Source: Hyposmocoma kahamanoa
Lineage: Eukaryota; Arthropoda; Insecta; Lepidoptera; Cosmopterigidae
NCBI RefSeq assembly: GCF_003589595.1
Contig: NW_020653337.1
Span: forward strand, 5,106,799-5,170,798
DNA: 64,000 nt
Direction of reading: 5' to 3'
In this document: positions 1 to 64,000 of the stretch, piece by piece
Layout: each line of letters starts with the position of its first letter
How positions within the stretch are numbered: the first letter of the stretch is position 1
Translations under genes and position numbers: made by a program
The notes under the pieces: generated by a model
Told to the model about the DNA's origin: nothing
Database searches by the model: none
What the model saw: only the letters and a program-made list of their open reading frames with translations

Positions 1-640
1 ATAAAATAGATTAAAAGGTAAAAGTCAGTACGTCTCATTTTGACCAGAAAGTATTTTTTTTCTGTATTTATTTCATTGAGAAAAACATCTACGGCAATAC
101 GGCAAGAAAAAATATGTATAAGGACATTATGAAACTGCGTTTTGAAAATGTCTATAGATACAATAATATCAAAGTCCTTTTGCAGGTGAAACATAAAATC
201 TTAATCATTTCCATTAGTTGATTTGACTTTTAAATGAGTTTTAACTTGACACTGACGAAATTATTTAAAAGCCACCTGCGCAATTCTTTTTTTAAAAATG
301 ATCAATGGAAGGGCTTAAGGCTGCCTTTCCAAAAAAAAAAACCATCAACAGGATTACTTCTTTTTCCTAGCCTTGCTTAGCGCAGCTCCGGAGGAAAACG
401 GTTAACGCAGATGCGGGCGAGGAATGTGTGCAAAGGGCGCGGGAAACTAGAATTGGTAACAATTGCAAAATGTACGTAGTAGTCAAGATAATAGAGAAGA
501 AAAAAAAGGATGATGTAACAATATTTGTATAACGTCAAAATACATGTAACAGTAATGTCAAAGATTAATTAATTAAGGAATGTACATTATCAAAAAAACA
601 AATATGTGCCTAACGTGAAACGCAACATTGAAAAGGTCAC
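1..640. other. AT-rich intergenic, no gene seen
   Basis: AT-rich sequence with no convincing reading frame. A slightly GC-richer patch around 365-450 has no recognisable coding or repeat signature. Confidence 0.5.
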
Positions 641-835
641 GAAGAACATTTTCAGATGAAATAAAGTGTTCTTAAAAAGGCAGTGCGTAGTGACAAGAAT
701 TAGAGGGCTCGCATGAAAAGATTGATGAATGTAAGTGAAGTATAAGAGAAGTTTGTCAGGACCGTGTTAAAAGGCGATCGATTGCCTCTGCCTTACCCTA
801 ATGGGAATCCAAGGGCGTGAGCATATAAATAAATA
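641..835 (+). mobile_element. LINE 3'-end remnant
   Basis: The translated plus strand contains a decayed C-terminus starting near MNVSE and ending near PYPNGN, followed by an A-rich (aaat)n tail. The same arrangement recurs at 29110-29277, so this is a dispersed LINE tail and not a gene. Clade uncertain; RTE-like is my guess. Confidence 0.5.
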
Positions 836-1012
836 AATAAAATAAAAAATGTCAAAGATTATAAGCCAGTGAAGTCAAAGACTGGTTATTTGTTATATAT
901 AATTACAATTTGGTTATCAGGTCTGTAATGTTACTCATGTAATCTATTATTTGTTGTTCATCGGGTATATATAGCTACATATACATTGTATCATACGAGT
1001 ACTAAATAAATA

Positions 1013-1265
1013 ACTTGGTTAATGTCCCACTACTGGGCACGGGTTTCCTCTCAGGCGGGGGTGTAGGTCACAGTCCACCACGCTGGCCTAATGCGAGTTG
1101 GAGACTTCACACGTTTTCCGAGGGTTGTGAACCTTCTTCGACGTGCAGATTTCATGGCCATGTTTTCCTTCACCGAAAAGCTCATGGTAAATTTCAAATT
1201 AAATTTCGTATTCGAACCCGCGCCCTCTGCTTGGGAGGCGAGAGGTCAAACCATTAGGCTACTAC
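1013..1265 (-). mobile_element. tRNA-headed SINE-like repeat, minus orientation
   Basis: Contains 'ccactactgggcacgggt', 'cctctcaggcggggg' and 'cacgctggcc', hallmarks of a widespread lepidopteran repeat that I recognise. Read on the minus strand it starts with a tRNA-like head including a B-box-like GGGTTCGAAT. A plus-orientation relative lies at 53416-53560. The open frames across it are incidental. Confidence 0.6.
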
Positions 1266-1279
1266 ACCTTTTTTAGTGT

Positions 1280-1385
1280 CTCTTGCGACGTTAGTCGCCC
1301 TGGCTTGCCGTGGTCACAGGTTCGAGTCCTGTCAGGTCGAAAGAATTTTTCTTCGTGTTAGTATTAGTAGTTAGTAACAAAGTAG
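1280..1385 (+). mobile_element. tRNA-like SINE fragment (SINE-D-like)
   Basis: A B-box-like 'ggttcgagtcctgtc' is followed by 'gtcgaaagaatttttcttcg' and a TTAGTATTAGTAG tail. This resembles the 3' half of SINE-D at 63590-63830 and the variant at 34225-34350. Too degenerate for a real tRNA gene. Confidence 0.45.
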
Positions 1386-1689
1386 TGAATATCACGACGA
1401 TAAGATATCTAGATATTCAATAAAATCATCATTACTTTCTTTTCATCGGGAAACAAGTGACAAATCGGACGCCCTCTGTATAGCTTTACAAATTATTATT
1501 TGATGCCAAGCGGAAAATCGGGGCTAACACTTACGGCTTCGTTATTAATGGACCGATAAAGGGCAAATATTTACGAGAATCGACGCGAGACGAATAACCG
1601 ATTAGATTCAATGATGATTGTCACTTATCACCGCCATGAAGGTACCACGCTTATTTATTACCTTATAACATTAATACGAGGAATAAAAA

Positions 1690-2080
1690 ACTAGCCATTC
1701 TTGTCAGTCGTCTTCATAAACACGAAGGGGCAATGCATCCGCTTCTATAATAATATTAAAGGTTGACATTCAAAATTTGCCGTTCGCGAGGTGTAAAATT
1801 ATAGTGAAATAAAAACTTTATACCAATAGCTGCTGCGTACTTCGATGACAAAAACCCATTTGAGTGATGCATTTGGCTCTTGCAATTAGTCTCGATCTAT
1901 GATGTTTGAAATAAATATTGTATATACTAACTGCGTTCAGTTGTTTATATACAAAGAGCAACTCCAAGAGTTTCTTGCCCATTTTTCCCGGGGAAACCTG
2001 CTTGACTAGTAAACAACAGAGTTTAATCAATATGACAATTTCAAGTGTAATTTGCTTACTCATGAAATACAGATTGCGGG
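1690..2080 (+). mobile_element. LINE C-terminal remnant with 3'UTR
   Basis: Clearly homologous to 26744-27105: both run through 'gcttctataataa', a section matching the LINE C-terminal pattern RFYNKIP, then 'gatgtttgaaataaat' and 'tgaaatacagattg'. The frame is broken here. It is the older of the two copies. Confidence 0.6.
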
Positions 2081-2154
2081 TCACGTTGCCGAAAGCGTGG
2101 CTCCTGGTGTAAAGCGGTCTTCGAATGGCGTCTTTGGGGTGAATAACGCCCCAA

Positions 2155-2265
2155 AAGGAGACCGCAGATGCTTTGGAAGGATAACGTAATGAAAGCGGCG
2201 GGGTTGATTGGATACAGGTGGCACAGAACCGAGAGAAGTCGTAGAAACGGAAGGATTATTTGAAT
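2155..2265 (+). mobile_element. short LINE (RTE-like) remnant
   Basis: Frame-shifted residues resembling RW-KDN-MKAAG and WIQVAQNRE are like the C-terminal RW-DD-hydrophobic-AG and W-AQDR pattern of the RTE pseudogenes at 29345 and 33090. Very short and degraded. Confidence 0.35.
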
Positions 2266-2742
2266 TTGACTTGGAGCCATTTGACAGACAAGTGACAGAT
2301 GTTTTTATACGCTGACGTGTCACACAATTCTCGCATTATCCTATATAGTTACGGAAAGGAATGCTTGGCCATCACTGCATGAAATCTTCTTACTTAGACG
2401 TACGACAGCAATAACAATGAAGATTGTTTCATGTAACGTCGTTGTATTGAAATCGTAACCATATATTGAATTTAACTTGTAGTATCTAGTGGGAAATGGT
2501 ACATGATCAAAATCGACAATAGCTCACTGTCAACAGGGACTTTAGAGGAATTTAGCGAAAATTCTCTGAATGCTACGGTTGATTTAGTGTGCAGGGACAA
2601 ATCGTATTTCGGTATAACGATATCGATTTGCTTATAAGTTATAACAAATGCCACAGACTAAATTATATCTGAATAAATAACTTATTGAACACAAAAGGAG
2701 AAAAATCATTCTTTTAATAGTGTCAGACAGACACCAATCTTT
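2266..2742. other. intergenic, nothing recognised
   Basis: Short open frames only, AT-rich composition, no repeat family that I can identify. Confidence 0.5.
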
Positions 2743-2915
2743 TTTTAACCGACTTTACAAAAGGAGGAGGTTCTCATTTCGAATGTATTTTTTTGTGTAG
2801 GTACGTTACGCAATTAATCCGACATTTGTGAACCGATTTTTGGTGATTCTTTTCTTGTTACAAAGTATGTACCCCATTCTAATTTAAAAAATATATTAGG
2901 GAATGAATCCGGTTT
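2743..2915 (+). mobile_element. MITE-B fragment (5' end)
   Basis: Begins 'aaccgactttacaaaagg', continues 'aggaggttctcatttcg' and 'gtgaaccgattttt', matching the left end of the full MITE-B copies at 25618 and 31955. Diverged and truncated. Another small B-like piece may lie at 3255-3350. Confidence 0.6.
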
Positions 2916-3360
2916 AAAATAAAATAAAATAAAATCGTATTTGTTTGACATGCCAAATACATTACAATATACAAACAATTATAAAATATCATATAATTCA
3001 TTCATAAATAATAAAAAAATAGAACAATAGGAACTGTAATAATAATAGAAAAAAGGAAAAATTAAAACAAATAAGGAAACAAAAAAAACATGTCAAAAAG
3101 GTCCATGACTCAGCATTTGAGGACTATGCTAATTATACAGCTCTCGCTGATATTCTGCTATGGCCTGTTATAGAAATAGAACAACACAATTAAAAAAAAA
3201 ATTAAATTAATTTCAAATACTAAACACAATCAGACAGTAAATAACTTAAATTAAATTTTTTGGAAATTTTATTGGATTTCATCCACTTACCGTAAACCGA
3301 TTTCAATAAAAATTGTCAAATAGATTTAATTACACAATTTTTAAGGCATTTAAAAAAAAA

Positions 3361-3650
3361 GGTATTTGATATCAAGAGACGGGAGGAACAAGGCGTTTGA
3401 CTGATGGAAAACGACACTTCTATCTCTAACAGTTGCACTTAAAACTACAAATTACAAATGTCTGAGGGCTTCCGCTACTGCGCTCGTCACCCCGAGACAT
3501 AAAGTTGAAAAGCCTCATATGCCTGCAGTTTCACCCTTAACACCAAAAGACCGGAACGCAGTAATACTGACATTACTGAGTGACGGCAGAAATAAGTATG
3601 ATAGCAGAACTTCCCTAGATGAACACTTCCATAAGACGACTTCTAATAAA
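3361..3650 (+). repeat. rep-A dispersed repeat, near full length, diverged
   Basis: Rep-A is a family of about 285 bp. Landmarks, in order: 'atatcaagtgacgggacgaa', 'aacagttgca', 'ctgagacataagttgac', 'ccggaacgcagtaatgctca', 'ttactgcttggcggcaga', 'gagctctactgctacta'. All are present here in degenerate form. No coding capacity or terminal inverted repeat is visible. I recognise the family from Lepidoptera but cannot assign its class with certainty (non-autonomous Helitron or SINE-like). Confidence 0.65.
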
Positions 3651-4766
3651 TTATTGGTATCCACAAGTTGACAAGTCCCATGTGATCAGAGACAACCTCT
3701 TAAAACGATATTACTTTAACCTTACATTGACTTTTCGTACCATAACGCGCTTAAAGTAAGGTTATTTGTTATGTTAAAACTATGATGTTTTATTGGCAGC
3801 TTTGTGACTGACTATTCATTCACTCAGTTCGTACTATGACGCGATTTTAACATTAAAGTAATATTGCTCTGATGTCAAATTTAGCAATCTTATAATAGTT
3901 ACACGAATGCAATGGAAACAATATTATTTTCAGTTGTATTGTTTTAATATTGATTGTAATTTATTTCGTAAAATTATGACAGCGCCATCTATATGCTCCT
4001 TGGCGAAACTAACAGTTGACACTAGACTATAGTTCCGAATTCACAACGTGACTATCATGACTCAGCTTGTTTTATTTATTTTTGTTCATGAAAATGCGGA
4101 ATAATAATTGAAGACAATGTAATTTTAATAGATTTCATTATTACATACTTTTTTGTTTTTGACAGTTAAAATTCTCTGAATGTAAATAACATTATACTAC
4201 GATAACATGATTCGGAACATCAAAAAAGAAAGAGATGGCATTATACAGTTCATATGGCGTTATTTCTTTCCTATTTTTAGTAAAGAACAGACAATATTGG
4301 GAAATCATTCGTTCTAACAGTCATTTTAGCAATAATACATTTCTTGGTAGACAAGTTTGTCATGGTACGAATATGGTAATATTATAACAAGCTTACTTTG
4401 AGGTTATATTGAAATAAGATTGTTTTTGGAAAGGTTATGGTAGGCCCCCTGGTCTCGAACTACATATGTCAATGTAATATTAATACATAGCAACGGAATT
4501 TACTCCTCAATATCAAAATATGACAATTCAAAATACAATGACAAGGAAATAACATCGTCACTAATGTGAACAACAACAGGTAATAAAGACGACGTCCGAT
4601 AAAAATAAAATTACAACTTCTTCGAATGAAATTTCTACAATGTAAAATTCTTTATTCAAGAAAAGAAGTTTCGGTCGACTTTAAAACATTTTATCGTTTA
4701 CTGTGCTTCAGATTTTGTTTCATTCGTTCGTTGAATCGAGGACGGACTACTAGCGGGTTTCTCATA
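3651..4766. other. AT-rich intergenic, no gene seen
   Basis: No convincing coding signal. It holds one 'gcgccatctat' motif (near 3982), which recurs as a cluster at 47100-47340. Confidence 0.5.
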
Positions 4767-5039
4767 ATTGGACGTAGTTAAACAAAAAGGATCCAAGGCA
4801 CATCTAGTCACTTTCGAGATAATACCTATGGCAGATTGAAGTTTAAAAATGTTTCTCATTCTTGTTTTATTTTCAAAACTTATAATGTCATGTAACTCCA
4901 GAGATATTTATTTATGTTTATACGTTGGATTTTTTTGCTGATCTAAGCGGTTAGACTTTAGAAACCGTTTGGTACATATAACTCATTTTTTAATAATTTT
5001 GTGGACTGGATCCTTTTTGCTTAACTACGTCCAATTTAT
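4767..5039. mobile_element. fold-back / MITE with about 31-bp inverted ends
   Basis: The left end reads 'attggacgtagttaaacaaa' then 'aaggatcc'; the right end is its reverse complement with about two differences ('ggatcctttttgcttaacta' then 'cgtccaat'). The interior is AT-rich with no reading frame. No clear target duplication found. Confidence 0.65.
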
Positions 5040-5884
5040 TCAAATAAATTATATTACTTGTGGTGCTTACTATTGGCAGATAATAAAAAAAAACGAGAAA
5101 GGCCACTCTCCGCCCCTCCCTAGCTTTAGATACCGCCCCGCGCCACATATATTGACAGTCACAGTTACGGAACGGCAACAAGGCTGCCTTGTAATACTTT
5201 TTCTACGAGTAAATAATGTATATTTTGTTAACACTACAAAACAAAAAACCATAAAGATAGGATAAAATTGACCAAGTGGGTACCGCTATATTTTAACCAA
5301 TATTTTTTTTTTTAGATTTATGGCGCGGTTGCAAGACCTCTAAGCCATTTTAACCAATCAGAAGTCAGTAAAGCGTTTGAGTAGCAACATATATGTTCTT
5401 TTTTTTTAAATCATTATACTTCTGTGTACATAATTATAATACTCATTAAAGCCGTGAACTATAAGGAAATGTTTCAACTTAGTAGCGAGTACCATAGACA
5501 AAAGAATTTTGATTCAGAACTAAAAAGAGTGCCTTCATGATATGGTTTATGATATTATAATTGACAGATTGAGGTACAGGAGAAGAAAAAAGTTTTAAAT
5601 TTAATCTAACTGTATCGTTATAACATTTTTATTTCATGATTTTATTCCAACAATCGAGGTACTATTTCTCGGTGCTGGCATAAAAATATATTAAACAATG
5701 TAAATACTGCATTTGAAAAAGATTATAGGCACGAGAAGACTGTGACCAATAACTTAATTTTTTCAAATTATGATTTGTAACATGTGGGAATAACTAAAAT
5801 AATATAACTTGACAACCCTGCGCTCTGAGCGAAATGTAAGCGTTGACGCGCCAAACAGACGAGAGTAGGTCTACTTATATTGTT
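5040..5884. other. AT-rich intergenic, no gene seen
   Basis: One somewhat GC-richer patch (5100-5180) but no recognisable coding or repeat signature. Small open frames here overlap on both strands and show no protein-like features. Confidence 0.45.
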
Positions 5885-6010
5885 ACCTATACTATGCCTG
5901 AACGCTATAACTTGGGCTTTTTCAAGGCGGGATTGAATAGGCGTTATATAGGTATGCGTGCTTCATCGTCGACCTCATTATCACTTTCCATCGGGTGAGA
6001 TGCAAGTCAA
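5885..6010 (+). mobile_element. LINE C-terminal remnant (Jockey/CR1-like)
   Basis: Encodes a pattern like YNLGFFKAG-NRRYIG, the terminal F-K-x-x-V/A-x-R stretch of Jockey/CR1-type reverse transcriptase ORFs. The same segment occurs at 25078-25215, and a related complete C-terminus at 56180-56816. No upstream domain is retained. Confidence 0.5.
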
Positions 6011-6013
6011 ATG

Positions 6014-6553
6014 CTCATTTATTTTGTCTTTTTGTGACGAAAATGTAATGTGTATGGTTTATTTACAGTATATGTCCAATCATTCTCTAACAAGAAAAAA
6101 ATAATCCATCTGCAGGTACTTGCGGCTTTACGAGTAAAAAGCTGTCAAAATTTTAGATTTATTTGTTTATTTCTTAACACAATATACCTACTAGTTTCTA
6201 CTTGACTTTCGTGTTATTGTTATAACACTCTCTAAATTACAATAAAATTAATTCTTCTTTAGTCGAAGCTCATGTATTTTGTTGAAAAAGTACATGAAAA
6301 AGTTAGCAAATTTGCCGCACCTTTACTTATAAAGCCGCAAGTACAGTCAACAGCACATCAAGCTACACATTGATGTATCTTATTCCGTTGAACTGGAGGC
6401 GATTTTGTGCTGATGATGTGGTGATGGCGAGTCTGATGTGCTGTGCGTACATGCAGACGGATTATTTTTTTCTACATAGAAGATGATTGGACCTATACTG
6501 TAAGTAACCCACGCACATTACATTTTCGTATGTTTTGAGGTAAAAATAAAATG
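6014..6553. mobile_element. long-arm fold-back element
   Basis: The left arm (about 6014-6115) and right arm (about 6450-6553) are reverse complements at roughly 85 percent by eye. Matching pieces include 'cgaaaatgtaatgtg', 'tacagtata-gtccaatcat' and 'gaaaaaaataatcc-tctgca'. The arms are about 100 bp. The interior holds a second, nested inverted-repeat element. No open frame. Confidence 0.7.
6116..6346. mobile_element. nested MITE inside the fold-back
   Basis: Bounded by 'gtacttgcggctttacgag' and its inverted counterpart 'tataaagccgcaagtac'; the inverted ends are about 23 bp. It sits just inside the left arm of the 6014-6553 element and is presumably a later insertion. Confidence 0.6.
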
Positions 6554-7489
6554 TATATATCTCCATACAAAAAAAACCTATTTTTTTTCTCCGATACTAT
6601 CAACTTTTCAAGAAATTATAAAAGAATGAAAGTTGTTAGGAATATTATTATCTATCATATAAAAAGAAATTAGCTCGATACTCCACAAGTTATTCGTATG
6701 TCCAAGAATTATCAATTTGGGCCCGCTGTGTTTTGGGCACACAATAATGTCCTGTATAAGTTTGTAAATTAGGTAGGATATATTGTAGTGTGAGTGAGTG
6801 AGTAATAAATCGTTTTTGTAAAAGCGGAGTAACTCTATATTTTTAAAATGCTTATTTTTTTGCTTAACAGTACCTATCGTTCATTAGAAAAGTAGAGTAA
6901 GTCTAGTAATTACATTTAAACACAGCCTTACAGCAAGTTTGCAGGGGAACTCCTTTTAAGCAAACTAATTGCTTGTGCTAGGAGTTGTGTCTTCTTACTT
7001 GTTTATTCATAGAACTAAAATTGCTAAATATTCATTGTAAAAGGGAAGTAAATCACAAAATTTAATTACAAGGAAATAATTCAAATTTGCGATGAACGAC
7101 ACAATTGTATCTCTCATTTATCATACAGAGTAAGTATTACGTACATTAAGCCTTCTATGGAAAATTTAGTAACAGAACGTACCTTCCAAATGCTCTCACT
7201 TTACGAGGAAGTAATTTATATCGTCGAAGATATGATACTTTATCGGGCATGAAATCCGCAGTAAAACACTTTATCGTGCGTGCCTAATGCGAGTGTAAAT
7301 GTATACGCCTTTACTACAAATCTATAGGTAACAAGTATAGGTGCTGTGACATCATTGTTCAGATTGTTTGTTAACATATTTATCACATCCCTAAACACGA
7401 CATGCATATGTATATAATTTATGGGTTCAGTAGAAGTTCTTAAGTGTTTTATTGAATGTTAGAATGTTTCACCAACATGATATGCAATT
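6554..7489. other. AT-rich intergenic, no gene seen
   Basis: No coding or repeat signature that I can name. Confidence 0.5.
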
Positions 7490-8160
7490 ATTTTCTGTGA
7501 AATTACTCCACTGTAGCACCGGCACGCTATGATGGCCGTTTTGACGTTTCTCCGCTCATCAAGATTCGTATTAATTCATAACTACGTTGAAGGAGCGAAT
7601 TGATGTACGTTGTTGTTAATAGTGACGTGCATTAAAATTTATGGATGTATTATTTTATGACACAACGCGGCATTTGTTTTGCGAAATTCGATTTTTTTTT
7701 AAATGAAATCTAATACGATCGTCACTTATAGGATCGCTGACCAGCACAACTTCTACCTCCGGCAAACTCGCGTCAAAGCTCAATGCAAAACAAAACAGTT
7801 TCGATTTGACGATACCTATACTAAGTAAACATTTTAATTTTCGTTTTATTAAAACTTTCTAATAGCTACCCGTGCAATACTAGTTATAAAAGTAAAAACT
7901 TATGGATGCGACTCTCATTTGATTATATTTTTTTCGATAATGAATTGAGATTTAACTTCAAACTTCACTATTGTAATCTGTCGAAACGGCCATCATAGCG
8001 TGCCGATAATGTAGTTTATCATAAATATTAATACAATTTAATAAAATTTCTCCGCTACGGCCGGCTTCGAACTGACGTCTTCAAACCGTGCCAGACTCTA
8101 TGCCAACTAAGCCACGGAACGAACAGTCAGGTCAAAAATGTTAATAATAAGTAAGCGTGT
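7490..8160 (-). mobile_element. SINE-D copy, interrupted by MITE-E
   Basis: The right part (8035-8130) is a minus-strand tRNA-like head: its reverse complement has A-box-like 'tggcttagttgg' and B-box-like 'ggttcgaa' segments. The left part is the SINE-D tail 'gtgaaattactccact', resuming after 8011 as 'gtagtttatcataaatat'. MITE-E splits the tail. Other SINE-D copies are at 28155, 29893 and 63590. Confidence 0.65.
7514..8011. mobile_element. MITE-E, Tc1/mariner-like, TA target
   Basis: Inverted ends 'caccggcacgctatgatgg' and 'ccatcatagcgtgccg' extend about 28 bp. The interrupted SINE-D tail reads CTCCACTAGTTT in the uninterrupted copy, which places the insertion at a TA; the left TA now reads TG. 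No transposase frame. A second copy lies at 44686-45181 in the opposite internal orientation. Confidence 0.7.
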
Positions 8161-8221
8161 ATTTTAAGATGAATCGAGCAAGTACGTATATATTTTTTTT
8201 TGTAGTAAGTTAACTAAGTTA

Positions 8222-8325
8222 CTGCCTCCGTGGCCGGACGGTTACCATGGTGGTCCGCCACGCAGAGGTCACGGGTTCGATTCCATGGCTGGGAGAAATA
8301 TTTGTATGGCATACATTTACCTATT
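8222..8325 (+). mobile_element. SINE-S, 3'-truncated
   Basis: tRNA-like head 'ctgcctccgtggccggacgg' with A-box-like and B-box-like (GGTTCGATTCC) segments, then 'gggagaaatatttgtatggc'. The 3' half present at 14582-14806 is missing. Confidence 0.7.
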
Positions 8326-8586
8326 ATATCAATAGAGGTTAGTTTACGTCCCAGATATAATCTTCAAAAAAGATTACGCTGTAGTATGTTTCATAAAAAG
8401 CTATCCTAATTCTTACTAAAAAAAAACTTAACTAAAATTTCTCTAAATCACCAGTAATGATTAACTAACCAGTAATCAATGCTCACCAATAATAAGCACC
8501 CAGTAAGCGACACTCACCAATAACAAACGTATTACTATGATAGAAAATTTTGTGCTAAATCTCATTAGACATGAATTTTAATAATG

Positions 8587-8735
8587 TCTGTACAGAGCAC
8601 TAAAAAAAACCGACCTCAAAAATTCGTGGAATTACATCTATTGTTTTATTGAAAGTGGTTAAAGGTAAGTGCGCGAAAACGGATTCATCCTCTAGTATGC
8701 CACTCGTAGAGGTAGAATATTTTCTTAAAATTTAA
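8587..8735 (-). mobile_element. MITE-B fragment
   Basis: 'cagagcactaaaaaaaaccg' then 'acctcaaaaattcgtgg' matches the right end of MITE-B read in reverse. It stops where the LINE remnant at 8736 begins. Confidence 0.6.
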
Positions 8736-9040
8736 ATGGAGGAACGCACTGATGACTTTTATGCCATCCGACGGAAGCGGGTTGCGTCTCTGTTGAGCCG
8801 GGTGCGAGGTAGTCACAACAGGATTCTAAACGTAATCGCTAATAGGTTTGATTGTCCCATCCTGAAGTTCTGGGTGGACTTAATTGTGTGTAAGTATTAG
8901 TCTTAGTTTCATTTTAATTGTATTATAGTTAAATTTTGTTATTATTATTATTATTATCATTATTATTATTAATTAACATAGTTGTAAGTACCCAATGTTA
9001 CTAACAATAATATGGATGCAATTATCTGAAATAAATGTTT
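8736..9040 (+). mobile_element. 5'-truncated LINE: 54-codon C-terminus, 3'UTR and TTA tail
   Basis: An open frame from 8736 to 8900 encodes a C-terminus beginning MEERTDDFYAIRRKRVA and ending WVDLIVCKY, which I recognise as the end of a lepidopteran LINE ORF. About 140 bp of 3'UTR follow, including a degenerate TTA run at 8941-8972 and 'ctgaaataaatgttt', then the terminal (TTA)n at 9041-9058. The (TTA)n continues at 10899-10911 on the far side of the R4-like insertion. Clade not resolved. Confidence 0.6.
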
Positions 9041-9058
9041 ATTATTATTATTATTATT

Positions 9059-10898
9059 TTAAACTCTCGCCTCTCCTAAGGCCTAAAAGATTAATTTTGA
9101 ATTTTTAAATGGGAGAGGCGGTATTTCCCGGCAATGGCACAGTCGGCCGGGGTCAGGGACTCAGGTCCAAGAATCGGCGAACAATACGTGCCGTATCGAG
9201 CAGGACCGCCTTCTGCATTTGTGCTGGAAGCGACACGCCACAGAAATCCAACCGCCTCAAGCTGTTAGAAAGGCTGACTGGAATTAACCCATTTGCGGAC
9301 AAAACAATTGGGATTATTTCAGTGGAGGCCACATCCCACATGTCGGTGATCTCGTGCGCCAGGTCGAGATACTTCCGGCGTTTCTCGGTTTCAGCTTTCA
9401 CGAGACCCTCGTCATGCGGGATGGTGACGTCCACAAGAAATACCCTCGACTGCGATCGATCCAATATCACAATATCAGGCTTATTCGCAAGAATAGTCCT
9501 GTCCGTGATAATAGATCGATCCCAATAGATTTTGGTGCGGTCATCTTCGAGTATTGGCTCCGGTGAATACTTGTAATATGGCAACCTCTGTTGCACTAGT
9601 CCGTACTTGAGAGCGAGCTCTTGGTGTAATATTTTGGCTGCCTGGTTGTGTCTGTGCAAGTACTCAGTGTTAGCAAGAGCGGAACAACCGGAAACAATAT
9701 GCCTAAGTGACTCTCCGGGACGGCCACATGCCCGACAAATGTCTACTGTGCCGTCCTTTAGGATATATTTCCGATAGTTCCTCGTCTTGATAACCTGATC
9801 CTGTATTGCACAGACAAAACCTTCGGTTTCCCCAAAGAGGTCCCCGAAACGCAGCCAATGTAGGGAGGCTTTACGATCCATAAAAGGCTCGTGGAGTACC
9901 TTGAAGAACCTCCTATGGAGCTCCTTCTCTTTCCATACGGACTCGCGGTCAGAGGTGCTAAGCACCACCGGGTCTCGCCATTCCTCTTTGGCCAACGATA
10001 AGGGAGTTAGCCCTTTATCACATGTGACAACCTCTCCACGAATCACGTCATCCGTCATCGTCAAAAAGTAGTTTCTGAGACTGCATATCTCGCGGTTGTG
10101 CATGGTTTTGACACTTAATAGGCCTCTACCTCCACACTTCCGCGGGACATACAATCTCATAACTGACGATCTCGGATGATGCATTCGGTGAGAGGTCATC
10201 GTCGTGCGGACTCGTCTATCCAGAGCGTCTAATTCCGTCTGAGTCCATTTGAGCACGCCAAATGTGTACATCAGAACAGGCATGACCCAGGAGTTATAAG
10301 CTCGGATCTTATTAACGCCTGACAAATAGCTGTTTAGCACATTTTTCAGGCGCCCATAAAAAACCTCGCACACACCCTGTTTCACGTCTGCTTCCTTCAC
10401 ACCGATGGTCTGCGACATGCCCAAATACCGGTATGTTTCAGTCTCGGAGAGTACCCGCAGGTGATTGGTGCCAATATTAATGCCATCAGAATGCATGACA
10501 CGTCCCTTCTCAACATGGACCACCGCGCACTTATCGATCCCAAGCTCCATCCTAACCGAACTGCTGAAATCGTTGGTGATTGTCAGCAGCTCCGTCAATC
10601 TGTCAGCTGTGGGGCCGTATAGCTTGAGATCATCCATGTAGAGAAGGTGAGGCATTCGCGGTCCACCTCTCCGAAACTGAAAGCCTGTGCCCGACCTCTC
10701 CAATAGAGTACTCAGAGGGTTCAGGGCCAGGCAAAACCACAGTGGACTCAGACAGTCACCCTGGAAAATACCTCGCCTTATTTCTATTCGGTCATCCGCA
10801 TCCGTCATCCGCCGACCGTCCAGACTCAGGATCGTTCTCCAACATCCCATGCATTGCCCGAGGAAGTGTCGAACTGCACTGTCAATTTTATACAGTGC
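9059..10898 (-). mobile_element. R4/Dong-like non-LTR retrotransposon, 5'-truncated
   Basis: Minus-strand element carrying a long intact frame plus about 95 bp of 3'UTR. Both ends abut TTA/TAA trinucleotide runs (9041-9058 and 10899-10911). Dong-type elements of the R4 clade are known to insert into TAA repeats, and this fits that target choice. The 5' truncation lies within the reverse-transcriptase domain. The open frame across the remainder suggests a young insertion. The exact target duplication cannot be defined inside a simple repeat. Confidence 0.8.
9153..10898 (-). CDS. partial R4-type retrotransposon polyprotein (RT plus restriction-like endonuclease)
   Basis: Counting from the first in-frame Met (10850) there are 565 residues; the frame is open for about 16 more codons into the TAA run, so that Met is internal and the true N-terminus is lost. 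Visible domains: the RT motif GDCLSPLWFCLALNPLS near residues 31-47, the catalytic YMDD at 71-74, and TYRYLG near 139-144. A CCHC zinc motif uses C372, C375, H384 and C389. A restriction-like endonuclease signature has P458-D459 and D474 (KPDIVILD then VFLVDVTIPHD). This RT, zinc and endonuclease order is that of R2/R4/CRE-group elements, which nick the target and prime reverse transcription there. The missing RT fingers mean it cannot encode an active enzyme. No internal stop is present. Family placement in R4/Dong rests on motifs and target, not on a tree. Confidence 0.85.
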   Translation of the reverse strand, partial: ALYKIDSAVRHFLGQCMGCWRTILSLDGRRMTDADDRIEIRRGIFQGDCLSPLWFCLALNPLSTLLERSGTGFQFRRGGPRMPHLLYMDDLKLYGPTADRLTELLTITNDFSSSVRMELGIDKCAVVHVEKGRVMHSDGINIGTNHLRVLSETETYRYLGMSQTIGVKEADVKQGVCEVFYGRLKNVLNSYLSGVNKIRAYNSWVMPVLMYTFGVLKWTQTELDALDRRVRTTMTSHRMHHPRSSVMRLYVPRKCGGRGLLSVKTMHNREICSLRNYFLTMTDDVIRGEVVTCDKGLTPLSLAKEEWRDPVVLSTSDRESVWKEKELHRRFFKVLHEPFMDRKASLHWLRFGDLFGETEGFVCAIQDQVIKTRNYRKYILKDGTVDICRACGRPGESLRHIVSGCSALANTEYLHRHNQAAKILHQELALKYGLVQQRLPYYKYSPEPILEDDRTKIYWDRSIITDRTILANKPDIVILDRSQSRVFLVDVTIPHDEGLVKAETEKRRKYLDLAHEITDMWDVASTEIIPIVLSANGLIPVSLSNSLRRLDFCGVSLPAQMQKAVLLDTARIVRRFLDLSP

Positions 10899-10944
10899 TA
10901 TTATTATTATTAAATGTGACCAATACTGAGATACCCTCTATACA

Positions 10945-11072
10945 ACAAAAAAACTCATCAAAATCGGTACACAAATGCCGAAGCAATTGCGTTACATACA
11001 CACACAAAAAAATTCGATTGAGAGATTTCGAATTGAGAACCGCCTCCCTGTTTTTGAAGTCGGTTAAAAAAG
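10945..11072 (-). mobile_element. MITE-B fragment
   Basis: 'aaaatcggtacacaaatgcc' through 'gaattgagaaccgcctcc' to 'gaagtcggtta' matches the MITE-B left end in reverse. The stretch 11073-11399 beyond it holds nothing that I recognise. Confidence 0.6.
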
Positions 11073-11399
11073 ATGTCGAACAGCACCACTCCGATGTTAA
11101 CTTGTCGCTCACTGGTGCCACCACCTTATATTTTAATATTTTATTCATAAATTATAAGAACGATAGATATTATGTTACAAAATCATTATGATTGTCAGTC
11201 ATCGTTTACATATAAATCTATGTCTGTTCTCACATCATATATTTTCTTCCCTGTAAATTTGCTGTCAAATATACACTCCATTTCCCCAAACAACGGCTAT
11301 TATGTAAAAGAGTTACTGGCATAGATGGATCGCTCGCCGAGTTCATCGCATATTTATTGGGCTTCTCACTCTTATATTGAGTTGTTTAATAACTATAAT

Positions 11400-11677
11400 C
11401 ATTGAATTATATGGACGTCGGGTCCGCGCTAAAAAGTGTCCGAACTTATAGGGCGTTAAATCGTATACAGAGCGTCATTCACGCTTTAGTCTTCGTTCGT
11501 TCGACTGACAGCGAAGCAAGCAAAATTAGACAGTACTGCGATGACATTACAATTTAAATTCAACGTTTTAGCTTTTCATATTCCTTTACATGTCACTACG
11601 TTTAAATAGGTTGACTTGGGACATTTTTTTCGTGGTTTGTGTGTTAGACCCGTCGTCCATTTATTTGTAAGTCAATG
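11400..11677 (-). mobile_element. MITE-C copy with 8-bp target duplication
   Basis: Ends 'cattgaattatatggacgtc' and (reverse complement) 'cattgacttacaaataaatg'; inverted ends about 31 bp. It is flanked by a perfect 8-bp duplication ACTATAAT at 11392-11399 and 11678-11685. No reading frame. Orientation is opposite to the copies at 29949 and 38396. An 8-bp duplication is typical of hAT and P superfamilies. Confidence 0.85.
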
Positions 11678-11789
11678 ACTATAATAGTTAAAATTTGCCT
11701 TTAGAATAGAACCAATGTACCAAGAGAGCATAAATTGACAAAATGTTTGATATGATTTGAAGAACTGATAAAAGTGTGTTTGTTTTTTA

Positions 11790-11945
11790 TCGACTTTAAA
11801 GGGATACCACAGAAGTGGTGCCATTCAAATTTAAAAAAAAATATTTCGCCTCTAAGATTGGCAAATTAGGCGATGAATACTGTGTATTGGATTTCACCAG
11901 CTTTCCGTTAATCGATTTCAGTAAAAAATCCACAAACTTTTGAGC
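11790..11945 (+). mobile_element. diverged MITE-B remnant
   Basis: 'atcgactttaaagg', 'atttcgcctctaag' and 'aacttttgagcc' follow the order of MITE-B landmarks. It is followed by 'gtgtccaacagtgggacgta' (11947-11985), a common lepidopteran LINE-tail phrase. Confidence 0.45.
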
Positions 11946-12097
11946 CTGTGTCCAACAGTGGGACGTATAAGGGGTTGATGATGACGTATTGTCAACGAGA
12001 TGATGGCTGGTAGAGACTACGAGTAATAAAGATAGCGGGTGGTGACTTTTTTATATCAATTTTATACATATGTTACCATATACTACGTATATATAAA

Positions 12098-12378
12098 AGC
12101 AGCAGTAGAGCTCCTTGTAAATGAGTTCGTCCAGGAAAGTACTGCCACCTGGCCTATTTCTGCCGCCAAGCAGTAATGTCAGCGTTACTGTGTTCCGGTT
12201 TTGAAGAGTAAGGGTGCTGGTGAAATTAGACACATGAGACTTGTCAACTTATATCTCAGGGTGACGGGCGCAGTGATAGCACCCCTCAGGTTTTTGCGAT
12301 TTAAAGCTCTGAGGGGCACTGCAACTGTTATGAACAGGCGTGTAACTTACAGTTGTCCGTTCCGTACTTGATATTGGT
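12098..12378 (-). repeat. rep-A, near full length
   Basis: Reverse-complement landmarks are all present: 'agcagtagagctccttgt', 'cagtaatgtcagcgttactg', 'tatctcagggtgacgggcgc', 'ctctgaggggcactgca', 'ttgatattgg'. Confidence 0.8.
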
Positions 12379-12738
12379 AACCTATCACAAACTCGAATTT
12401 CCTTTTTCCGAATTTCATTACTCTGAAAACGGTTCGACTTTTTTTCATTAGTGCGATGACAGTTTTGGTATAAATTTGCAACACAGAAGTGTCTTACAAC
12501 AGAAGTATCGTTTGTCCGAAAACCTTTTAGTAGAATAATTATTACACATACGTATTCTTTGGACAGAAGTTTGTTTGGTCTAATCAAGTTTGTTATGCTG
12601 TCTGTTTTTCATATAATTTAGATTGCTGAAAATTCGTTTCGACAAAATCATTATTCTTAGATAAAATTACACCGCCATACAAGATAAAATTGTACCGCCA
12701 TACAATAATAATATATTTAAAATTATAATAATAAAATA
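12379..12738. other. AT-rich spacer with a 23-bp duplicated phrase
   Basis: No gene seen. 'agataaaattacaccgccat' and 'agataaaattgtaccgccat' lie in tandem at about 12658-12705, immediately before the satellite array. Confidence 0.5.
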
Positions 12739-13110
12739 GCGGCCGGCGAGTGTCAGAGCCGAATTTGTTTGCATTACCCAGACGGTACGACCCCCTCCTG
12801 TAGGTTTAGGTTAGGTTAGTATATGAAAATACCGCACGAGCCGAGCGAGCCTAGCGAGCGTGTCGCGGCAGCGGCCGGCGAGTGCCAGAACCGAATTTGT
12901 TTGCATTACCTAAACGGTACGACCCCCTCCTGTAGGTTTAGGTTAGGTTAATATATGAAAATGCCGTACGAGCCGAGCGTGTCGCGGCAGCGGCCGGCGA
13001 GTGCCAGAGCCGAATTTATATGCATTACCTAGACGGTACGACCCCCTCCTGTAGGTTTAGTATATGAAAAACCAGCACGATCCGAGCGAGCGAAGCGAGC
13101 GGCTACAACT
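12739..13110. repeat. rep-F tandem array, three GC-rich units with TTAGG motifs
   Basis: Units start at 12739, 12871 and 12990, each beginning 'gcggccggcgagtg'; periods 132 and 119 bp. Each contains 'gaccccctcctgtaggttta'. Units 1 and 2 continue with 'ggttaggtta', that is short TTAGG runs, the usual insect telomere motif. Each ends in 'gagcgag' short repeats. Two diverged rep-F units occur inside the array element at 43592-43735. An inverted repeat around 13105-13185 closes the region. Confidence 0.75.
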
Positions 13111-13185
13111 CGGTTAAATTAACTTGTATCTCGTTTACCATATTTTTTAAAGATGCGAGATGATTTAATTTGACGAGTTGTATGG

Positions 13186-14267
13186 TGCGACACATTCTAA
13201 TGCTTTTAATATCTGTAATAAGAAATAATATAACAAAAATGAATAATGGATATCGTTTTTTACAAAATAAAAATATTCAATTAGATATATTGGTCAAACC
13301 TTTGTTTGTTGTTTGTTTGGTTTGTTGGGAAATAAAAATCGGGAAAATAGTAACTTGTCAATATATCAAAATAGTAAAACATTAAATGGTGTAATGAAAA
13401 AAACCGTAAAGTGTTTTCGGACAAATGAAACAAAATCTATTCAATAAAAATCTAAAAGTTTTCGGAGAAACAAAATTCTGTAAATCATGTTCCAACTTGT
13501 GATGGGTAACCCTTGATATTATATAAAAAAAAACATTATCCTTCAAAAATTCACAGTTAAAAAATGTGAGCATAATTACGTCTAACATCTTTTGATATAA
13601 TTCTAAAGTATACGCACCCGGATGCATCAAACATACAACAAAACCCTATGGTAGTACCTATAGATAAATACTCGTTGGTAATTTGAAATGTTAAACTCTA
13701 CTTACACTAGAGATCCATTAGTTGACAATGTCGTTAATTGTTTCAGATTTAAACCTGCCATACACAAGGACACTTAAATCTATGTGCCTAGTGCGTTCGC
13801 AGCCCTAAACTTAGTCGAAATTAAACGTTATGTAAATTCCTTAAGATGCCATGATTTTTAAACAAATCATTAAATCAAAAACAATTATTGGCAACAAACA
13901 CATAGAGAAATTCGTAAGGCATGCTGATTCTTGATCGAAGAAATTATTGAAATTATCGATGATCGAAGAAATTATTCTTTGTGTTTAGACACAGACACGG
14001 ACACTCTTTTAATGGCAAGAGTACATACAACACAAAACTACACCAAACACAGTTTACATACATATAATTATTATACATACAATAACAATTAAAATTAGAA
14101 CAAAGATGCAAAGTAGATATCATAGTGTCTTTTTCGAAGATGGAGTACAATGACATTTGCAGGGTTGCCAGTTTTCGTAAAATCTTAAATAGTCATGTAG
14201 TAGTTGTCGACAGTTTTATCGATAGATTGAGAACGACGGTAAAATTTTGTCAATAACTTTTTCATTG
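13186..14267. other. AT-rich intergenic, no gene seen
   Basis: No supported gene. A short direct repeat 'gatcgaagaaattatt' occurs twice near 13935 and 13963. Open frames here look like chance frames in AT-rich DNA. Confidence 0.45.
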
Positions 14268-15040
14268 AAAAAAAAACCGACCTGAAAAGTTTGCTTATCG
14301 GCTTTTTTCAATTTCCATAGGATCTTCTCATCAGATTCTGGCTTCTTGGTGACAATGGGATTGTTACACTTCTTTGTCAGATTTCTTTGTACATTTTATA
14401 TTTTCTTTTCCGGTTGTCATGGTGACGGTGATTGGTTGATTACAAGTATCGTGTCAAGTGAAGAGTCGACTTTTATTTGTGGAAAATAATTAGTAATTTG
14501 TGACAGCAGAAACGAACCCAGAACGGTATCAGAGACCACCTCGAGACTATACCCTTTCAAACAAAATAAGAAACAAAATTTAACTGCCTCCGTGGCTGAA
14601 CGGTTACCATGCCGGACTGCCACGCAGAGGTCCCAGGTTCGATTCCCGGGCCGGGAGAAATAGTTGTATGGCCTACAATTATTTCTCTCGTGAGTTTGGG
14701 TGTAAGTTATGGTTGTCTATGTGTGTGTCCATGGCACCCGCGACACAGGGTTTCCCTAGTGCGGGGCTATGTTGAGTGTATGCGTTATTATTATTATTAT
14801 TATTAAGAATTTTTAAAATCAGTCAGAAATGGGTGAATACACGGATGTTTAAAATTTGAGGATTTCCTTCGATTTTCATGGGATCCCCTAATCAGGTTCT
14901 GACTTGGTGACAGGGGACCACCACAAAAGTTCACCCTTTCAAACAAAAAAGAATTCTCAAAAACGGTCCACAATTGACGACGATATCTGAAAACATATAT
15001 ACAGCTGAACGTATAACCTCCTCCTCTTTTGAAGTCAGTT
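14268..15040 (-). mobile_element. MITE-B-like element, diverged, carrying a SINE-S
   Basis: The left edge 'aaaaaaccgacctgaaaagt' and right edge 'aacctcctcctcttttgaag' then 'tcagtt' resemble MITE-B ends. The interior is related but longer. 'gatcttctcatcagattctg' near 14320 and 'gatcccctaatcaggttctg' near 14881 suggest internal duplication or two related copies. SINE-S at 14582-14806 lies inside. Confidence 0.5.
14582..14806 (+). mobile_element. SINE-S, full length with TTA tail
   Basis: The best complete copy. tRNA-like head: A-box-like 'tggctgaacggttacc' and B-box 'ggttcgattcc'. Body landmarks: 'gggagaaatagttgtatggc', 'gtgtgtccatggcacccg', 'gggtttccctagtgcggggc'. It ends in 'gtatgcgttatta' and a (TTA)n tail. 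Such SINEs are transcribed by RNA polymerase III and moved by a partner LINE. Confidence 0.85.
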
Positions 15041-15639
15041 AAAAATTACTGCCTTATGAATGTTACGACATTTTAATGATTACTAATTGGGTTATTGTAT
15101 TCTTTATTCTTACTTTCACAGTTGGTCTATTAGTATCAAAATCTATTTCTGGTCATGTTAATGTCAACAAGACGATTTGATTATGTATATTAAATTAAAA
15201 CGAAAAACTTTAAAGTAATGTCTCCTATTTGTATTTTTAATACATATACTTCAAAATTTAGTGTATGTATGAATGAATTTTCGAAAATCAACAGTTAAAA
15301 TATGGATGTGCCCATCAGTCAGCCGATGATGAATCAAATGAAACAATTTCGCCAACCAACCAACCAACGTTCAGTCGCTGGTCGATATAATATTTATCGA
15401 CTGCAATCACTAGCTGCTCGCAAGAGGGCAACACTTTTGCGCAAAGAACTGTCATTTTACTCCGTCTTCAAAAAATACAGACCGTATCTATAGTCTCCAA
15501 AGTAAACAGTGTTGTAGCGCCATTCCAACACGGGATTTAGCACACTGCAGTAGCCTACCACAGCGCTGATGTTGAGTGAGCTTGCAGAGCTCGACGCCAG
15601 CAAAAAAAAACGGAAAATTATGAGTATAGCTACTTTTTA
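15041..15639. other. intergenic, nothing recognised
   Basis: A 63-codon frame at 15302-15493 has no recognisable domain, signal peptide or splice context, and I do not call it a gene. Confidence 0.45.
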
Positions 15640-15853
15640 TTAACCAACGTAAAAAAGGAGGAGGTTCTCAATTCGATTTTTTTTGTGCGTGTATGTTATG
15701 AACCAGTTTAGATGATTCTGTTTTTATTGGAAAGTGGGTACTGAGGCGTATTGCGTCCCATTTAAATTTGAAGAATATATTCCACCTCTAAGGGTGGCAA
15801 AATAAACTTGGCAAATAGATTTCATTCCACGAACTTTTGAGCTCGGTTTTTGT
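15640..15853 (+). mobile_element. MITE-B, internally deleted
   Basis: Starts 'aaggaggaggttctcaattc', passes 'ccacctctaagggtggcaaa' and ends 'acgaacttttgagctcggtt', so both ends are present but the middle is shortened to about 214 bp against about 470 bp in full copies. Confidence 0.65.
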
Positions 15854-17190
15854 TTGTAAAAAGTTATTAGTACATTATTGCAGAGGCGGGGAAGTAAGGG
15901 ATTGCTGGAAGAGTATGAGTTGCAAGGACGAGTGACAGAGTCAAGCAATCTCCGTTCCCGCCAAGGCATGTATAGAATTTTTCTCAAACTTTGTGAGGAA
16001 ATAATCAAAGACTAAAGAAAGGAAGATGCGTAATAGAAACAGTGAAAAATATTAATTAATATTAAAAGTGATATTTAACATATTAGGACAAGAGAAAATG
16101 TTATTGTTTTTCCAGGCACATTACTCCGCGTAACTTCTGATGATCTGTTTGAATGTGTACATTTACTGTATTTTCGTAATCGCTCTTCTTACTAGCACTC
16201 ATTTTCGTGACCAAAATACAAAAAAGACGAAAAAACAAAAGAATAATAGAACACTTTAAAGTACACACAGTAAGCGGTACAGGTATCTTTAATTATCAAC
16301 ACTGGGCAGTTAGCGGTATGAGTTTTTCTTTTGCTTGTTTACATAGTTCATTAATAGGTAGATTTAAAAGTTTAGAGACGAGGACGATAATGAATTTTCA
16401 TACTCACTTTGCTGGCCTTGTCCGGGAAGAAGTTGCACGGTCCGTACATGACAAACTTTCTGTGTTCGTTTTTTGAAAGTAATGCAAACATTTCCGAGCA
16501 TGTTTGAGAAAATTATATATTTAATATTATTATATATTATGTTTATTATGTAAATTAATATATATATATAAAAAACAAGTTAAGTCTAATAATGAAATAT
16601 CTTGTATAGAATGCTTATTATACTAATGAAAGGTATTATAGGATTATACATTGTGTCTTTGTAATAATAATAAAATAATTTCCATTTTGTTTATTCCAGC
16701 TGTAATACGCTTATTACACAGCTCCTACGATATAAGGGTAAGTGTCTAATATTTAAGAATCTGTCTTAATGATGGGCATGGATTATGTATAATTGAATTT
16801 TTAATTGTAGGTTTTCCTTTTAAAACGACATTTGCGCTTTGATAGCATTCCTTTGTATATCAAAACAGGCATTAAAGAAATCGCTCTATTAAATATCTCT
16901 CATTGCGTTAACACGAGAGCGTCAAGTGGTGTTCATAATTTACAGAAAATTCAAACGTCCTTTACGAAACAGCGCTGTTTTATGAACGGCTCGTTTATTT
17001 CCATCTAATTTGTCCGCGACATATCCACAATGCCAGCTAAAAACACGTCACCAACACTCGTTCGGAGGCCTACATATTTATCAAAGTAAAGCGGTTACAT
17101 ATTTCTTGAATTATCTAATTCATACACATTATTGCGTAGCTTACTAAACATACAAAAATACGTATTTTTGCCCCGTTTTTTTTTCTATAA
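15854..17190. other. AT-rich intergenic, no gene seen
   Basis: Very AT-rich around 16500-16680. No supported coding region or repeat family. Confidence 0.45.
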
Positions 17191-17670
17191 TATCAAGTGA
17201 CGGGACGAACAAGTCGTGGGCCTGATGGTAATAATATTAAATAAAATAATAAAATGTTTGTTTCAATAGTACAATTAACTTTACATTAACAGCTTATCAA
17301 GCCTGTGTCAGGAGGTACCGCTCCATAAGCAACATAGCTATTACATGTACTATGTATGTATATGTATATATATATTTATAATATTTCAACATTCTTAACT
17401 TCTAATTTTAAATTTAATTTGAATTTTACAACGCATAACAGTGTATTTGTGAGCATGTTTGTGTGTGTATGGATATGTGTGATGGTAAGCTGTCCATAAC
17501 AATTGCAATGGCAGTCAGTGCTTTAAATCGCAAAGATCTGAGGGGTACTGCCACTGTGCCGGTCACCATGAGACACGTAACGCGTTGACAAGTCCCATGT
17601 GCCTGTAATTTCACCTGTACCCTTACACTCCAGAACCGGAACGCAGTAATGCTCACATTACTCTTATATA
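17191..17670 (+). repeat. rep-A interrupted by about 240 bp
   Basis: The head 'atatcaagtgacgggacgaa' (17193-17235) and the body from 'gatggtaagctgtccataac' to 'cagtaatgctcacattact' (17480-17665) are separated by AT-rich sequence. The body is well conserved. Confidence 0.7.
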
Positions 17671-17939
17671 AGAACTTTTACAGTAATTTGCAATTGTAAC
17701 ATTCGCGTAACATTCCTAACATTTCAAAATGTTGCTAAAGTAAAACCTCCTCTCACGTTATAATGCGATAGAGAATAAAATTGAAGTACAAGTTTTCTAC
17801 CCTCTGTCCCTTCTCCACCCCTCTTTTTGTATCGGGACTAAAACATTATTAATGAAACAAACAATGTCAAATGGATCTTGGACTAAACTACAGAGGACTG
17901 TGGACTACAAAGCCTTTGATATAGTCAGTAATGGTTTTT

Positions 17940-17995
17940 TTCTGATATCAAGTGACGGGATGAATAAATCGTGCGTCTGATGGTAAGCTCGCGGG
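17940..17995 (+). repeat. rep-A head fragment
   Basis: 'tgatatcaagtgacgggatg' then 'cgtgcgtctgatggtaagct' is the rep-A head alone. The LINE fragment at 18086 lies about 90 bp downstream. Confidence 0.65.
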
Positions 17996-18085
17996 CGGAG
18001 CGACAAAACATAATGGCTTGAGAGAGCGCGTTCCATTTTACGCATTGCTTGTTTTCTTGGTTGTTTGGTAGGGAAGAAACGTAGC

Positions 18086-18499
18086 TCCCCGCGGAGCGGG
18101 TGCGCGAGGACGCGGCGGACGCGCACCCGCTTCGGCGCAGACGTACGGGGAGAAGGCGAAGGCAGTTCGCTGCTCGCCTGATCCCCTAGTGAGGCCAGCG
18201 GGCTCTGAACAGGGACTCCGGAGCCTGCATTGCACGGCCTCACTCGTCTGGGGGGCGGGTCGGAGGACAACCGACTCGCCCCTCCGTTGGCGCGGGAGAC
18301 CTGGCGCAAGCTAGGGCGGCCGGGCGGCGTCGTGGTGAATGCTCACCGATCCCACAGCGCCGACTCAACCGGCGAGAGGGAAACCCGGGGGGTTTTGGTG
18401 GGGTAGACCCGCGGTCTGGAGGGAGAGTCCCCACATAACCCCTGAGTCTCCCTGGGCTCAGGGGTATCCATAAAGATTTTCCCCCGTCAAAAAAAAAAA
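18086..18499 (+). mobile_element. LINE 3'-end insertion with 15-bp target duplication
   Basis: A 414-bp GC-rich block ending in an 11-base poly(A) (18489-18499), directly after 'ggggtatccataaagatttt' and 'cccccgtc'. Flanks are 'gggaagaaacgtagc' (18071-18085) and 'ggggagaaacgtagc' (18500-18514), a 15-bp duplication with one difference. This is the hallmark of target-primed reverse transcription of a 5'-truncated LINE. The tail resembles lepidopteran R1-type LINE 3' ends from memory. Long antisense frames here reflect its GC content. Confidence 0.8.
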
Positions 18500-18744
18500 G
18501 GGGAGAAACGTAGCAACTACGCACGTAAAGTACACTACTAAAATACACGTAATTATTTATCTAAGCGTGTTTTTATTACATTTATTATTGTATTCGAAGT
18601 GCATACATAATAAAAAACAAAAAAAAAATAAAATACTCGAAAAACCCGGGATATTAAAATCAAACCCAGGTTTCTTTGTAACCATCAGAACCAGGAAAAC
18701 ACGGGTTATCCCGGATCGGGTAAACCCGGGCTCGATGCCCTACC

Positions 18745-18860
18745 TGAGGCATAAGTTCACAATTCTCTTGTGCCTGCATTTTACCAGCACCCTTACCATT
18801 CAAAACCGGAACGCAGTAATGCTCACATTACTGCTTCGCGACAGTAATAATGGTAGAACT
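18745..18860 (+). repeat. rep-A 3' half
   Basis: 'gaggcataagttcacaattc' through 'accggaacgcagtaatgctc' and 'acattactgcttcgcgac'; head missing. Confidence 0.65.
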
Positions 18861-18984
18861 AACCAAAACTTAACAAACACCCGGACACATCAATAAAACG
18901 ACACATTCTTAATCAATTAAAATCATAATCTAATTTGACTCCATAGCAAAGCAAACAATGAATTAGAATTTTTTTATAAAAAGA

Positions 18985-19425
18985 AACTCTACCTCAAAAG
19001 TTTGCTTACCCGCTTTCACCGTGTTCGTTGCCGCGGTCTCCTAAACTATAACAGAAACTTATACGTAACGGAAGTCCAAAACAAATCATTTGAGCGCAGA
19101 CACAAGGCAGCTGCTGTACCTACACTGTTAAGGAGTCCCTCGCATCTGTTCGCCATTTTCATCATCAGATCAACTCTAGGTTATCATAACATTTTACTTT
19201 TATTGGAATACATCTTAGATTATTGAAATTAGTGAAGGGAAAGCGGGTGATATCCAATAAATCGGATTCACTCCGTAATATGGCATCAAGACGGAATATT
19301 TTCTTCAAATTTCCCTTTCCAACAAAAAAGAATCATCGAAATCAGTTCACAAATCGCGTAACATTACCTACAGAAAAAAATGCAGTCGAATGAAAAATTA
19401 TCCTCCCTTTTTTAAGACTAAAAAA
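18985..19425 (-). mobile_element. MITE-B-like, diverged
   Basis: The left edge 'aaactctacctcaaaagttt' and right half 'ccaataaatcggattcactc', 'aaagaatcatcgaaatcagt', 'cctcccttttttaagac' follow MITE-B order in reverse. A foreign-looking stretch (19020-19225) lies between. Confidence 0.5.
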
Positions 19426-19754
19426 TACAACACGTAGAACGCAAAACAAATGAAACCTCATTATACCCAAATCAGAAAAATCAAACCATATCTACAGTAC
19501 AATTTCTACTAACTAGAAGCGAGACCGAAAAGAAATGTTCAGATCCCCTCATTAGTGAGGAATCTACAGTATAATGAGAATGACTCAGGCGCAGCCTAAC
19601 GAACTATTCACTTACTTCGACAACTTGATAGGTAACGTTCTTTTCAAAGTGTGTAAAGTCATCTTTTGGATTACGGTTGGTAAATTTTTTTTACGGGTCA
19701 TTTGTGAAATTAAAAAGTTCAAGAGCTTTTACGTATTTTGTAGTAGAAGAGTCC

Positions 19755-19880
19755 TGGAAAAGCCAAGCAGTAATGTGAGCATTACTGCGTTACGGTTTTG
19801 AAGGGTGCTGATGAAATTACAGGCACTTGAGACTTTTCAACTTATGTCTCAGGGTGATGGGTAGACGTGTCACTTAACAC
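19755..19880 (-). repeat. rep-A fragment
   Basis: 'agcagtaatgtgagcattac' then 'ttacggttttgaagggtgct' and 'tatgtctcagggtgatgg' are reverse-complement rep-A landmarks. Confidence 0.7.
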
Positions 19881-20439
19881 AAGGCAGTACGGATCGAATT
19901 TTCCCTGGCAGTGCTATAAAAGAGGTTTCTGGCATTTCTTCACAGAGCTCGAGTCTGCACGCTTCTATTTAGAAGATTCATTTCAAAGGTGGACTTCCGC
20001 TTGGCATAGTTTGAAGTGTTCTGTTGTGAGTTAGCGTCTTTGGAAGATATCCAAAGTTTTGTTTGTTATAAAGAAGTATCGATTTCATGACATAGAATAT
20101 CATTTGAAAACAAATTCACGGTTAATGGTATTTTTTTCGAGCAGTTATTACAACAAAACACTAGTGTAAACAAATCTTTTTAAATCACACTTATGGACTC
20201 AGATCGACTGGTCAGAAAAAGATTTATGCCCATAATGGCGAAAAGACAGTCGATAACGGACGACGCAACACGACATCGACGAAACTTTGCTCTTTTTGCA
20301 TGAACATAAAACTTTTTGATCGGCTCACGCTGATTCCGCATTGAAAAATATGATGAATTCCCCCATCACCATCATATTATACAGTCCTCATTAACCCACA
20401 GCTGGGTATAGGCCTCTTCTTTGTTGCACCAATTTTTAT
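19881..20439. other. intergenic, nothing recognised
   Basis: Only 'cacagctgggtataggcctc' near 20398 resembles a LINE-tail phrase. No coding evidence. Confidence 0.45.
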
Positions 20440-20910
20440 GATCATGTACACGCTAAGAAATCCGACGAGTCTGCTACAGAAAAGATGAGAATGGTCTTGT
20501 ACACGACAAGAACTTTGTCGGATCTAGCCTACAAAACATGTCGTGTCTGTTGCAGACGAGAAAATGATGAATATGTACACGATACGAATGCTTTCGGACA
20601 GACGTGATTAGGGTAAAATGTGTCAGTGCATTACGAGTCTTCCAGGTAGCTGTCGTTTTACTACCGACTGTGGGAAGAAATATGTTGTAGTATATGTTGT
20701 ATATTAAACAACATCCGTCCACGCGCATAAATGTTTGTTTACTGCCAATGCACCTCACCCGGTCCCATACAATAGCGACAGAGCGCGTCGTGTCGAGGGT
20801 AGACAAGATTTTTTTCTAGTCCGGCGCCGAGGCGTGTACACAAGTTCGTATGTAGAAACGAAACGAATTCTTGCATAGACCCGGCGACTTTTCTTAGCGT
20901 GGACACGCGC
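20440..20910. mobile_element. inverted-repeat element with internal GTACACG motifs
   Basis: The left end 'gtacacgctaagaaatccga' and right end (reverse complement) 'gtccacgctaagaaaagtcg' pair over about 25 bp. TGTACACG-like words recur inside near 20445, 20495, 20573 and 20835. No transposase frame. Confidence 0.55.
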
Positions 20911-22640
20911 CATCAAACCATCAGGTCGGTCGCGGCGATGTGCCGACGGACTTTTTGTCCTTGGCCGCCATTTTGAAACTGCTTTGACCTACGGTCCGTC
21001 TATTCGTCTAACCAAATTGATAATTTTCTTGAGTGATTTCCTTACACAGCACAAAGTTTCAACATTATATTTTATAATTTTTCAAATCACACACTTTCTG
21101 TTCACTAACTACACAGAAAAAAAGGATTTCTACTAATAAGAAAGAGCAATTTCTCAAAATATTTGCTAATTCTGAAAAAATATTTATTAAAAGTAATAAA
21201 ATATTGTCACTACAAAAATACTGCTTATCTTTTTCTAATACAATTTTACTCTTAACTTTATTCTGACTTTGAGACAAATACGTTCACTTCAAGATTTTAT
21301 TTCATTTCTAATCAATTAATTGGACATTACTTATATCAAGAAATTTTTACCTCTTACATCAAATTTAAATAATCTTAAATGAATTCAAAATTTCTTGGGT
21401 GTATTTTAAGAAAATATATTCTTAAACAAAAAAAGAAGTAGTTTTCTATTCAGATTAATATTCTAAATTCTAGAGTATATTCTTAAAGCAACATTTCGTT
21501 GCGTTTTCATAGTCAATCTTGTCGTGACATGTCGCCGAAGGCGCACGCGGTAACGATTACTTTTACTAATTGTGCTTGTAATCATAAAAATCATAAACAG
21601 TCATTTATCCAAAGAAACAATACGTAGTATCTCTAGTTTGTTAGGGTGTTCTTTATAGTCATAATTTAAGAAATTTGGTTACAGCATGAAATCAAACTAC
21701 ACTTGTAACAAGTATAACATGCAATTAGTTCCATCACGCCATTGCTAGATGGCATTAGATGTACTCTGAAACGCGCTATCGTTTTGTTAACTTCAATAGT
21801 ATAAAGTCATCTCATATATTTGGGATTGTTAGTGCTTTCTGCCGCTGTAGCATTTATACGGCACTGGATGGTCCTCAAGTATTTGAGAAGATTCCATATT
21901 TCCATCCTATTTCTGCTACTTTAAGGTTTGGCACTGTTGGGTTCATAACCCTGTAAATTTATCCTTTTTGATATTAGAAAACATAAATCTTCAATCAAAT
22001 AATTAAGTACCTCTCAATTTTTCATTCTTTTTTTTTTCAAATTAAAATCGGACATTTCTAATAACAAATAAATATTTTGTTGAATCTAGAGTGGCTTTGT
22101 GACTTGAAGTAAATTAATTTGCTCTTGGATTAAATATTTCTGTCTTGTAACGAAAATACACTTTTGAGACGTTTTTTTACTATTATCAAGTAATTATTCT
22201 CTAGCGTCTATAGGGAGAAGATCGTTTTGTTGGATTTAATAAATTTGTCTTCATAAAAAGAATTTTGTCTTTTTCTAAGTAATCTGTTTTTACCGTGTAT
22301 AAGCCGGCTATTCTAGACTATAAGGCGTCGGCCATTTTCCAAAATTATTTCTCGGAAACCTTTTTCAATCCCTAACGCTTTTAACGTTTATTCCGTAAAC
22401 AAAACAAATTTGTAATTTACGTTTAAAACAAAATAGATTATTAAACATCAAATTCAATTTCCTGGCGACCTTCAAATATAAACAAAACGGCGAATTTATC
22501 AAACATAAGCAAAGTTCAAGTATTAATAACTCGACATTGATAGATATCCCTTCGAAGTTGAGGGACGTCATAAATGAAAATGAACGGGACTGCGTTATAA
22601 ACAGATTAATATCGTCGGATTGGTAGCTGGTGGCATACCA
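20911..22640. other. AT-rich intergenic, no gene seen
   Basis: No supported gene. It is bracketed by 'ggccgccattttgaaa' (near 20965) and 'gtcggccattttcc' (near 22327), the same 'GGCC..CATTTT' word in direct orientation, which may be chance. Confidence 0.4.
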
Positions 22641-23080
22641 GGCAGAAGGACGTGATTAAGTCAACCGTTAAATTAAAAAGATTTACTTTTGTTCACAATC
22701 TCACCTGACGGTAAGTGGGGATGTGAACGAGGATGGCATTCAAAAATACCTGACCTTGACACAGACTTTCAAAATATTGGAGCAGTTGCAGTATCATTCA
22801 CAGGTTTAATCGTAAAGATCTGAGCTGCACTGCCACAGTGTCTATAAAAAGATAACGTTAATATTACAATGATTGAACGGACACTAATGAACAGATTGAC
22901 GCGAGTGGAGGAGGCGGAAAAGGTATGCACGAGCATAGCGATTCAAAATTCATGGTCTCTGTGTCTACAGTGGAAGAGAGGCGTGATGGCCAAGTCATGC
23001 CCCTGATGGTAAGTTACACGCCTACCCATAACAGTACCACTCCAAACTTCAATCGCAAAGGTCTGAGAATCGCAAAAGAG
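22640..23080 (+). repeat. two degenerate rep-A fragments
   Basis: 22690-22850 carries 'cacctgacggtaagtgg' and 'aaagatctgagctgcactgc'; 22980-23075 carries 'gcccctgatggtaagttaca' and 'cccataacagtaccactcc'. Both are weak copies of the rep-A 5' half. Confidence 0.5.
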
Positions 23081-24867
23081 TCGAAAAATCTCTAAAAATG
23101 CTTTTCATAAGCTATATAAATACGTAGCCAAATCTGAAAGTGTAATTGAATTTAGACAAATAAAAAACTACATAGTTACAGGCATTAACAAATCAGAAGC
23201 AAGAAAGAAACATCAACACCGTTTGTCACATCACTATCTTAATAATTATATCTCGCATTAGTTTAGACATAGTCAAACTAATTATAGATCATTTTCAGCA
23301 TGTTCACGTGAGTTGATTGATGTCCTGTCGTGTTCCAGACTTCCTACAACACTCGTCACATTATATGCGTGAGAGTTATAGATAGCAATTAGCAACTAAG
23401 GCATAAATCGAGAATACATTATCAAAGACTATCTACTTATTTCTGTTTGCAAATTCGATCTACAATACGCCGATGGTGAAATTTACAAATCGTGCCATCT
23501 TTTTCGTAACTGACGTAATCGAAATATTTTTAGCCAAATTGAGTTATTAACATATCTGGAATCAGCAAACGAAGATCCTCAACCCCTGAGTTTCAGTTTT
23601 ATTGTTAAGACTCAAGAAGAAAAAGGATATAGTTGATTCGGCAATGAAAGTGTTGTATCGATCACTTTGGAAAAAATATATGGTAAAATTGCGGATATAC
23701 ACTGATTACTATATGGTGTGAAAACTTGATTCCTAATAATTTTCACGGTAGAAAAAAAAACACAAACGTACCTCGAAATTTTACAATAAAACTACGGTAT
23801 TCAATAGGTACTTTACATATACCAATGATTTTTTTTTATATCAACTGAACTATAAGAATAGAACACGTATATATATATATATATATATATACATTTTTCA
23901 AATGACTTTAATTTCGTTGGTATAAAAATAAATTCTGAAATAAACCCAGTGTCCCTGCCGCCCGGCCAAAGCAATATGGACTGTATTAGTATGGGAATAA
24001 ACTCTAAAGCGCAATTGACATTATACAAAGAATAAAAAACCTTCGATCACGAAAGTTACCAGAATGCAAATGCATGCATGGAAGGCAGAATCTATCGTCA
24101 CACTTCGTTAACATCAAAGTTTTGGCTAAGCGAAAAAGGTATCACGCTAAAAAGAAATTACCTAGTAACAAAATAGTCTGCGAGTTGGAAATTTTACAAC
24201 AGTATTTGATAAACTGCGATGAAATAATTTTTGGAAACGGCATTGGAGTTTAATGTCCGAAAAATAAGTAATGGCTCTGTGAAACGCAAATCATTTCAAT
24301 TAATGCCGATTTACAAATAAAGAACGTGATCGTTTGATATTTTTAAAACAATGATATGGATGAAAGATGAAAGAAATATTTTCTCAAATAAACCATAAAA
24401 AGCATTTAAGAGAAAAGATGCGGAGTTTTATAGAAATTGCGTAAAATAAATGAAAAATGTTTTCAACTGATTCAAGCAAACAAAAGATAAAGACGACGAA
24501 GTAACTATAACAGTCGCAAATGTTCACGGTTATTTTATTTTGGAACACTTTTCCATTTCCATTATAAATAACATGATTAAAGATTTGGAAAACGTTTAAA
24601 GGTACGGGACCACGGGCTTTTAGCTAAATTACGACTTAGGTGTTCCTATAAGACGGCAAAGTTTTTTCTATCTTTATATCTCTCTAGGGAATCAAATGTG
24701 AGGTTCTTACTTTATTGCAGTGGCCATGATTTCGTGCAAATAAGGCTTTTTCAATATTTGTTGCTTAAGAGCTTTTTATTAACACTTGATAACACTTAAT
24801 GCTAATAATACCTAACATGAGAACATCACTGACTAAGTACAGATAAATTACGGAAGCTGCCTCAAAG
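23081..24867. other. AT-rich intergenic, no gene seen
   Basis: No supported coding region. It contains the dinucleotide run listed separately. Confidence 0.45.
23868..23891. repeat. (TA)n microsatellite
   Basis: About twelve uninterrupted TA units, directly readable. Confidence 0.95.
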
Positions 24868-25015
24868 CGTTCCTGTAGGGAAGTACTGCCGCCTTAATAT
24901 TCCTGCGCTAATCAGTAATGAGCATTGGCTTTATCAAGTTTATGCCTCTTTGGGTCTGGCGCAGTGGCAGTGCTAATCAAATCATTGTGATTTATAAAGC
25001 ATTAACGTCGCTGAG
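24868..25015 (-). repeat. degenerate rep-A
   Basis: 'gtagggaagtactgccgcct' then 'atcagtaatgagcattg', and 'gcgcagtggcagtgctaatc', are reverse-complement rep-A landmarks with a deletion between. Confidence 0.5.
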
Positions 25016-25077
25016 GTTCCGCCTTTATCTTGTGGATATACACGAAGCATTACACTTTCACATTTATATCGCATACG

Positions 25078-25215
25078 GCTATGGAGTGGAACTCCCTGTC
25101 TGTAGCATCTTTATTCCCTGAACCCTGTAACTTGGGCATTTTCAAGGCGAAAGCGAATAGGCACTATTTAGTTGTGAATGCTTCTTCGTGGATCTCATTG
25201 TTACTGAGATAGCTG
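25078..25215 (+). mobile_element. LINE C-terminal remnant (Jockey/CR1-like)
   Basis: An open stretch encodes EWNSLSVASLFPEP, CNLGIFKAKANRHYL and so on, the conserved W-N-x-L-P and F-K-x-x-x-R end of Jockey/CR1-type RT ORFs. The same 3' segment occurs at 5885-6010. Confidence 0.65.
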
Positions 25216-25617
25216 TCAAAATATGCACTTATAATTTTATTAATAAATAATAGATAGGCGTGTTGCTTATTATTTTTCAATTTCGTACCGCCACTTGATA
25301 TTCATACAAAAAGAAGTTTGTACCGTTTGAAAATAAGACTGTCTCTCCAAAATCTAAACGTCTGGTCACATTAGGCAAACCTAGCAACATTAATATTTAT
25401 GCCAGAAGTTAGTGGATGGTATTTCGGGCACCGACACGCGCGACGAAACCCAATATTACGTCTGTGTTGTTATTACGATATTTGAAAAAAATGTTTGTTA
25501 TGGTCGAGAGTGACTAAAACAAATTATGAAAGCCGCTGAACGTCGTCACGACCTTCTATTACACCAATATTAATATACCGAACTAGTGCAATGATTTCAA
25601 AGACATTATTTGTGTTT
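25216..25617. other. intergenic, nothing recognised
   Basis: No gene or repeat family that I can name. Confidence 0.45.
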
Positions 25618-26090
25618 TTAACCGACTTCAAAAAAGGAGGAGGTTCTCAATTCGACTGTATGTTCTTTTTTTTCTTTTTTTTTTGTATGTATGTTACGCG
25701 ATAACTCCGGTATTTGTGAACCGATTTTCATGATTCTTTTTTTGTTGGAAAGGAGGTACTTCCATAGTGGTCCCATTTCATTATGAAGGAAATCATGCAC
25801 CTCAAAGGGTGGATGTTCACGCATGAAGATTCATTTTTATAAATAGCGCCTAACTTTAATCTAGGAGCAATTACTTTTAGCAAGTATTTAGTTGATTTTG
25901 CTATTTCATCAATTCAAGGCGTTTTTCCCTCGATATACTTTGAGTAGTGTCGTAGTGAGAACCTATTTTTATTATCTCCAGTATCAAGTCCTGTATAGTG
26001 GCGAACTAGGGGATATTTCAATGAAACTTAGCAAATAGACGTAATTCCACGTATTTTTGAGGTCGGTTTTTTTAGTACTCTGTACTGAGA
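25618..26090 (+). mobile_element. MITE-B, full length
   Basis: About 470 bp, from 'aaccgacttcaaaaaaggag' to 'tttgaggtcggtttttttag' plus 'tactctgtactgag'. The inverted core is AACCGAC(T/C)TCAAAA at both ends, and a small hairpin AGTAC-TCT-GTACT sits beyond the right end. Very similar to 30970-31447, 31955-32425 and 62325-62738. No coding capacity. Confidence 0.8.
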
Positions 26091-26740
26091 TTATTATTGA
26101 ATGGCTGTATTTAAACCAAAGACTTAAATGTAACGTACCCTGAAGTGAATAATCTGTAAAAAGCTACAACAATCCCATTACGAACCGAATAATCTTTTAA
26201 CGGGGTTCTGTTTAATACAGTGACCTTCAGAATTTACAGCTTTAATAACACTGAGTGTAACTCCTCAGTGAGTTGGAATTGGTAAAGATTTAAGGATTGT
26301 AATCCGATTTAAGGTTTGTAATCCGATTTTAAGTTCCAAGAGAGGATTAATAAAGAGCTAAAATTGTGGTTTTCAACAGACCTTTAGGGCGAATTGAAGA
26401 ATGTTAATGTTTGAATCAAAATTAATGAAAGATAAAGGCACCTCTAGCCAAGTTGGCACGACATCGTAATAATAAGTGTATCAGCTCTGTTACCATCCAT
26501 GCCAAGAGTTTGCCTAAGTTCTGGCAAGTTCCTTAAAATATCCTAAAATATACATAACGTTCTTATTATCTTGCATGTTATCTTCATCTATAACTATAGC
26601 TATAGAATGAAGCTCATTGTTTTGTAATGCTAAATATTTGAATGATGTAATGTTGGTGAACTAAATAAATAAAAAAATAAAAAGCTTGCTATTTATTTGT
26701 TAAGGTTAACGTCAAACATTGGTTTGTTTACTTAGCATCA
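26091..26740. other. AT-rich intergenic, no gene seen
   Basis: A short direct repeat 'gattgtaatccgattt' / 'gtttgtaatccgatttt' occurs near 26291-26330. Nothing else recognised. Confidence 0.45.
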
Positions 26741-26743
26741 ATA

Positions 26744-27105
26744 CGAAGAATAAAAATAAACGATTGTTCATAGTTGTCTTCACAAAGTCACGATTATTTA
26801 CGGGGAAACGCGTACGTTTCTATAATAAGATTCCGGTTGATATACAAAATTTGTCATTCACGAGGTTTAAAACTGTATTGGATGATAAAAACCGGTGGTA
26901 AAGACCCGTGGTAAAGACCCTACTTTACTAAAGACACGACTTTAGCTCTTGCAAATTGTCTCGATCAATGATGTTTGAAATAAATTGCATATGATAAATG
27001 TATGTGTATGTAAATGACTAGAAATAGCAGTACTGATTAATCAATACGATGATTTCAAGCGTAATTTGTTCACCTATGAAATAAAAATTGCTTGACCGTT
27101 GACTA
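26744..27105 (+). mobile_element. LINE C-terminal remnant with 3'UTR
   Basis: Encodes a C-terminus containing RFYNKIPVDIQNLSFTRFK then LDDKNRW, a pattern that I know from lepidopteran CR1/Jockey-like LINE ORFs. The 3' part, including 'gatgtttgaaataaatt' and 'tgaaataaaaattgcttgac', matches 1690-2080. Confidence 0.7.
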
Positions 27106-27174
27106 TGAAATAATAAAAAAAATAAACCGTGTACAAGAGGTGTTGTAGTACTTTTTGTACAGTCGCATATCTTT

Positions 27175-27310
27175 CTACATAAGTTTTGTTTATAGTGCTC
27201 CTTCCAATCAACCTCTTCGTTATGCGGTAGGGGCACTATGACCTGTGCGAGCGAACCCGCACAGGGACCATCTAAGTCGTGTGATCCTCAGTGGTCGGAC
27301 CACTTATAAG
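27175..27310 (+). repeat. rep-K dispersed repeat
   Basis: The core 'ggggcactatgacctgtgcg' followed by 'agcgaacccgcacagggacc' recurs at 39130-39300 and, shortened, at 55727-55785. Class unknown. Confidence 0.6.
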
Positions 27311-27339
27311 TACTTGGATGCAGTACACAGTACAAAATA

Positions 27340-27865
27340 ATTAGTACCTAAAGTCTACTTTCTCAGACATACAACAAAATTAATAGCACCTCGACAGATT
27401 ACGAAATATTTGAACTACGTGGGTGGTCCGGCCGCAGAGCATTACTCTCCCGCCGCGCTACCTTGGATTTAGAAGAACGTGATGCACTTTCAAGAAAGCA
27501 ATATTCCCAAAAAAAGTACCTAAATGCTACTTTTCATATATAAACTGTAGTTACAATAAATTACATTACTTTGGAAGTTATAAGATGCAGTTTATGGTTC
27601 GGCTGGAGAGTATGCTCCGTAGCAAGTCCACTTGGTGATATTTAATATTAACTATGCGTTAAAAATAAGTACCACTAGTCTACTTCCCGTTAATATACTT
27701 ATATCTCTAATTATATCTCTAATTAAACTGTTGGTTTGTTCAATAAACCTTCAAGTATGTGGTTGCGGCCAGAGAGCATTTCTTTGTGAGAGTCAGAATG
27801 GCGGGTGTACCTTCACAAATCCTGACAAATTTAGTATCAAAAAAATGTACCCAAATGGTACTATT
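27340..27865. repeat. degenerate tandem repeat, about 150-180 bp period
   Basis: 'agtacctaaagtctacttt' (27342), 'agtacctaaatgctactttt' (27518), 'agtaccactagtctacttcc' (27667) and 'tgtacccaaatggtactatt' (27846) alternate with 'ggccgcagagcattactctc' (27428), 'ggctggagagtatgctccg' (27601) and 'ggccagagagcatttctttg' (27768). The two motif series keep register, so this is a diverged tandem array. Confidence 0.6.
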
Positions 27866-28009
27866 TAGTAACTGTGTTTAAAAAAATTGTACCTCTTATT
27901 GATTTTTTTTTTCTCTGTAACATTATTATTATATTTTACTTTTTTATTTTTTTTCTCTGTGTGCAATGTGATACAATAAACCTTGTTATCACTTCTTTTT
28001 GTAGTAAGG

Positions 28010-28150
28010 TTGTTAATTAAGACACGGAGGAACACTGGCTCTCATGTCACAGGCTATCCTACTTTAAGAGCCAGGGAATATATCTTGTAATGTTTTAATC
28101 TTATCCTAGATTTGATGTCTTTACTGTGAACTAATGCTTGGAAATAAATA
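28010..28150 (+). mobile_element. possible LINE 3'-end fragment
   Basis: 'cacggaggaacactggctct' through 'actttaagagccagggaata' to 'ggaaataaataca' resembles the 3' end of a LINE ORF and UTR seen in lepidopteran repeats. Frame is broken; low certainty. Confidence 0.35.
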
Positions 28151-28154
28151 CATT

Positions 28155-28425
28155 TATTATTAATACAAAGATCGAACACTCAGAAAAAACACTCAGAAAA
28201 AATTACTTCGATCCGGTCGGATGCGAACCGACGTCTTCTTGCATACCGTGCCAGACGCTATACCAACTAAGCCACGGAACGAACCAACGGACCTCACGAA
28301 TTTCTCTATGTGCTTGCGTCGTGTCTTTGTACTTGGTCTTTCAACGACTTTTTAGTCGTAGCGCCATCTATGACAAAACTATTACAGATTTATCACCCAG
28401 TTAGTACCTTTACAGCTACCAGTCC
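28155..28425 (-). mobile_element. SINE-D, near full length
   Basis: The reverse complement begins with 'atagatggcgctacgactaa', has tRNA-like A-box 'tggcttagttgg' and B-box-like 'ggttcgcatccg', and ends 'gttcgatctttgtattaata'. Copies at 29893-30440 and 63590-63830 align through the same order. Confidence 0.75.
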
Positions 28426-28459
28426 TGGCGAGAGATGTCGCTATTCACTGTGTTAATTA

Positions 28460-28569
28460 AATTTTTATTGAATTGATATTCAATTATTTTCGATCTTTGT
28501 ATTAATAATTATAACAAACTAGTGAAGTAATTTGACAAAAAGTAATTGAATATCAATTCAATAAAAATG
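28460..28569. repeat. inverted repeat, 27-bp arms
   Basis: Arms 28460-28486 and 28543-28569 pair at 26 of 27 positions around a 56-nt loop. The loop contains the SINE-D/D2 tail phrase 'cgatctttgtattaataatt'. One arm sequence recurs at 29897, next to another SINE-D tail. Confidence 0.75.
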
Positions 28570-28575
28570 TAATTA

Positions 28576-29105
28576 ATAAATACATTATTATTATTATTAT
28601 TACTTCAGTACTATTTGTACAGTCGAACAACGAAAGGATGTATATAGAACAGTTTGTAGGCATTATTATTGTAGATATTATTATATTCTATATTATATTG
28701 GTGGCAATATTGCCCAATATTGCCTCCGACATCAAAACATTCAATCGTCCAACCATCAACACAAAGTCAAATATCACAGCCGACATAACTTCCATTACTT
28801 ATGACCAATCTATCTGTCAAACATTAACACAAGGCAAACGCTAACCTGACAAGAGATTGGCGTATTCGGCAGTCGGCGCAGATTATCGAACTTCGCCAAG
28901 ATTCCTTGACAGCGATTGAGCAAATGATTGATGCAAGTGATCGATCCACCGCTCGTTCAACAAGGAGTTAAATACAAAAGAAAGAATCAGACACGGCCCT
29001 CGACTGAAAGCAACTCATAGTAATTGTCACGATATGTATATTAGGTTGACGTTGTTTGGGTGCATAAAGCGGATGAATGAATGTAGATTAATAAAAGAGC
29101 TTCGT
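28576..29105. other. intergenic, nothing recognised
   Basis: Starts with a short (TTA)n run (28588-28605). No supported gene. Confidence 0.45.
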
Positions 29106-29109
29106 GGAA

Positions 29110-29277
29110 GGCATAATTGGAAGAGGATGACCACGAAGAACATTTTCAGGTGAAATAGAGTTTTCTTAAAAATAGGAGTGCGTAGTGAGGGCCTATATGA
29201 AATGATTGATGAATGTAAGAGAAGCTAGAGAGGTTTGTCAGAATTGTAAGTGACGATCGATAGTCTCTGCCTACGCC
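29110..29277 (+). mobile_element. LINE 3'-end remnant
   Basis: Aligns with 641-835: 'cgaagaacattttcaggtga', 'gattgatgaatgtaagagaa', 'gtctctgcctacgccaatgg'. Frame broken. Confidence 0.55.
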
Positions 29278-29316
29278 AATGGGAATCTAAGGGTCTTACA
29301 CCCTTAGATTCCCATT
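29278..29316. repeat. perfect 17-bp stem, 5-nt loop hairpin
   Basis: AATGGGAATCTAAGGGT (29278-29294), loop CTTAC, then its exact reverse complement (29300-29316). The left arm is the end of the adjacent LINE remnant and the right arm is an inverted copy of it. Confidence 0.9.
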
Positions 29317-29344
29317 ATAAATAAAATAAAAATATCATAATCAT

Positions 29345-29875
29345 CAATATATCAGCCGGAACACGTCCACTGCTGAACATAGGCCTCACTCAAAGATTTC
29401 CAGACCAGCCGATCGGACGCAACGTCCACCCATCGGTTACCCGCCGCCCTTACCAGGTCATCCGTCCATCTAGTAGGGAGCCGTCCCACTGAACGCCTTC
29501 CGGTTCGTGATCTCCATTCGAGAACCTTTCTGCCCCAACGGCCGTCAGTTCTATGAGCTATTAGCCCTGCCCACTGCCACTTCAACTTGCCGATCCTTCG
29601 ACCTGTGTCGGTGACTTTCGTTCTTCTACGGATCTCCTCAATTCTGATTCGATCACGTAGAGAAATGCTGAGCATTGCTCGCTCCACACCTTGTTCAAAG
29701 TCACCCGACTTTGAAGTTTTTTATGAGCCCCATAGTAAGTGACCACGTCTCAGAGCCGTAGGTCATCGCTGGCAACACGCACTGCTCGAAGACTTTTGTT
29801 TTGTCAAGGACTGCGGTTTTGCATACGAGAAGATGTCCCGGAGCTTCCCGAAAGCTGCCTAACCGAGTCGGGTTC
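29345..29875 (-). pseudogene. RTE-like LINE, C-terminal remnant
   Basis: The minus-strand frame 29352-29687 encodes MERAMLSISLRDRIRIEEIR, then KWQWAGLIAHRTDGRWGRKV, then RWTDDLVRAAGNRW, the typical end of an RTE-class reverse transcriptase ORF. Upstream residues to about 29870 decode as diverged FRKLRD and V-PAM-YGSETW motifs after a frame break. It is a second, different copy of the family at 33090-33985 and is non-functional. Confidence 0.75.
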
Positions 29876-29892
29876 GACGATTGACTTCTTTT

Positions 29893-30440
29893 TAAATTTT
29901 TATTGAATTGATATTCAATTATTTTTTGTGAAATTACTCCACTAGTTTCATTGACTTACAAATAAATTGACGACGGGTCTAATACAAAAACCACGAAAAA
30001 AATGTCCCAAGTCAACCTATTCGAAATTTAAATTATACTGTCATCGCAGTATCGCGCTGTCAGTAGAACAAATGAAGACTAAAGCGGAGTTTGGCGCTCT
30101 GTATACGATTTTAGAGCCTTACAAGTGCGGACACTTTTTAGCGCGGACCCGACGTCCATATAATTGTAAGTCAATGACTAGTTTGTCATATTTATTAATA
30201 CAAAGATCGAACACTCAGAAAGAATTCGTTCTATCCGGCCCAATTCGAATCGACGTCTTCTAGCTTACCGTGCCAGACGCTATACCAACTAAGCCACGGA
30301 ACGAACCAGCGGACCTCACGAAGTTTTCTATGTGCATGCGTCGTATCTTTGTATTTGGTTTTTTCAACGACTTTTTAGTCGTAGCGCCATCTATGAGAAA
30401 TCTATGAAAGTTTTATCACCCAGTTAGATATCTTTACAGT
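29893..30440 (-). mobile_element. SINE-D with tail, interrupted by MITE-C
   Basis: The tail 'gtgaaattactccactagtt' (29929-29948) resumes after the MITE as 'gtcatatttattaatacaaa', followed by the minus-strand tRNA-like body (30228-30310) and 'cgactttttagtcgtagcgc'. The SINE is therefore older than the MITE. Confidence 0.75.
29949..30176 (+). mobile_element. MITE-C copy with 8-bp target duplication
   Basis: Ends 'cattgacttacaaataaatt' and 'taattgtaagtcaatg'. The flanking duplication ACTAGTTT at 29941-29948 and 30177-30184 is perfect. Length 228 bp; similar throughout to 38396-38626. Confidence 0.9.
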
Positions 30441-30969
30441 TGTCCATTTGGCCCTGCCTAAATGGACGGTTTGTCCGAAATAAAAATATAGGTGTTATGT
30501 AACCATTACAAACTTACAACCCAATTCAGATATAATTTAAAGAAACAAAAAGCTAACTCCGTCGAAAATGGACCAACTCCGACGCGGAAGGTTAAGATAA
30601 CTGGAAGAATTATGTAAATGGCAGTTAAGCTTGTGAATATTTGAAACGATCGCTAAATTTAAAGATGAGAAAAAACTGGTACAATTTAGAAAAATGCGTG
30701 TCTGAGCAATTTTAGCTGACATACTTAGAGAAGAAGACAGATATCTTAAATACGACCTAAATGTTTAGTTTACCAGCAATGTTATGAAATGTGTTCAACT
30801 GAAATCACGAAAATACATAAGCATGAAATGGCAAATCTGACTGAAGCTTCCCACAGTGGAATGAATGAACAAACATTGTTGATAAATTGACCGTTACATC
30901 GCCTTTATCAGATGAGTCATTGGATTTACGAGCCGAATAAACGACCAGCATGAGAAAATCAATCCATAT
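30441..30969. other. intergenic, nothing recognised
   Basis: Short frames only; no protein-like features. Confidence 0.45.
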
Positions 30970-31447
30970 AATCTCAGTACAGAGTACTAAAAAAACCGAC
31001 CTCAAAAGTACTTGGAATTACATCTATTTGCCAAGTTTTATTGAAATCGGTTACCGGAAAGTGCGCAAAACCGGATTCATTCCCTAGTTCACCACTATAC
31101 AGAACTTGATACAGGAGATAATAAAAATCGATTCTCACTACTCAAAGTATATTGAGAGAGAAAAACGCCTTGAATAGGAAAATCAACCATTAAAATAATT
31201 GCTCCTTATAATAAAATGTAGGCGCTATTTATAAAAATGAATCTTCATGCGTGAACAGCTGACGAGAGATTAGAGGTGGATGATTTTCTTCAAAATTAAA
31301 TAGGATCACTATGGAGGTACCCTCTTTCCAACAAAAAAAGAATCATCAAAATCGGTTCACAAATGGCGGAGTTATCGCGTAACATACATACAGAAAAAAA
31401 CATACAGTCGAATAGAGAACCTCCTCCTTATCTTGTAGTCGGTTTAA
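30970..31447 (-). mobile_element. MITE-B, full length, minus orientation
   Basis: Runs from 'tctcagtacagagtactaaa' and 'aaaaccgacctcaaaag' to 'gaacctcctccttatcttgt' and 'agtcggttt'. Forms an inverted pair with 31955-32425. Confidence 0.8.
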
Positions 31448-31954
31448 AAGTAGATTTTATTAATTTTTTGGAATGATAATATTTCAAATGAATATTCTTA
31501 GGTGTAAATCTATGATTTCAACGCATTTAGGACCACATGAGAAATGCGGTGTCAGAACACAATGTAACGCCGCCGCTTACTTACGTAACGTACTGCAGCA
31601 CCCCTCCCCGCTTTGTCTCCTGACCCTTGGGCCCTACTCTCGAAGCACGAAATTCGTAGTTTCGGCCGTTTTCCCACTACAGATGACCAACAGACTTGGA
31701 TTTTTCGTTGACGGACTTCAAAAGTAGTTCCGTAGGTCATTCATAGATTTCGTGCGTTAAGTGTAGGACTTCTAGTCTGATACTCGTGCATTCCGTCGCA
31801 GCGCGCCGTTTCACCGCATCATGTAGCATGTACTTCTAATTTATACGTATTTATGCGTTGCTTCACAATCGTGTGGCATCGTCCGTAGGCGCCGCGCAAA
31901 CGTGTGTCCAATGATGGACACAAGCAACCGGAAACTAGAGCCAATATTCTATTT
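31448..31954. other. spacer between inverted MITE-B copies
   Basis: Richer in GC and CpG than its surroundings, with frames on both strands (31473-31727 and 31552-31740). No domain or splice signals recognised, so function unknown. Confidence 0.4.
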
Positions 31955-32425
31955 TTAACCGACTTCAAAAAAGGAGGAGGTTCTCAATTCGACTGTATGT
32001 TCTTCTTTTTTTTTTGTATGTATGTTACGCGATAACTCCGGTATTTGTGAACCGATTTTCATGATTTTTTTTTGTTGGAAATAGGACATTTCCATAGTGG
32101 TCCCATTTCATTTTGAAGAAAATCATCCTGCTCAAAGGGTGGCTGTTCACGCATGAAGATTCATTTTTATAAATAGCGCCTAACTTTAATTTAAGAGCAA
32201 TTACTTTTAGCAATTATTCAGTTGATTTTGCTATTTCTCCAATTCCGGGCGTTTTTATATCGATATACTTTGAGTAGTGTCGTAGTGAGAACCTATTTTT
32301 ATTATCTCCAGTATCAAGTCCTGTATAGTGGCGAACTTGGGGACATTTCAATGAAACTTAGCAAATAGACGTAATTCCACGTACTTTTGAGGTCGGTTTT
32401 TTTAGTACTCTGTACTGAGATTATA
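31955..32425 (+). mobile_element. MITE-B, full length
   Basis: Begins 'aaccgacttcaaaaaaggag' and ends 'tttgaggtcggtttttttag' with 'tactctgtactgag'; nearly identical to 25618-26090. Confidence 0.8.
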
Positions 32426-32446
32426 TTATGCATATCTACATATAAC

Positions 32447-32620
32447 TGTTACCATGTTGGTGATTCCCGGGCCGGGAGAAATATTTGTATGGCCTACTTT
32501 TATATCTCTCGTGACTTTGGGTGTAATTTGTGGTTGTCTATTTAAGTGTCCATGGCAGCCGCGATACAGGGTTTCCTTAGTGTGGTGTTACGTGTGTATG
32601 CGTTATTATTTATTGAACTT
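32447..32620 (+). mobile_element. SINE-S with internally deleted head
   Basis: 'taccatgttgg' is joined directly to 'attcccgggccgggagaaat', so most of the tRNA-like head is deleted. The body and 'tgtatgcgttattattta' end are present. Confidence 0.7.
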
Positions 32621-32654
32621 ATTTTCACTATACGTAATAAACGTATAAAACGTT

Positions 32655-32720
32655 TAAATTCTTTGTGAAATAACTCCACTAGTTTGTTATAATTATTAAA
32701 TACAAATATCGAAGACAAAG
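32655..32720 (-). mobile_element. SINE-D tail fragment
   Basis: 'gtgaaataactccactagtt' then 'tgttataattattaaataca' matches the SINE-D tail. The stretch 32721-33089 beyond holds no gene; 'tagtgctgtgcgaaaaaaaa' at 33011 may mark another transposon end. Confidence 0.55.
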
Positions 32721-33089
32721 AAAAAATGAGTGAGACGGTTTATAAAATCTTTCACAGATCTCGTACAGTGTCAAAAGCCGAAAGCTCAATGCAAAGGTTT
32801 ATACAAACACAGAACAAATTCGTATTAATACTTTTACATATTATATTATTTTTATATATTTCGAAGATTTCGACTTGATATCTCATCACTTTTTCCAACA
32901 ATATTTATTTGAATAGCATCGTAAAATTGTATTTGAAAAATGGTAGTCCTAAAGTGAGGTTATTTTGCATCTGTACATCTATGACTTGTCTATGGTTCCA
33001 TAGTGCTGTGCGAAAAAAAAGTTTCATTTAATCAAAGTTTTTGTAATCGATCAGTAATTCGATTATTTCAATCGCAATCAATAACTCAG

Positions 33090-33985
33090 AGGAGTGAGAC
33101 AGTGGGATGTCATATCCCCGCAACTGATCACAGCCGCATTGGAGGATATGTTTAAGACGCTGGACTGGAAAAGATGGGCATTAACATAAACGGCGAGTAC
33201 ATCTCACATTTGCGATTTGCAGATGACATAGTCCTAATGGCGGAGCCGCTGGAGGAGCTACAACAGATGCTGGATGGCCTAGAGTCCGCCTTGCGACGTA
33301 TTGGTCTCGGCATGAACTTGGACAAGACCAAAGTCATGATCAATGATCACAATAACCCGAGAGCCATAGTCGTAAATGGCCACCTTCTTGAAGTTGTTTC
33401 CGAATACACTTACCTCCGACAGATTCTGCAGTTAGGTAGAAATAATTTCGAGAAGGAAGCCAGGAAGAGGATTCAGCTTGGATGTCCAGCGTTTGGGAAG
33501 CTACGTCGAGTATTCTCGTCACCTATACCACAAAATCTGAAAACAAAGGTTTTCAACTAGTGCGTTCTGCCTGTTATGATTTACGGAACCGAAACGTGGA
33601 CACTCACGATACGGCTAGTCCACCAATTTAAAGTCGTTCAGCAAGCTATGGAACGGGCTATGCTCGGAGTTTCTCTGAAGGATAGAATTCGTAATGAGGT
33701 TATCCGACAGAGAAACAAGGTCACCGACATAGCCCGTGCAATAAGCAAGTGGCAGTGGGCTGGCCATATCTGGCGAAGAACCGATAACCGATGTTGAAAA
33801 CGAGTTCTAGAGTGGAGACCGCGACTCGGCAAACGTAGTGTAGGACGCCCTCCGGCCAGGTGGAGTGACGACCTGCGAAAGGTTGCTGGCGGGAAATGGA
33901 TGCCACAAGCTGAGGACCGGGCAAAATGGCACACATTCGGGCTATGTCCACAGGCTGATTATGATGATGAATCGCAATAGATACT
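33090..33985 (+). pseudogene. RTE-like LINE reverse transcriptase, 3' half, broken
   Basis: The 33094-33170 frame decodes as a diverged GVRQGD-ISP motif (the first Gly codon now Trp), then a frame change near 33170. From 33174 the catalytic FADD motif (RFADDIVLMAE) and GLGMNLDKTKVM are readable. The same frame has in-frame stops at 33558-33560 (expected Gln) and 33795-33797 (expected Trp). The C-terminus includes MERAMLGVSLKDRIRN and RWSDDLRKVAG and ends near 33981. The parts in order are those of RTE-class LINEs. 5'-truncated and inactive; host role none. Confidence 0.8.
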
Positions 33986-34224
33986 CGTATCTAAGTCTAA
34001 GGATTTGAAGGACTTAAAATTAAGATTTCGGAAATTTTAGATATGCTTATATTATACGTTATGTAGGGAAAATCGCTAGTATGACTCAACTGAACAAATC
34101 GATTCATTCAATTAATGAATTGATTTGTGGTTGGCATTACAATTGGCCATCACTAAACCGTCTACGGTCGGGTCAGTGACTTGTTTATTTACATTTTGTT
34201 GAAAATGAGTTGAAACGAAGTATA

Positions 34225-34350
34225 AACTCGATCCGTAGCTTAGTTAGTAAAGCAATGGGGACGGAATCCCGTGGTCGCAGTTTCGAGTCCTGTTGGGTTG
34301 ATGAATTTTTTCTATGTTTTCGATCTTTGTATTTAATAATTATAACAAGC
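34225..34350 (+). mobile_element. SINE-D2, tRNA-headed
   Basis: 'gatccgtagcttagttagta' gives an A-box-like start, 'cagtttcgagtcctgt' a B-box-like segment, and the end 'gatctttgtatttaataatt' is shared with SINE-D. Not a functional tRNA: acceptor ends do not pair well. Confidence 0.6.
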
Positions 34351-35995
34351 TTATTTTTAATTCACTCAATAACATATTACAATATACGCTACATTATACG
34401 ATTTATAATGTACATTATATATAATCAATTTACGATTCAGATTCCAAAAAAAAATCATTTCCAATGTGTAACAAAGTCTAATAACTCGAATCATATAAGT
34501 ACCCTGATCCTATTAATCATATATAGGTGTTATGGCATACAAGATATTACAAAAAAAAACCCATAAATTCTAAATAGTATTTCTCCATGTAAATAGCTTT
34601 AAGAATGATTGACAAACGAAAGATTGAACTGGAGTTCGTAATTTGATGGATTTAACATTCATTGTTCCGAAATGCGAAAACTTAAGCAATCAAATTCGAC
34701 TTGAAGAATGTTTGGCAGTGATTCGGTAATCACCTTCAACTTGTACTCTGGTAATTAACGAAACAAGCATGTGGTTTTCGATATCGTCTACTTTTATAGT
34801 GCCGACTTTGCAGACACTGAAGCGCTAGTTAAGGGAAACGTGGAATTAGTGTTGTCCAAAATCGGTCTAACTTTTGCAGTATTGGTCTTGCAAAACTTTA
34901 AGAATTAAGACCAAGACGACCTACTATTCACAAGACCAAGACCAACCCTGTAAGATTAAAGTTAAAACAAGATAGAGTCTGCGAGGCTCTCGCGTTACAT
35001 CAAACTACATGTTTCAAATCAATATCGATATTGATTGACGTTCCCCAATGTCGGTACAAAATCACGGTTTCTTCAAACAACAAAGTTGGTCGGTGGTTAT
35101 GATATGAAAACATGTTGTGTGGATGTTCTATTTTTAAGTAAGTAGTTTTTCTTTTACTCACATAAATAATATGTACAGAAGTTAGCGAATTATCAAGAAG
35201 AAAATACCATTTAAACTACTTTTTAGTATGCATATCATTATGCTTACATATCCATCAAGATTTTTGTAACGAATTTTTACCATATTTACTTATTTTTAAT
35301 ATTTTGTTCAGATTTACTTGGCAAATACATTCGCAATGCATTTTTTAAATATATCGATTCGATTCGGTGGAACATCAATTTATTTATTTATCTACATAAG
35401 TCAGTCATGCAAAATATTTATTTACAAACATACAACTACACAGAGTGATTTTTTAAATTGGACAGTATGGGGAATTCCGATACCATAGAAGACAAGGAAA
35501 CTGTCTTAAAAACCATTCAATCCTTTTTTATGAAAAATGTTTTGTGAAATTTGACCAACTTCGGTCACATTTTTCATACAAAATGAATAAAATTGTCGTT
35601 TTTTTTTTCAGTTTCTTATAAGTATCATAATCATCAAACTCATTTCAGTAGCGTATATTAATTCATATACGCTGTAATCATCTCTGAAATCTTTAATTTT
35701 TCTACGTTTTGTAGAGTCGCTTGCATTCAGAAAATCTGATTAAGGTCGGTGTTGATAAGATATGCAAAATTTATTAAAAATGCATGCCAGCCCTTAGAAT
35801 AATAACGCATAGAATGATAGTTTCATAAAAAACGAACTGTCACAAGTGAGGCAAAAATCAAATTCATGTAGGCGTAAGCAACTTGTATTTACGCTCGTCG
35901 GCACGCACACAAATATACAAATAATGATGCCATGGAATAACATTTCCCTCAAAAATGGGGAAATTGTATCTTGCTTAACTCATCGTTAAGTTAGA
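34351..35995. other. AT-rich intergenic with one transposon-like remnant
   Basis: 34850-34985 carries CAAGACCAAGACC words also found at 39450-39608, reminiscent of some hAT MITEs. Elsewhere nothing is recognised. Confidence 0.4.
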
Positions 35996-36762
35996 GGTGC
36001 CTACAGATTTGCTCGATCTTGTCGATCGTTTCTGTCGATCAGGTGCCTACAGATATGCTCGATTTTGTCGATCGTTACTGTTGATCGACAACGTCAAGTG
36101 ACAGGAATTTTCAAAAATTTATTTTTGGTAATCCTTATGGAAATGGCATTTATATCTGAATACACGAAGGCGGACACGACTTTTCTCATTTCTAAATCCA
36201 AGATGGCGGACACGTCTTTTCAAATAAATGCAATATGGGAATCGTTTCGAGGAATTCGAGGTGCTCATCACGAATATGGCATTTATTTCTAAGTCCAAGA
36301 TGGCGGACACGACTTTTGAAATAAATGCAATATGGGTATCATTTTCGAGGTATTTGGGGGTGCTCATTACGAATATGGCACTCATTTCTAAATCCAAGAT
36401 GTCGGGCACGATTTTTCATATAATGGCAAGTTGAGGATCGTTTTCGAGGTATTTGGGGGTGCTCATTAGAAATATAGCACTTATTTCTAAATCCAAGATG
36501 GCGGGCACGATTTTTCGAATAATGGCAAATTGGGTGTCGGTTTCAAGGTATTAGGGGCTGCTCATTCGGAATATAGCACATATTTCTAAATCCAAGATGG
36601 CAAAGAGTTTGGTTTACCAAAAATACATTTTTGAAAATTGTTGTCAACCACTAGAAATTAATGCTACATTCGTAATAAGCACTCTAAAACTCCTCGAAAA
36701 CGTCTAAAATTCTCAATCGTTACTGTCGATCGACAATGTCGAGCAAATCTGTAGGCACCTTA
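35996..36762. mobile_element. inverted-repeat element enclosing a minisatellite
   Basis: Left 'aggtgcctacagatttgctc' (repeated at 36041) and right 'gagcaaatctgtaggcacct' are inverted ends; GTCGATCG palindromic words follow on both sides. Sub-terminal inverted pieces 'tttttggta' also pair. The interior is a tandem array. No transposase. The target duplication is unresolved. Confidence 0.75.
36150..36605. repeat. 99-bp minisatellite, about 4.5 units
   Basis: 'tccaagatgg' recurs at 36198, 36294, 36393, 36492 and 36591 (spacings 96, 99, 99, 99). Each unit includes 'aatatggcatttatttctaa' and 'cgaggtatttgggggtgctc'. Open frames on both strands across it come from the repeat. Confidence 0.9.
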
Positions 36763-38395
36763 TTAAATACTACCCAATTCTTATTTAACTCATATATGAA
36801 CAAAAACCTACAAGCGAGTTAAGTACGACTATCGAATTTGAATAAATAAATAGCCTGATATTATCTGTGGGTATGTTCACATGAAAAGTACACGATAACA
36901 ATTAAGAACCTGAACCTGAAAGTTATTTATACACGATTTTGGAGAACTGACGATGACTTTTTAGTTAGAGTTAGTTTCCTGAAATAATTTTAGTTAAGAA
37001 CTTTTAAGTCTGGGCAAGACAATTTTTTTAAATGAGTGTATGATGAACAAGAATAATGATTTTTCACATGAAACTAATGAAGGCAAATACTAAATATATT
37101 TCGTAAAAATAGCTAACGTAAATTCCCTACAAAGTTGTTGCGGCGGTGTACATTTGTAGAAATTTTGCAACGGTCGCGATATTGCCTATTCTCAAAAAAT
37201 TACGTAATATAATTATTTTGAAACAGAATAGCAAAATGGGGAGAAAAAACCCGTTACCTTGCAACATTTTCGTAAATTGTTGCAACGAAATTAATTTTCT
37301 GTTTTAGTGAACATTTACATAAATATACCATTTGAAACGCGTTACTTCCTTGTGGAATGTGATGTTAGTGTCTATTTTATATTTGTCTGATCTATTTTTA
37401 AACCCAATTACCGCACATTTCGTCATTTTCAGCAAAAATTTTTGAGCTGCTCGCGGTGCAACTTGACCTTGAGCACTGACAGCCCACTCGCTCGTGTAAG
37501 CCCATAGGGCGCCCTACAATTTGCCTCACTTAGCGTGTGCGGGCTAGGTTTCTATGCGTTATTATTCTAAGTGCCAGCCAGTGTTTCTTTTTTCTAAAAA
37601 CATTTTACGGTACCTTGCTATTTTACTGTTTCCATTTTAAAATAAATGCTTCTACAAAAATGTTCTTAACTCTGGAATGTGTTTTTCCGGGCAGCTTACT
37701 TCGAGAATTATTATTTTAACTTCTGAAGTTTACTATCAATATTTTTTTCACGAAAGTTAAAAAATACATTGCATATTCACCTTTCTTGATAATTAAAGAT
37801 AATGTACGTAAAAGGAGAAAACGCTCATATTGGTTTATCCATAAACTCACATAATTATATTAGCCTTATTTAATATTATGACTAAATATATTTTGGCTTT
37901 GGTACTTACGCGTTTTGAGGCCATTTTGATGCATACAATAAATACACACCCCACGCATAAATACATAATTATCTACACAGAACTTCTTAATGATAAAATG
38001 AATTGACTGTCTAAAGAAAATGAATTGAATTAGCGTTCTTTAACTACCACAGAAGTAATGCATAAATAAAGCAAGTTTACACAAAACATTAACAAATAAA
38101 ATTCGACACTCTAAACTTCAATCCATTGAAGAATATTTAATTCTACCCGCATTTCTTTTTTTCTTAAATATACAGAGTCACCAAACAGGCGTTTAACTGT
38201 GAAAAAGACAAGTGGCCATAACTATGGACTTTAGTATTTTAAACTACATATCTTAGTGCATCAAATAACTGATATACGAATCTCGGCTGGTTTGCCTTTA
38301 CACAAATTATAAGCACTTAAATGTGAAAGTTAACTAATTAATTTCAAAACGATGTATTACGTATATTAAATGTATATAAAACTTAGTAAGGTATA
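36763..38395. other. AT-rich intergenic, no gene seen
   Basis: No supported coding sequence. A mildly GC-rich patch near 37440-37550 has no recognisable signature. Confidence 0.45.
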
Positions 38396-38626
38396 CATTG
38401 ACTTACAAATAAATGGACGACGGGTCTAATACAAAAACCACGAAAAAAATGTCCCAAATCAACCTATTCGAAATTTAAATTGTTATGTCATCGCAGCATC
38501 GCGCTGTCCGTAGAACAAATGAAGACTAAAGCGGAGTGTCGTCGCGCTCTGTATACGATTTTAGCGCCTTACAAGTGCGGACACTTTTTAGCGCGGACCC
38601 GACGTCCATATAATTGTAAGTCAATG
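38396..38626 (+). mobile_element. MITE-C copy with 8-bp target duplication
   Basis: Ends 'cattgacttacaaataaatg' and 'taattgtaagtcaatg'. Perfect duplication AAGGTATA at 38388-38395 and 38627-38634. 231 bp. Confidence 0.9.
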
Positions 38627-39129
38627 AAGGTATATAATAGATTCACAAAAAACCAGTGATTAATATTGCATAGTTGTATAAAATTTATATCTTGAATTAT
38701 TTTAGTAAAAATACCCGCAACTTCTGAAAACTACATTTTTTTTGTCCGGTTTCCCAAATTTGCAAAATTTTCTTCTCTTATTTTATAAACAAAATCGATA
38801 GTATTTATTACCAATTTACAGCAAAATTGATCGAGATTATGAGTATGTAACACTTGCCTCGAAATGTCTCATTTTTCGTTTTTCGACTTTTGATCACGTT
38901 TCGGGGTTTTGACCGCACTGCTGCACTGTGGGATGCAGCGCTCCCACGAGAGCGTCGTACCTTAAACCCATAACATACGTTAATTATAATATTATTACAT
39001 ATAATATTATTTATTAATCTAATGCGCGAGTTCAGCGTATATGCCTAAAATTATAACCAACCAATATGAATGTAAAAATGTTGCAAAGTTAATTTTTCGT
39101 CGTTTAATTGGCCTTCAATACAATTAATG
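38627..39129. other. AT-rich intergenic, no gene seen
   Basis: Nothing recognised. Confidence 0.45.
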
Positions 39130-39300
39130 TAAACCCAAAATGTACAGTCCCATATCTTACTACTTAAGATTTGTTTATAGTGCCTTTGATTATATGGGAA
39201 GGGCACTATAACCCGTGTAAGCAAACCTGCACAGGGACCTTATCAGTCAGGTCCTGATCCCTGAACAGCACGTTGATACAGGTTTTATCTTGTTGACTCA
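39130..39300 (+). repeat. rep-K copy
   Basis: 'gggcactataacccgtgtaa' then 'gcaaacctgcacagggacct' aligns with 27175-27310. Confidence 0.6.
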
Positions 39301-39449
39301 AAATGTACTGTCAAGAGTCCATAAAACTAATATACACTTTTATTCGAATATCGCCTCCAGAGCAATGAAACAAGATCTATCAATGTGTAGCTTGATATGC
39401 GTCCGTACTTACTAGTAAAATCTGAACCAACTTTCATTGTACCTTTTTG

Positions 39450-39608
39450 TAAAATTAATAGAGTATGATAGTTTCATAAGTAGCAATAAGTAATTGCAAG
39501 ACTTCAGATACTCCCTCAGCAAGACCGAGACCAAGACCAGGTGTACTAACAATAGATCGTGAGCAAGACTGGGGTCGGTCTTGCCTTGGTCTTGCATTGA
39601 GCATTACT
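39450..39608. mobile_element. hAT-like remnant with GCAAGACCAAG words
   Basis: 'gcaagaccgagaccaagacc' and, inverted, 'ggtcttgccttggtcttgca' sit close together. Similar words occur at 34850-34985. Ends not defined. Confidence 0.35.
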
Positions 39609-40880
39609 ACATGGAATGATATAGGTGTGAAATATTAGTAACTTTAAAGAAAGTACACACGCAGGAGACTCATACATTCTTCAAAAAAGACAAACAAATT
39701 TCCAGACATACTTATGAATTCCCAGATTTGTCGAAAACAGTTTACCGCAATATTAAAGCGACTTCAGAACTTGTTTTAATATTTGTAAACTTTTATTACG
39801 TGTTCTTAAAGTCGGCAAAGTTTTGCAACATGTGGCACATTCACTTGAAAATAATGAAAAGAGTTTGTATAGCGAAGTCTGAATCTCATTTCGATGCCGC
39901 AAATTATGAGAACTGAAAGTAAAAAATAACCTGAAAATTACAAAAGTAAATTTCAAAAATTAAAAATTTTCTCGGTTAATGAATCTGCTTATCTAGATAC
40001 TCTTGAGGATTCCTAACCACTCCATCCAATGATAGGGTAAGCCAAAAACGATTTATGCAAAACCAACAGAATTCAGAGCACCCATCGACTTTCCAAGGAT
40101 ATTAACGAGGACGGAGCTAACTGTTAAATGGGGCGACCCCTGCCCAACAAATGAGGGCAATTAAGCGCTGAACCTTCTTTATAAATTTTGCTCCTTATTA
40201 AAAAGATATATACTGGGGCGGGCTGATTGCGTGAGCAAATTTGAAGTGTAGTTGGAGACGTTTGATAACGGTTTCCTAGTTATAGTTCCGTGTTCTATGG
40301 AATGGAGAGCCGGAAATCAACTGCACAGATTGGCAAAAAAGGCGCATCTAGTGGATAATCGAGGTACATTGCAGTGGCGAGGCGTCCATATAACTCGATT
40401 CCCATTGGCTTGCCTAAAATTTTTAACGTATTACCAAAAGATCATACTAGACAGCGCGCATACCCCACCACTTAAAAAACTTATATTCAATAATAAACGC
40501 GTTAATAAACCTCTCCCAATGGATTTTTACCAATCACAGCGTGCAGCGCCAGTCCAGCCGGCCCGTCTACGGCTGCGGTTTCTATTTCATTTATGAAATC
40601 TCCTATGCGTATAGGAGATCCCATCAAAATACCCACACACATTCGCAAATCCGCATACATTGAAGAAAAGGCGGTCGACAAGCCGAAATGAATCGGGTTA
40701 CAGTCGAATAGAGTTCACGTAAATTTTAACCTTATTCCAACCAACTACAGTTAATTTTTAAGGACCGATTTGCTTTAATGACAGAATCGTCGCCAGATGT
40801 AAAACTTTCTTAAAATATTTATTATAACAAAATTATTATAATAACAAATTAATACAAATGGTTAATTTGTATTTTGTAAA
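39609..40880. other. intergenic, no gene assigned
   Basis: A 114-codon frame at 40252-40596 lacks any domain that I know and has no coding context. A 9-bp palindrome 'tctcctatgcgtataggaga' lies near 40600. Confidence 0.4.
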
Positions 40881-41065
40881 TCCTAACTGTTACGGACACC
40901 GAAACACGCACGAAAACACTCCGCGCCCCGCGCCCCGACCGAGAGCGCGTTACCGTTCCCCGCACCCCGTACACAGCGTCGTACGGAGTCGCCGCCTCCC
41001 GCCCCCCCGCACCCCGCATCCCGCGCAACGCGCCGACCGCCTGCTCGCCGACATCTCTACTAGAT
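40881..41065. other. GC- and CpG-rich island of unknown nature
   Basis: A sharply GC-rich block (for example 'cgcgccccgcgccccgaccg') in AT-rich surroundings, preceded by 'tgttacggacacc' and followed by 'agcaataaatg' near 41103. It could be a promoter or 5'UTR, or part of an LTR-like element. Long frames on both strands are explained by composition. Confidence 0.4.
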
Positions 41066-41854
41066 GACAGACTTGATTTAGTACATAAGTAGGAACATTT
41101 TGAGCAATAAATGTAGTAGTCGGTAAGCAGTTGAACAAGTGTGTCATTTACGATCCTGATCCCGAGAAGAGCAAGAACCCCATCGATCCAGATCAAGAAC
41201 CTGAACAAATACAGTCCACCGAACGTTAACGATCCTACGAGGGCTAGAACACCAACACTAACGATATATATTACATGGCAATGTAAAGAACATCGACTGG
41301 AGTGGTAATTAAAATAACAACACTTAGCATTCACGGAAGTTATAGGCAGTGTAGTAAATTAGGTACTTTAAAAACTATAGTTATTTTATGTGTAAGTAGA
41401 ATAAGTTAACTAGTGAAATGAAGTGTACTAGTATTTTGTGTGCTAATAAGTGTTGTGTTTAAATGACGCCAAGTCGCGCCATTTTAACGGGAAAAGAAGT
41501 TTTTGTTAAAGTAAGTGTTTTTTGTTTCTGCAAGAAGTTAAAGCGTCGGCTTTACGAAGTAGAATTTTTACGCCTCGTCACGGTACATTGCTACCCTCCT
41601 TGTTATAACAAACGTATTTGCATTATGGTAACTTTCGTGATATTGGTACCTAACGTTTAATTGTCACCTAAAAATTATCAATTACACTAAACTTTATGTC
41701 AATCGTGTAATGTACAAACTAGATACGAGCTAAAAAACAGGTCGCGCATTTCCTGCCGCTACCGCATCGTATCCATGGTTCGTTTCAATTCATTATACAG
41801 GAAATGTAAACAAACATGTCACTGTTTAGTGACCGCCAATTCTATTGTAAACTA
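41066..41854. other. intergenic, possible exon start not supported
   Basis: At 41463 an ATG starts a 16-codon stretch ending exactly at a donor-like 'gtaagtg', which could be a short first exon downstream of the GC-rich block. No partner exon was found. Confidence 0.3.
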
Positions 41855-42050
41855 AGATGTGCCAGACAACCACACGTCAGTACCAGGGAAACGGACGAAT
41901 TCACTTTGGGGCACTTCCCAGATCACCCATACCAGAACTAATTTAGAAAAGTTAATTTCCCAAATTGGTCCTACTAGGAATCTAACCCGGGACCCCCGCG
42001 TCCAGGGTCCGCAATGTAAACCGTTAGGATACCGAGGTCGTCAAAATACA
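41855..42050 (-). mobile_element. SINE-H, minus orientation
   Basis: The reverse complement has 'gacctcggtatcctaacggt', B-box-like 'gggttagattcc', and the body phrase 'aattaacttttctaaatt'. The second copy is at 58168-58350 inside the protease gene. Confidence 0.7.
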
Positions 42051-42189
42051 TATCAATTAATTAATTTAATGAAAAAAACATTCTGACCGGAATCTCAAAC
42101 TTATCCCACGTTAATTAGTGCGATGACTCTCTTAATTTGTCTGTTTAACCCTTTTTAAACATACAGAGTCAAAATAAGGTCCTATTACT

Positions 42190-42356
42190 GTAAGAATAAT
42201 AATAATAACGCACACACATACAACCACAAAGTTACACCCAAACCCACAAGAGAAGTAAATTTAGGCCATACAAATATTTCTCCCGGCCCAAGAAACGGAC
42301 CTGGGACCTCTGCGTGGCAATCCGGCATGGTAACCGTTCGGCCACAGAGGCAGTTT
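42190..42356 (-). mobile_element. SINE-S, minus orientation
   Basis: Starts at TAA repeats, then 'cgcacacacatacaaccaca', 'tttctcccggcccaagaaac' and 'cgttcggccacagaggcagt'. Slightly deleted in the middle. Confidence 0.8.
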
Positions 42357-42409
42357 AGAAGTTTGCTAGAGAAGCAACCACAGACATAGGATACGTGTGT
42401 TTCAAAAAA

Positions 42410-42590
42410 CGTTATTTTTTATGATGTCAAGATTGATAAGTCCCATGTGCCTATAATTTCATTAACACCATTCTCTTCCAAACCGGAACGCAGTAATGCT
42501 CACTTTACTGCTTGGCGGCAGACATAGATCTTCCCTGGACGAGCCCTTCACAAGAAGCTCTACTGCTACTAAATAATATAAGAATATCCT
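42410..42590 (+). repeat. rep-A with internal deletion
   Basis: 'gatgtcaag' is joined to 'attgataagtcccatgtgcc', then the conserved 3' half to 'agctctactgctactaaata'. Confidence 0.75.
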
Positions 42591-42917
42591 AAGAATTAAG
42601 TTTATCCAAGGAGCACCGTACCCCCGTCAATCTAAGTCATAAGGGTGAGTGTGCATGAGAAAACTGATATGAGTGGCGGAAGTGACGGATGAATGTCAAG
42701 TGCGCTGCGAAAGGTCCGTGGTAGTAAGGCCTTGATAGTCAAGAAGACAATCGCGTAACCATTTCCTTATACAAAATCTGCCCAGTTGAACTCAGTGAAT
42801 AAAACCATTGATGCAAAAATTTAACAGCACAGTATTTGCCTTTGAAATTGCATTTATGCGGGAAGAAGTAACGAAGCGAAATACGGGAACAGTTTATGCA
42901 ACTATTTTATTTAAAAA

Positions 42918-43190
42918 AAAACCGACCTCAAAACGGAAAGCCGATGAAATCCAATAAATCGGGTTCATCCCCTGATTTGCCACCTTCAGAGGTGGACAAA
43001 AAAATAATTTTCACAAACATGCTCGAAAATGCTTACATTACTTTCAAAAAGCGAACACGGAAAGTTTGTAATTTATGGACCGTGCGGCTTCTTCCCGGTC
43101 AAGGCCTGCTATGTAAGTATGCAGTATACAGCTCTGAGTGGCACTGCAACTGTTGTAGACAGGCGTGTCATGTGTACCATAAAAAAGAAA
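42918..43190 (-). repeat. MITE-B and rep-A fragments
   Basis: 42918-43015 'aaaaccgacctcaaaacgga' to 'caccttcagaggtggac' is a MITE-B piece; 43115-43190 'cagctctgagtggcactgca' then 'agacaggcgtgtcatg' is a rep-A piece, both in reverse orientation. Confidence 0.55.
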
Positions 43191-43304
43191 ATAATCACCA
43201 AATCTCAATTTCGAAAAGAAACTACACTACCACAGTTGTCTGACTTAGTACGTAACAAAATATTATTGTCTAACAATTGCTCCCGTGAGTTGGGTGCGAT
43301 TCGT

Positions 43305-44140
43305 AATATATAACAACAAATGACATATTTTAAGTCGATATAACGCACAACAGATATAATTAATTTATGGTATACAGACATTTGACATATTCTTGCATGA
43401 TATAAAGGTCACTGGGTACAATAGACGATTGATATAACAACTTTCAGTGTAATATACCGATGGCATAATGTTCATTTTATATAAACACTTCAGATATAAT
43501 ATTCAGTGAGTATAATGTTGAATGTGTATGTGTGAAAAAAAATTAATATAATTCCAGTGGTGTTTAGGTGCAACGGTGAATAAACGGAATTTGTTTGCAT
43601 TTGCTAGTTGCTTCGACCTCCTCCTGTGGATTTAGGTTTGGTAGTACATGACAAAGCTGCCAGAATCAAATTTGTTTACATTTGCTAGTAGGTTTGACCT
43701 CCTAGTGGGTTTAGGTTAGGTTAGTATATGCAATTAAATATTCTGCTTAAAGTTTTAATAAATATATTTTATAACACAAAAAGCACTTACAGCTATACAA
43801 AAACAATTATATTTTGCTATTGTGCATTTAATGGAATAAAAAAATTCTTATCAACATAATGTAGAGCGCTTCAAATATTCGTAAAACTAAATATTATGTT
43901 ATATTATTTAATACATTATACTGGTAGTACTTATACTATTTGTTCATTATGTCACCTAATCATTATATCTAATGTTTATTATACTGATGGTTTATTATAC
44001 ACATTGAAATTATGTCTTTTGTTGTTATACCTTTTGTTGATTATATACAGTGAGTGATTATATCCTTAGAAAATATATCAAATGTTTTATACCAAGTGAA
44101 AATAGATTATTTGTTTTTATATCTTCCATTACATATCGAG
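43305..44140. repeat. paired inverted arrays of GATATAAT-N8, 16-bp pitch
   Basis: The left arm (about 43305-43530) repeats GATATAAY-like 8-mers at about 43337, 43353, 43370, 43384, 43399, 43416, 43431, 43450, 43463, 43479, 43493 and 43510. The right arm (about 43890-44100) repeats the reverse complement ATTATATC/ATTATACT at 43915, 43930, 43946, 43962, 43978, 43994, 44009, 44024, 44040 and 44057. Spacers of about 8 nt are almost unconserved. Between the arms are two diverged rep-F units (43592-43735) with a TTAGGTTAGG motif and AT-rich DNA. No reading frame fits this. Unclassified; possibly a transposon with many sub-terminal protein-binding sites. Confidence 0.75.
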
Positions 44141-44685
44141 TGTATTCAGCTAAGTAAACTTCCGTGGGTTATAACAAATGTATGCTTGGCTAAATTACAA
44201 TCCATGGTTCAAAAAGTCATATTGTCGGGTATAGTGAAAGGCCGAGTATGTAGCATTGGTAAAAGGCGCTTATCTATATGAAACCAAATTTTACAGGGGA
44301 GGGTTTTAACGTTATTGTTATTATTTGGTTATTTCAAAGGATACGACTTCCATATTTGCACAGTAAGCATTAATTTATATTGCCCGTTAACATTTTATAA
44401 TTTTAATCATACAATGTATTTATTATCGTTCGTTAATTATTTAATATGTTTATTAACAATAATTGTGCAGATAATGACTACAGTTGTTGATTTGAAGAAG
44501 TCATGAGTATAGATAGGACTTAATAGTCGTGTGATGTGAAATGTTAACGTTTAGGAACCTAATTATACAGCCTGTTTATTATTGCTCATTAATTACAATT
44601 ATACATCTCGTTAAGTAGGTATATTATTATGTTTATTACTATAAGTTAATTTAACTATGGTTTTAAAGTACACATGTTTAGTCTA
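44141..44685. other. AT-rich intergenic
   Basis: No gene recognised. Weak TTATTA-type words continue but no longer in register. Confidence 0.4.
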
Positions 44686-45181
44686 CAGTACCGGCACGCT
44701 ATGATGGTAGTTTGGCAGATTAAAATAGTGAGGTCAAATGTCAATTCATTATCGAAAAAAAATATAATCAAATGCGAGTCGCATCTATAAGTTTTCAGAT
44801 TTATTACTAGTAATGCCCTTGCAGTAGCTGATTAACAAGTTTTAATAAAACGAAAATAAAAATATTTACTTAATAATATATCGTCAATTCGAAACTGCTT
44901 TGTTTTGCGCTGAGATATACCGCGAGTTTGCCGGAGACAGAAGTTGTGCTGGACAGCGATCCTATAAGTGACGATAGTACAAGATTTCATTATCAAAAAT
45001 TTCGAATTTCGATAAACAAATGCCGAGTTGTGTCGTAAAATGATACATCCATAAATTTTACTGCACCTCACTATTGACAACAATGTACATCAATTAGCTC
45101 CTTCATCGTAGTTATGAATTAATACGAAACTTGATGAGCGGACAAACTTCATGAGGGCCATCATAACGTACCGGTACTTTT
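44686..45181 (-). mobile_element. MITE-E second copy
   Basis: 'cagtaccggcacgctatgat' at the left and 'ccatcataacgtaccggtac' at the right, with TA at the left boundary (44684-44685) and near the right boundary (45182-45183). The interior matches 7514-8011 in reverse ('atgcgagtcgcat', 'cgagtttgccgg', 'cagcgatcctataagtgacg'). 45182-45621 beyond it holds nothing recognised. Confidence 0.75.
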
Positions 45182-45621
45182 TAAGTAAGTGTTGAGTATA
45201 GGATTTGATTAGTCATTTTTCTGTTCAGTAGTGGGGTAGTAGTGTAGGTGTAGTTAATAAAAACTGTGTGATATTGGTAAGATGTTCAGTTCTCTTGTAG
45301 ATTTAGGGTCTGAAAATACTATTAAACGACTAGTACAAGAGTGGTGTTTCTGATTTTTACAATAGATTCCAGTAAATCATGCTAACTTGCCCACAATTTT
45401 GGACAGAAACGGGTTCAAACCGGGCGCTTTGGCAGACTGAGTTTTAATCCACTACCCATCTGTGCACGTCACAACAGATCCGCGGTATTTTTATAAGCCG
45501 ATTTTGGCTTTCTCTTGGTCAATCGTCTCTGGCGTTAAGAAGGTGGATCCCTATCATATAACTACGTGCACAAGAATACAAAACTGAAATTGGCTACATA
45601 TGTCAGATACACGGAATTATC

Positions 45622-46658
45622 CAATGCTATTATAGTTGTCACCAAATAAGAGGCCAAATTTCATAGCTAAAGAAGTCGATAGTATGTAACTTTGAATGCG
45701 ATCAACGAAATAATAACAAACAAACAATTATAGCATATAGGAAATGGAACTATTTTTCCGGATTTAAATCGCGTATATTTGTTTTTTCAAACAAACCGAC
45801 GTTTCACGCCTTTTACAGGTCCCATGGTCACGGTTGACTGAGGTGGTACGGTCATGTGCAACAATTGCGAAAACCTAAGAACTCGATAATTATATCATAA
45901 TTGAGTTTAAAAAAATACATAAATTTTATGAAAAGATTATATAATATGACAAAACATATTTGAAGTACTGTTTTCGCACGAATTCCAAAATTAAATGCAA
46001 TTTTGAGTTACTCCGAAACGTCCTGAAAACAGTTACGTTCTCAAGCAAGCTCAATTTTTTAAATAATAGTGTTGTAAGCAATTAATCGCCAAGTTTCACT
46101 GAGTCACTTTGATTTCTCGGAAAAAATATTAAAAAAGCATACTAGAAAAAATAATGAACAATATTTGAGATTATTTGTTGTTGACATTGACAACTTCTAA
46201 CCGATTGCCAGCTGAATAATTGAAAATTTATGAAATCCTTGGTTTCTTGGCAATTTAATCTTTTTATGTAATTGTTTTATTGATGAACATACTTATTTTC
46301 ACTAAATTCTTGTAATAAACCATTTATGAAAATTGTAAAATCAAAATTAAAAGAATTGGATAAATTCATTGGAATGTGGGACAATTTTACAAAAATAAAA
46401 GGAATTGCTACAGAATTGCAAGGAATTCTGTAAATGAATTGCTTTTAACAGAATAGCACGATTTGGCCTTTTAGGCCCCCTGAACAACAATGAACCGAAA
46501 AATAATCTAAACAATCACAAACTCTTGAAATTTTGAATAGATTTCTCATGAAAGTCGTATAATGTGATTACCGATAATGATCAGTCCACATCCCTATTCG
46601 TGACGCATGACAAGTAACAAATTTGGCCTCTATTTGGTGACGACTATAGTAATTGCAC
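45622..46658. mobile_element. about 1-kb element with about 40-bp inverted ends
   Basis: Left 'gttgtcaccaaataagaggc' and right 'gcctctatttggtgacgact' are inverted and extend outward through 'tgctattatag' / 'ctatagtaattgca'. An internal segment 45738-45802 reappears inverted at 51022-51083. No transposase frame found, so non-autonomous or decayed. Confidence 0.6.
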
Positions 46659-47434
46659 TATCCCCGCCGATATTCAAGATGCGTTATTGAAAATATACAA
46701 TTATTCATCGCACAACTAACTGGGTCCCGTCATACCTACAAACTTAAATTACGACAACTATTTACAATTCCGGCAAACCAGAGCCAATTTCTTTCTACCT
46801 ACCCAGCTGGACGCCCATTGTCAGAGTGCAGTATACAATGGATTTCACAGCGTCTTCACAGCGGGCTTTTAGTTGGGAGTGACGGATTCGTTATGTACGC
46901 ATTTTTGTATTTATATAAATAAACTTACATTTATTTACATATCTGTAACAAGCATAAACTTGTTACAGATATGAATATAAAAAAAGTTATTCATACAATG
47001 TTCTCATAATATAATTTAATTGTGTTCAAAAATATAAATAATATATTTAAAAATAGCCGTCATCTATCATTAACGTAATGAATTACTATTTCAAATGCAA
47101 TACATACAGCGCCATCTATACAGTAAAAGTAGAACTTCGAAGCAATGTAGCTAATCCAAATTTTGTACTTATTAAACAAATGTAACTGCCATCTGTTAGC
47201 GTAAAGAAGAACTACGTACTAATAAATAATTAATACAACGCCATCTATGTAGTTCAAGTAGAGCTACTTCCTTAACAATTTTCACGCGTTTGAAGTATTT
47301 CCCTGTATAAATTGCAGATGTCGCTACGAGTATGTTTACAAATTAAACCTGTCTAACATTTTCTATTTGGATTTTCTAGCAATTGATATAAATTGTAACG
47401 ATTAATATATTGATGGAAATATATGACAACTAAC
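46659..47434. other. AT-rich, with clustered GCCATCTAT motifs
   Basis: 'cagcgccatctatacagta' (47108), 'actgccatctgtta' (47188) and 'caacgccatctatgtag' (47238) are accompanied by 'aagtagaac' or 'agtagagct' phrases: a degenerate short repeat upstream of nothing recognised. Any further exons of the minus-strand gene at 47435 would lie to the left, but none was found. Confidence 0.45.
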
Positions 47435-47704
47435 CTGTATATCATCGATGTCTGAAGGAGATGCCACCCAGAAATCCGCAGCATTCTCAGGACGGTCGCT
47501 CTCCTTCTCCGGGTCTGGGCTCAGGCAGGGCTCCCTGGTTTTAAATACCAGAATGAAGCCCCCATCTTCTTCCTCTGGCCTCCATGCACCACACATAGTA
47601 CCAACAGTTCTTTTATTTACAATCAAGTCATCTGAAACTTTGATTCTCTTTGCTGGTTTGGTATTAGGAAACTCAGATTTTATTTTAGAGGCAACCCCAG
47701 CCAT
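47435..47704 (-). CDS. first coding exon of an unrecognised minus-strand gene
   Basis: Ninety codons from ATG (47704) in good context (A at -3, G at +4), running MAGVASKIKSEF to SPSDIDDIQ, ending exactly at a donor CAG|GTTAGT in phase 0. The composition is that of a real protein: lysine-rich start, then an acidic, proline-containing segment (WRPEEEDGGFILVFK). No stop interrupts and no repeat overlaps it. An upstream in-frame ATG at 47797 in poorer context would add 31 residues lacking acidic residues (MIRFFQNLIIISKSS and on), which could act as a mitochondrial presequence; this is inference. I do not recognise the family, and no downstream exon is identified in the window. Confidence 0.6.
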
Positions 47705-48246
47705 TTTTAAAATATTTAACACAGGGGATGTTATGGATACGTATTTAATGAAGCTAGATTTAGATATAATTATTAAGTTTTGAAAAAATCTTATCATTTA
47801 ATCACTTAAAAACTTTGCATTGATTTATAAAGAATTTTACTTTAAAAATATCGTTAACGCTAAAAATCACTGCACACACGATTTAAGACACTAAACGAAC
47901 TACACTATTATTTACTATAATTACTTTACTATAATTTACTCTTACATTTAATTTAAAACAAAATCAAAATAACAATGCATTAAATAACAAGTGTTTACCA
48001 CTGAAATTAGGAAAAATGTGCAAAGAAAAAGACTTTTAAATTAAAATTTATAATATTTTGTAAAATTACGAAAGTATTCTACACTTTATTATAATGAAAA
48101 TCGCTTATTTTTTAAATAAAACCGGATAACGAGCCGACGGTTTTAGGTTAGACACTCGCGAGAAACGTCAAACGATCAGCTGTTACTGTCACTGTCGAAA
48201 ACGGGGCGTGTTTACAAAGTTTGATACAACGATACTGATTGATACT
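47705..48246. promoter_or_regulatory. presumed 5' flank of the minus-strand gene
   Basis: Upstream of the 47704 start. It contains a small CpG-containing patch (48125-48220: 'gataacgagccgacgg', 'gacactcgcgagaaacg') in otherwise AT-rich DNA. No defined promoter element can be named. Confidence 0.25.
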
Positions 48247-48254
48247 ATTATATC

Positions 48255-48911
48255 TAGAGATGGAAAAGATTATTTTAAACGTTTAAACGTTATGCTTTTT
48301 TTTTAAAAAGCGTAGTTTTTGATACGCTATTCCACTTAAACGCTTTTTAGTTTGAAACTAACAAAATCGTTTAGAAAACGGTTAAGCGCATAGACTTTTG
48401 TGTTAAAAGAAGCTTGCAACGTTGTTGTTCATAGCGAAACGCAAGAGTAGACCACTAATATATTTTTATTTATGACATAACATTACTATATTAACATCTT
48501 GTTCATTGGCGTTTAAAAGCGTTTAAAAACATGTTGTTTAACTTTTGTAGTTGTTAACAGTTGAAATGGAAAAAACTGCTTATTTTTTAACGTTAAAATG
48601 TACATTCAAAAAGCGTGCTTGTAAAAACGCTTTTCACATAAACGCTTTTTAGTTTGACGCTTAAAAAGTTGTTTAGAAAAACGTTTAAGCGCATAGACTT
48701 TATGTTTAAAAAAGCTTGCAACGTTGTGTTGAATTAATTTGTTTAGGAAACATAGATGGCGCTACTTGAAACTTAGGCAAGTTGTAAAAAATGAAATTAT
48801 TGAGTATCTATAGACCTTACCAACGCTTACGCTTAAAATGAAAAGCGAGCTTATGCGCTTATTTTAAAAAGCAGACTTTTTAAGTGCTTTTCGTTTAAAC
48901 GCCCACCTCTA
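48255..48911. mobile_element. hAT-type MITE with 8-bp target duplication
   Basis: Ends TAGAGATGG and (reverse complement) TAGAGGTGGGCG, which resemble hAT termini, followed on both sides by GTTTAAACG words. The flanking duplication ATTATATC (48247-48254 and 48912-48919) is perfect. The interior contains a direct duplication: 'cgctttttagtttga' at 48341 and 48643 with similar sequence continuing to 'aagcttgcaacgttg' (offset 302 bp). No transposase. It lies about 550 bp upstream of the 47704 start codon. Confidence 0.85.
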
Positions 48912-48919
48912 ATTATATC

Positions 48920-50600
48920 TGAGGATTTTGAAACAAAAATAAAGGCCATTTTTATCAATTTGTTGCTAATGGAATACCCAAATGGAAACCCTGCATAAAA
49001 GTACGTTTAATTGTACTAAATATAAAGTACCTAAACGTAAGATACGGTAAGGGATATGGTTCATATTTCCAATGCATTAGTATTTGAGTTCTAGAACAAA
49101 ACTACAATGATAATTTTGCATTCTCAAATGTCTACAGCAACGGAGTAACACCATTCCTCAAATAAATTGTTTCAAAACACAATCAACGAAAATGTAAAAG
49201 GTATATCTGAACAAATATATCGGCTGTTTTCAAAGAAAACAGACAAAGAATCGCTTAAGGGATCATCCTGTGGTTTTAACACTTATTTACATCCTAAAAG
49301 GGGTTAGGAAAAACGGGAACGCCTTGTGTAAACAATGATTTGAATTGAAAAGCTTACCTTTAGGCAATTAATTTTGTCCCAATGCTTTTGCTTTGTGACA
49401 AAATAAATTAAGACTTACGCAAATTGCACTATTGCGAATAAGTATCTTGAATATTTTCAGATAATGTACTTTTGACGGATGTTTGAAAATTACTAAGTAG
49501 GGGAAGTCAGCTCAAAATAGCCATAGAAAACAAAGCGGTTATGGTCGGTTACTCGTTCGTTTCAAATATTACAGATTCCTATAAACGAGGCGACATGGCC
49601 TACCTCCCTGCTTTCCCCGGGGCAGTCGCTTTGCACCTGCAGGACCTCGCGCGTACACTCGTGTGCAGAAAATTTTAATGAATTCCGTTTTGAAAAAAAA
49701 ATGCGACGTAAGTTTATTTCGCTTTGATCAAACTTTACTTTTTTTGTATATTATTGCTATAATTGTATTGTTTTGCATCTATTTGGCAGTGTTTTTGTAA
49801 TATTTGTTTGAAGGTATAGTTACAACTTTGTATTGAATTTCATTTTAAAATAAAATGGTCATAAAGGCAAAGCGGCTCGGGAAAGCGGTTGCCTAGAAGC
49901 TATATGAATATGAAATGTATAAATAGCAAAGTTGTTTCTTGTAGATGGTGAACAATTATAAGCAAAAAGACAACACAGGCATCGTGGGAGGAGGCGTCAA
50001 TGGCGTGTGCTATAAAAGGATTCAAAGAAAATTAGGTTTCTAAAAATGTATAAAGTTGCAAATCTTGTTTTATATGTTCTGTTGATGTTTTTGTACGAGT
50101 AGATTTTTTGTAGATAACTAGGTATCTATCCAAAATAATAGTTTCTATCACATTCGCACTGAATTTAATGTTATCACCTTTCACAATTATTATTTTCCGC
50201 AGAATAGCACGTGTCCGCTTTGCCAAAAACCTAGTAACCGCTATAGGCACGCCCTCGGCGAAAAGAAAATACGACTTCAATTAGTGTCAAGGTCGTAACT
50301 AATAATAAATAAAATTGCGGGCTTTTGAAGTTACAACTACAGTCTTTACAAATATTATTTTTATTGTAAGTATATTAAGAAGAAAAAACGAAGAAAGAAA
50401 TAGTGATGAAGAAAGTTGAAATAATATTCCTTATCTTAAGCCAAATTACAAAAGACTTTGTCCTGAAAATTCCACTAATTACGAATTCAAAGTTTTTGTT
50501 CAAAGTGATAGAAGGTAATGTGATTTAAGTGAAAGTTAAAATATAAATATTGACTCTCGCCGCTTAAAACACTAGGTATGTAAAAACCCAAATAAGTGAA
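48920..50600. other. intergenic, no gene assigned
   Basis: A GC-richer patch at 49590-49670 ('ggcctacctccctgctttcc') and related 'aaagcggtt' words at 49540, 49866 and (inverted) 50230 hint at an old repeat. An 82-codon minus-strand frame (50032-50280) has no known domain. Confidence 0.35.
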
Positions 50601-50610
50601 CTAAGTTACT

Positions 50611-50713
50611 TAATAAAAATGGAAGTAAATTAATTTGTTACTCCGCGGTCCCGGTGAAGGTTAAATCGTGCAAGATAGCGGAGTAGCAAATTAATTTATT
50701 TCCATTTTTATTA
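50611..50713. repeat. 36-bp stem inverted repeat with 31-nt loop
   Basis: Arms 50611-50646 and 50678-50713 pair at 34 of 36 positions, and the other two would be G-U in RNA. The loop is GC-rich ('ggtcccggtgaagg'). A direct repeat CTAAGTTACTTA flanks it (50601-50612 and 50755-50766). Likely a small fold-back element. Confidence 0.8.
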
Positions 50714-50766
50714 ACATAGACTTCCGCAAAGTAACGCCTGAATCTATTAATTACCTAAGTTACTTA

Positions 50767-52055
50767 TGAGAAATTGAAAACATAATGTGTTAGAACTACT
50801 TTGGCTCAAAGGACTTATTCCACGCTAAAACTCTTAATAAAAAGAATCGTAATTCATATCTATTGTCTTAGTTTTCTTTTGGCTCAAAGTTAAGGGTAAC
50901 TGCTTTGAGCTGCCTACCCCTAAGCAGTGTTACAGCAAAGATAATGAAACTATTTAGTCATCAGTTGATGATTTCTCCATCCCAGTCAGCCGTGACCAAC
51001 GGACTTGTAAGGGGCCCGGTACGTTAGTTTGTTTGAAAAAACAAACATACGCGATTTAGATGCGAAAAAATTGTTCCATTTCCTATGTGTAACAATTGCG
51101 AAAACCTGAGAACTCGATAAGCAAAGGTAATGAATATCGTTTCAAATCTTTCTTTTTCTGCAATTTTTTCGCTATTCACAAATAGAATGAATTGTTAACA
51201 CTAAATAAAGTTTCATGGTCTACCATGAGTTCTAGCCTCCGCCTACTCAGAGACCTTTTATTAGAATATTTTTATGAAACTTTTAGGGATTGTCGTTAAT
51301 ATTTAAGAAAGTATGGGAAAAATATTGAAAAAAATATTTGTTCAAAAAACCGAATTTTCACTATGTCCTATATGTAGGACGACGGCACTATATTAAGTGT
51401 CCATTTAAATTTTGAACGGTTGTAAGTGGACTAATTAGCAATTAAGTTAAAGCAATACTTGAATAAAATATTATTTATTGAATATAAAAAAACACAAAAT
51501 ATACCTATTAAATATAAAATTAAAAAACGAATAAAAAATAAATATATCTTCTGAATAAACAAGATATTACTTCTATCATTTAGACGTTATTACTATTAAA
51601 ATCTAATTTACAATTTTTTTTAAATTGTAAAATAGGAATGAACGTAAGAGATTAACATAAACATATGTATTCTAACTTTCAGCCTCGTGAAATTCGATGA
51701 AACAGTTTCTATTTGGCACAAAACTCAGACAAATCTCAGATTTTTTACAGTTTTTCTTATTATAACCAATTTTTTGCAGCGCGACTGTTTTAAACTGTTA
51801 TGCCTTTAAGTCCCTTATAGTCAATCCGAGAGACCTTCCATTTTAAAAATTTGTGTGCTATTTGTACAGTCAACAAAAAGAATATCGTCATTAATATACC
51901 TACTGCTGGTAGAGTCTATACCATGCCCATTCCGTAGTATCTATCGGTAAATAGGCGGGTTGCAAACACTAAATTCTGGCTCAAACTTGTGTTTCGACCA
52001 ATTATCTTGCTTATCATTAGCGTTCTGGCAACTGAGGACCTGTGATCGGAGTGAA
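50767..52055. other. AT-rich intergenic, no gene seen
   Basis: 51022-51083 is an inverted copy of part of the 45622-46658 element ('gtttgaaaaaacaaacatac', 'ttgttccatttcc'). Otherwise nothing recognised. Confidence 0.4.
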
Positions 52056-52310
52056 GGGACTGGGGCGAACAAGTCGTGCGCCTGGTAGTAAGCGAAACGC
52101 CTGTCCATAGCAGTTGCGGTGTCAGAGCTTCAAACCGCAAAATCTGGAAGGCACTGCCACTGCACCCATCACCGTGAGACATAAGTAGACAAGTACCACG
52201 AGGCTGTACATTCACCAGCAACTTTTCCCCTTCATAATCGCAAAGCAATAATGCTCACATTACAGCTCGGCGACAATAATGAGTAAAGTGACAGGTACTG
52301 CTACTAAAAA
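52056..52310 (+). repeat. rep-A, near full length
   Basis: 'ggcgaacaagtcgtgcgcct', 'accgtgagacataagtagac' and 'caataatgctcacattacag' in order, ending 'ggtactgctactaaaaata'. Confidence 0.8.
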
Positions 52311-52954
52311 TATAATAAAATCTACAATACTTTTTGAATTAACCCATTGGATTTCGCGATTCTTTCATCATAATCCCGAACGATAATTATTTCATATAAG
52401 CCTCCAAAATAAAGCTGTTAAGTAGTACCCACAAGGCTAGTCATACCATCTGTATGGGTTCCCACGGCAGCGAGATTTGCCGTTTGATTTATGACCTGGG
52501 TACGTCCGAGCCCGATTGCTCATCTTCCGTTTACTGCGGATGCCCAAATTGCATTTTCTTAGGCGGCTTGGTACAAATTGATATTTTTCTACTATTAGTA
52601 TACATATCATCTTAGCCGGTTTCGTCTACACCGACTGCTATTGTTTAGAATAAGAGTTACGGTTGTTTGCTTTTTAATGTGTCCATAGAAGGCTATAGTA
52701 GCCAATCTTATTGGTAAACGTTGGCGAATAGAAGCGACATATAAGGGCATCGTCGACACAGTAGTAATAGATGGTTGCAGGTATTTCAGCCTAAGAAGAA
52801 CCAGCATCATTTCGTGTCCATGTCTGACAGTCTGCTCTTCAAACTTTGCCACCTGAGTTTTCTCAAAGTGCCTTCACTCAGAACGACTACTTGACTGTTT
52901 TTCGGAAAGAAGAAAGAAGAAAAGACAGTTTTCTGTTAGTATTCTATCGATGAC
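52311..52954. other. intergenic, no gene assigned
   Basis: An 81-codon minus frame (52607-52852) has no recognised domain; it may be part of an old repeat. Confidence 0.35.
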
Positions 52955-53115
52955 CTTCGTGGTCGCGTGGCTTTCACACCGATCTTCATGGTGTCGATCC
53001 TCGGCCTGGTCAATGTATAAAACTAACTTTTGTCTATTGTCTCGGGCTGATGTTTATGGTACCATCGATCGTTGTTTCCGATTTCCATAACATAAGCGCT
53101 TTAGTTACTTACTTT
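52955..53115 (+). mobile_element. SINE-like repeat with tRNA-like head
   Basis: 'gaccttcgtggtcgcgtggc' and 'gtgtcgatcctcggcctggt' form a degenerate A-box/B-box head, followed by 'attgtctcgggctgatgttt' and 'ttccataacataagcgcttt', a body that I recognise from lepidopteran SINEs. Confidence 0.55.
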
Positions 53116-53229
53116 GTGATCATCACAAAGCAACGTATGTATGTGATTTTGTCTAATATTTGTTTATTTATTTATTAGTATTCCATTAGTATTCCATAGC
53201 TTCTAATGCCAATTTTGGAAAAACCATTG

Positions 53230-53415
53230 AATCACGACGACGACGAATAAGTCGCTCGGCATGCTTGGTGGTAAGCGACACGTCTGTCTATAACAGTTGC
53301 AATGCCACTCAGTGCTTAAATCACAAAGATCTGCTACCGTGCCCCTCATCCTGAGACATAAGTTGACTAGTTCTATTTGCTTGTAATTTCACCAGCACCC
53401 TTACCTTTCAAACTG
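53230..53415 (+). repeat. rep-A 5' two thirds
   Basis: 'gacgaataagtcgctcggca', 'aacagttgcaatgccactca', 'cctgagacataagttgacta' and 'caccagcacccttacctttc'; then it passes directly into another repeat. Confidence 0.75.
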
Positions 53416-53560
53416 CATGTCAAAGAAGATTCACAACACTCGGAAAACGTGTGAAGTCTCCAACCCTCATTGGGCCAGAGAGGCGGATTATGGCCTATAC
53501 CCTCGCCTGAGAGGAGACCCGTACCCAGCAATGGCACGTATAAAATAGGTTAACGACGAT
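53416..53560 (+). mobile_element. fragment of the SINE-like repeat of 1013-1265
   Basis: 'cggaaaacgtgtgaagtctc', 'caaccctcattgggcca' and 'ctgagaggagacccgtaccc' are the reverse complement of the 1020-1130 landmarks. Confidence 0.65.
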
Positions 53561-53727
53561 GAAGAAAATGTGATATATCCCATTACGTGAATTAACATTT
53601 AAATACAAAATAGATGACACAACCGAACAACACAATATATAATCGCGAGGAACTAGTTACTATTAAAAATTGCTAAAAAAAACAAAAAAATTATTGAGTT
53701 TTTGTTTACAAAACGTTATCGCTATTT

Positions 53728-53733
53728 CACGTG
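53728..53733. promoter_or_regulatory. CACGTG E-box upstream of the protease gene
   Basis: A palindromic E-box 81 bp upstream of the protease ATG. CACGTG-type sites drive many lysosomal genes through bHLH factors in animals; relevance here is inference from a 6-bp match. Confidence 0.2.
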
Positions 53734-53813
53734 CTTACATTACAGAACCAACCTTCAAGCATAGCGTTACATTAAAGTAGTAAAAAATTTCAAAGTTTTT
53801 AGTGCTCCTAGTA

Positions 53814-56800
53814 ATGTTCAGAAAATTCATATTTCTACCCATAATATTCAATTTAGTATCTATTGTTCTAGTTTCAACTACATCGGGCATATTTGCAACC
53901 CGACGTATAATTTTTAATATAAGTGAAACTGAGCACATTTTTCAAAGCTATCTAGAAACCTATAATAAAACCTACAAGAGTACAGATGAATACAAAAAGC
54001 GCTTAGAAATATTCCGAGCAAATTTGGAAGATGTGAACAAATTGAACACTGGTGAAGGTACTGATGTGTATGGAGTTACGGAATACAGTGACATGACTAT
54101 CGAAGAATTTATATATAAATCTGGTGTGGCGGGAGTCTCTGAACCTGAAATGGATACTTTTACTGTAAATTTTACGTATAAGACAAGTGTAAGGTCTATA
54201 CCTGATTCTTGGGATTGGTCAAAATTAGGGAAAGTATCAGCAGTTGGAAATCAGGGCTCTTGTAGATCTTGTTGGGCATATAGTGCCACGGGTGAGTGGG
54301 ACTTCATATAAATTTACATTACAAAAAAAAGCAAATGCTCATTTTTCTTTATTTTTGTAACAAGGCTTTTAACACTGTACTAAAAGGTGGATCAAGTCAG
54401 TTAATTTACAGTAATCGCAGAGGGGTAAGGCGTTGACATAAATGATATAAGGCTATCAAGTGTTAAAATTTATTTAGTGGAACGTGACTAGATTTAAGAG
54501 ATTCCCTATAGAGACCCACACCATTAAACCAAGGCTTTCGAAGAAGCTGTGGTTGCATCGTCCTGTACCAAATGCCTCTTGCTAGTGAAATTTCCTCCCA
54601 GAGAAATAAGTTCAGTAGCAGTTGCTTTACAAATTATGCTCACGCCATCAGATATAGCATCGTTAGCAAGTTTATCCTCGTCCTCGTTATCCAATATACG
54701 TGTAATGGAATCCATAATGACGGTTTAATTTTTAATACTTAAATCGTGTATCAGCATTTTTTATTAGTTTACCTTTACTTCTCAAATTACATTTAACCAA
54801 GTGTACTTATACTGTGTACTGCTATTTTACTACTTAATAGGTATACACATCTTCCATCTTTAGGAACAATCGTTTTCGAATGGCGAATTCGGGCTGAGCA
54901 ACGATCTGTCTTCCGTTGCTTTTGATTGAAGGCGGAGTGACGGCGCGGTTCAGTATTTGTTAAAGGATCGATGGCTATGCCAAATATAGGTACTTAATAA
55001 AATTCGTTTGAGCAAGATATTTTGATACATTATAGGTATGAAAATGTCTTCGGAGAGAATCTCTACAAATGAATACAAACTAATATAAAGACGTTGTTCC
55101 AAATGTTATATAGTTAATTTCCCTGTGCAAGAGTTACAGTGGCCAGTTCAATGTTGGTGGATGTATAAAACTTTAAAATGTGCTTTCTATTTCTAGGCGT
55201 AATGGAAGGACAATACGCTATTAAATACAAAAAACTAGTAACCCTTTCAACTCAACAGTTGATTGACTGTATGCATCAAGGAAAAGGGTGCTTGGACAGC
55301 ATGACATTTCCCCACATTGCAATTAAGTTAGTATGACAACTCAACAACAATTTTTGTTTTACATGTCACAGTAAAGCAAAAATTGTTGTTGATTCGACTA
55401 TGACATAAGTTTCTCTGCAAAGATTGTTATTTAAGGTAACTGTTTTATTGTAGCCCAAATATGGCACGTTCATTTGAAGGTTGTTCTATTTTTTCGGTGA
55501 CTTACAAGTTACCATGTTGATGATCTTCCAAGGTCTCGATTTCGTGAATTGAAACTAGCATTAAAATGATAACGTAGTACAATAAGACAAGTATGGTAAC
55601 TCTATTCACACTCAGCAGTGCGTTTTATGTGCACGGCCGTCGCACGCCGTTTGCGGATGCACACATTCGCATAATAATGAAAGCCGCGTTAGGACGAATA
55701 GTATGTTCACTACAAACCTCTTGGTTATACGAGAAGGGCACTATAACTTGTGCAAACAAGCCCGCAAAGGGACCTACTCATCTAGCAGCAGAAGAGCTCC
55801 TTGTGAAAGTGCTCGCTCAGGGAAGTACTGCCACTTTACCTATTTCTGACGCCAAGCGGTAATGTGAGCATTACTGCGTTCCGGTTTTGAAGAGTAGGGT
55901 GCTGGTGAAATTACGGGCACATGGGATTTGCCAACTTTTATCACAGGGTGAATTAATTAATGATATTTATTTGCTTCAAATATGGTTTACAACAGGTGGT
56001 ACAAGTATACTTAAAACAGTACTCATATTTTACCGTATGAGCAGTGGCAGTGCACCTCAAATCTTTGCGATTAAAGCTGTTAGTGGCATTTTTAACTGTG
56101 CAACTGTTAAAGACAGGCGTGTAACTTACCATCTGGCGCACGACTTGTTCGTCCCGTTCCTTGATATTATAAAAAAGAAGTCAGGTCAGGTCACCCCAGA
56201 TCACCTTTTTTTTACCATGCTCGGTATGGAAATCTGCTGTGATTTGAATCCAAGGAGCTACATCGAATCTGTGATCAAAACAGCCTCACGGAAACTCGGA
56301 GTCCTGAACAAGGTGCGACGTTTTTTCACGCCGGACCAGTTATGCCTGCTGTACAAAACACAGGTCCGGTCTTGCGTTGAGTATTGTTCGCACTTGTGGG
56401 ACGGCTCCGCCAAGTACCTACTCGATGCCTTGGATAAATTACAGCGTCGTGCTACTCGAATTATAGGCGACAAAGAGGTCTCATCACGCCTTGAACCTCT
56501 GCAACTGCGTAGAGATGTTGCATCGCTTAGCGCCTTTTACCGCATGTACCATGGTGAGTGCTCTGAAGAGCTGTTCAACCTCATCCCCCCTTCCCCGTTC
56601 CTGCTCAGAAGCACGCGTGCTGGCCTTCGTAGTCACCGTTTCACTACCTGCCGCATTCCATCGCGTACTGAAAGGTTCGGTGGCTCCTTCCTCTGCCGCA
56701 CGGTTGACAAATGGAACTCCCTTCCGGCACATGTCTTCCCTCCCTCTTATAATATGGGGTCCTTCAAACGAGGCGTGAAGAGGCATATTGTAGGCAGGCA

Positions 56801-58835
56801 GGGTGGAGGTGGCTAGTGCAGTGAGGGTTCCATCGCTGCACTAGGTTCCTTCGCGTTTGGATACCACTTTCCACTTAACATCAGGTGGAGTGGAGTCATT
56901 TGCCTGTCATGTATAAAAAAAAAAAAAGATCAACCCGTTTGCACGGACTTCATCCAGTTCTCGAAAGGCTAGAGCCATGGGTGAGCAGCCCCAGTTCCAC
57001 GCACAGTACCCTCCCTATTTTCCAGGTAGGCAACGGAGCTGTAGACACGCTCTCTTCTCATAACGGTTGCCACCGCTAAGCCATTGACTCTAAAGTCCAT
57101 TACTAAATCTCCTCTTCGGTGGCGGAGCTGTAAGCCACGCTTACTCCCCGAAGCGTCTCTCCAGTTCCTAATAACCTCAGTGGCTGGAGGGACTGGAGGA
57201 TAACTAGCTCATCTACGAAGTGTGATGCAACGTGAGTACAGCGCATGTGTGCTTCAATACATGACACGCGGCGGGAGCTTGATACCATATTTTTCTTATT
57301 GAACTATGATGATAAATTCTGTAAAATTAAGTTTTTTATTGCATAGTCATTTCAGTAATTTGTTGATGTGCTTGTTTTCAGTTCAGCAGCAAAGAAAGGA
57401 GGTATTATGCCAGATTCTGAATACCGCTACCTGGGTTTCCAGACAGCTTGTCGTTTCGATGTAACAAGGGCAGTTGCAAGGATTAAAAATGCTCTTAGAT
57501 ATGTCGTCACCGGTGAAGAGCAACTGCGAGAATTGGTATACAGTTATGGACCAGTAGCAGCAGGTATTACTGTGAAATTATTGAAATTAGTAATTCTAAA
57601 AATTTTATTCATTATTGTTCGTTTTCTATTTAACGAAAATTTGGTGGACATAAAATTGGTGGTATCTAATAACAAGTTATTATGCAAGTTGATTTTTTTT
57701 ACGTTACCAACTGACGCGACATACAAGTCCTTCAAAACGTTCAAGTTTGAACGTTTTTAAGTGCTAACTGACTGAATTGAAATTTTTTTGTCACAAGCGG
57801 CATAGAGTTAACGTTACTGCAATTTAACTATTCAACTTTATAAGTTTGCAAATTTTTTTCGTACAGGATTTTTAATTAGCAGTGGTTTCCCGAAATACAG
57901 AAGAGGGATTGCAACGGCTGAAAATTTTCAGTGTAACGTTAGAAGATTACTAAATCATTCCGTGCTTATTGTTGGATTTGGGACTGGTAAGACTAGTATG
58001 AATTACACAATGTGTATCTATCATTCGTCATGCTCCTTCCCTTAAACTATAATTTGAGATCGATACAGTATTTTGTCGTCTTCTTTACCATCTCTATCAC
58101 TTCAACTCGTCGTTGGCTCCTTGAATTTATTTTTACCCTTAATGATTTTTTTAAATTGAAATTTGATGACCTAGGTGGCTTAACGGTTAACATTGTGGGC
58201 GCTGGATGCGGAGGTCCTGGGTTCGATTCTCATAAGAACCAATTTGGGAAAATCAACTTTTCTAAATTGGTTTTGGTTAGGGTGATCTAGGAAGTGTCCA
58301 AGAGTGAATTCCGTTGTTCTGGTACTCATAGTACAAGAATTTCCCTAGTTTGAGACTACGTCATTTACATTATAATGCCAGCTACTAGGCTTGAGCTAGT
58401 GTCAGTTTCGATGCCTGTTAATTCTGTTGATATTGTGAAATATTTATTAATGGCTATTACTGTTAAAGTAAGTAATTTAAAAAGAGATAAGTTTGTAGAT
58501 TTGAAAATAGATTTCAAATAGTAAAAATAGTGTCAGAACTTTCAATATTTCATTCGGTTTTTTCTGTATTCCTATTTGTACAAAAGTTTTGGGCAGCATA
58601 AGTAAATAACGCAATAATATTAACATTTTGAATAAGCTCATTTGCAATTTACTTTTCGGAGCTTTTATTACTACCCATAATTATGTGTGTGTTTTATTTA
58701 GCTGAAGGGGTCCCCTATTGGATAATCAAGAATAGTCATGGTGCCCATTGGGGAGAACAGGGCTACTTCAGACTAAAGAGAGGAGACAACCCCTGCAATC
58801 TAATGGACTATATTGCCACTGTTTATCTGTTGTGA
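53814..58835 (+). CDS. cathepsin-L-like cysteine protease, five exons
   Basis: Exons 53814-54291, 55197-55326, 57382-57563, 57867-57986 and 58702-58835; every intron is GT-AG, the phases match, and the sum is 1044 nt (347 residues). Papain-family (C1A) preproprotease acting in lysosomes or outside the cell. Residues 1-25 form a hydrophobic signal peptide. An I29 propeptide carries an ERFNIN-type set (E59, R63, F67, N70, V74, N78). The mature enzyme starts near IPDSWDW. Oxyanion-hole Q147, nucleophile C153 ([13 protein letters not shown]), H294 (LNHSVLIVG) and N314 complete the catalytic set. Odd points: the usual Gly before SCW is Arg (R151), and the Trp after catalytic Asn-Ser is His (KNSHG, H316). 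Length is normal for the family. I chose ATG 53814, since the frame upstream has no ATG. Introns contain SINE-H, rep-A and a LINE. Full intactness argues for a functional gene. Confidence 0.9.
54524..54715 (-). other. antisense 63-codon frame in protease intron 1, uncertain
   Basis: Encodes [20 protein letters not shown] and continues to a stop. The composition is more protein-like than the surrounding AT-rich frames. It could be a fragment of a processed pseudogene or an unrelated nested exon. No domain recognised and no poly(A) or splice context seen. Confidence 0.25.
55727..55785 (+). repeat. rep-K fragment in intron 2
   Basis: 'agggcactataacttgtgca' then 'acaagcccgcaaagggacct' matches the rep-K core. 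It abuts the rep-A copy. Confidence 0.55.
55783..56172 (-). repeat. rep-A in intron 2, interrupted
   Basis: Reverse-complement landmarks from 'agcagaagagctccttgtga' to 'cgcacgacttgttcgtcccg', with about 85 bp of foreign AT-rich DNA at 55950-56035. Confidence 0.75.
56180..56930 (+). mobile_element. Jockey/CR1-like LINE, 5'-truncated, in intron 2
   Basis: An open frame to 56816 (about 210 LINE residues) encodes the C-terminal part of a reverse-transcriptase [68 protein letters not shown] and [13 protein letters not shown]. The 3'UTR includes 'acttaacatcaggtggagtg' and ends in a 13-base poly(A) (56915-56927). RT palm motifs are absent. The open frame suggests a fairly recent insertion, in the sense direction of the host gene. 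Clade from motif memory only. Confidence 0.8.
56931..57290. other. GC-richer unclassified intron sequence
   Basis: Follows the LINE poly(A). Phrases such as 'gtgatgcaacgtgagtacag' and 'aacggttgccaccgctaagc' suggest another decayed repeat, which I cannot name. Confidence 0.35.
58168..58350 (+). mobile_element. SINE-H in protease intron 4
   Basis: Head 'gacctaggtggcttaacggt' (A-box-like) and 'ctgggttcgattctc' (B-box), then 'aatcaacttttctaaattgg' and 'gggtgatctaggaagtgtcc', matching 41855-42050. Confidence 0.75.
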
Positions 58836-58902
58836 AATATTGATTGATTGCTATTAATATTTATATGAATAATTTATAAAAAGATAAATTTGTTTGTTTG
58901 AA

Positions 58903-58908
58903 AATAAA
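58903..58908 (+). other. polyadenylation signal AATAAA of the protease gene
   Basis: First good AATAAA after the stop codon (68 bp downstream). It is retained in the second copy after the gap. Confidence 0.6.
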
Positions 58909-58966
58909 TTTTAAATAATTAATACACTCAGGCGTTACGTTTATATCGTACAAATTGCCTGCCTTT

Positions 58967-59133
58967 ACTGCCGACGTGGCCGTACTGACACGCAGAGGTC
59001 CCAGGTTCGATTCCCAAGCCGGGAGCAACATTCTCGTGAGTTTGGATGTGGATGTCTATGTGTGTGTCCATGGGCCGGGTTTCCCTAGTGCGGGGCTATG
59101 TTGTGTTGAGTGTGTGCGTTATTATTATTATTA
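58967..59133 (+). mobile_element. SINE-S (copy 1 of the duplication)
   Basis: 'actgccgacgtggccg' then 'cacgcagaggtcccaggttc' and 'ggtttccctagtgcggggct', ending in (TTA)n. The head is shortened. Confidence 0.75.
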
Positions 59134-59148
59134 AATAAATAAATAAAT

Positions 59149-59331
59149 AACGCACACACTCAACATAGCCCCGCACTAGGGAAACCCTGTGTCGCGGGTG
59201 CCATGGACACACAATAAATGTAAATGTGAAATAAATGTAAGCCATACAAACATTTCTCCCGGCCCGAGAATCGAACCTGGGACCTCTGCGTGGCAGTCCG
59301 GCATGGTAACCGTTCGGCCACAGAGGCAGTT
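59149..59331 (-). mobile_element. SINE-S, inverted, present only in copy 1
   Basis: 'cgcacacactcaacatagcc' to 'cgttcggccacagaggcagt'; forms a hairpin-capable pair with 58967-59133 across a short (aaat)n spacer. Absent between 60275 and 60285. Confidence 0.8.
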
Positions 59332-59526
59332 AAATTAAAAAATTTAAAGTATTATATTAAAAATGACTGCGCTTGTGTTAAGTATTGTGTTCATGCAGAC
59401 GATTTTACATTAAATTTTTTTGTGGTGGTGTTTGTGACTGTTGGTGACTGTACTTGCGCTTGTGTTATTCATTTTATTAATTTTGTTAGGAGGAAGGGTT
59501 GTACAATTATGACAGATTTTTTTTTA

Positions 59527-59800
59527 GCAAATGACAGGACGAACAAGTCGTGCGCCTGGTGGCAAGTGACAATTCCTGTCAATAGCAGTTACAGTAACAC
59601 TCAGAGCTTAAATTGCAAAGTTCTGAGGATCACTACCACCGCGCCCGTCACCCTGAGACATAAGTTCCATGTGCCTATAATTTCACGCTGTAATGCTCAT
59701 GTTACTGCTTGGTGGCAGAAATAGATAAATAAGGTAACAGCCTTCGTTGGATGAGCTCTTTCACGAGGAGATCTTTTGCTACTATTTTGCACAATTTAAT
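59527..59800 (+). repeat. rep-A (copy 1 of the duplication)
   Basis: 'gacaggacgaacaagtcgtg', 'cctgagacataagttccatg', 'gtaatgctcatgttactgct' and 'gatgagctctttcacgagga'. Confidence 0.8.
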
Positions 59801-59830
59801 CTTCACATGGATCCCTGCAGAAGCAAAGTA

Positions 59831-59930
59831 NNNNNNNNNNNNNNNNNNNNNNNNNNNNNNNNNNNNNNNNNNNNNNNNNNNNNNNNNNNNNNNNNNNNNN
59901 NNNNNNNNNNNNNNNNNNNNNNNNNNNNNN
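59831..59930. other. assembly gap of 100 N
   Basis: Exactly 100 unknown bases, a conventional scaffold-gap placeholder, so true distance is unknown. Confidence 0.98.
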
Positions 59931-59976
59931 CCCCTGGAATCTAATGGACTATATTGCCACTGTTTATCTGTTGTGA
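59931..59976 (+). pseudogene. partial second copy of protease exon 5
   Basis: Encodes the last 14 residues and stop of the protease in frame. It differs at the Cys codon in the sequence DNPCNLMDY, which here reads TGG (Trp). The 5' part is lost in the gap. Either the end of a tandem paralogue or the other haplotype of the same gene. Confidence 0.7.
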
Positions 59977-60096
59977 ACTATTGATTGATTGCTATTAATA
60001 TTTATATGAATAATTTATAAATAGATAAATTTGTTTGTTTGAAAATAAATTTTAAATAATTAATTCATTCAGGTTATATCGTGCAAATTACCTGCC

Positions 60097-60275
60097 TTTA
60101 CTGCCGACGTGCCTGGACTGACACGCAGAGGTCCCAGGTTCGATTCCCGGACCGGGAGAAACATTTGTATGGCCTACATTTATTTCTCTCGTGAGTTTGG
60201 ATGTGGTTATCTATGTGTGTGTCCATGGGCCTAGTGCGGGGCTATGTTGTGTTGAGTGTGTGCGTTATTATTATT
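60097..60275 (+). mobile_element. SINE-S (copy 2 of the duplication)
   Basis: 'actgccgacgtgcctggact' to 'tgtgtgcgttattattatta'. It keeps 'agaaacatttgtatggccta', which copy 1 has lost. Confidence 0.75.
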
Positions 60276-60435
60276 ATATTAAAAATAACTGTGCCTGTGT
60301 TAAGTGTTGTGTTCATGCAGACGATTTTACACCAAATTTTTTTGTGGTGGTGTTTGTGATTGTTGGTGACTGTACTTGCACTTGTGTTATTAATTTTGTG
60401 AGGAGGAAGGGTTGTAAAATTATGGCATATTTTTT

Positions 60436-60700
60436 AGCAAATGACAGGACGAACAAGTCCTGCGCCTGGTGGCAAGTGACAATTCCTGTCAATAGCAGTT
60501 ACAGTGACACTCAGAGCTTAAATTGCAAAGCTCTGAGGATCACTACCACCGCGCCCGTCACCCTGAGACATAAGTTCAATGTGCCTATAATTTCACGCTG
60601 TAATGCGCATGTTACTGCTTGGTGGCAGAAATAGATAAATAAGGTAACAGCCTTCGTTGGATGAGCTCTTTCAAGAGGAGATCTTTTGCTACTATTTTGC
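60436..60700 (+). repeat. rep-A (copy 2 of the duplication)
   Basis: Same landmarks as 59527-59800 with a few substitutions. Confidence 0.8.
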
Positions 60701-60740
60701 ACAATTTAATCTTCACATGGATCCCTGCAGAAGCAAAGTA

Positions 60741-61584
60741 CGTCCATTTTGTTTAAAAATGAAATTTTGTTATTTGGACTTTTTCGACTCCTAATAACCT
60801 ATATTATTTTATTTTTAAGACTGTGTTGATAATTATTATGGCTTAGTAAATAAACAAACAATAAGAAAGAAAAGAAAATTGCACATCTGTATTAAATCAG
60901 TGCTTTTTTGATGAGAACGTTTTTTAGCGTCAGGATATCCTCCGCCCGGAGGAGGCAAAAGCTTATGTCTGACTCCTACCAACTAAAACATGATGGTGGT
61001 TGCTTTTCTCACTAATTTCTGGTCCATGTGTGTGTCCATGGCACCAAAAAAAAATTTCGAGTATACTATCATGAAATATTAAATAATATTTCAGATTACT
61101 ACAGTCGAATATTAAAAAATGATTCATGATAATAATTATTGTAGAACATTTAAATAATAAAAATTGTGACCGAAATTAGATAGAGAAAACTAACCCACCG
61201 TGAAGTTAATTAATTAATAAAACTGACATACAACCGAGTAGGTAATTTGTCAAGGAATTCGTGGAAAGCAATTCTGTAACAGTGTCCACTCACTCGATTG
61301 GTCAGTGGAAATGGGCTATCAGTCTGGTGCCTGCGAGCCGTCAGCGAAACGACGCTGCGACTATGACGAATGACGCTGTTTAATAGTTGGAGAGGATGTT
61401 TGGATGTGGCTACAAAAGGGGAGATTCTAATTATCTGCTATCTAGTATCTTTACTACTCTTACTTCGTTGAGCCGGTAAAACTGTTTCTTGTAGCATTGA
61501 AATCTATAAACATTTAATCTCCATATCTAATGGACAATGGCAACCGGCGCCTATAACAAAGTGTGATATGTTTTTATTTATATA
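60741..61584. other. intergenic, no gene seen
   Basis: A short SINE-S-like phrase 'tgtgtgtccatggcacc' lies at 61027-61044. 61230-61420 is GC-richer but shows no recognised coding signal. Confidence 0.4.
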
Positions 61585-61860
61585 ATACCAATTGACGGGG
61601 CAAAGAATCATTCACCTGGTGGTAAGCGACACGCCTGTCCATAACAGTTGCAGTACCACTCATGAAGATCTGAGGGGCACTGTCACTGCGCCTGTTACCC
61701 TGAGACATAAGTTGACAAGTCTCATGTCACTGTAATGTCACCAGCACCCTTACCCAAATGCCGTAATGCTCACATTACTGCTTGGCGGCAGAAATAGGTA
61801 AGGTGCCAGCACTTCCCTTGAAGAAGTCTTTTACAAGGAACTCTACAGCTACAAAGTAAC
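61585..61860 (+). repeat. rep-A, near full length
   Basis: 'gtggtaagcgacacgcctgt', 'gaagatctgaggggcactgt', 'gcttggcggcagaaataggt' and 'aaggaactctacagctac' in order. Confidence 0.85.
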
Positions 61861-61984
61861 CATTCACAAACGCCGTACAAAGTAAATTTCTCCCTGTTCC
61901 TACTAATACAACCTAAATCTCTTAATTGAATATTGTGCTAACTATTAAGAAGAGGTAGTAAATATTTCACACTAATTATATCAT

Positions 61985-62220
61985 AGACTCGTTCAGGAAC
62001 GTTCTGCCACCATACCTATTCTTACCACCAAACTGTAATGTGGCCGATACTGCGTACCTGTTTTTAATAAGGGTGCTGGGTGAAACTGTAGGTACATACA
62101 ACTTGTTTACTTTATATCTCAGGGTGACACGCGTAGTGGTAGTGCCCTCAAATCTATGCGGTTTAAAGCTCTGAGCGGCCTTGCAACCGTAGGTAGAGAG
62201 GCGTAATGGTTTAGCCCGTC
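61985..62220 (-). repeat. rep-A, minus orientation
   Basis: 'gttcaggaacgttctgccac', 'tatctcagggtgacacgcgt' and 'ttaaagctctgagcggcctt'. Inverted relative to the copy 125 bp upstream. Confidence 0.75.
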
Positions 62221-62324
62221 ATATGACAATTGTAAAAAAACTGACTTATGACGACAAGTAAGTAGAATTGCCTGGACGCCAATTCTGATAATTTTCTTGA
62301 AACACCGTGTCGTATCAATATAAT

Positions 62325-62738
62325 ATAATCGACCTGGAATTACGTCTATTTACTAAGTTTTATTGAAATATCCCCTAGTTCGCCACTATACAGGACTTGA
62401 CACTGGAGGTAATAAAAATCGGTACTCACTACTCAAAGTATATTGAAAGAAAAACGCCTTGAATTGGAGAAATAGCAAAATCAACAATTAAAATAACTGC
62501 TCCTTAAGTAAAATTTAGGCGCTATTTATAAAAATGAATCTTCATGCGTGAACAGCCACCCTTAGAGGTGGATGATTTTCTTCAAAATAAAATGGGACCA
62601 CTATGGAAGTGCCCCCTTTCCAACAAAAAAGAATCATGAAAATCGGTTCACAAATACCAGTGTTATCGCATAACATACATACAAAAAAAACATACAGTCG
62701 AATTGAGAACCTCCTCCTTTTTTGAAGTCGGTTAATAA
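62325..62738 (-). mobile_element. MITE-B, almost full length
   Basis: From 'cgacctggaattacgtctat' to 'cctccttttttgaagtcggt'; a few dozen bases are missing at one end. Confidence 0.8.
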
Positions 62739-63589
62739 CAGATATTCATAAATTGGAACCACTAACAGAAATACCATAATTTAAAAGGAAAATGTTCACA
62801 CTAGATCATTTTAACACATTTTATTTAAAAAAAATGCTGAACGCTTAAACGAGATGAAAAAGTGCCATTTTTGACGGCCATACCCATGCACGGCTATTTC
62901 TCTCCATAAACAGAATAAAGAGAATAATTTTTTTCGTCCGGAAATCCGGAATTCGATAAAAGTAATTAATTAGTATTTGGTGGTTTTAACAACTACTCTA
63001 CTCTACTCTATATCACTCCTTATAGCTATGTCTATACATGTATCTATGTATGTGGAACACCTTTTTCCGACCATTTATCATCAATTATTACATAGAATAT
63101 ACCATTTATGTAATCATTGATTTTGTAATAAGCTTATTAGTATATATTTAACATGAGCTATAAACAGTTTTACTTATAAATTTTGTCCAATTTCTGGAAT
63201 TTTATTATATCGAAAACTAAGTTACTACGTACAAGATAAATTCATCGTAAATCGCTTTGGTTCTGGCCTCAAACATACCGGTTCAAGATAATATGGAATG
63301 GTGACATTACAAACACCAGCGTTGGTTTCACGATCTTTCGTCATAGTCAATCTTTGTCGCGGGGAGACTGTACAGGCATGCCCAAATTGTTCCTTCGTTT
63401 CATTTTGATACTATTTTATTAACACTGCGGAATGTTTCCACTATCTTTTTGTAGGTATGTATACATAGGAACAAAAAGCCATGCACCTGATCAACCCTCG
63501 TTGTAATATGTAACGGATTTGCATTTCGGTATCTATCAAGATTTAGACTTAGTTCTTTTTGTTGACATAAAAATGTCAATTACTTCACG
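62739..63589. other. AT-rich intergenic, no gene seen
   Basis: Nothing recognised apart from short CTCTA and TATGTCTA-like simple repeats near 63000. Confidence 0.45.
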
Positions 63590-63830
63590 AAGACATAGAT
63601 TTCACACAGATGATGCTACGATAAAAAAGTCGTTAAAAACCAAGAGCAAAGATGTGCAACAATCACATTGGAAAAATCGTAAGGTCCGTACATCCGTCAG
63701 TACATTCCGTGGCTTAGTCTTCATAGCGTCTGGCACGCTACTTTGCTGGAAGACGTTGGTTCGAATCCAACCGGATCGAAGAAAGTTTTTTCTTAGTGTT
63801 CGATCTTGGTATTAATAGTTACCAAGATCG
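63590..63830 (+). mobile_element. SINE-D, plus orientation
   Basis: 'cgataaaaaagtcgttaaaa' start, tRNA-like head 'ttccgtggcttagtcttcat' with B-box 'ggttcgaatccaacc', and tail 'gttcgatcttggtattaata'. The open frame across it is not a gene. Confidence 0.75.
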
Positions 63831-64000
63831 AAGAATAGAATAAGTATCATGGTGGTCAAACATCGTTACAACCTTCTTCTTCTTCGTCTCCTACTGGAGG
63901 TTGGCTATCATTATGGCAATTTGGTTCCGTGAAGTTGCAGCTCGGAACAGTTCTGTGGTGCTTATGTTGAACCACTCTGCAAGATTTTGAAGCCGTGTGG
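63831..64000. other. unclassified repeat-like sequence at the window edge
   Basis: 'cttcgtctcctactggaggt' and 'tggctatcattatggcaatt' resemble a lepidopteran repeat that I have seen, cut by the window end. Confidence 0.3.

Follow-up and report, generated by a model that had tools for sequence, protein, structure and literature searches.

The 64-kb stretch of Hyposmocoma kahamanoa DNA analysed here (the window) carries, at positions 43292–44161, two arrays of AT-rich short words that are oppositely oriented and flank a core of ~340 bp. The features of this interval and of its borders are listed below; the 14 and 15 octamer sites of the two arms are those of a motif and spacing chain whose motif was seeded with five GATATAA sites.

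43283..43291, no strand: candidate target-site duplication, left copy CCGTGAGTT, a 9-mer with one mismatch to 44162–44170
43292..43306, plus strand: candidate left tip GGGTGCGATTCGTAA, outside the first octamer; its position follows from the candidate duplication
43301..43521, plus strand: left arm, 14 units of WCANNNGRTATAAT (motif and spacing chain)
Octamer starts in the left arm, plus strand: 43307, 43322, 43337, 43353, 43369, 43384, 43399, 43415, 43431, 43446, 43462, 43478, 43493, 43509
43560..43896, no strand: core between the arms, without a long open reading frame (ORF)
43583..43736, plus strand: two "rep-F" units, the second with TTTAGGTTAGGTTAG, common to tandem units within 12738–13101
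43893..44129, minus strand: right arm, 15 reverse-oriented units (motif and spacing chain)
Octamer starts in the right arm, minus strand: 44123, 44108, 44093, 44079, 44064, 44047, 44031, 44016, 44001, 43985, 43969, 43953, 43937, 43922, 43905
44130..44151, minus strand: right subterminal stretch with a possible degenerate extra unit, GATATGTAAT (44137–44128, minus strand), seen by eye outside the fitted chain
44152..44161, minus strand: candidate right tip AAGTTTACTT, palindromic over 10 bp except for the unpaired bases 5 and 6
44162..44170, no strand: candidate target-site duplication, right copy CCGTGGGTT, with one mismatch to the left copy

The paired inverted octamer arrays lie far beyond chance. 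When both arms were re-fitted together with a 19-column motif and spacing chain started from random seeds (40 for the observed arms, 25 per control), 13 and 13 units were recovered at a score of 218.6. Pairs of dinucleotide-shuffled arms (n = 584) gave a mean of 44 (sd 6, maximum 70.2), and 335 placements of the same geometry elsewhere in the window a mean of 49 (sd 10, maximum 88.6). The inverted pair of arrays described in the first-pass annotation is thus borne out, as are its twelve or more octamers per arm, direct on the left and reverse-complemented on the right; its distance of about 400 bp between the arms is corrected to 381 bp between the innermost fitted octamers. The consensuses of the two arms fitted separately both hold GATATAAT with T before it. 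One extra octamer with a single mismatch, at 43545, lies past an A run and off the left-arm register.

An octamer-free test was also applied, in which the longest chain of any single octamer was sought with at most 2 mismatches and steps of 14–17. The left arm gave a chain of 7 and the right arm a chain of 10, lengths reached by none of 500 dinucleotide shuffles per arm (maximum 6 for both). With the window divided into 256-bp blocks, an AT-rich segment at 51466–51562 (around AAAAATAA) also reached 7, so by this crude measure the left arm, taken singly, has an equal in the window; the right arm's chain of 10 was equalled by no block among those listed. In the motif and spacing scan the rest of the 64 kb contained no second array above the listing threshold, and under laxer chain settings the next-best chain in the window had 3 units. 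A laxer motif scan for continuation of the right array into 44175–44640 gave isolated weak matches only.

The repeat unit is WCANNNGRTATAAT, in which a W and a C, 6 and 5 nt upstream of the octamer, are conserved in both arms. The spacer is therefore not free, and its earlier description as nearly unconserved is only partly right. Pairwise identity across 15 columns ranges from 0.26 to 1.00, with the top values within TATAA and elevated values at the upstream W and C, and the conservation profiles of the left and right arms are correlated at r = 0.93. This pattern bears on the possibility that the locus is a neutrally decayed minisatellite, once inverted, in which slippage, reverse copying and drift would have acted with no protein involved. 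Such a history is consistent with the tandem, head-to-tail arrangement of the units, with a mean identity between left and right units of 8.4/15, and with the chance-level phase evenness described below. Against it stands the uneven column conservation, repeated in both arms: the observed column variance was 0.055, compared with 0.029 or less when uniform decay was simulated 5000 times on a simple star model. The units compared were aligned by the motif itself, and a history common to them could exaggerate the contrast. Within that simple simulation, a tandem array losing its columns evenly by neutral decay is ruled out, and we regard a decayed minisatellite as an improbable account of the locus.

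Steps between octamers run from 14 to 17 with a mean of 15.56 (27 intervals, both arms), so the range first reported holds while the pitch is 15.6 bp and not mostly 16. The estimates for the two arms are 15.563 (se 0.027, left) and 15.589 (se 0.059, right). Two thirds of these values is 10.38–10.39 bp, which places neighbouring units ~1.5 helical turns apart, in agreement with the first-pass annotation. Plain base-to-base autocorrelation peaks at lags of 47–48 and not at 16. By itself the pitch is no proof of selection, because random reordering of the same spacings gives phases that are just as even (p = 0.18 and 0.71); phase-keeping beyond unit length is unsupported. The pitch, which the first-pass annotation took to look selected, thus does not call for selection of its own. 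Left-arm neighbouring units are less alike than expected from chance order (99.7% of permutations as high) and right-arm units at lag 3 are slightly more alike (4.2%); with 14 tests altogether, such higher-order patterns are too weak to claim.

Comparison of the arms with each other gave a best ungapped 43-bp match between the outermost units, 43305 with 44125 (32/43 over 49,259 position pairs). A rival register pairing 43309 with 44029 matches at 31/43, which leaves the outermost one only a slight lead. The gapped arm-to-arm score was 122, compared with a maximum of 86 in 500 shuffles, although the shared unit alone would raise this score. Colinearity of unit order between the arms was not significant (p = 0.24). 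A gapped match of 46 for the flanks with the three outer units fell below the top shuffle score of 51 (n = 500), sequence flanking the arrays showed no inverted similarity (19 versus a shuffle mean of 25), and no perfect terminal inverted repeats were found beyond the arrays.

Candidate limits are provided by CCGTGAGTT and CCGTGGGTT, which are suggestive of a 9-bp target duplication surrounding an element at 43292–44161; the duplications typical of MULEs (Mutator-like elements) measure 8–11 bp. Of 400 control placements, 4% yielded a 9-mer pair as good (one mismatch or none, five or more G+C). The two copies form part of a longer direct repeat that brackets the candidate element (CTCCCGTGAGTT at 43280–43291 and CTTCCGTGGGTT at 44159–44170), and 12-mers with at most 2 mismatches and at least 6 G+C occurred in 1.75% of control placements. 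A competing AT-rich 9-mer, TAACAATTG/TAACAAATG at 43271–43279 and 44172–44180, also has one mismatch and would set the limits at 43280–44171. Exact 8-bp matches between the flanks exist as well; they are AT-rich and fall within array units or next to them, and on average ~2.8 near matches of this length are expected per grid. Exact 7–8-bp repeats near 43309–43323 and 44170–44180 were not taken as duplications, being AT-rich and leaving unlike tips. An 8-bp or TTAA duplication next to matching short tips would be expected of hAT, piggyBac or P elements; the tips were judged unlike by eye for the listed exact flank repeats of 7–10 bp.

At the right candidate limit, AAGTTTACTT is the sole 4-2-4 palindrome starting in 43230–43320 or 44100–44200 (the rate in the window is 0.0079 per position), and it ends exactly where the right copy of the candidate duplication starts. 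The candidate left tip, GGGTGCGATT, is not palindromic and does not resemble the right one; the first three bases are GGG on the left and AAG on the right. Slightly inside, CGATTCGTAAT (43297–43307) and CGATATGTAAT (the reverse complement of 44128–44138) match at 9/11 positions. Since the palindrome and the duplication were noticed post hoc, after the published descriptions of the elements Muta1 and Tm1 (see below), they are leads and not proof.

Neither the core nor the candidate element as a whole contains a stop-to-stop ORF of at least 110 aa, and Pfam identified no transposase among the 9 ORFs scanned of the 23 listed for the window. The two rep-F units and the TTAGGTTAGG motif previously placed between the arms were located at 43583–43736, with 76–80% identity to the tandem units within 12738–13101. 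The latter interval consists of three tandem rep-F units of ~125–130 bp, two of which carry TTTAGGTTAGGTTA as in the core, with G+C-rich linkers of the AGCGAGC type. No octamer array was found around these units in the array motif scan, and searches for the rep-F pattern elsewhere returned 0 stretches in genome contigs (23-mer) and 0 in viral contigs (19-mer). Self-complementarity of the core was not notable (62 versus a shuffle mean of 51 and maximum of 86), and, folded as a single DNA strand, the candidate element gave a modest result (z = -2.18, with 1 of 20 shuffles as good).

The window is rich in dispersed repeats. A reverse-transcriptase fragment at 9153–10937 (minus strand, P0015) matches a protein of Hyposmocoma kahamanoa at 98% identity across 57% of the query, and 24 of the 26 organism-named rows in the first 35 of at least 541 reverse-transcriptase matches are from moths or butterflies, which marks the window as lepidopteran, from Hyposmocoma or a close neighbour; a 66%-identical relative of P0015 is filed as Listeria welshimeri, perhaps insect DNA in a bacterial assembly. 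A dispersed repeat of ~500 bp, which starts ~510 bp beyond the element's right candidate limit, occurs at 44683–45178 and, in opposite orientation, at 7515–8014 (84% identity). A 99-bp tandem repeat with 4.2 copies and 86% matches is found at 36188–36601. Three tRNA-family matches lie at 28208–28281, 34229–34301 and 63703–63779, the first within a repeat that recurs at 30192–30439 and 63595–63817, possibly tRNA-derived SINEs. At 53784–54311 and 57359–57760 lie stretches that resemble exons of a cathepsin-type cysteine protease (I29 propeptide, Peptidase_C1). Dispersed copies with ends like those of the arrays were found nowhere else in the 64-kb window.

In viral contigs a relaxed three-site pattern matched 62 loci, 4 of which (553,081 bases scanned) have chains of 4–8 units. 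Two of the four were viewed, L018 and L012, and were rejected as relatives. They are near-exact 15-bp tandem repeats with no mirrored partner in 401 and 301 bases, and the likeness is therefore taken as chance. The 15-bp repeats at L018 2220–2400 and L012 580–670 contain GATATAATT or GATATAACT and adjoin tandem repeats with CTACATTGTGGTA.

Foldback elements are recognised by long inverted ends built from short tandem repeats, and the locus has arms of this kind, with 14 units opposed to 15. Our preferred explanation, held at slightly better than even confidence, is that the locus is an old, decayed and non-autonomous Foldback-type DNA transposon, most likely a Mutator-like element (MULE), of ~870 bp with candidate limits at 43292–44161. 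We infer that the arms form the termini of a mobile unit, which moved in the past. The inverted arrays far beyond chance, the uneven columns alike in both arms, the candidate 9-bp duplication at the expected place and the palindrome at the right candidate limit count in favour of this explanation, the last two as leads. A transposon reading is the best supported because published Mutator-type Foldback elements of insects and nematodes share its anatomy (PMC5225508, PMC3169594), and to this extent the first-pass proposal, a transposon carrying numerous transposase sites near its ends, is upheld, mobility being the inferred part.

The closest published descriptions come from Aedes aegypti (PMC5225508, available to us in excerpt). 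There, the 145-bp terminal inverted repeat (TIR) of Muta1 comprises a 10-bp imperfect palindrome, with bases 5–6 unpaired, and nine 12-bp repeats with 3–4-bp spacers, which amounts to a pitch of 15–16 bp; Muta5 has nine 15-bp repeats, and short subterminal tandem repeats are described in 10 of 12 long-TIR MULE families. Muta1 produces 8–9-bp target-site duplications and has more than 300 putative non-autonomous derivatives, mostly with variable interiors. As in these excerpted accounts, the Hyposmocoma locus has inverted ends of short head-to-tail repeats at steps comparable to the 15–16 bp of Muta1 and the 15 bp of Muta5, and a 10-bp tip palindrome with bases 5–6 unpaired as in Muta1, here at the right candidate limit only. 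In contrast to the nine repeats of Muta1 and Muta5, each arm here has 14–15 units, which are strongly diverged, and the candidate duplication is imperfect; the comparison is one of descriptions, not of unit sequences.

Tm1 of root-knot nematodes, a Mutator/Foldback (Phantom-like) element, is described in the available part of its report as having units of 13–15 bp, unequal arms, asymmetric 7-bp tips and a 9-bp target-site duplication, together with an inner purine-rich motif and a non-coding copy of 1080 bp (PMC3169594). By that description our locus resembles Tm1 in TIRs made mostly of short tandem units, in unequal arm lengths and, at its candidate limits, in short asymmetric tips that lie outside the inverted part and in a candidate 9-bp duplication. 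Likeness of the unit to the Tm1 unit CGATTCAGTATCCGC does not exceed chance, as 36% of shuffled units score as high. In the portions available of their sources, the elements of a coral MITE and of a Rehavkus/MULE survey were no closer match. By analogy, the locus is likely a further member of an element type already described; among the matches listed (titles and abstract openings, a partial coverage of the literature) no paper concerns this particular element.

Several observations stand against the preferred explanation. No transposase gene was seen in the window (9 of its 23 listed ORFs scanned) and, over its 64 kb, no second copy; a second register is nearly equal (31 versus 32 of 43) and the order of units is not colinear (p = 0.24); the copies of the candidate duplication differ at one base, repeats as good turn up in 4% of controls, and an AT-rich 9-mer rivals them; and the candidate tips are dissimilar. 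A MULE survey, whose listing of 88 lepidopteran species in Table 1 speaks in favour of the assignment, reports, in the text available, that the first three tip bases of most arthropod MULEs are G/C-rich (PMC13359780), a rule that the left GGG fits and the right AAG does not.

Alternatively, the locus could be a transposon with Foldback structure or subterminal repeats from a different superfamily (P/Galileo, with THAP sites; hAT, with BED sites; CACTA; or piggyBac), which would employ a different transposase in a like manner; we consider this unlikely, though the strongest of the alternatives. Foldback structure has evolved repeatedly, according to the available parts of two reports (PMC4079207, PMC3169594), and exact 8-bp flank matches are present. 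Galileo, a P-superfamily element of Drosophila, bears multiple THAP sites in its long, repetitive TIRs, and the excerpts of its report describe binding of the THAP domain in these ends by footprinting and EMSA (PMC3688188), which supports reading such end repeats as binding sites under the preferred explanation too. The same excerpts record that the THAP site is missing from two of four repeats, and their authors term tandem repeats of Foldback and Phantom elements as binding sites untested. The ends of the hAT element Hermes carry 17 and 14 putative BED sites in an account whose authors, in the part available, consider extra transposase binding within the ends unlikely (PMC10368747), and the subterminal regions of Buster1, also hAT, have short tandem repeats (PMC4298943). 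Galileo and the Drosophila Foldback element Tetris share with our locus long, internally repetitive inverted ends. However, the sites of Galileo lie at about 70, 561–577 and 701–718 bp, the second and third 140 bp apart as compared with 15–16 bp here (PMC3688188), and the units of Tetris are ~220 bp long (PMC4079207). Within the texts available, a regular pitch is described for Muta1 and Muta5 (15–16 or 15 bp) and for Tm1 (13–15 bp) and not for Galileo or Hermes, and the exact 8-bp flank repeats are weakened as duplications by the AT-richness, position, unlike tips and chance expectation given above.

A regulatory array, bound by a chromatin, replication or anti-silencing protein encoded by the host or by an element, is in our view very unlikely. 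Its model is VANC21, which binds an AT-rich 9-mer (YAGTATTAY) densely arrayed in one orientation in Arabidopsis VANDAL21; these short-word arrays, grown by tandem duplication within a transposon, resemble those here (PMC5735166, in excerpt). Three VANC21 9-mers beat most of their own shuffles on the array motif, a weak result (3.7–5.5% as good). Unlike the present arrays, those of VANDAL21 are placed by the same excerpts in introns and upstream regions, not mirrored at two ends, and their function is loss of DNA methylation and not end recognition; moreover, the 64-kb window has a single array locus.

If the locus is a Foldback-type MULE, its inverted ends, which consist mainly of arrays of WCANNNGRTATAAT at 15.6-bp pitch, may be read as follows. 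A transposase, presumably of Mutator type and supplied in trans by an autonomous relative elsewhere, would bind each unit through its DNA-binding domain. Many weak sites in series could confer specificity and cooperative loading. With a separation of 1.5 turns, bound subunits next to each other would occupy opposite sides of the helix, and alternate ones the same side. Ends loaded in this way might then pair, allowing excision and an insertion that would leave an 8–9-bp target duplication, with the core carried as a passenger.

A further proposal, which we regard as doubtful, is that the ~15.6-bp pitch is itself a functional rule: transposase would form a filament or zipper on alternate faces and so pair the ends, and the pitch would have been reached with unrelated units. 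The values compared are 15–16, 15 and 13–15 bp for published Foldback-type MULE ends and 15.6 bp here.

Taken together, these comparisons give an array pattern that looks very unusual a published counterpart. The locus would add a strongly decayed lepidopteran example, in which the core of the unit and the pitch are still visible while the remainder has drifted, and the recurrence of a pitch near 15 bp across MULEs makes the proposed reading of such array ends directly testable.
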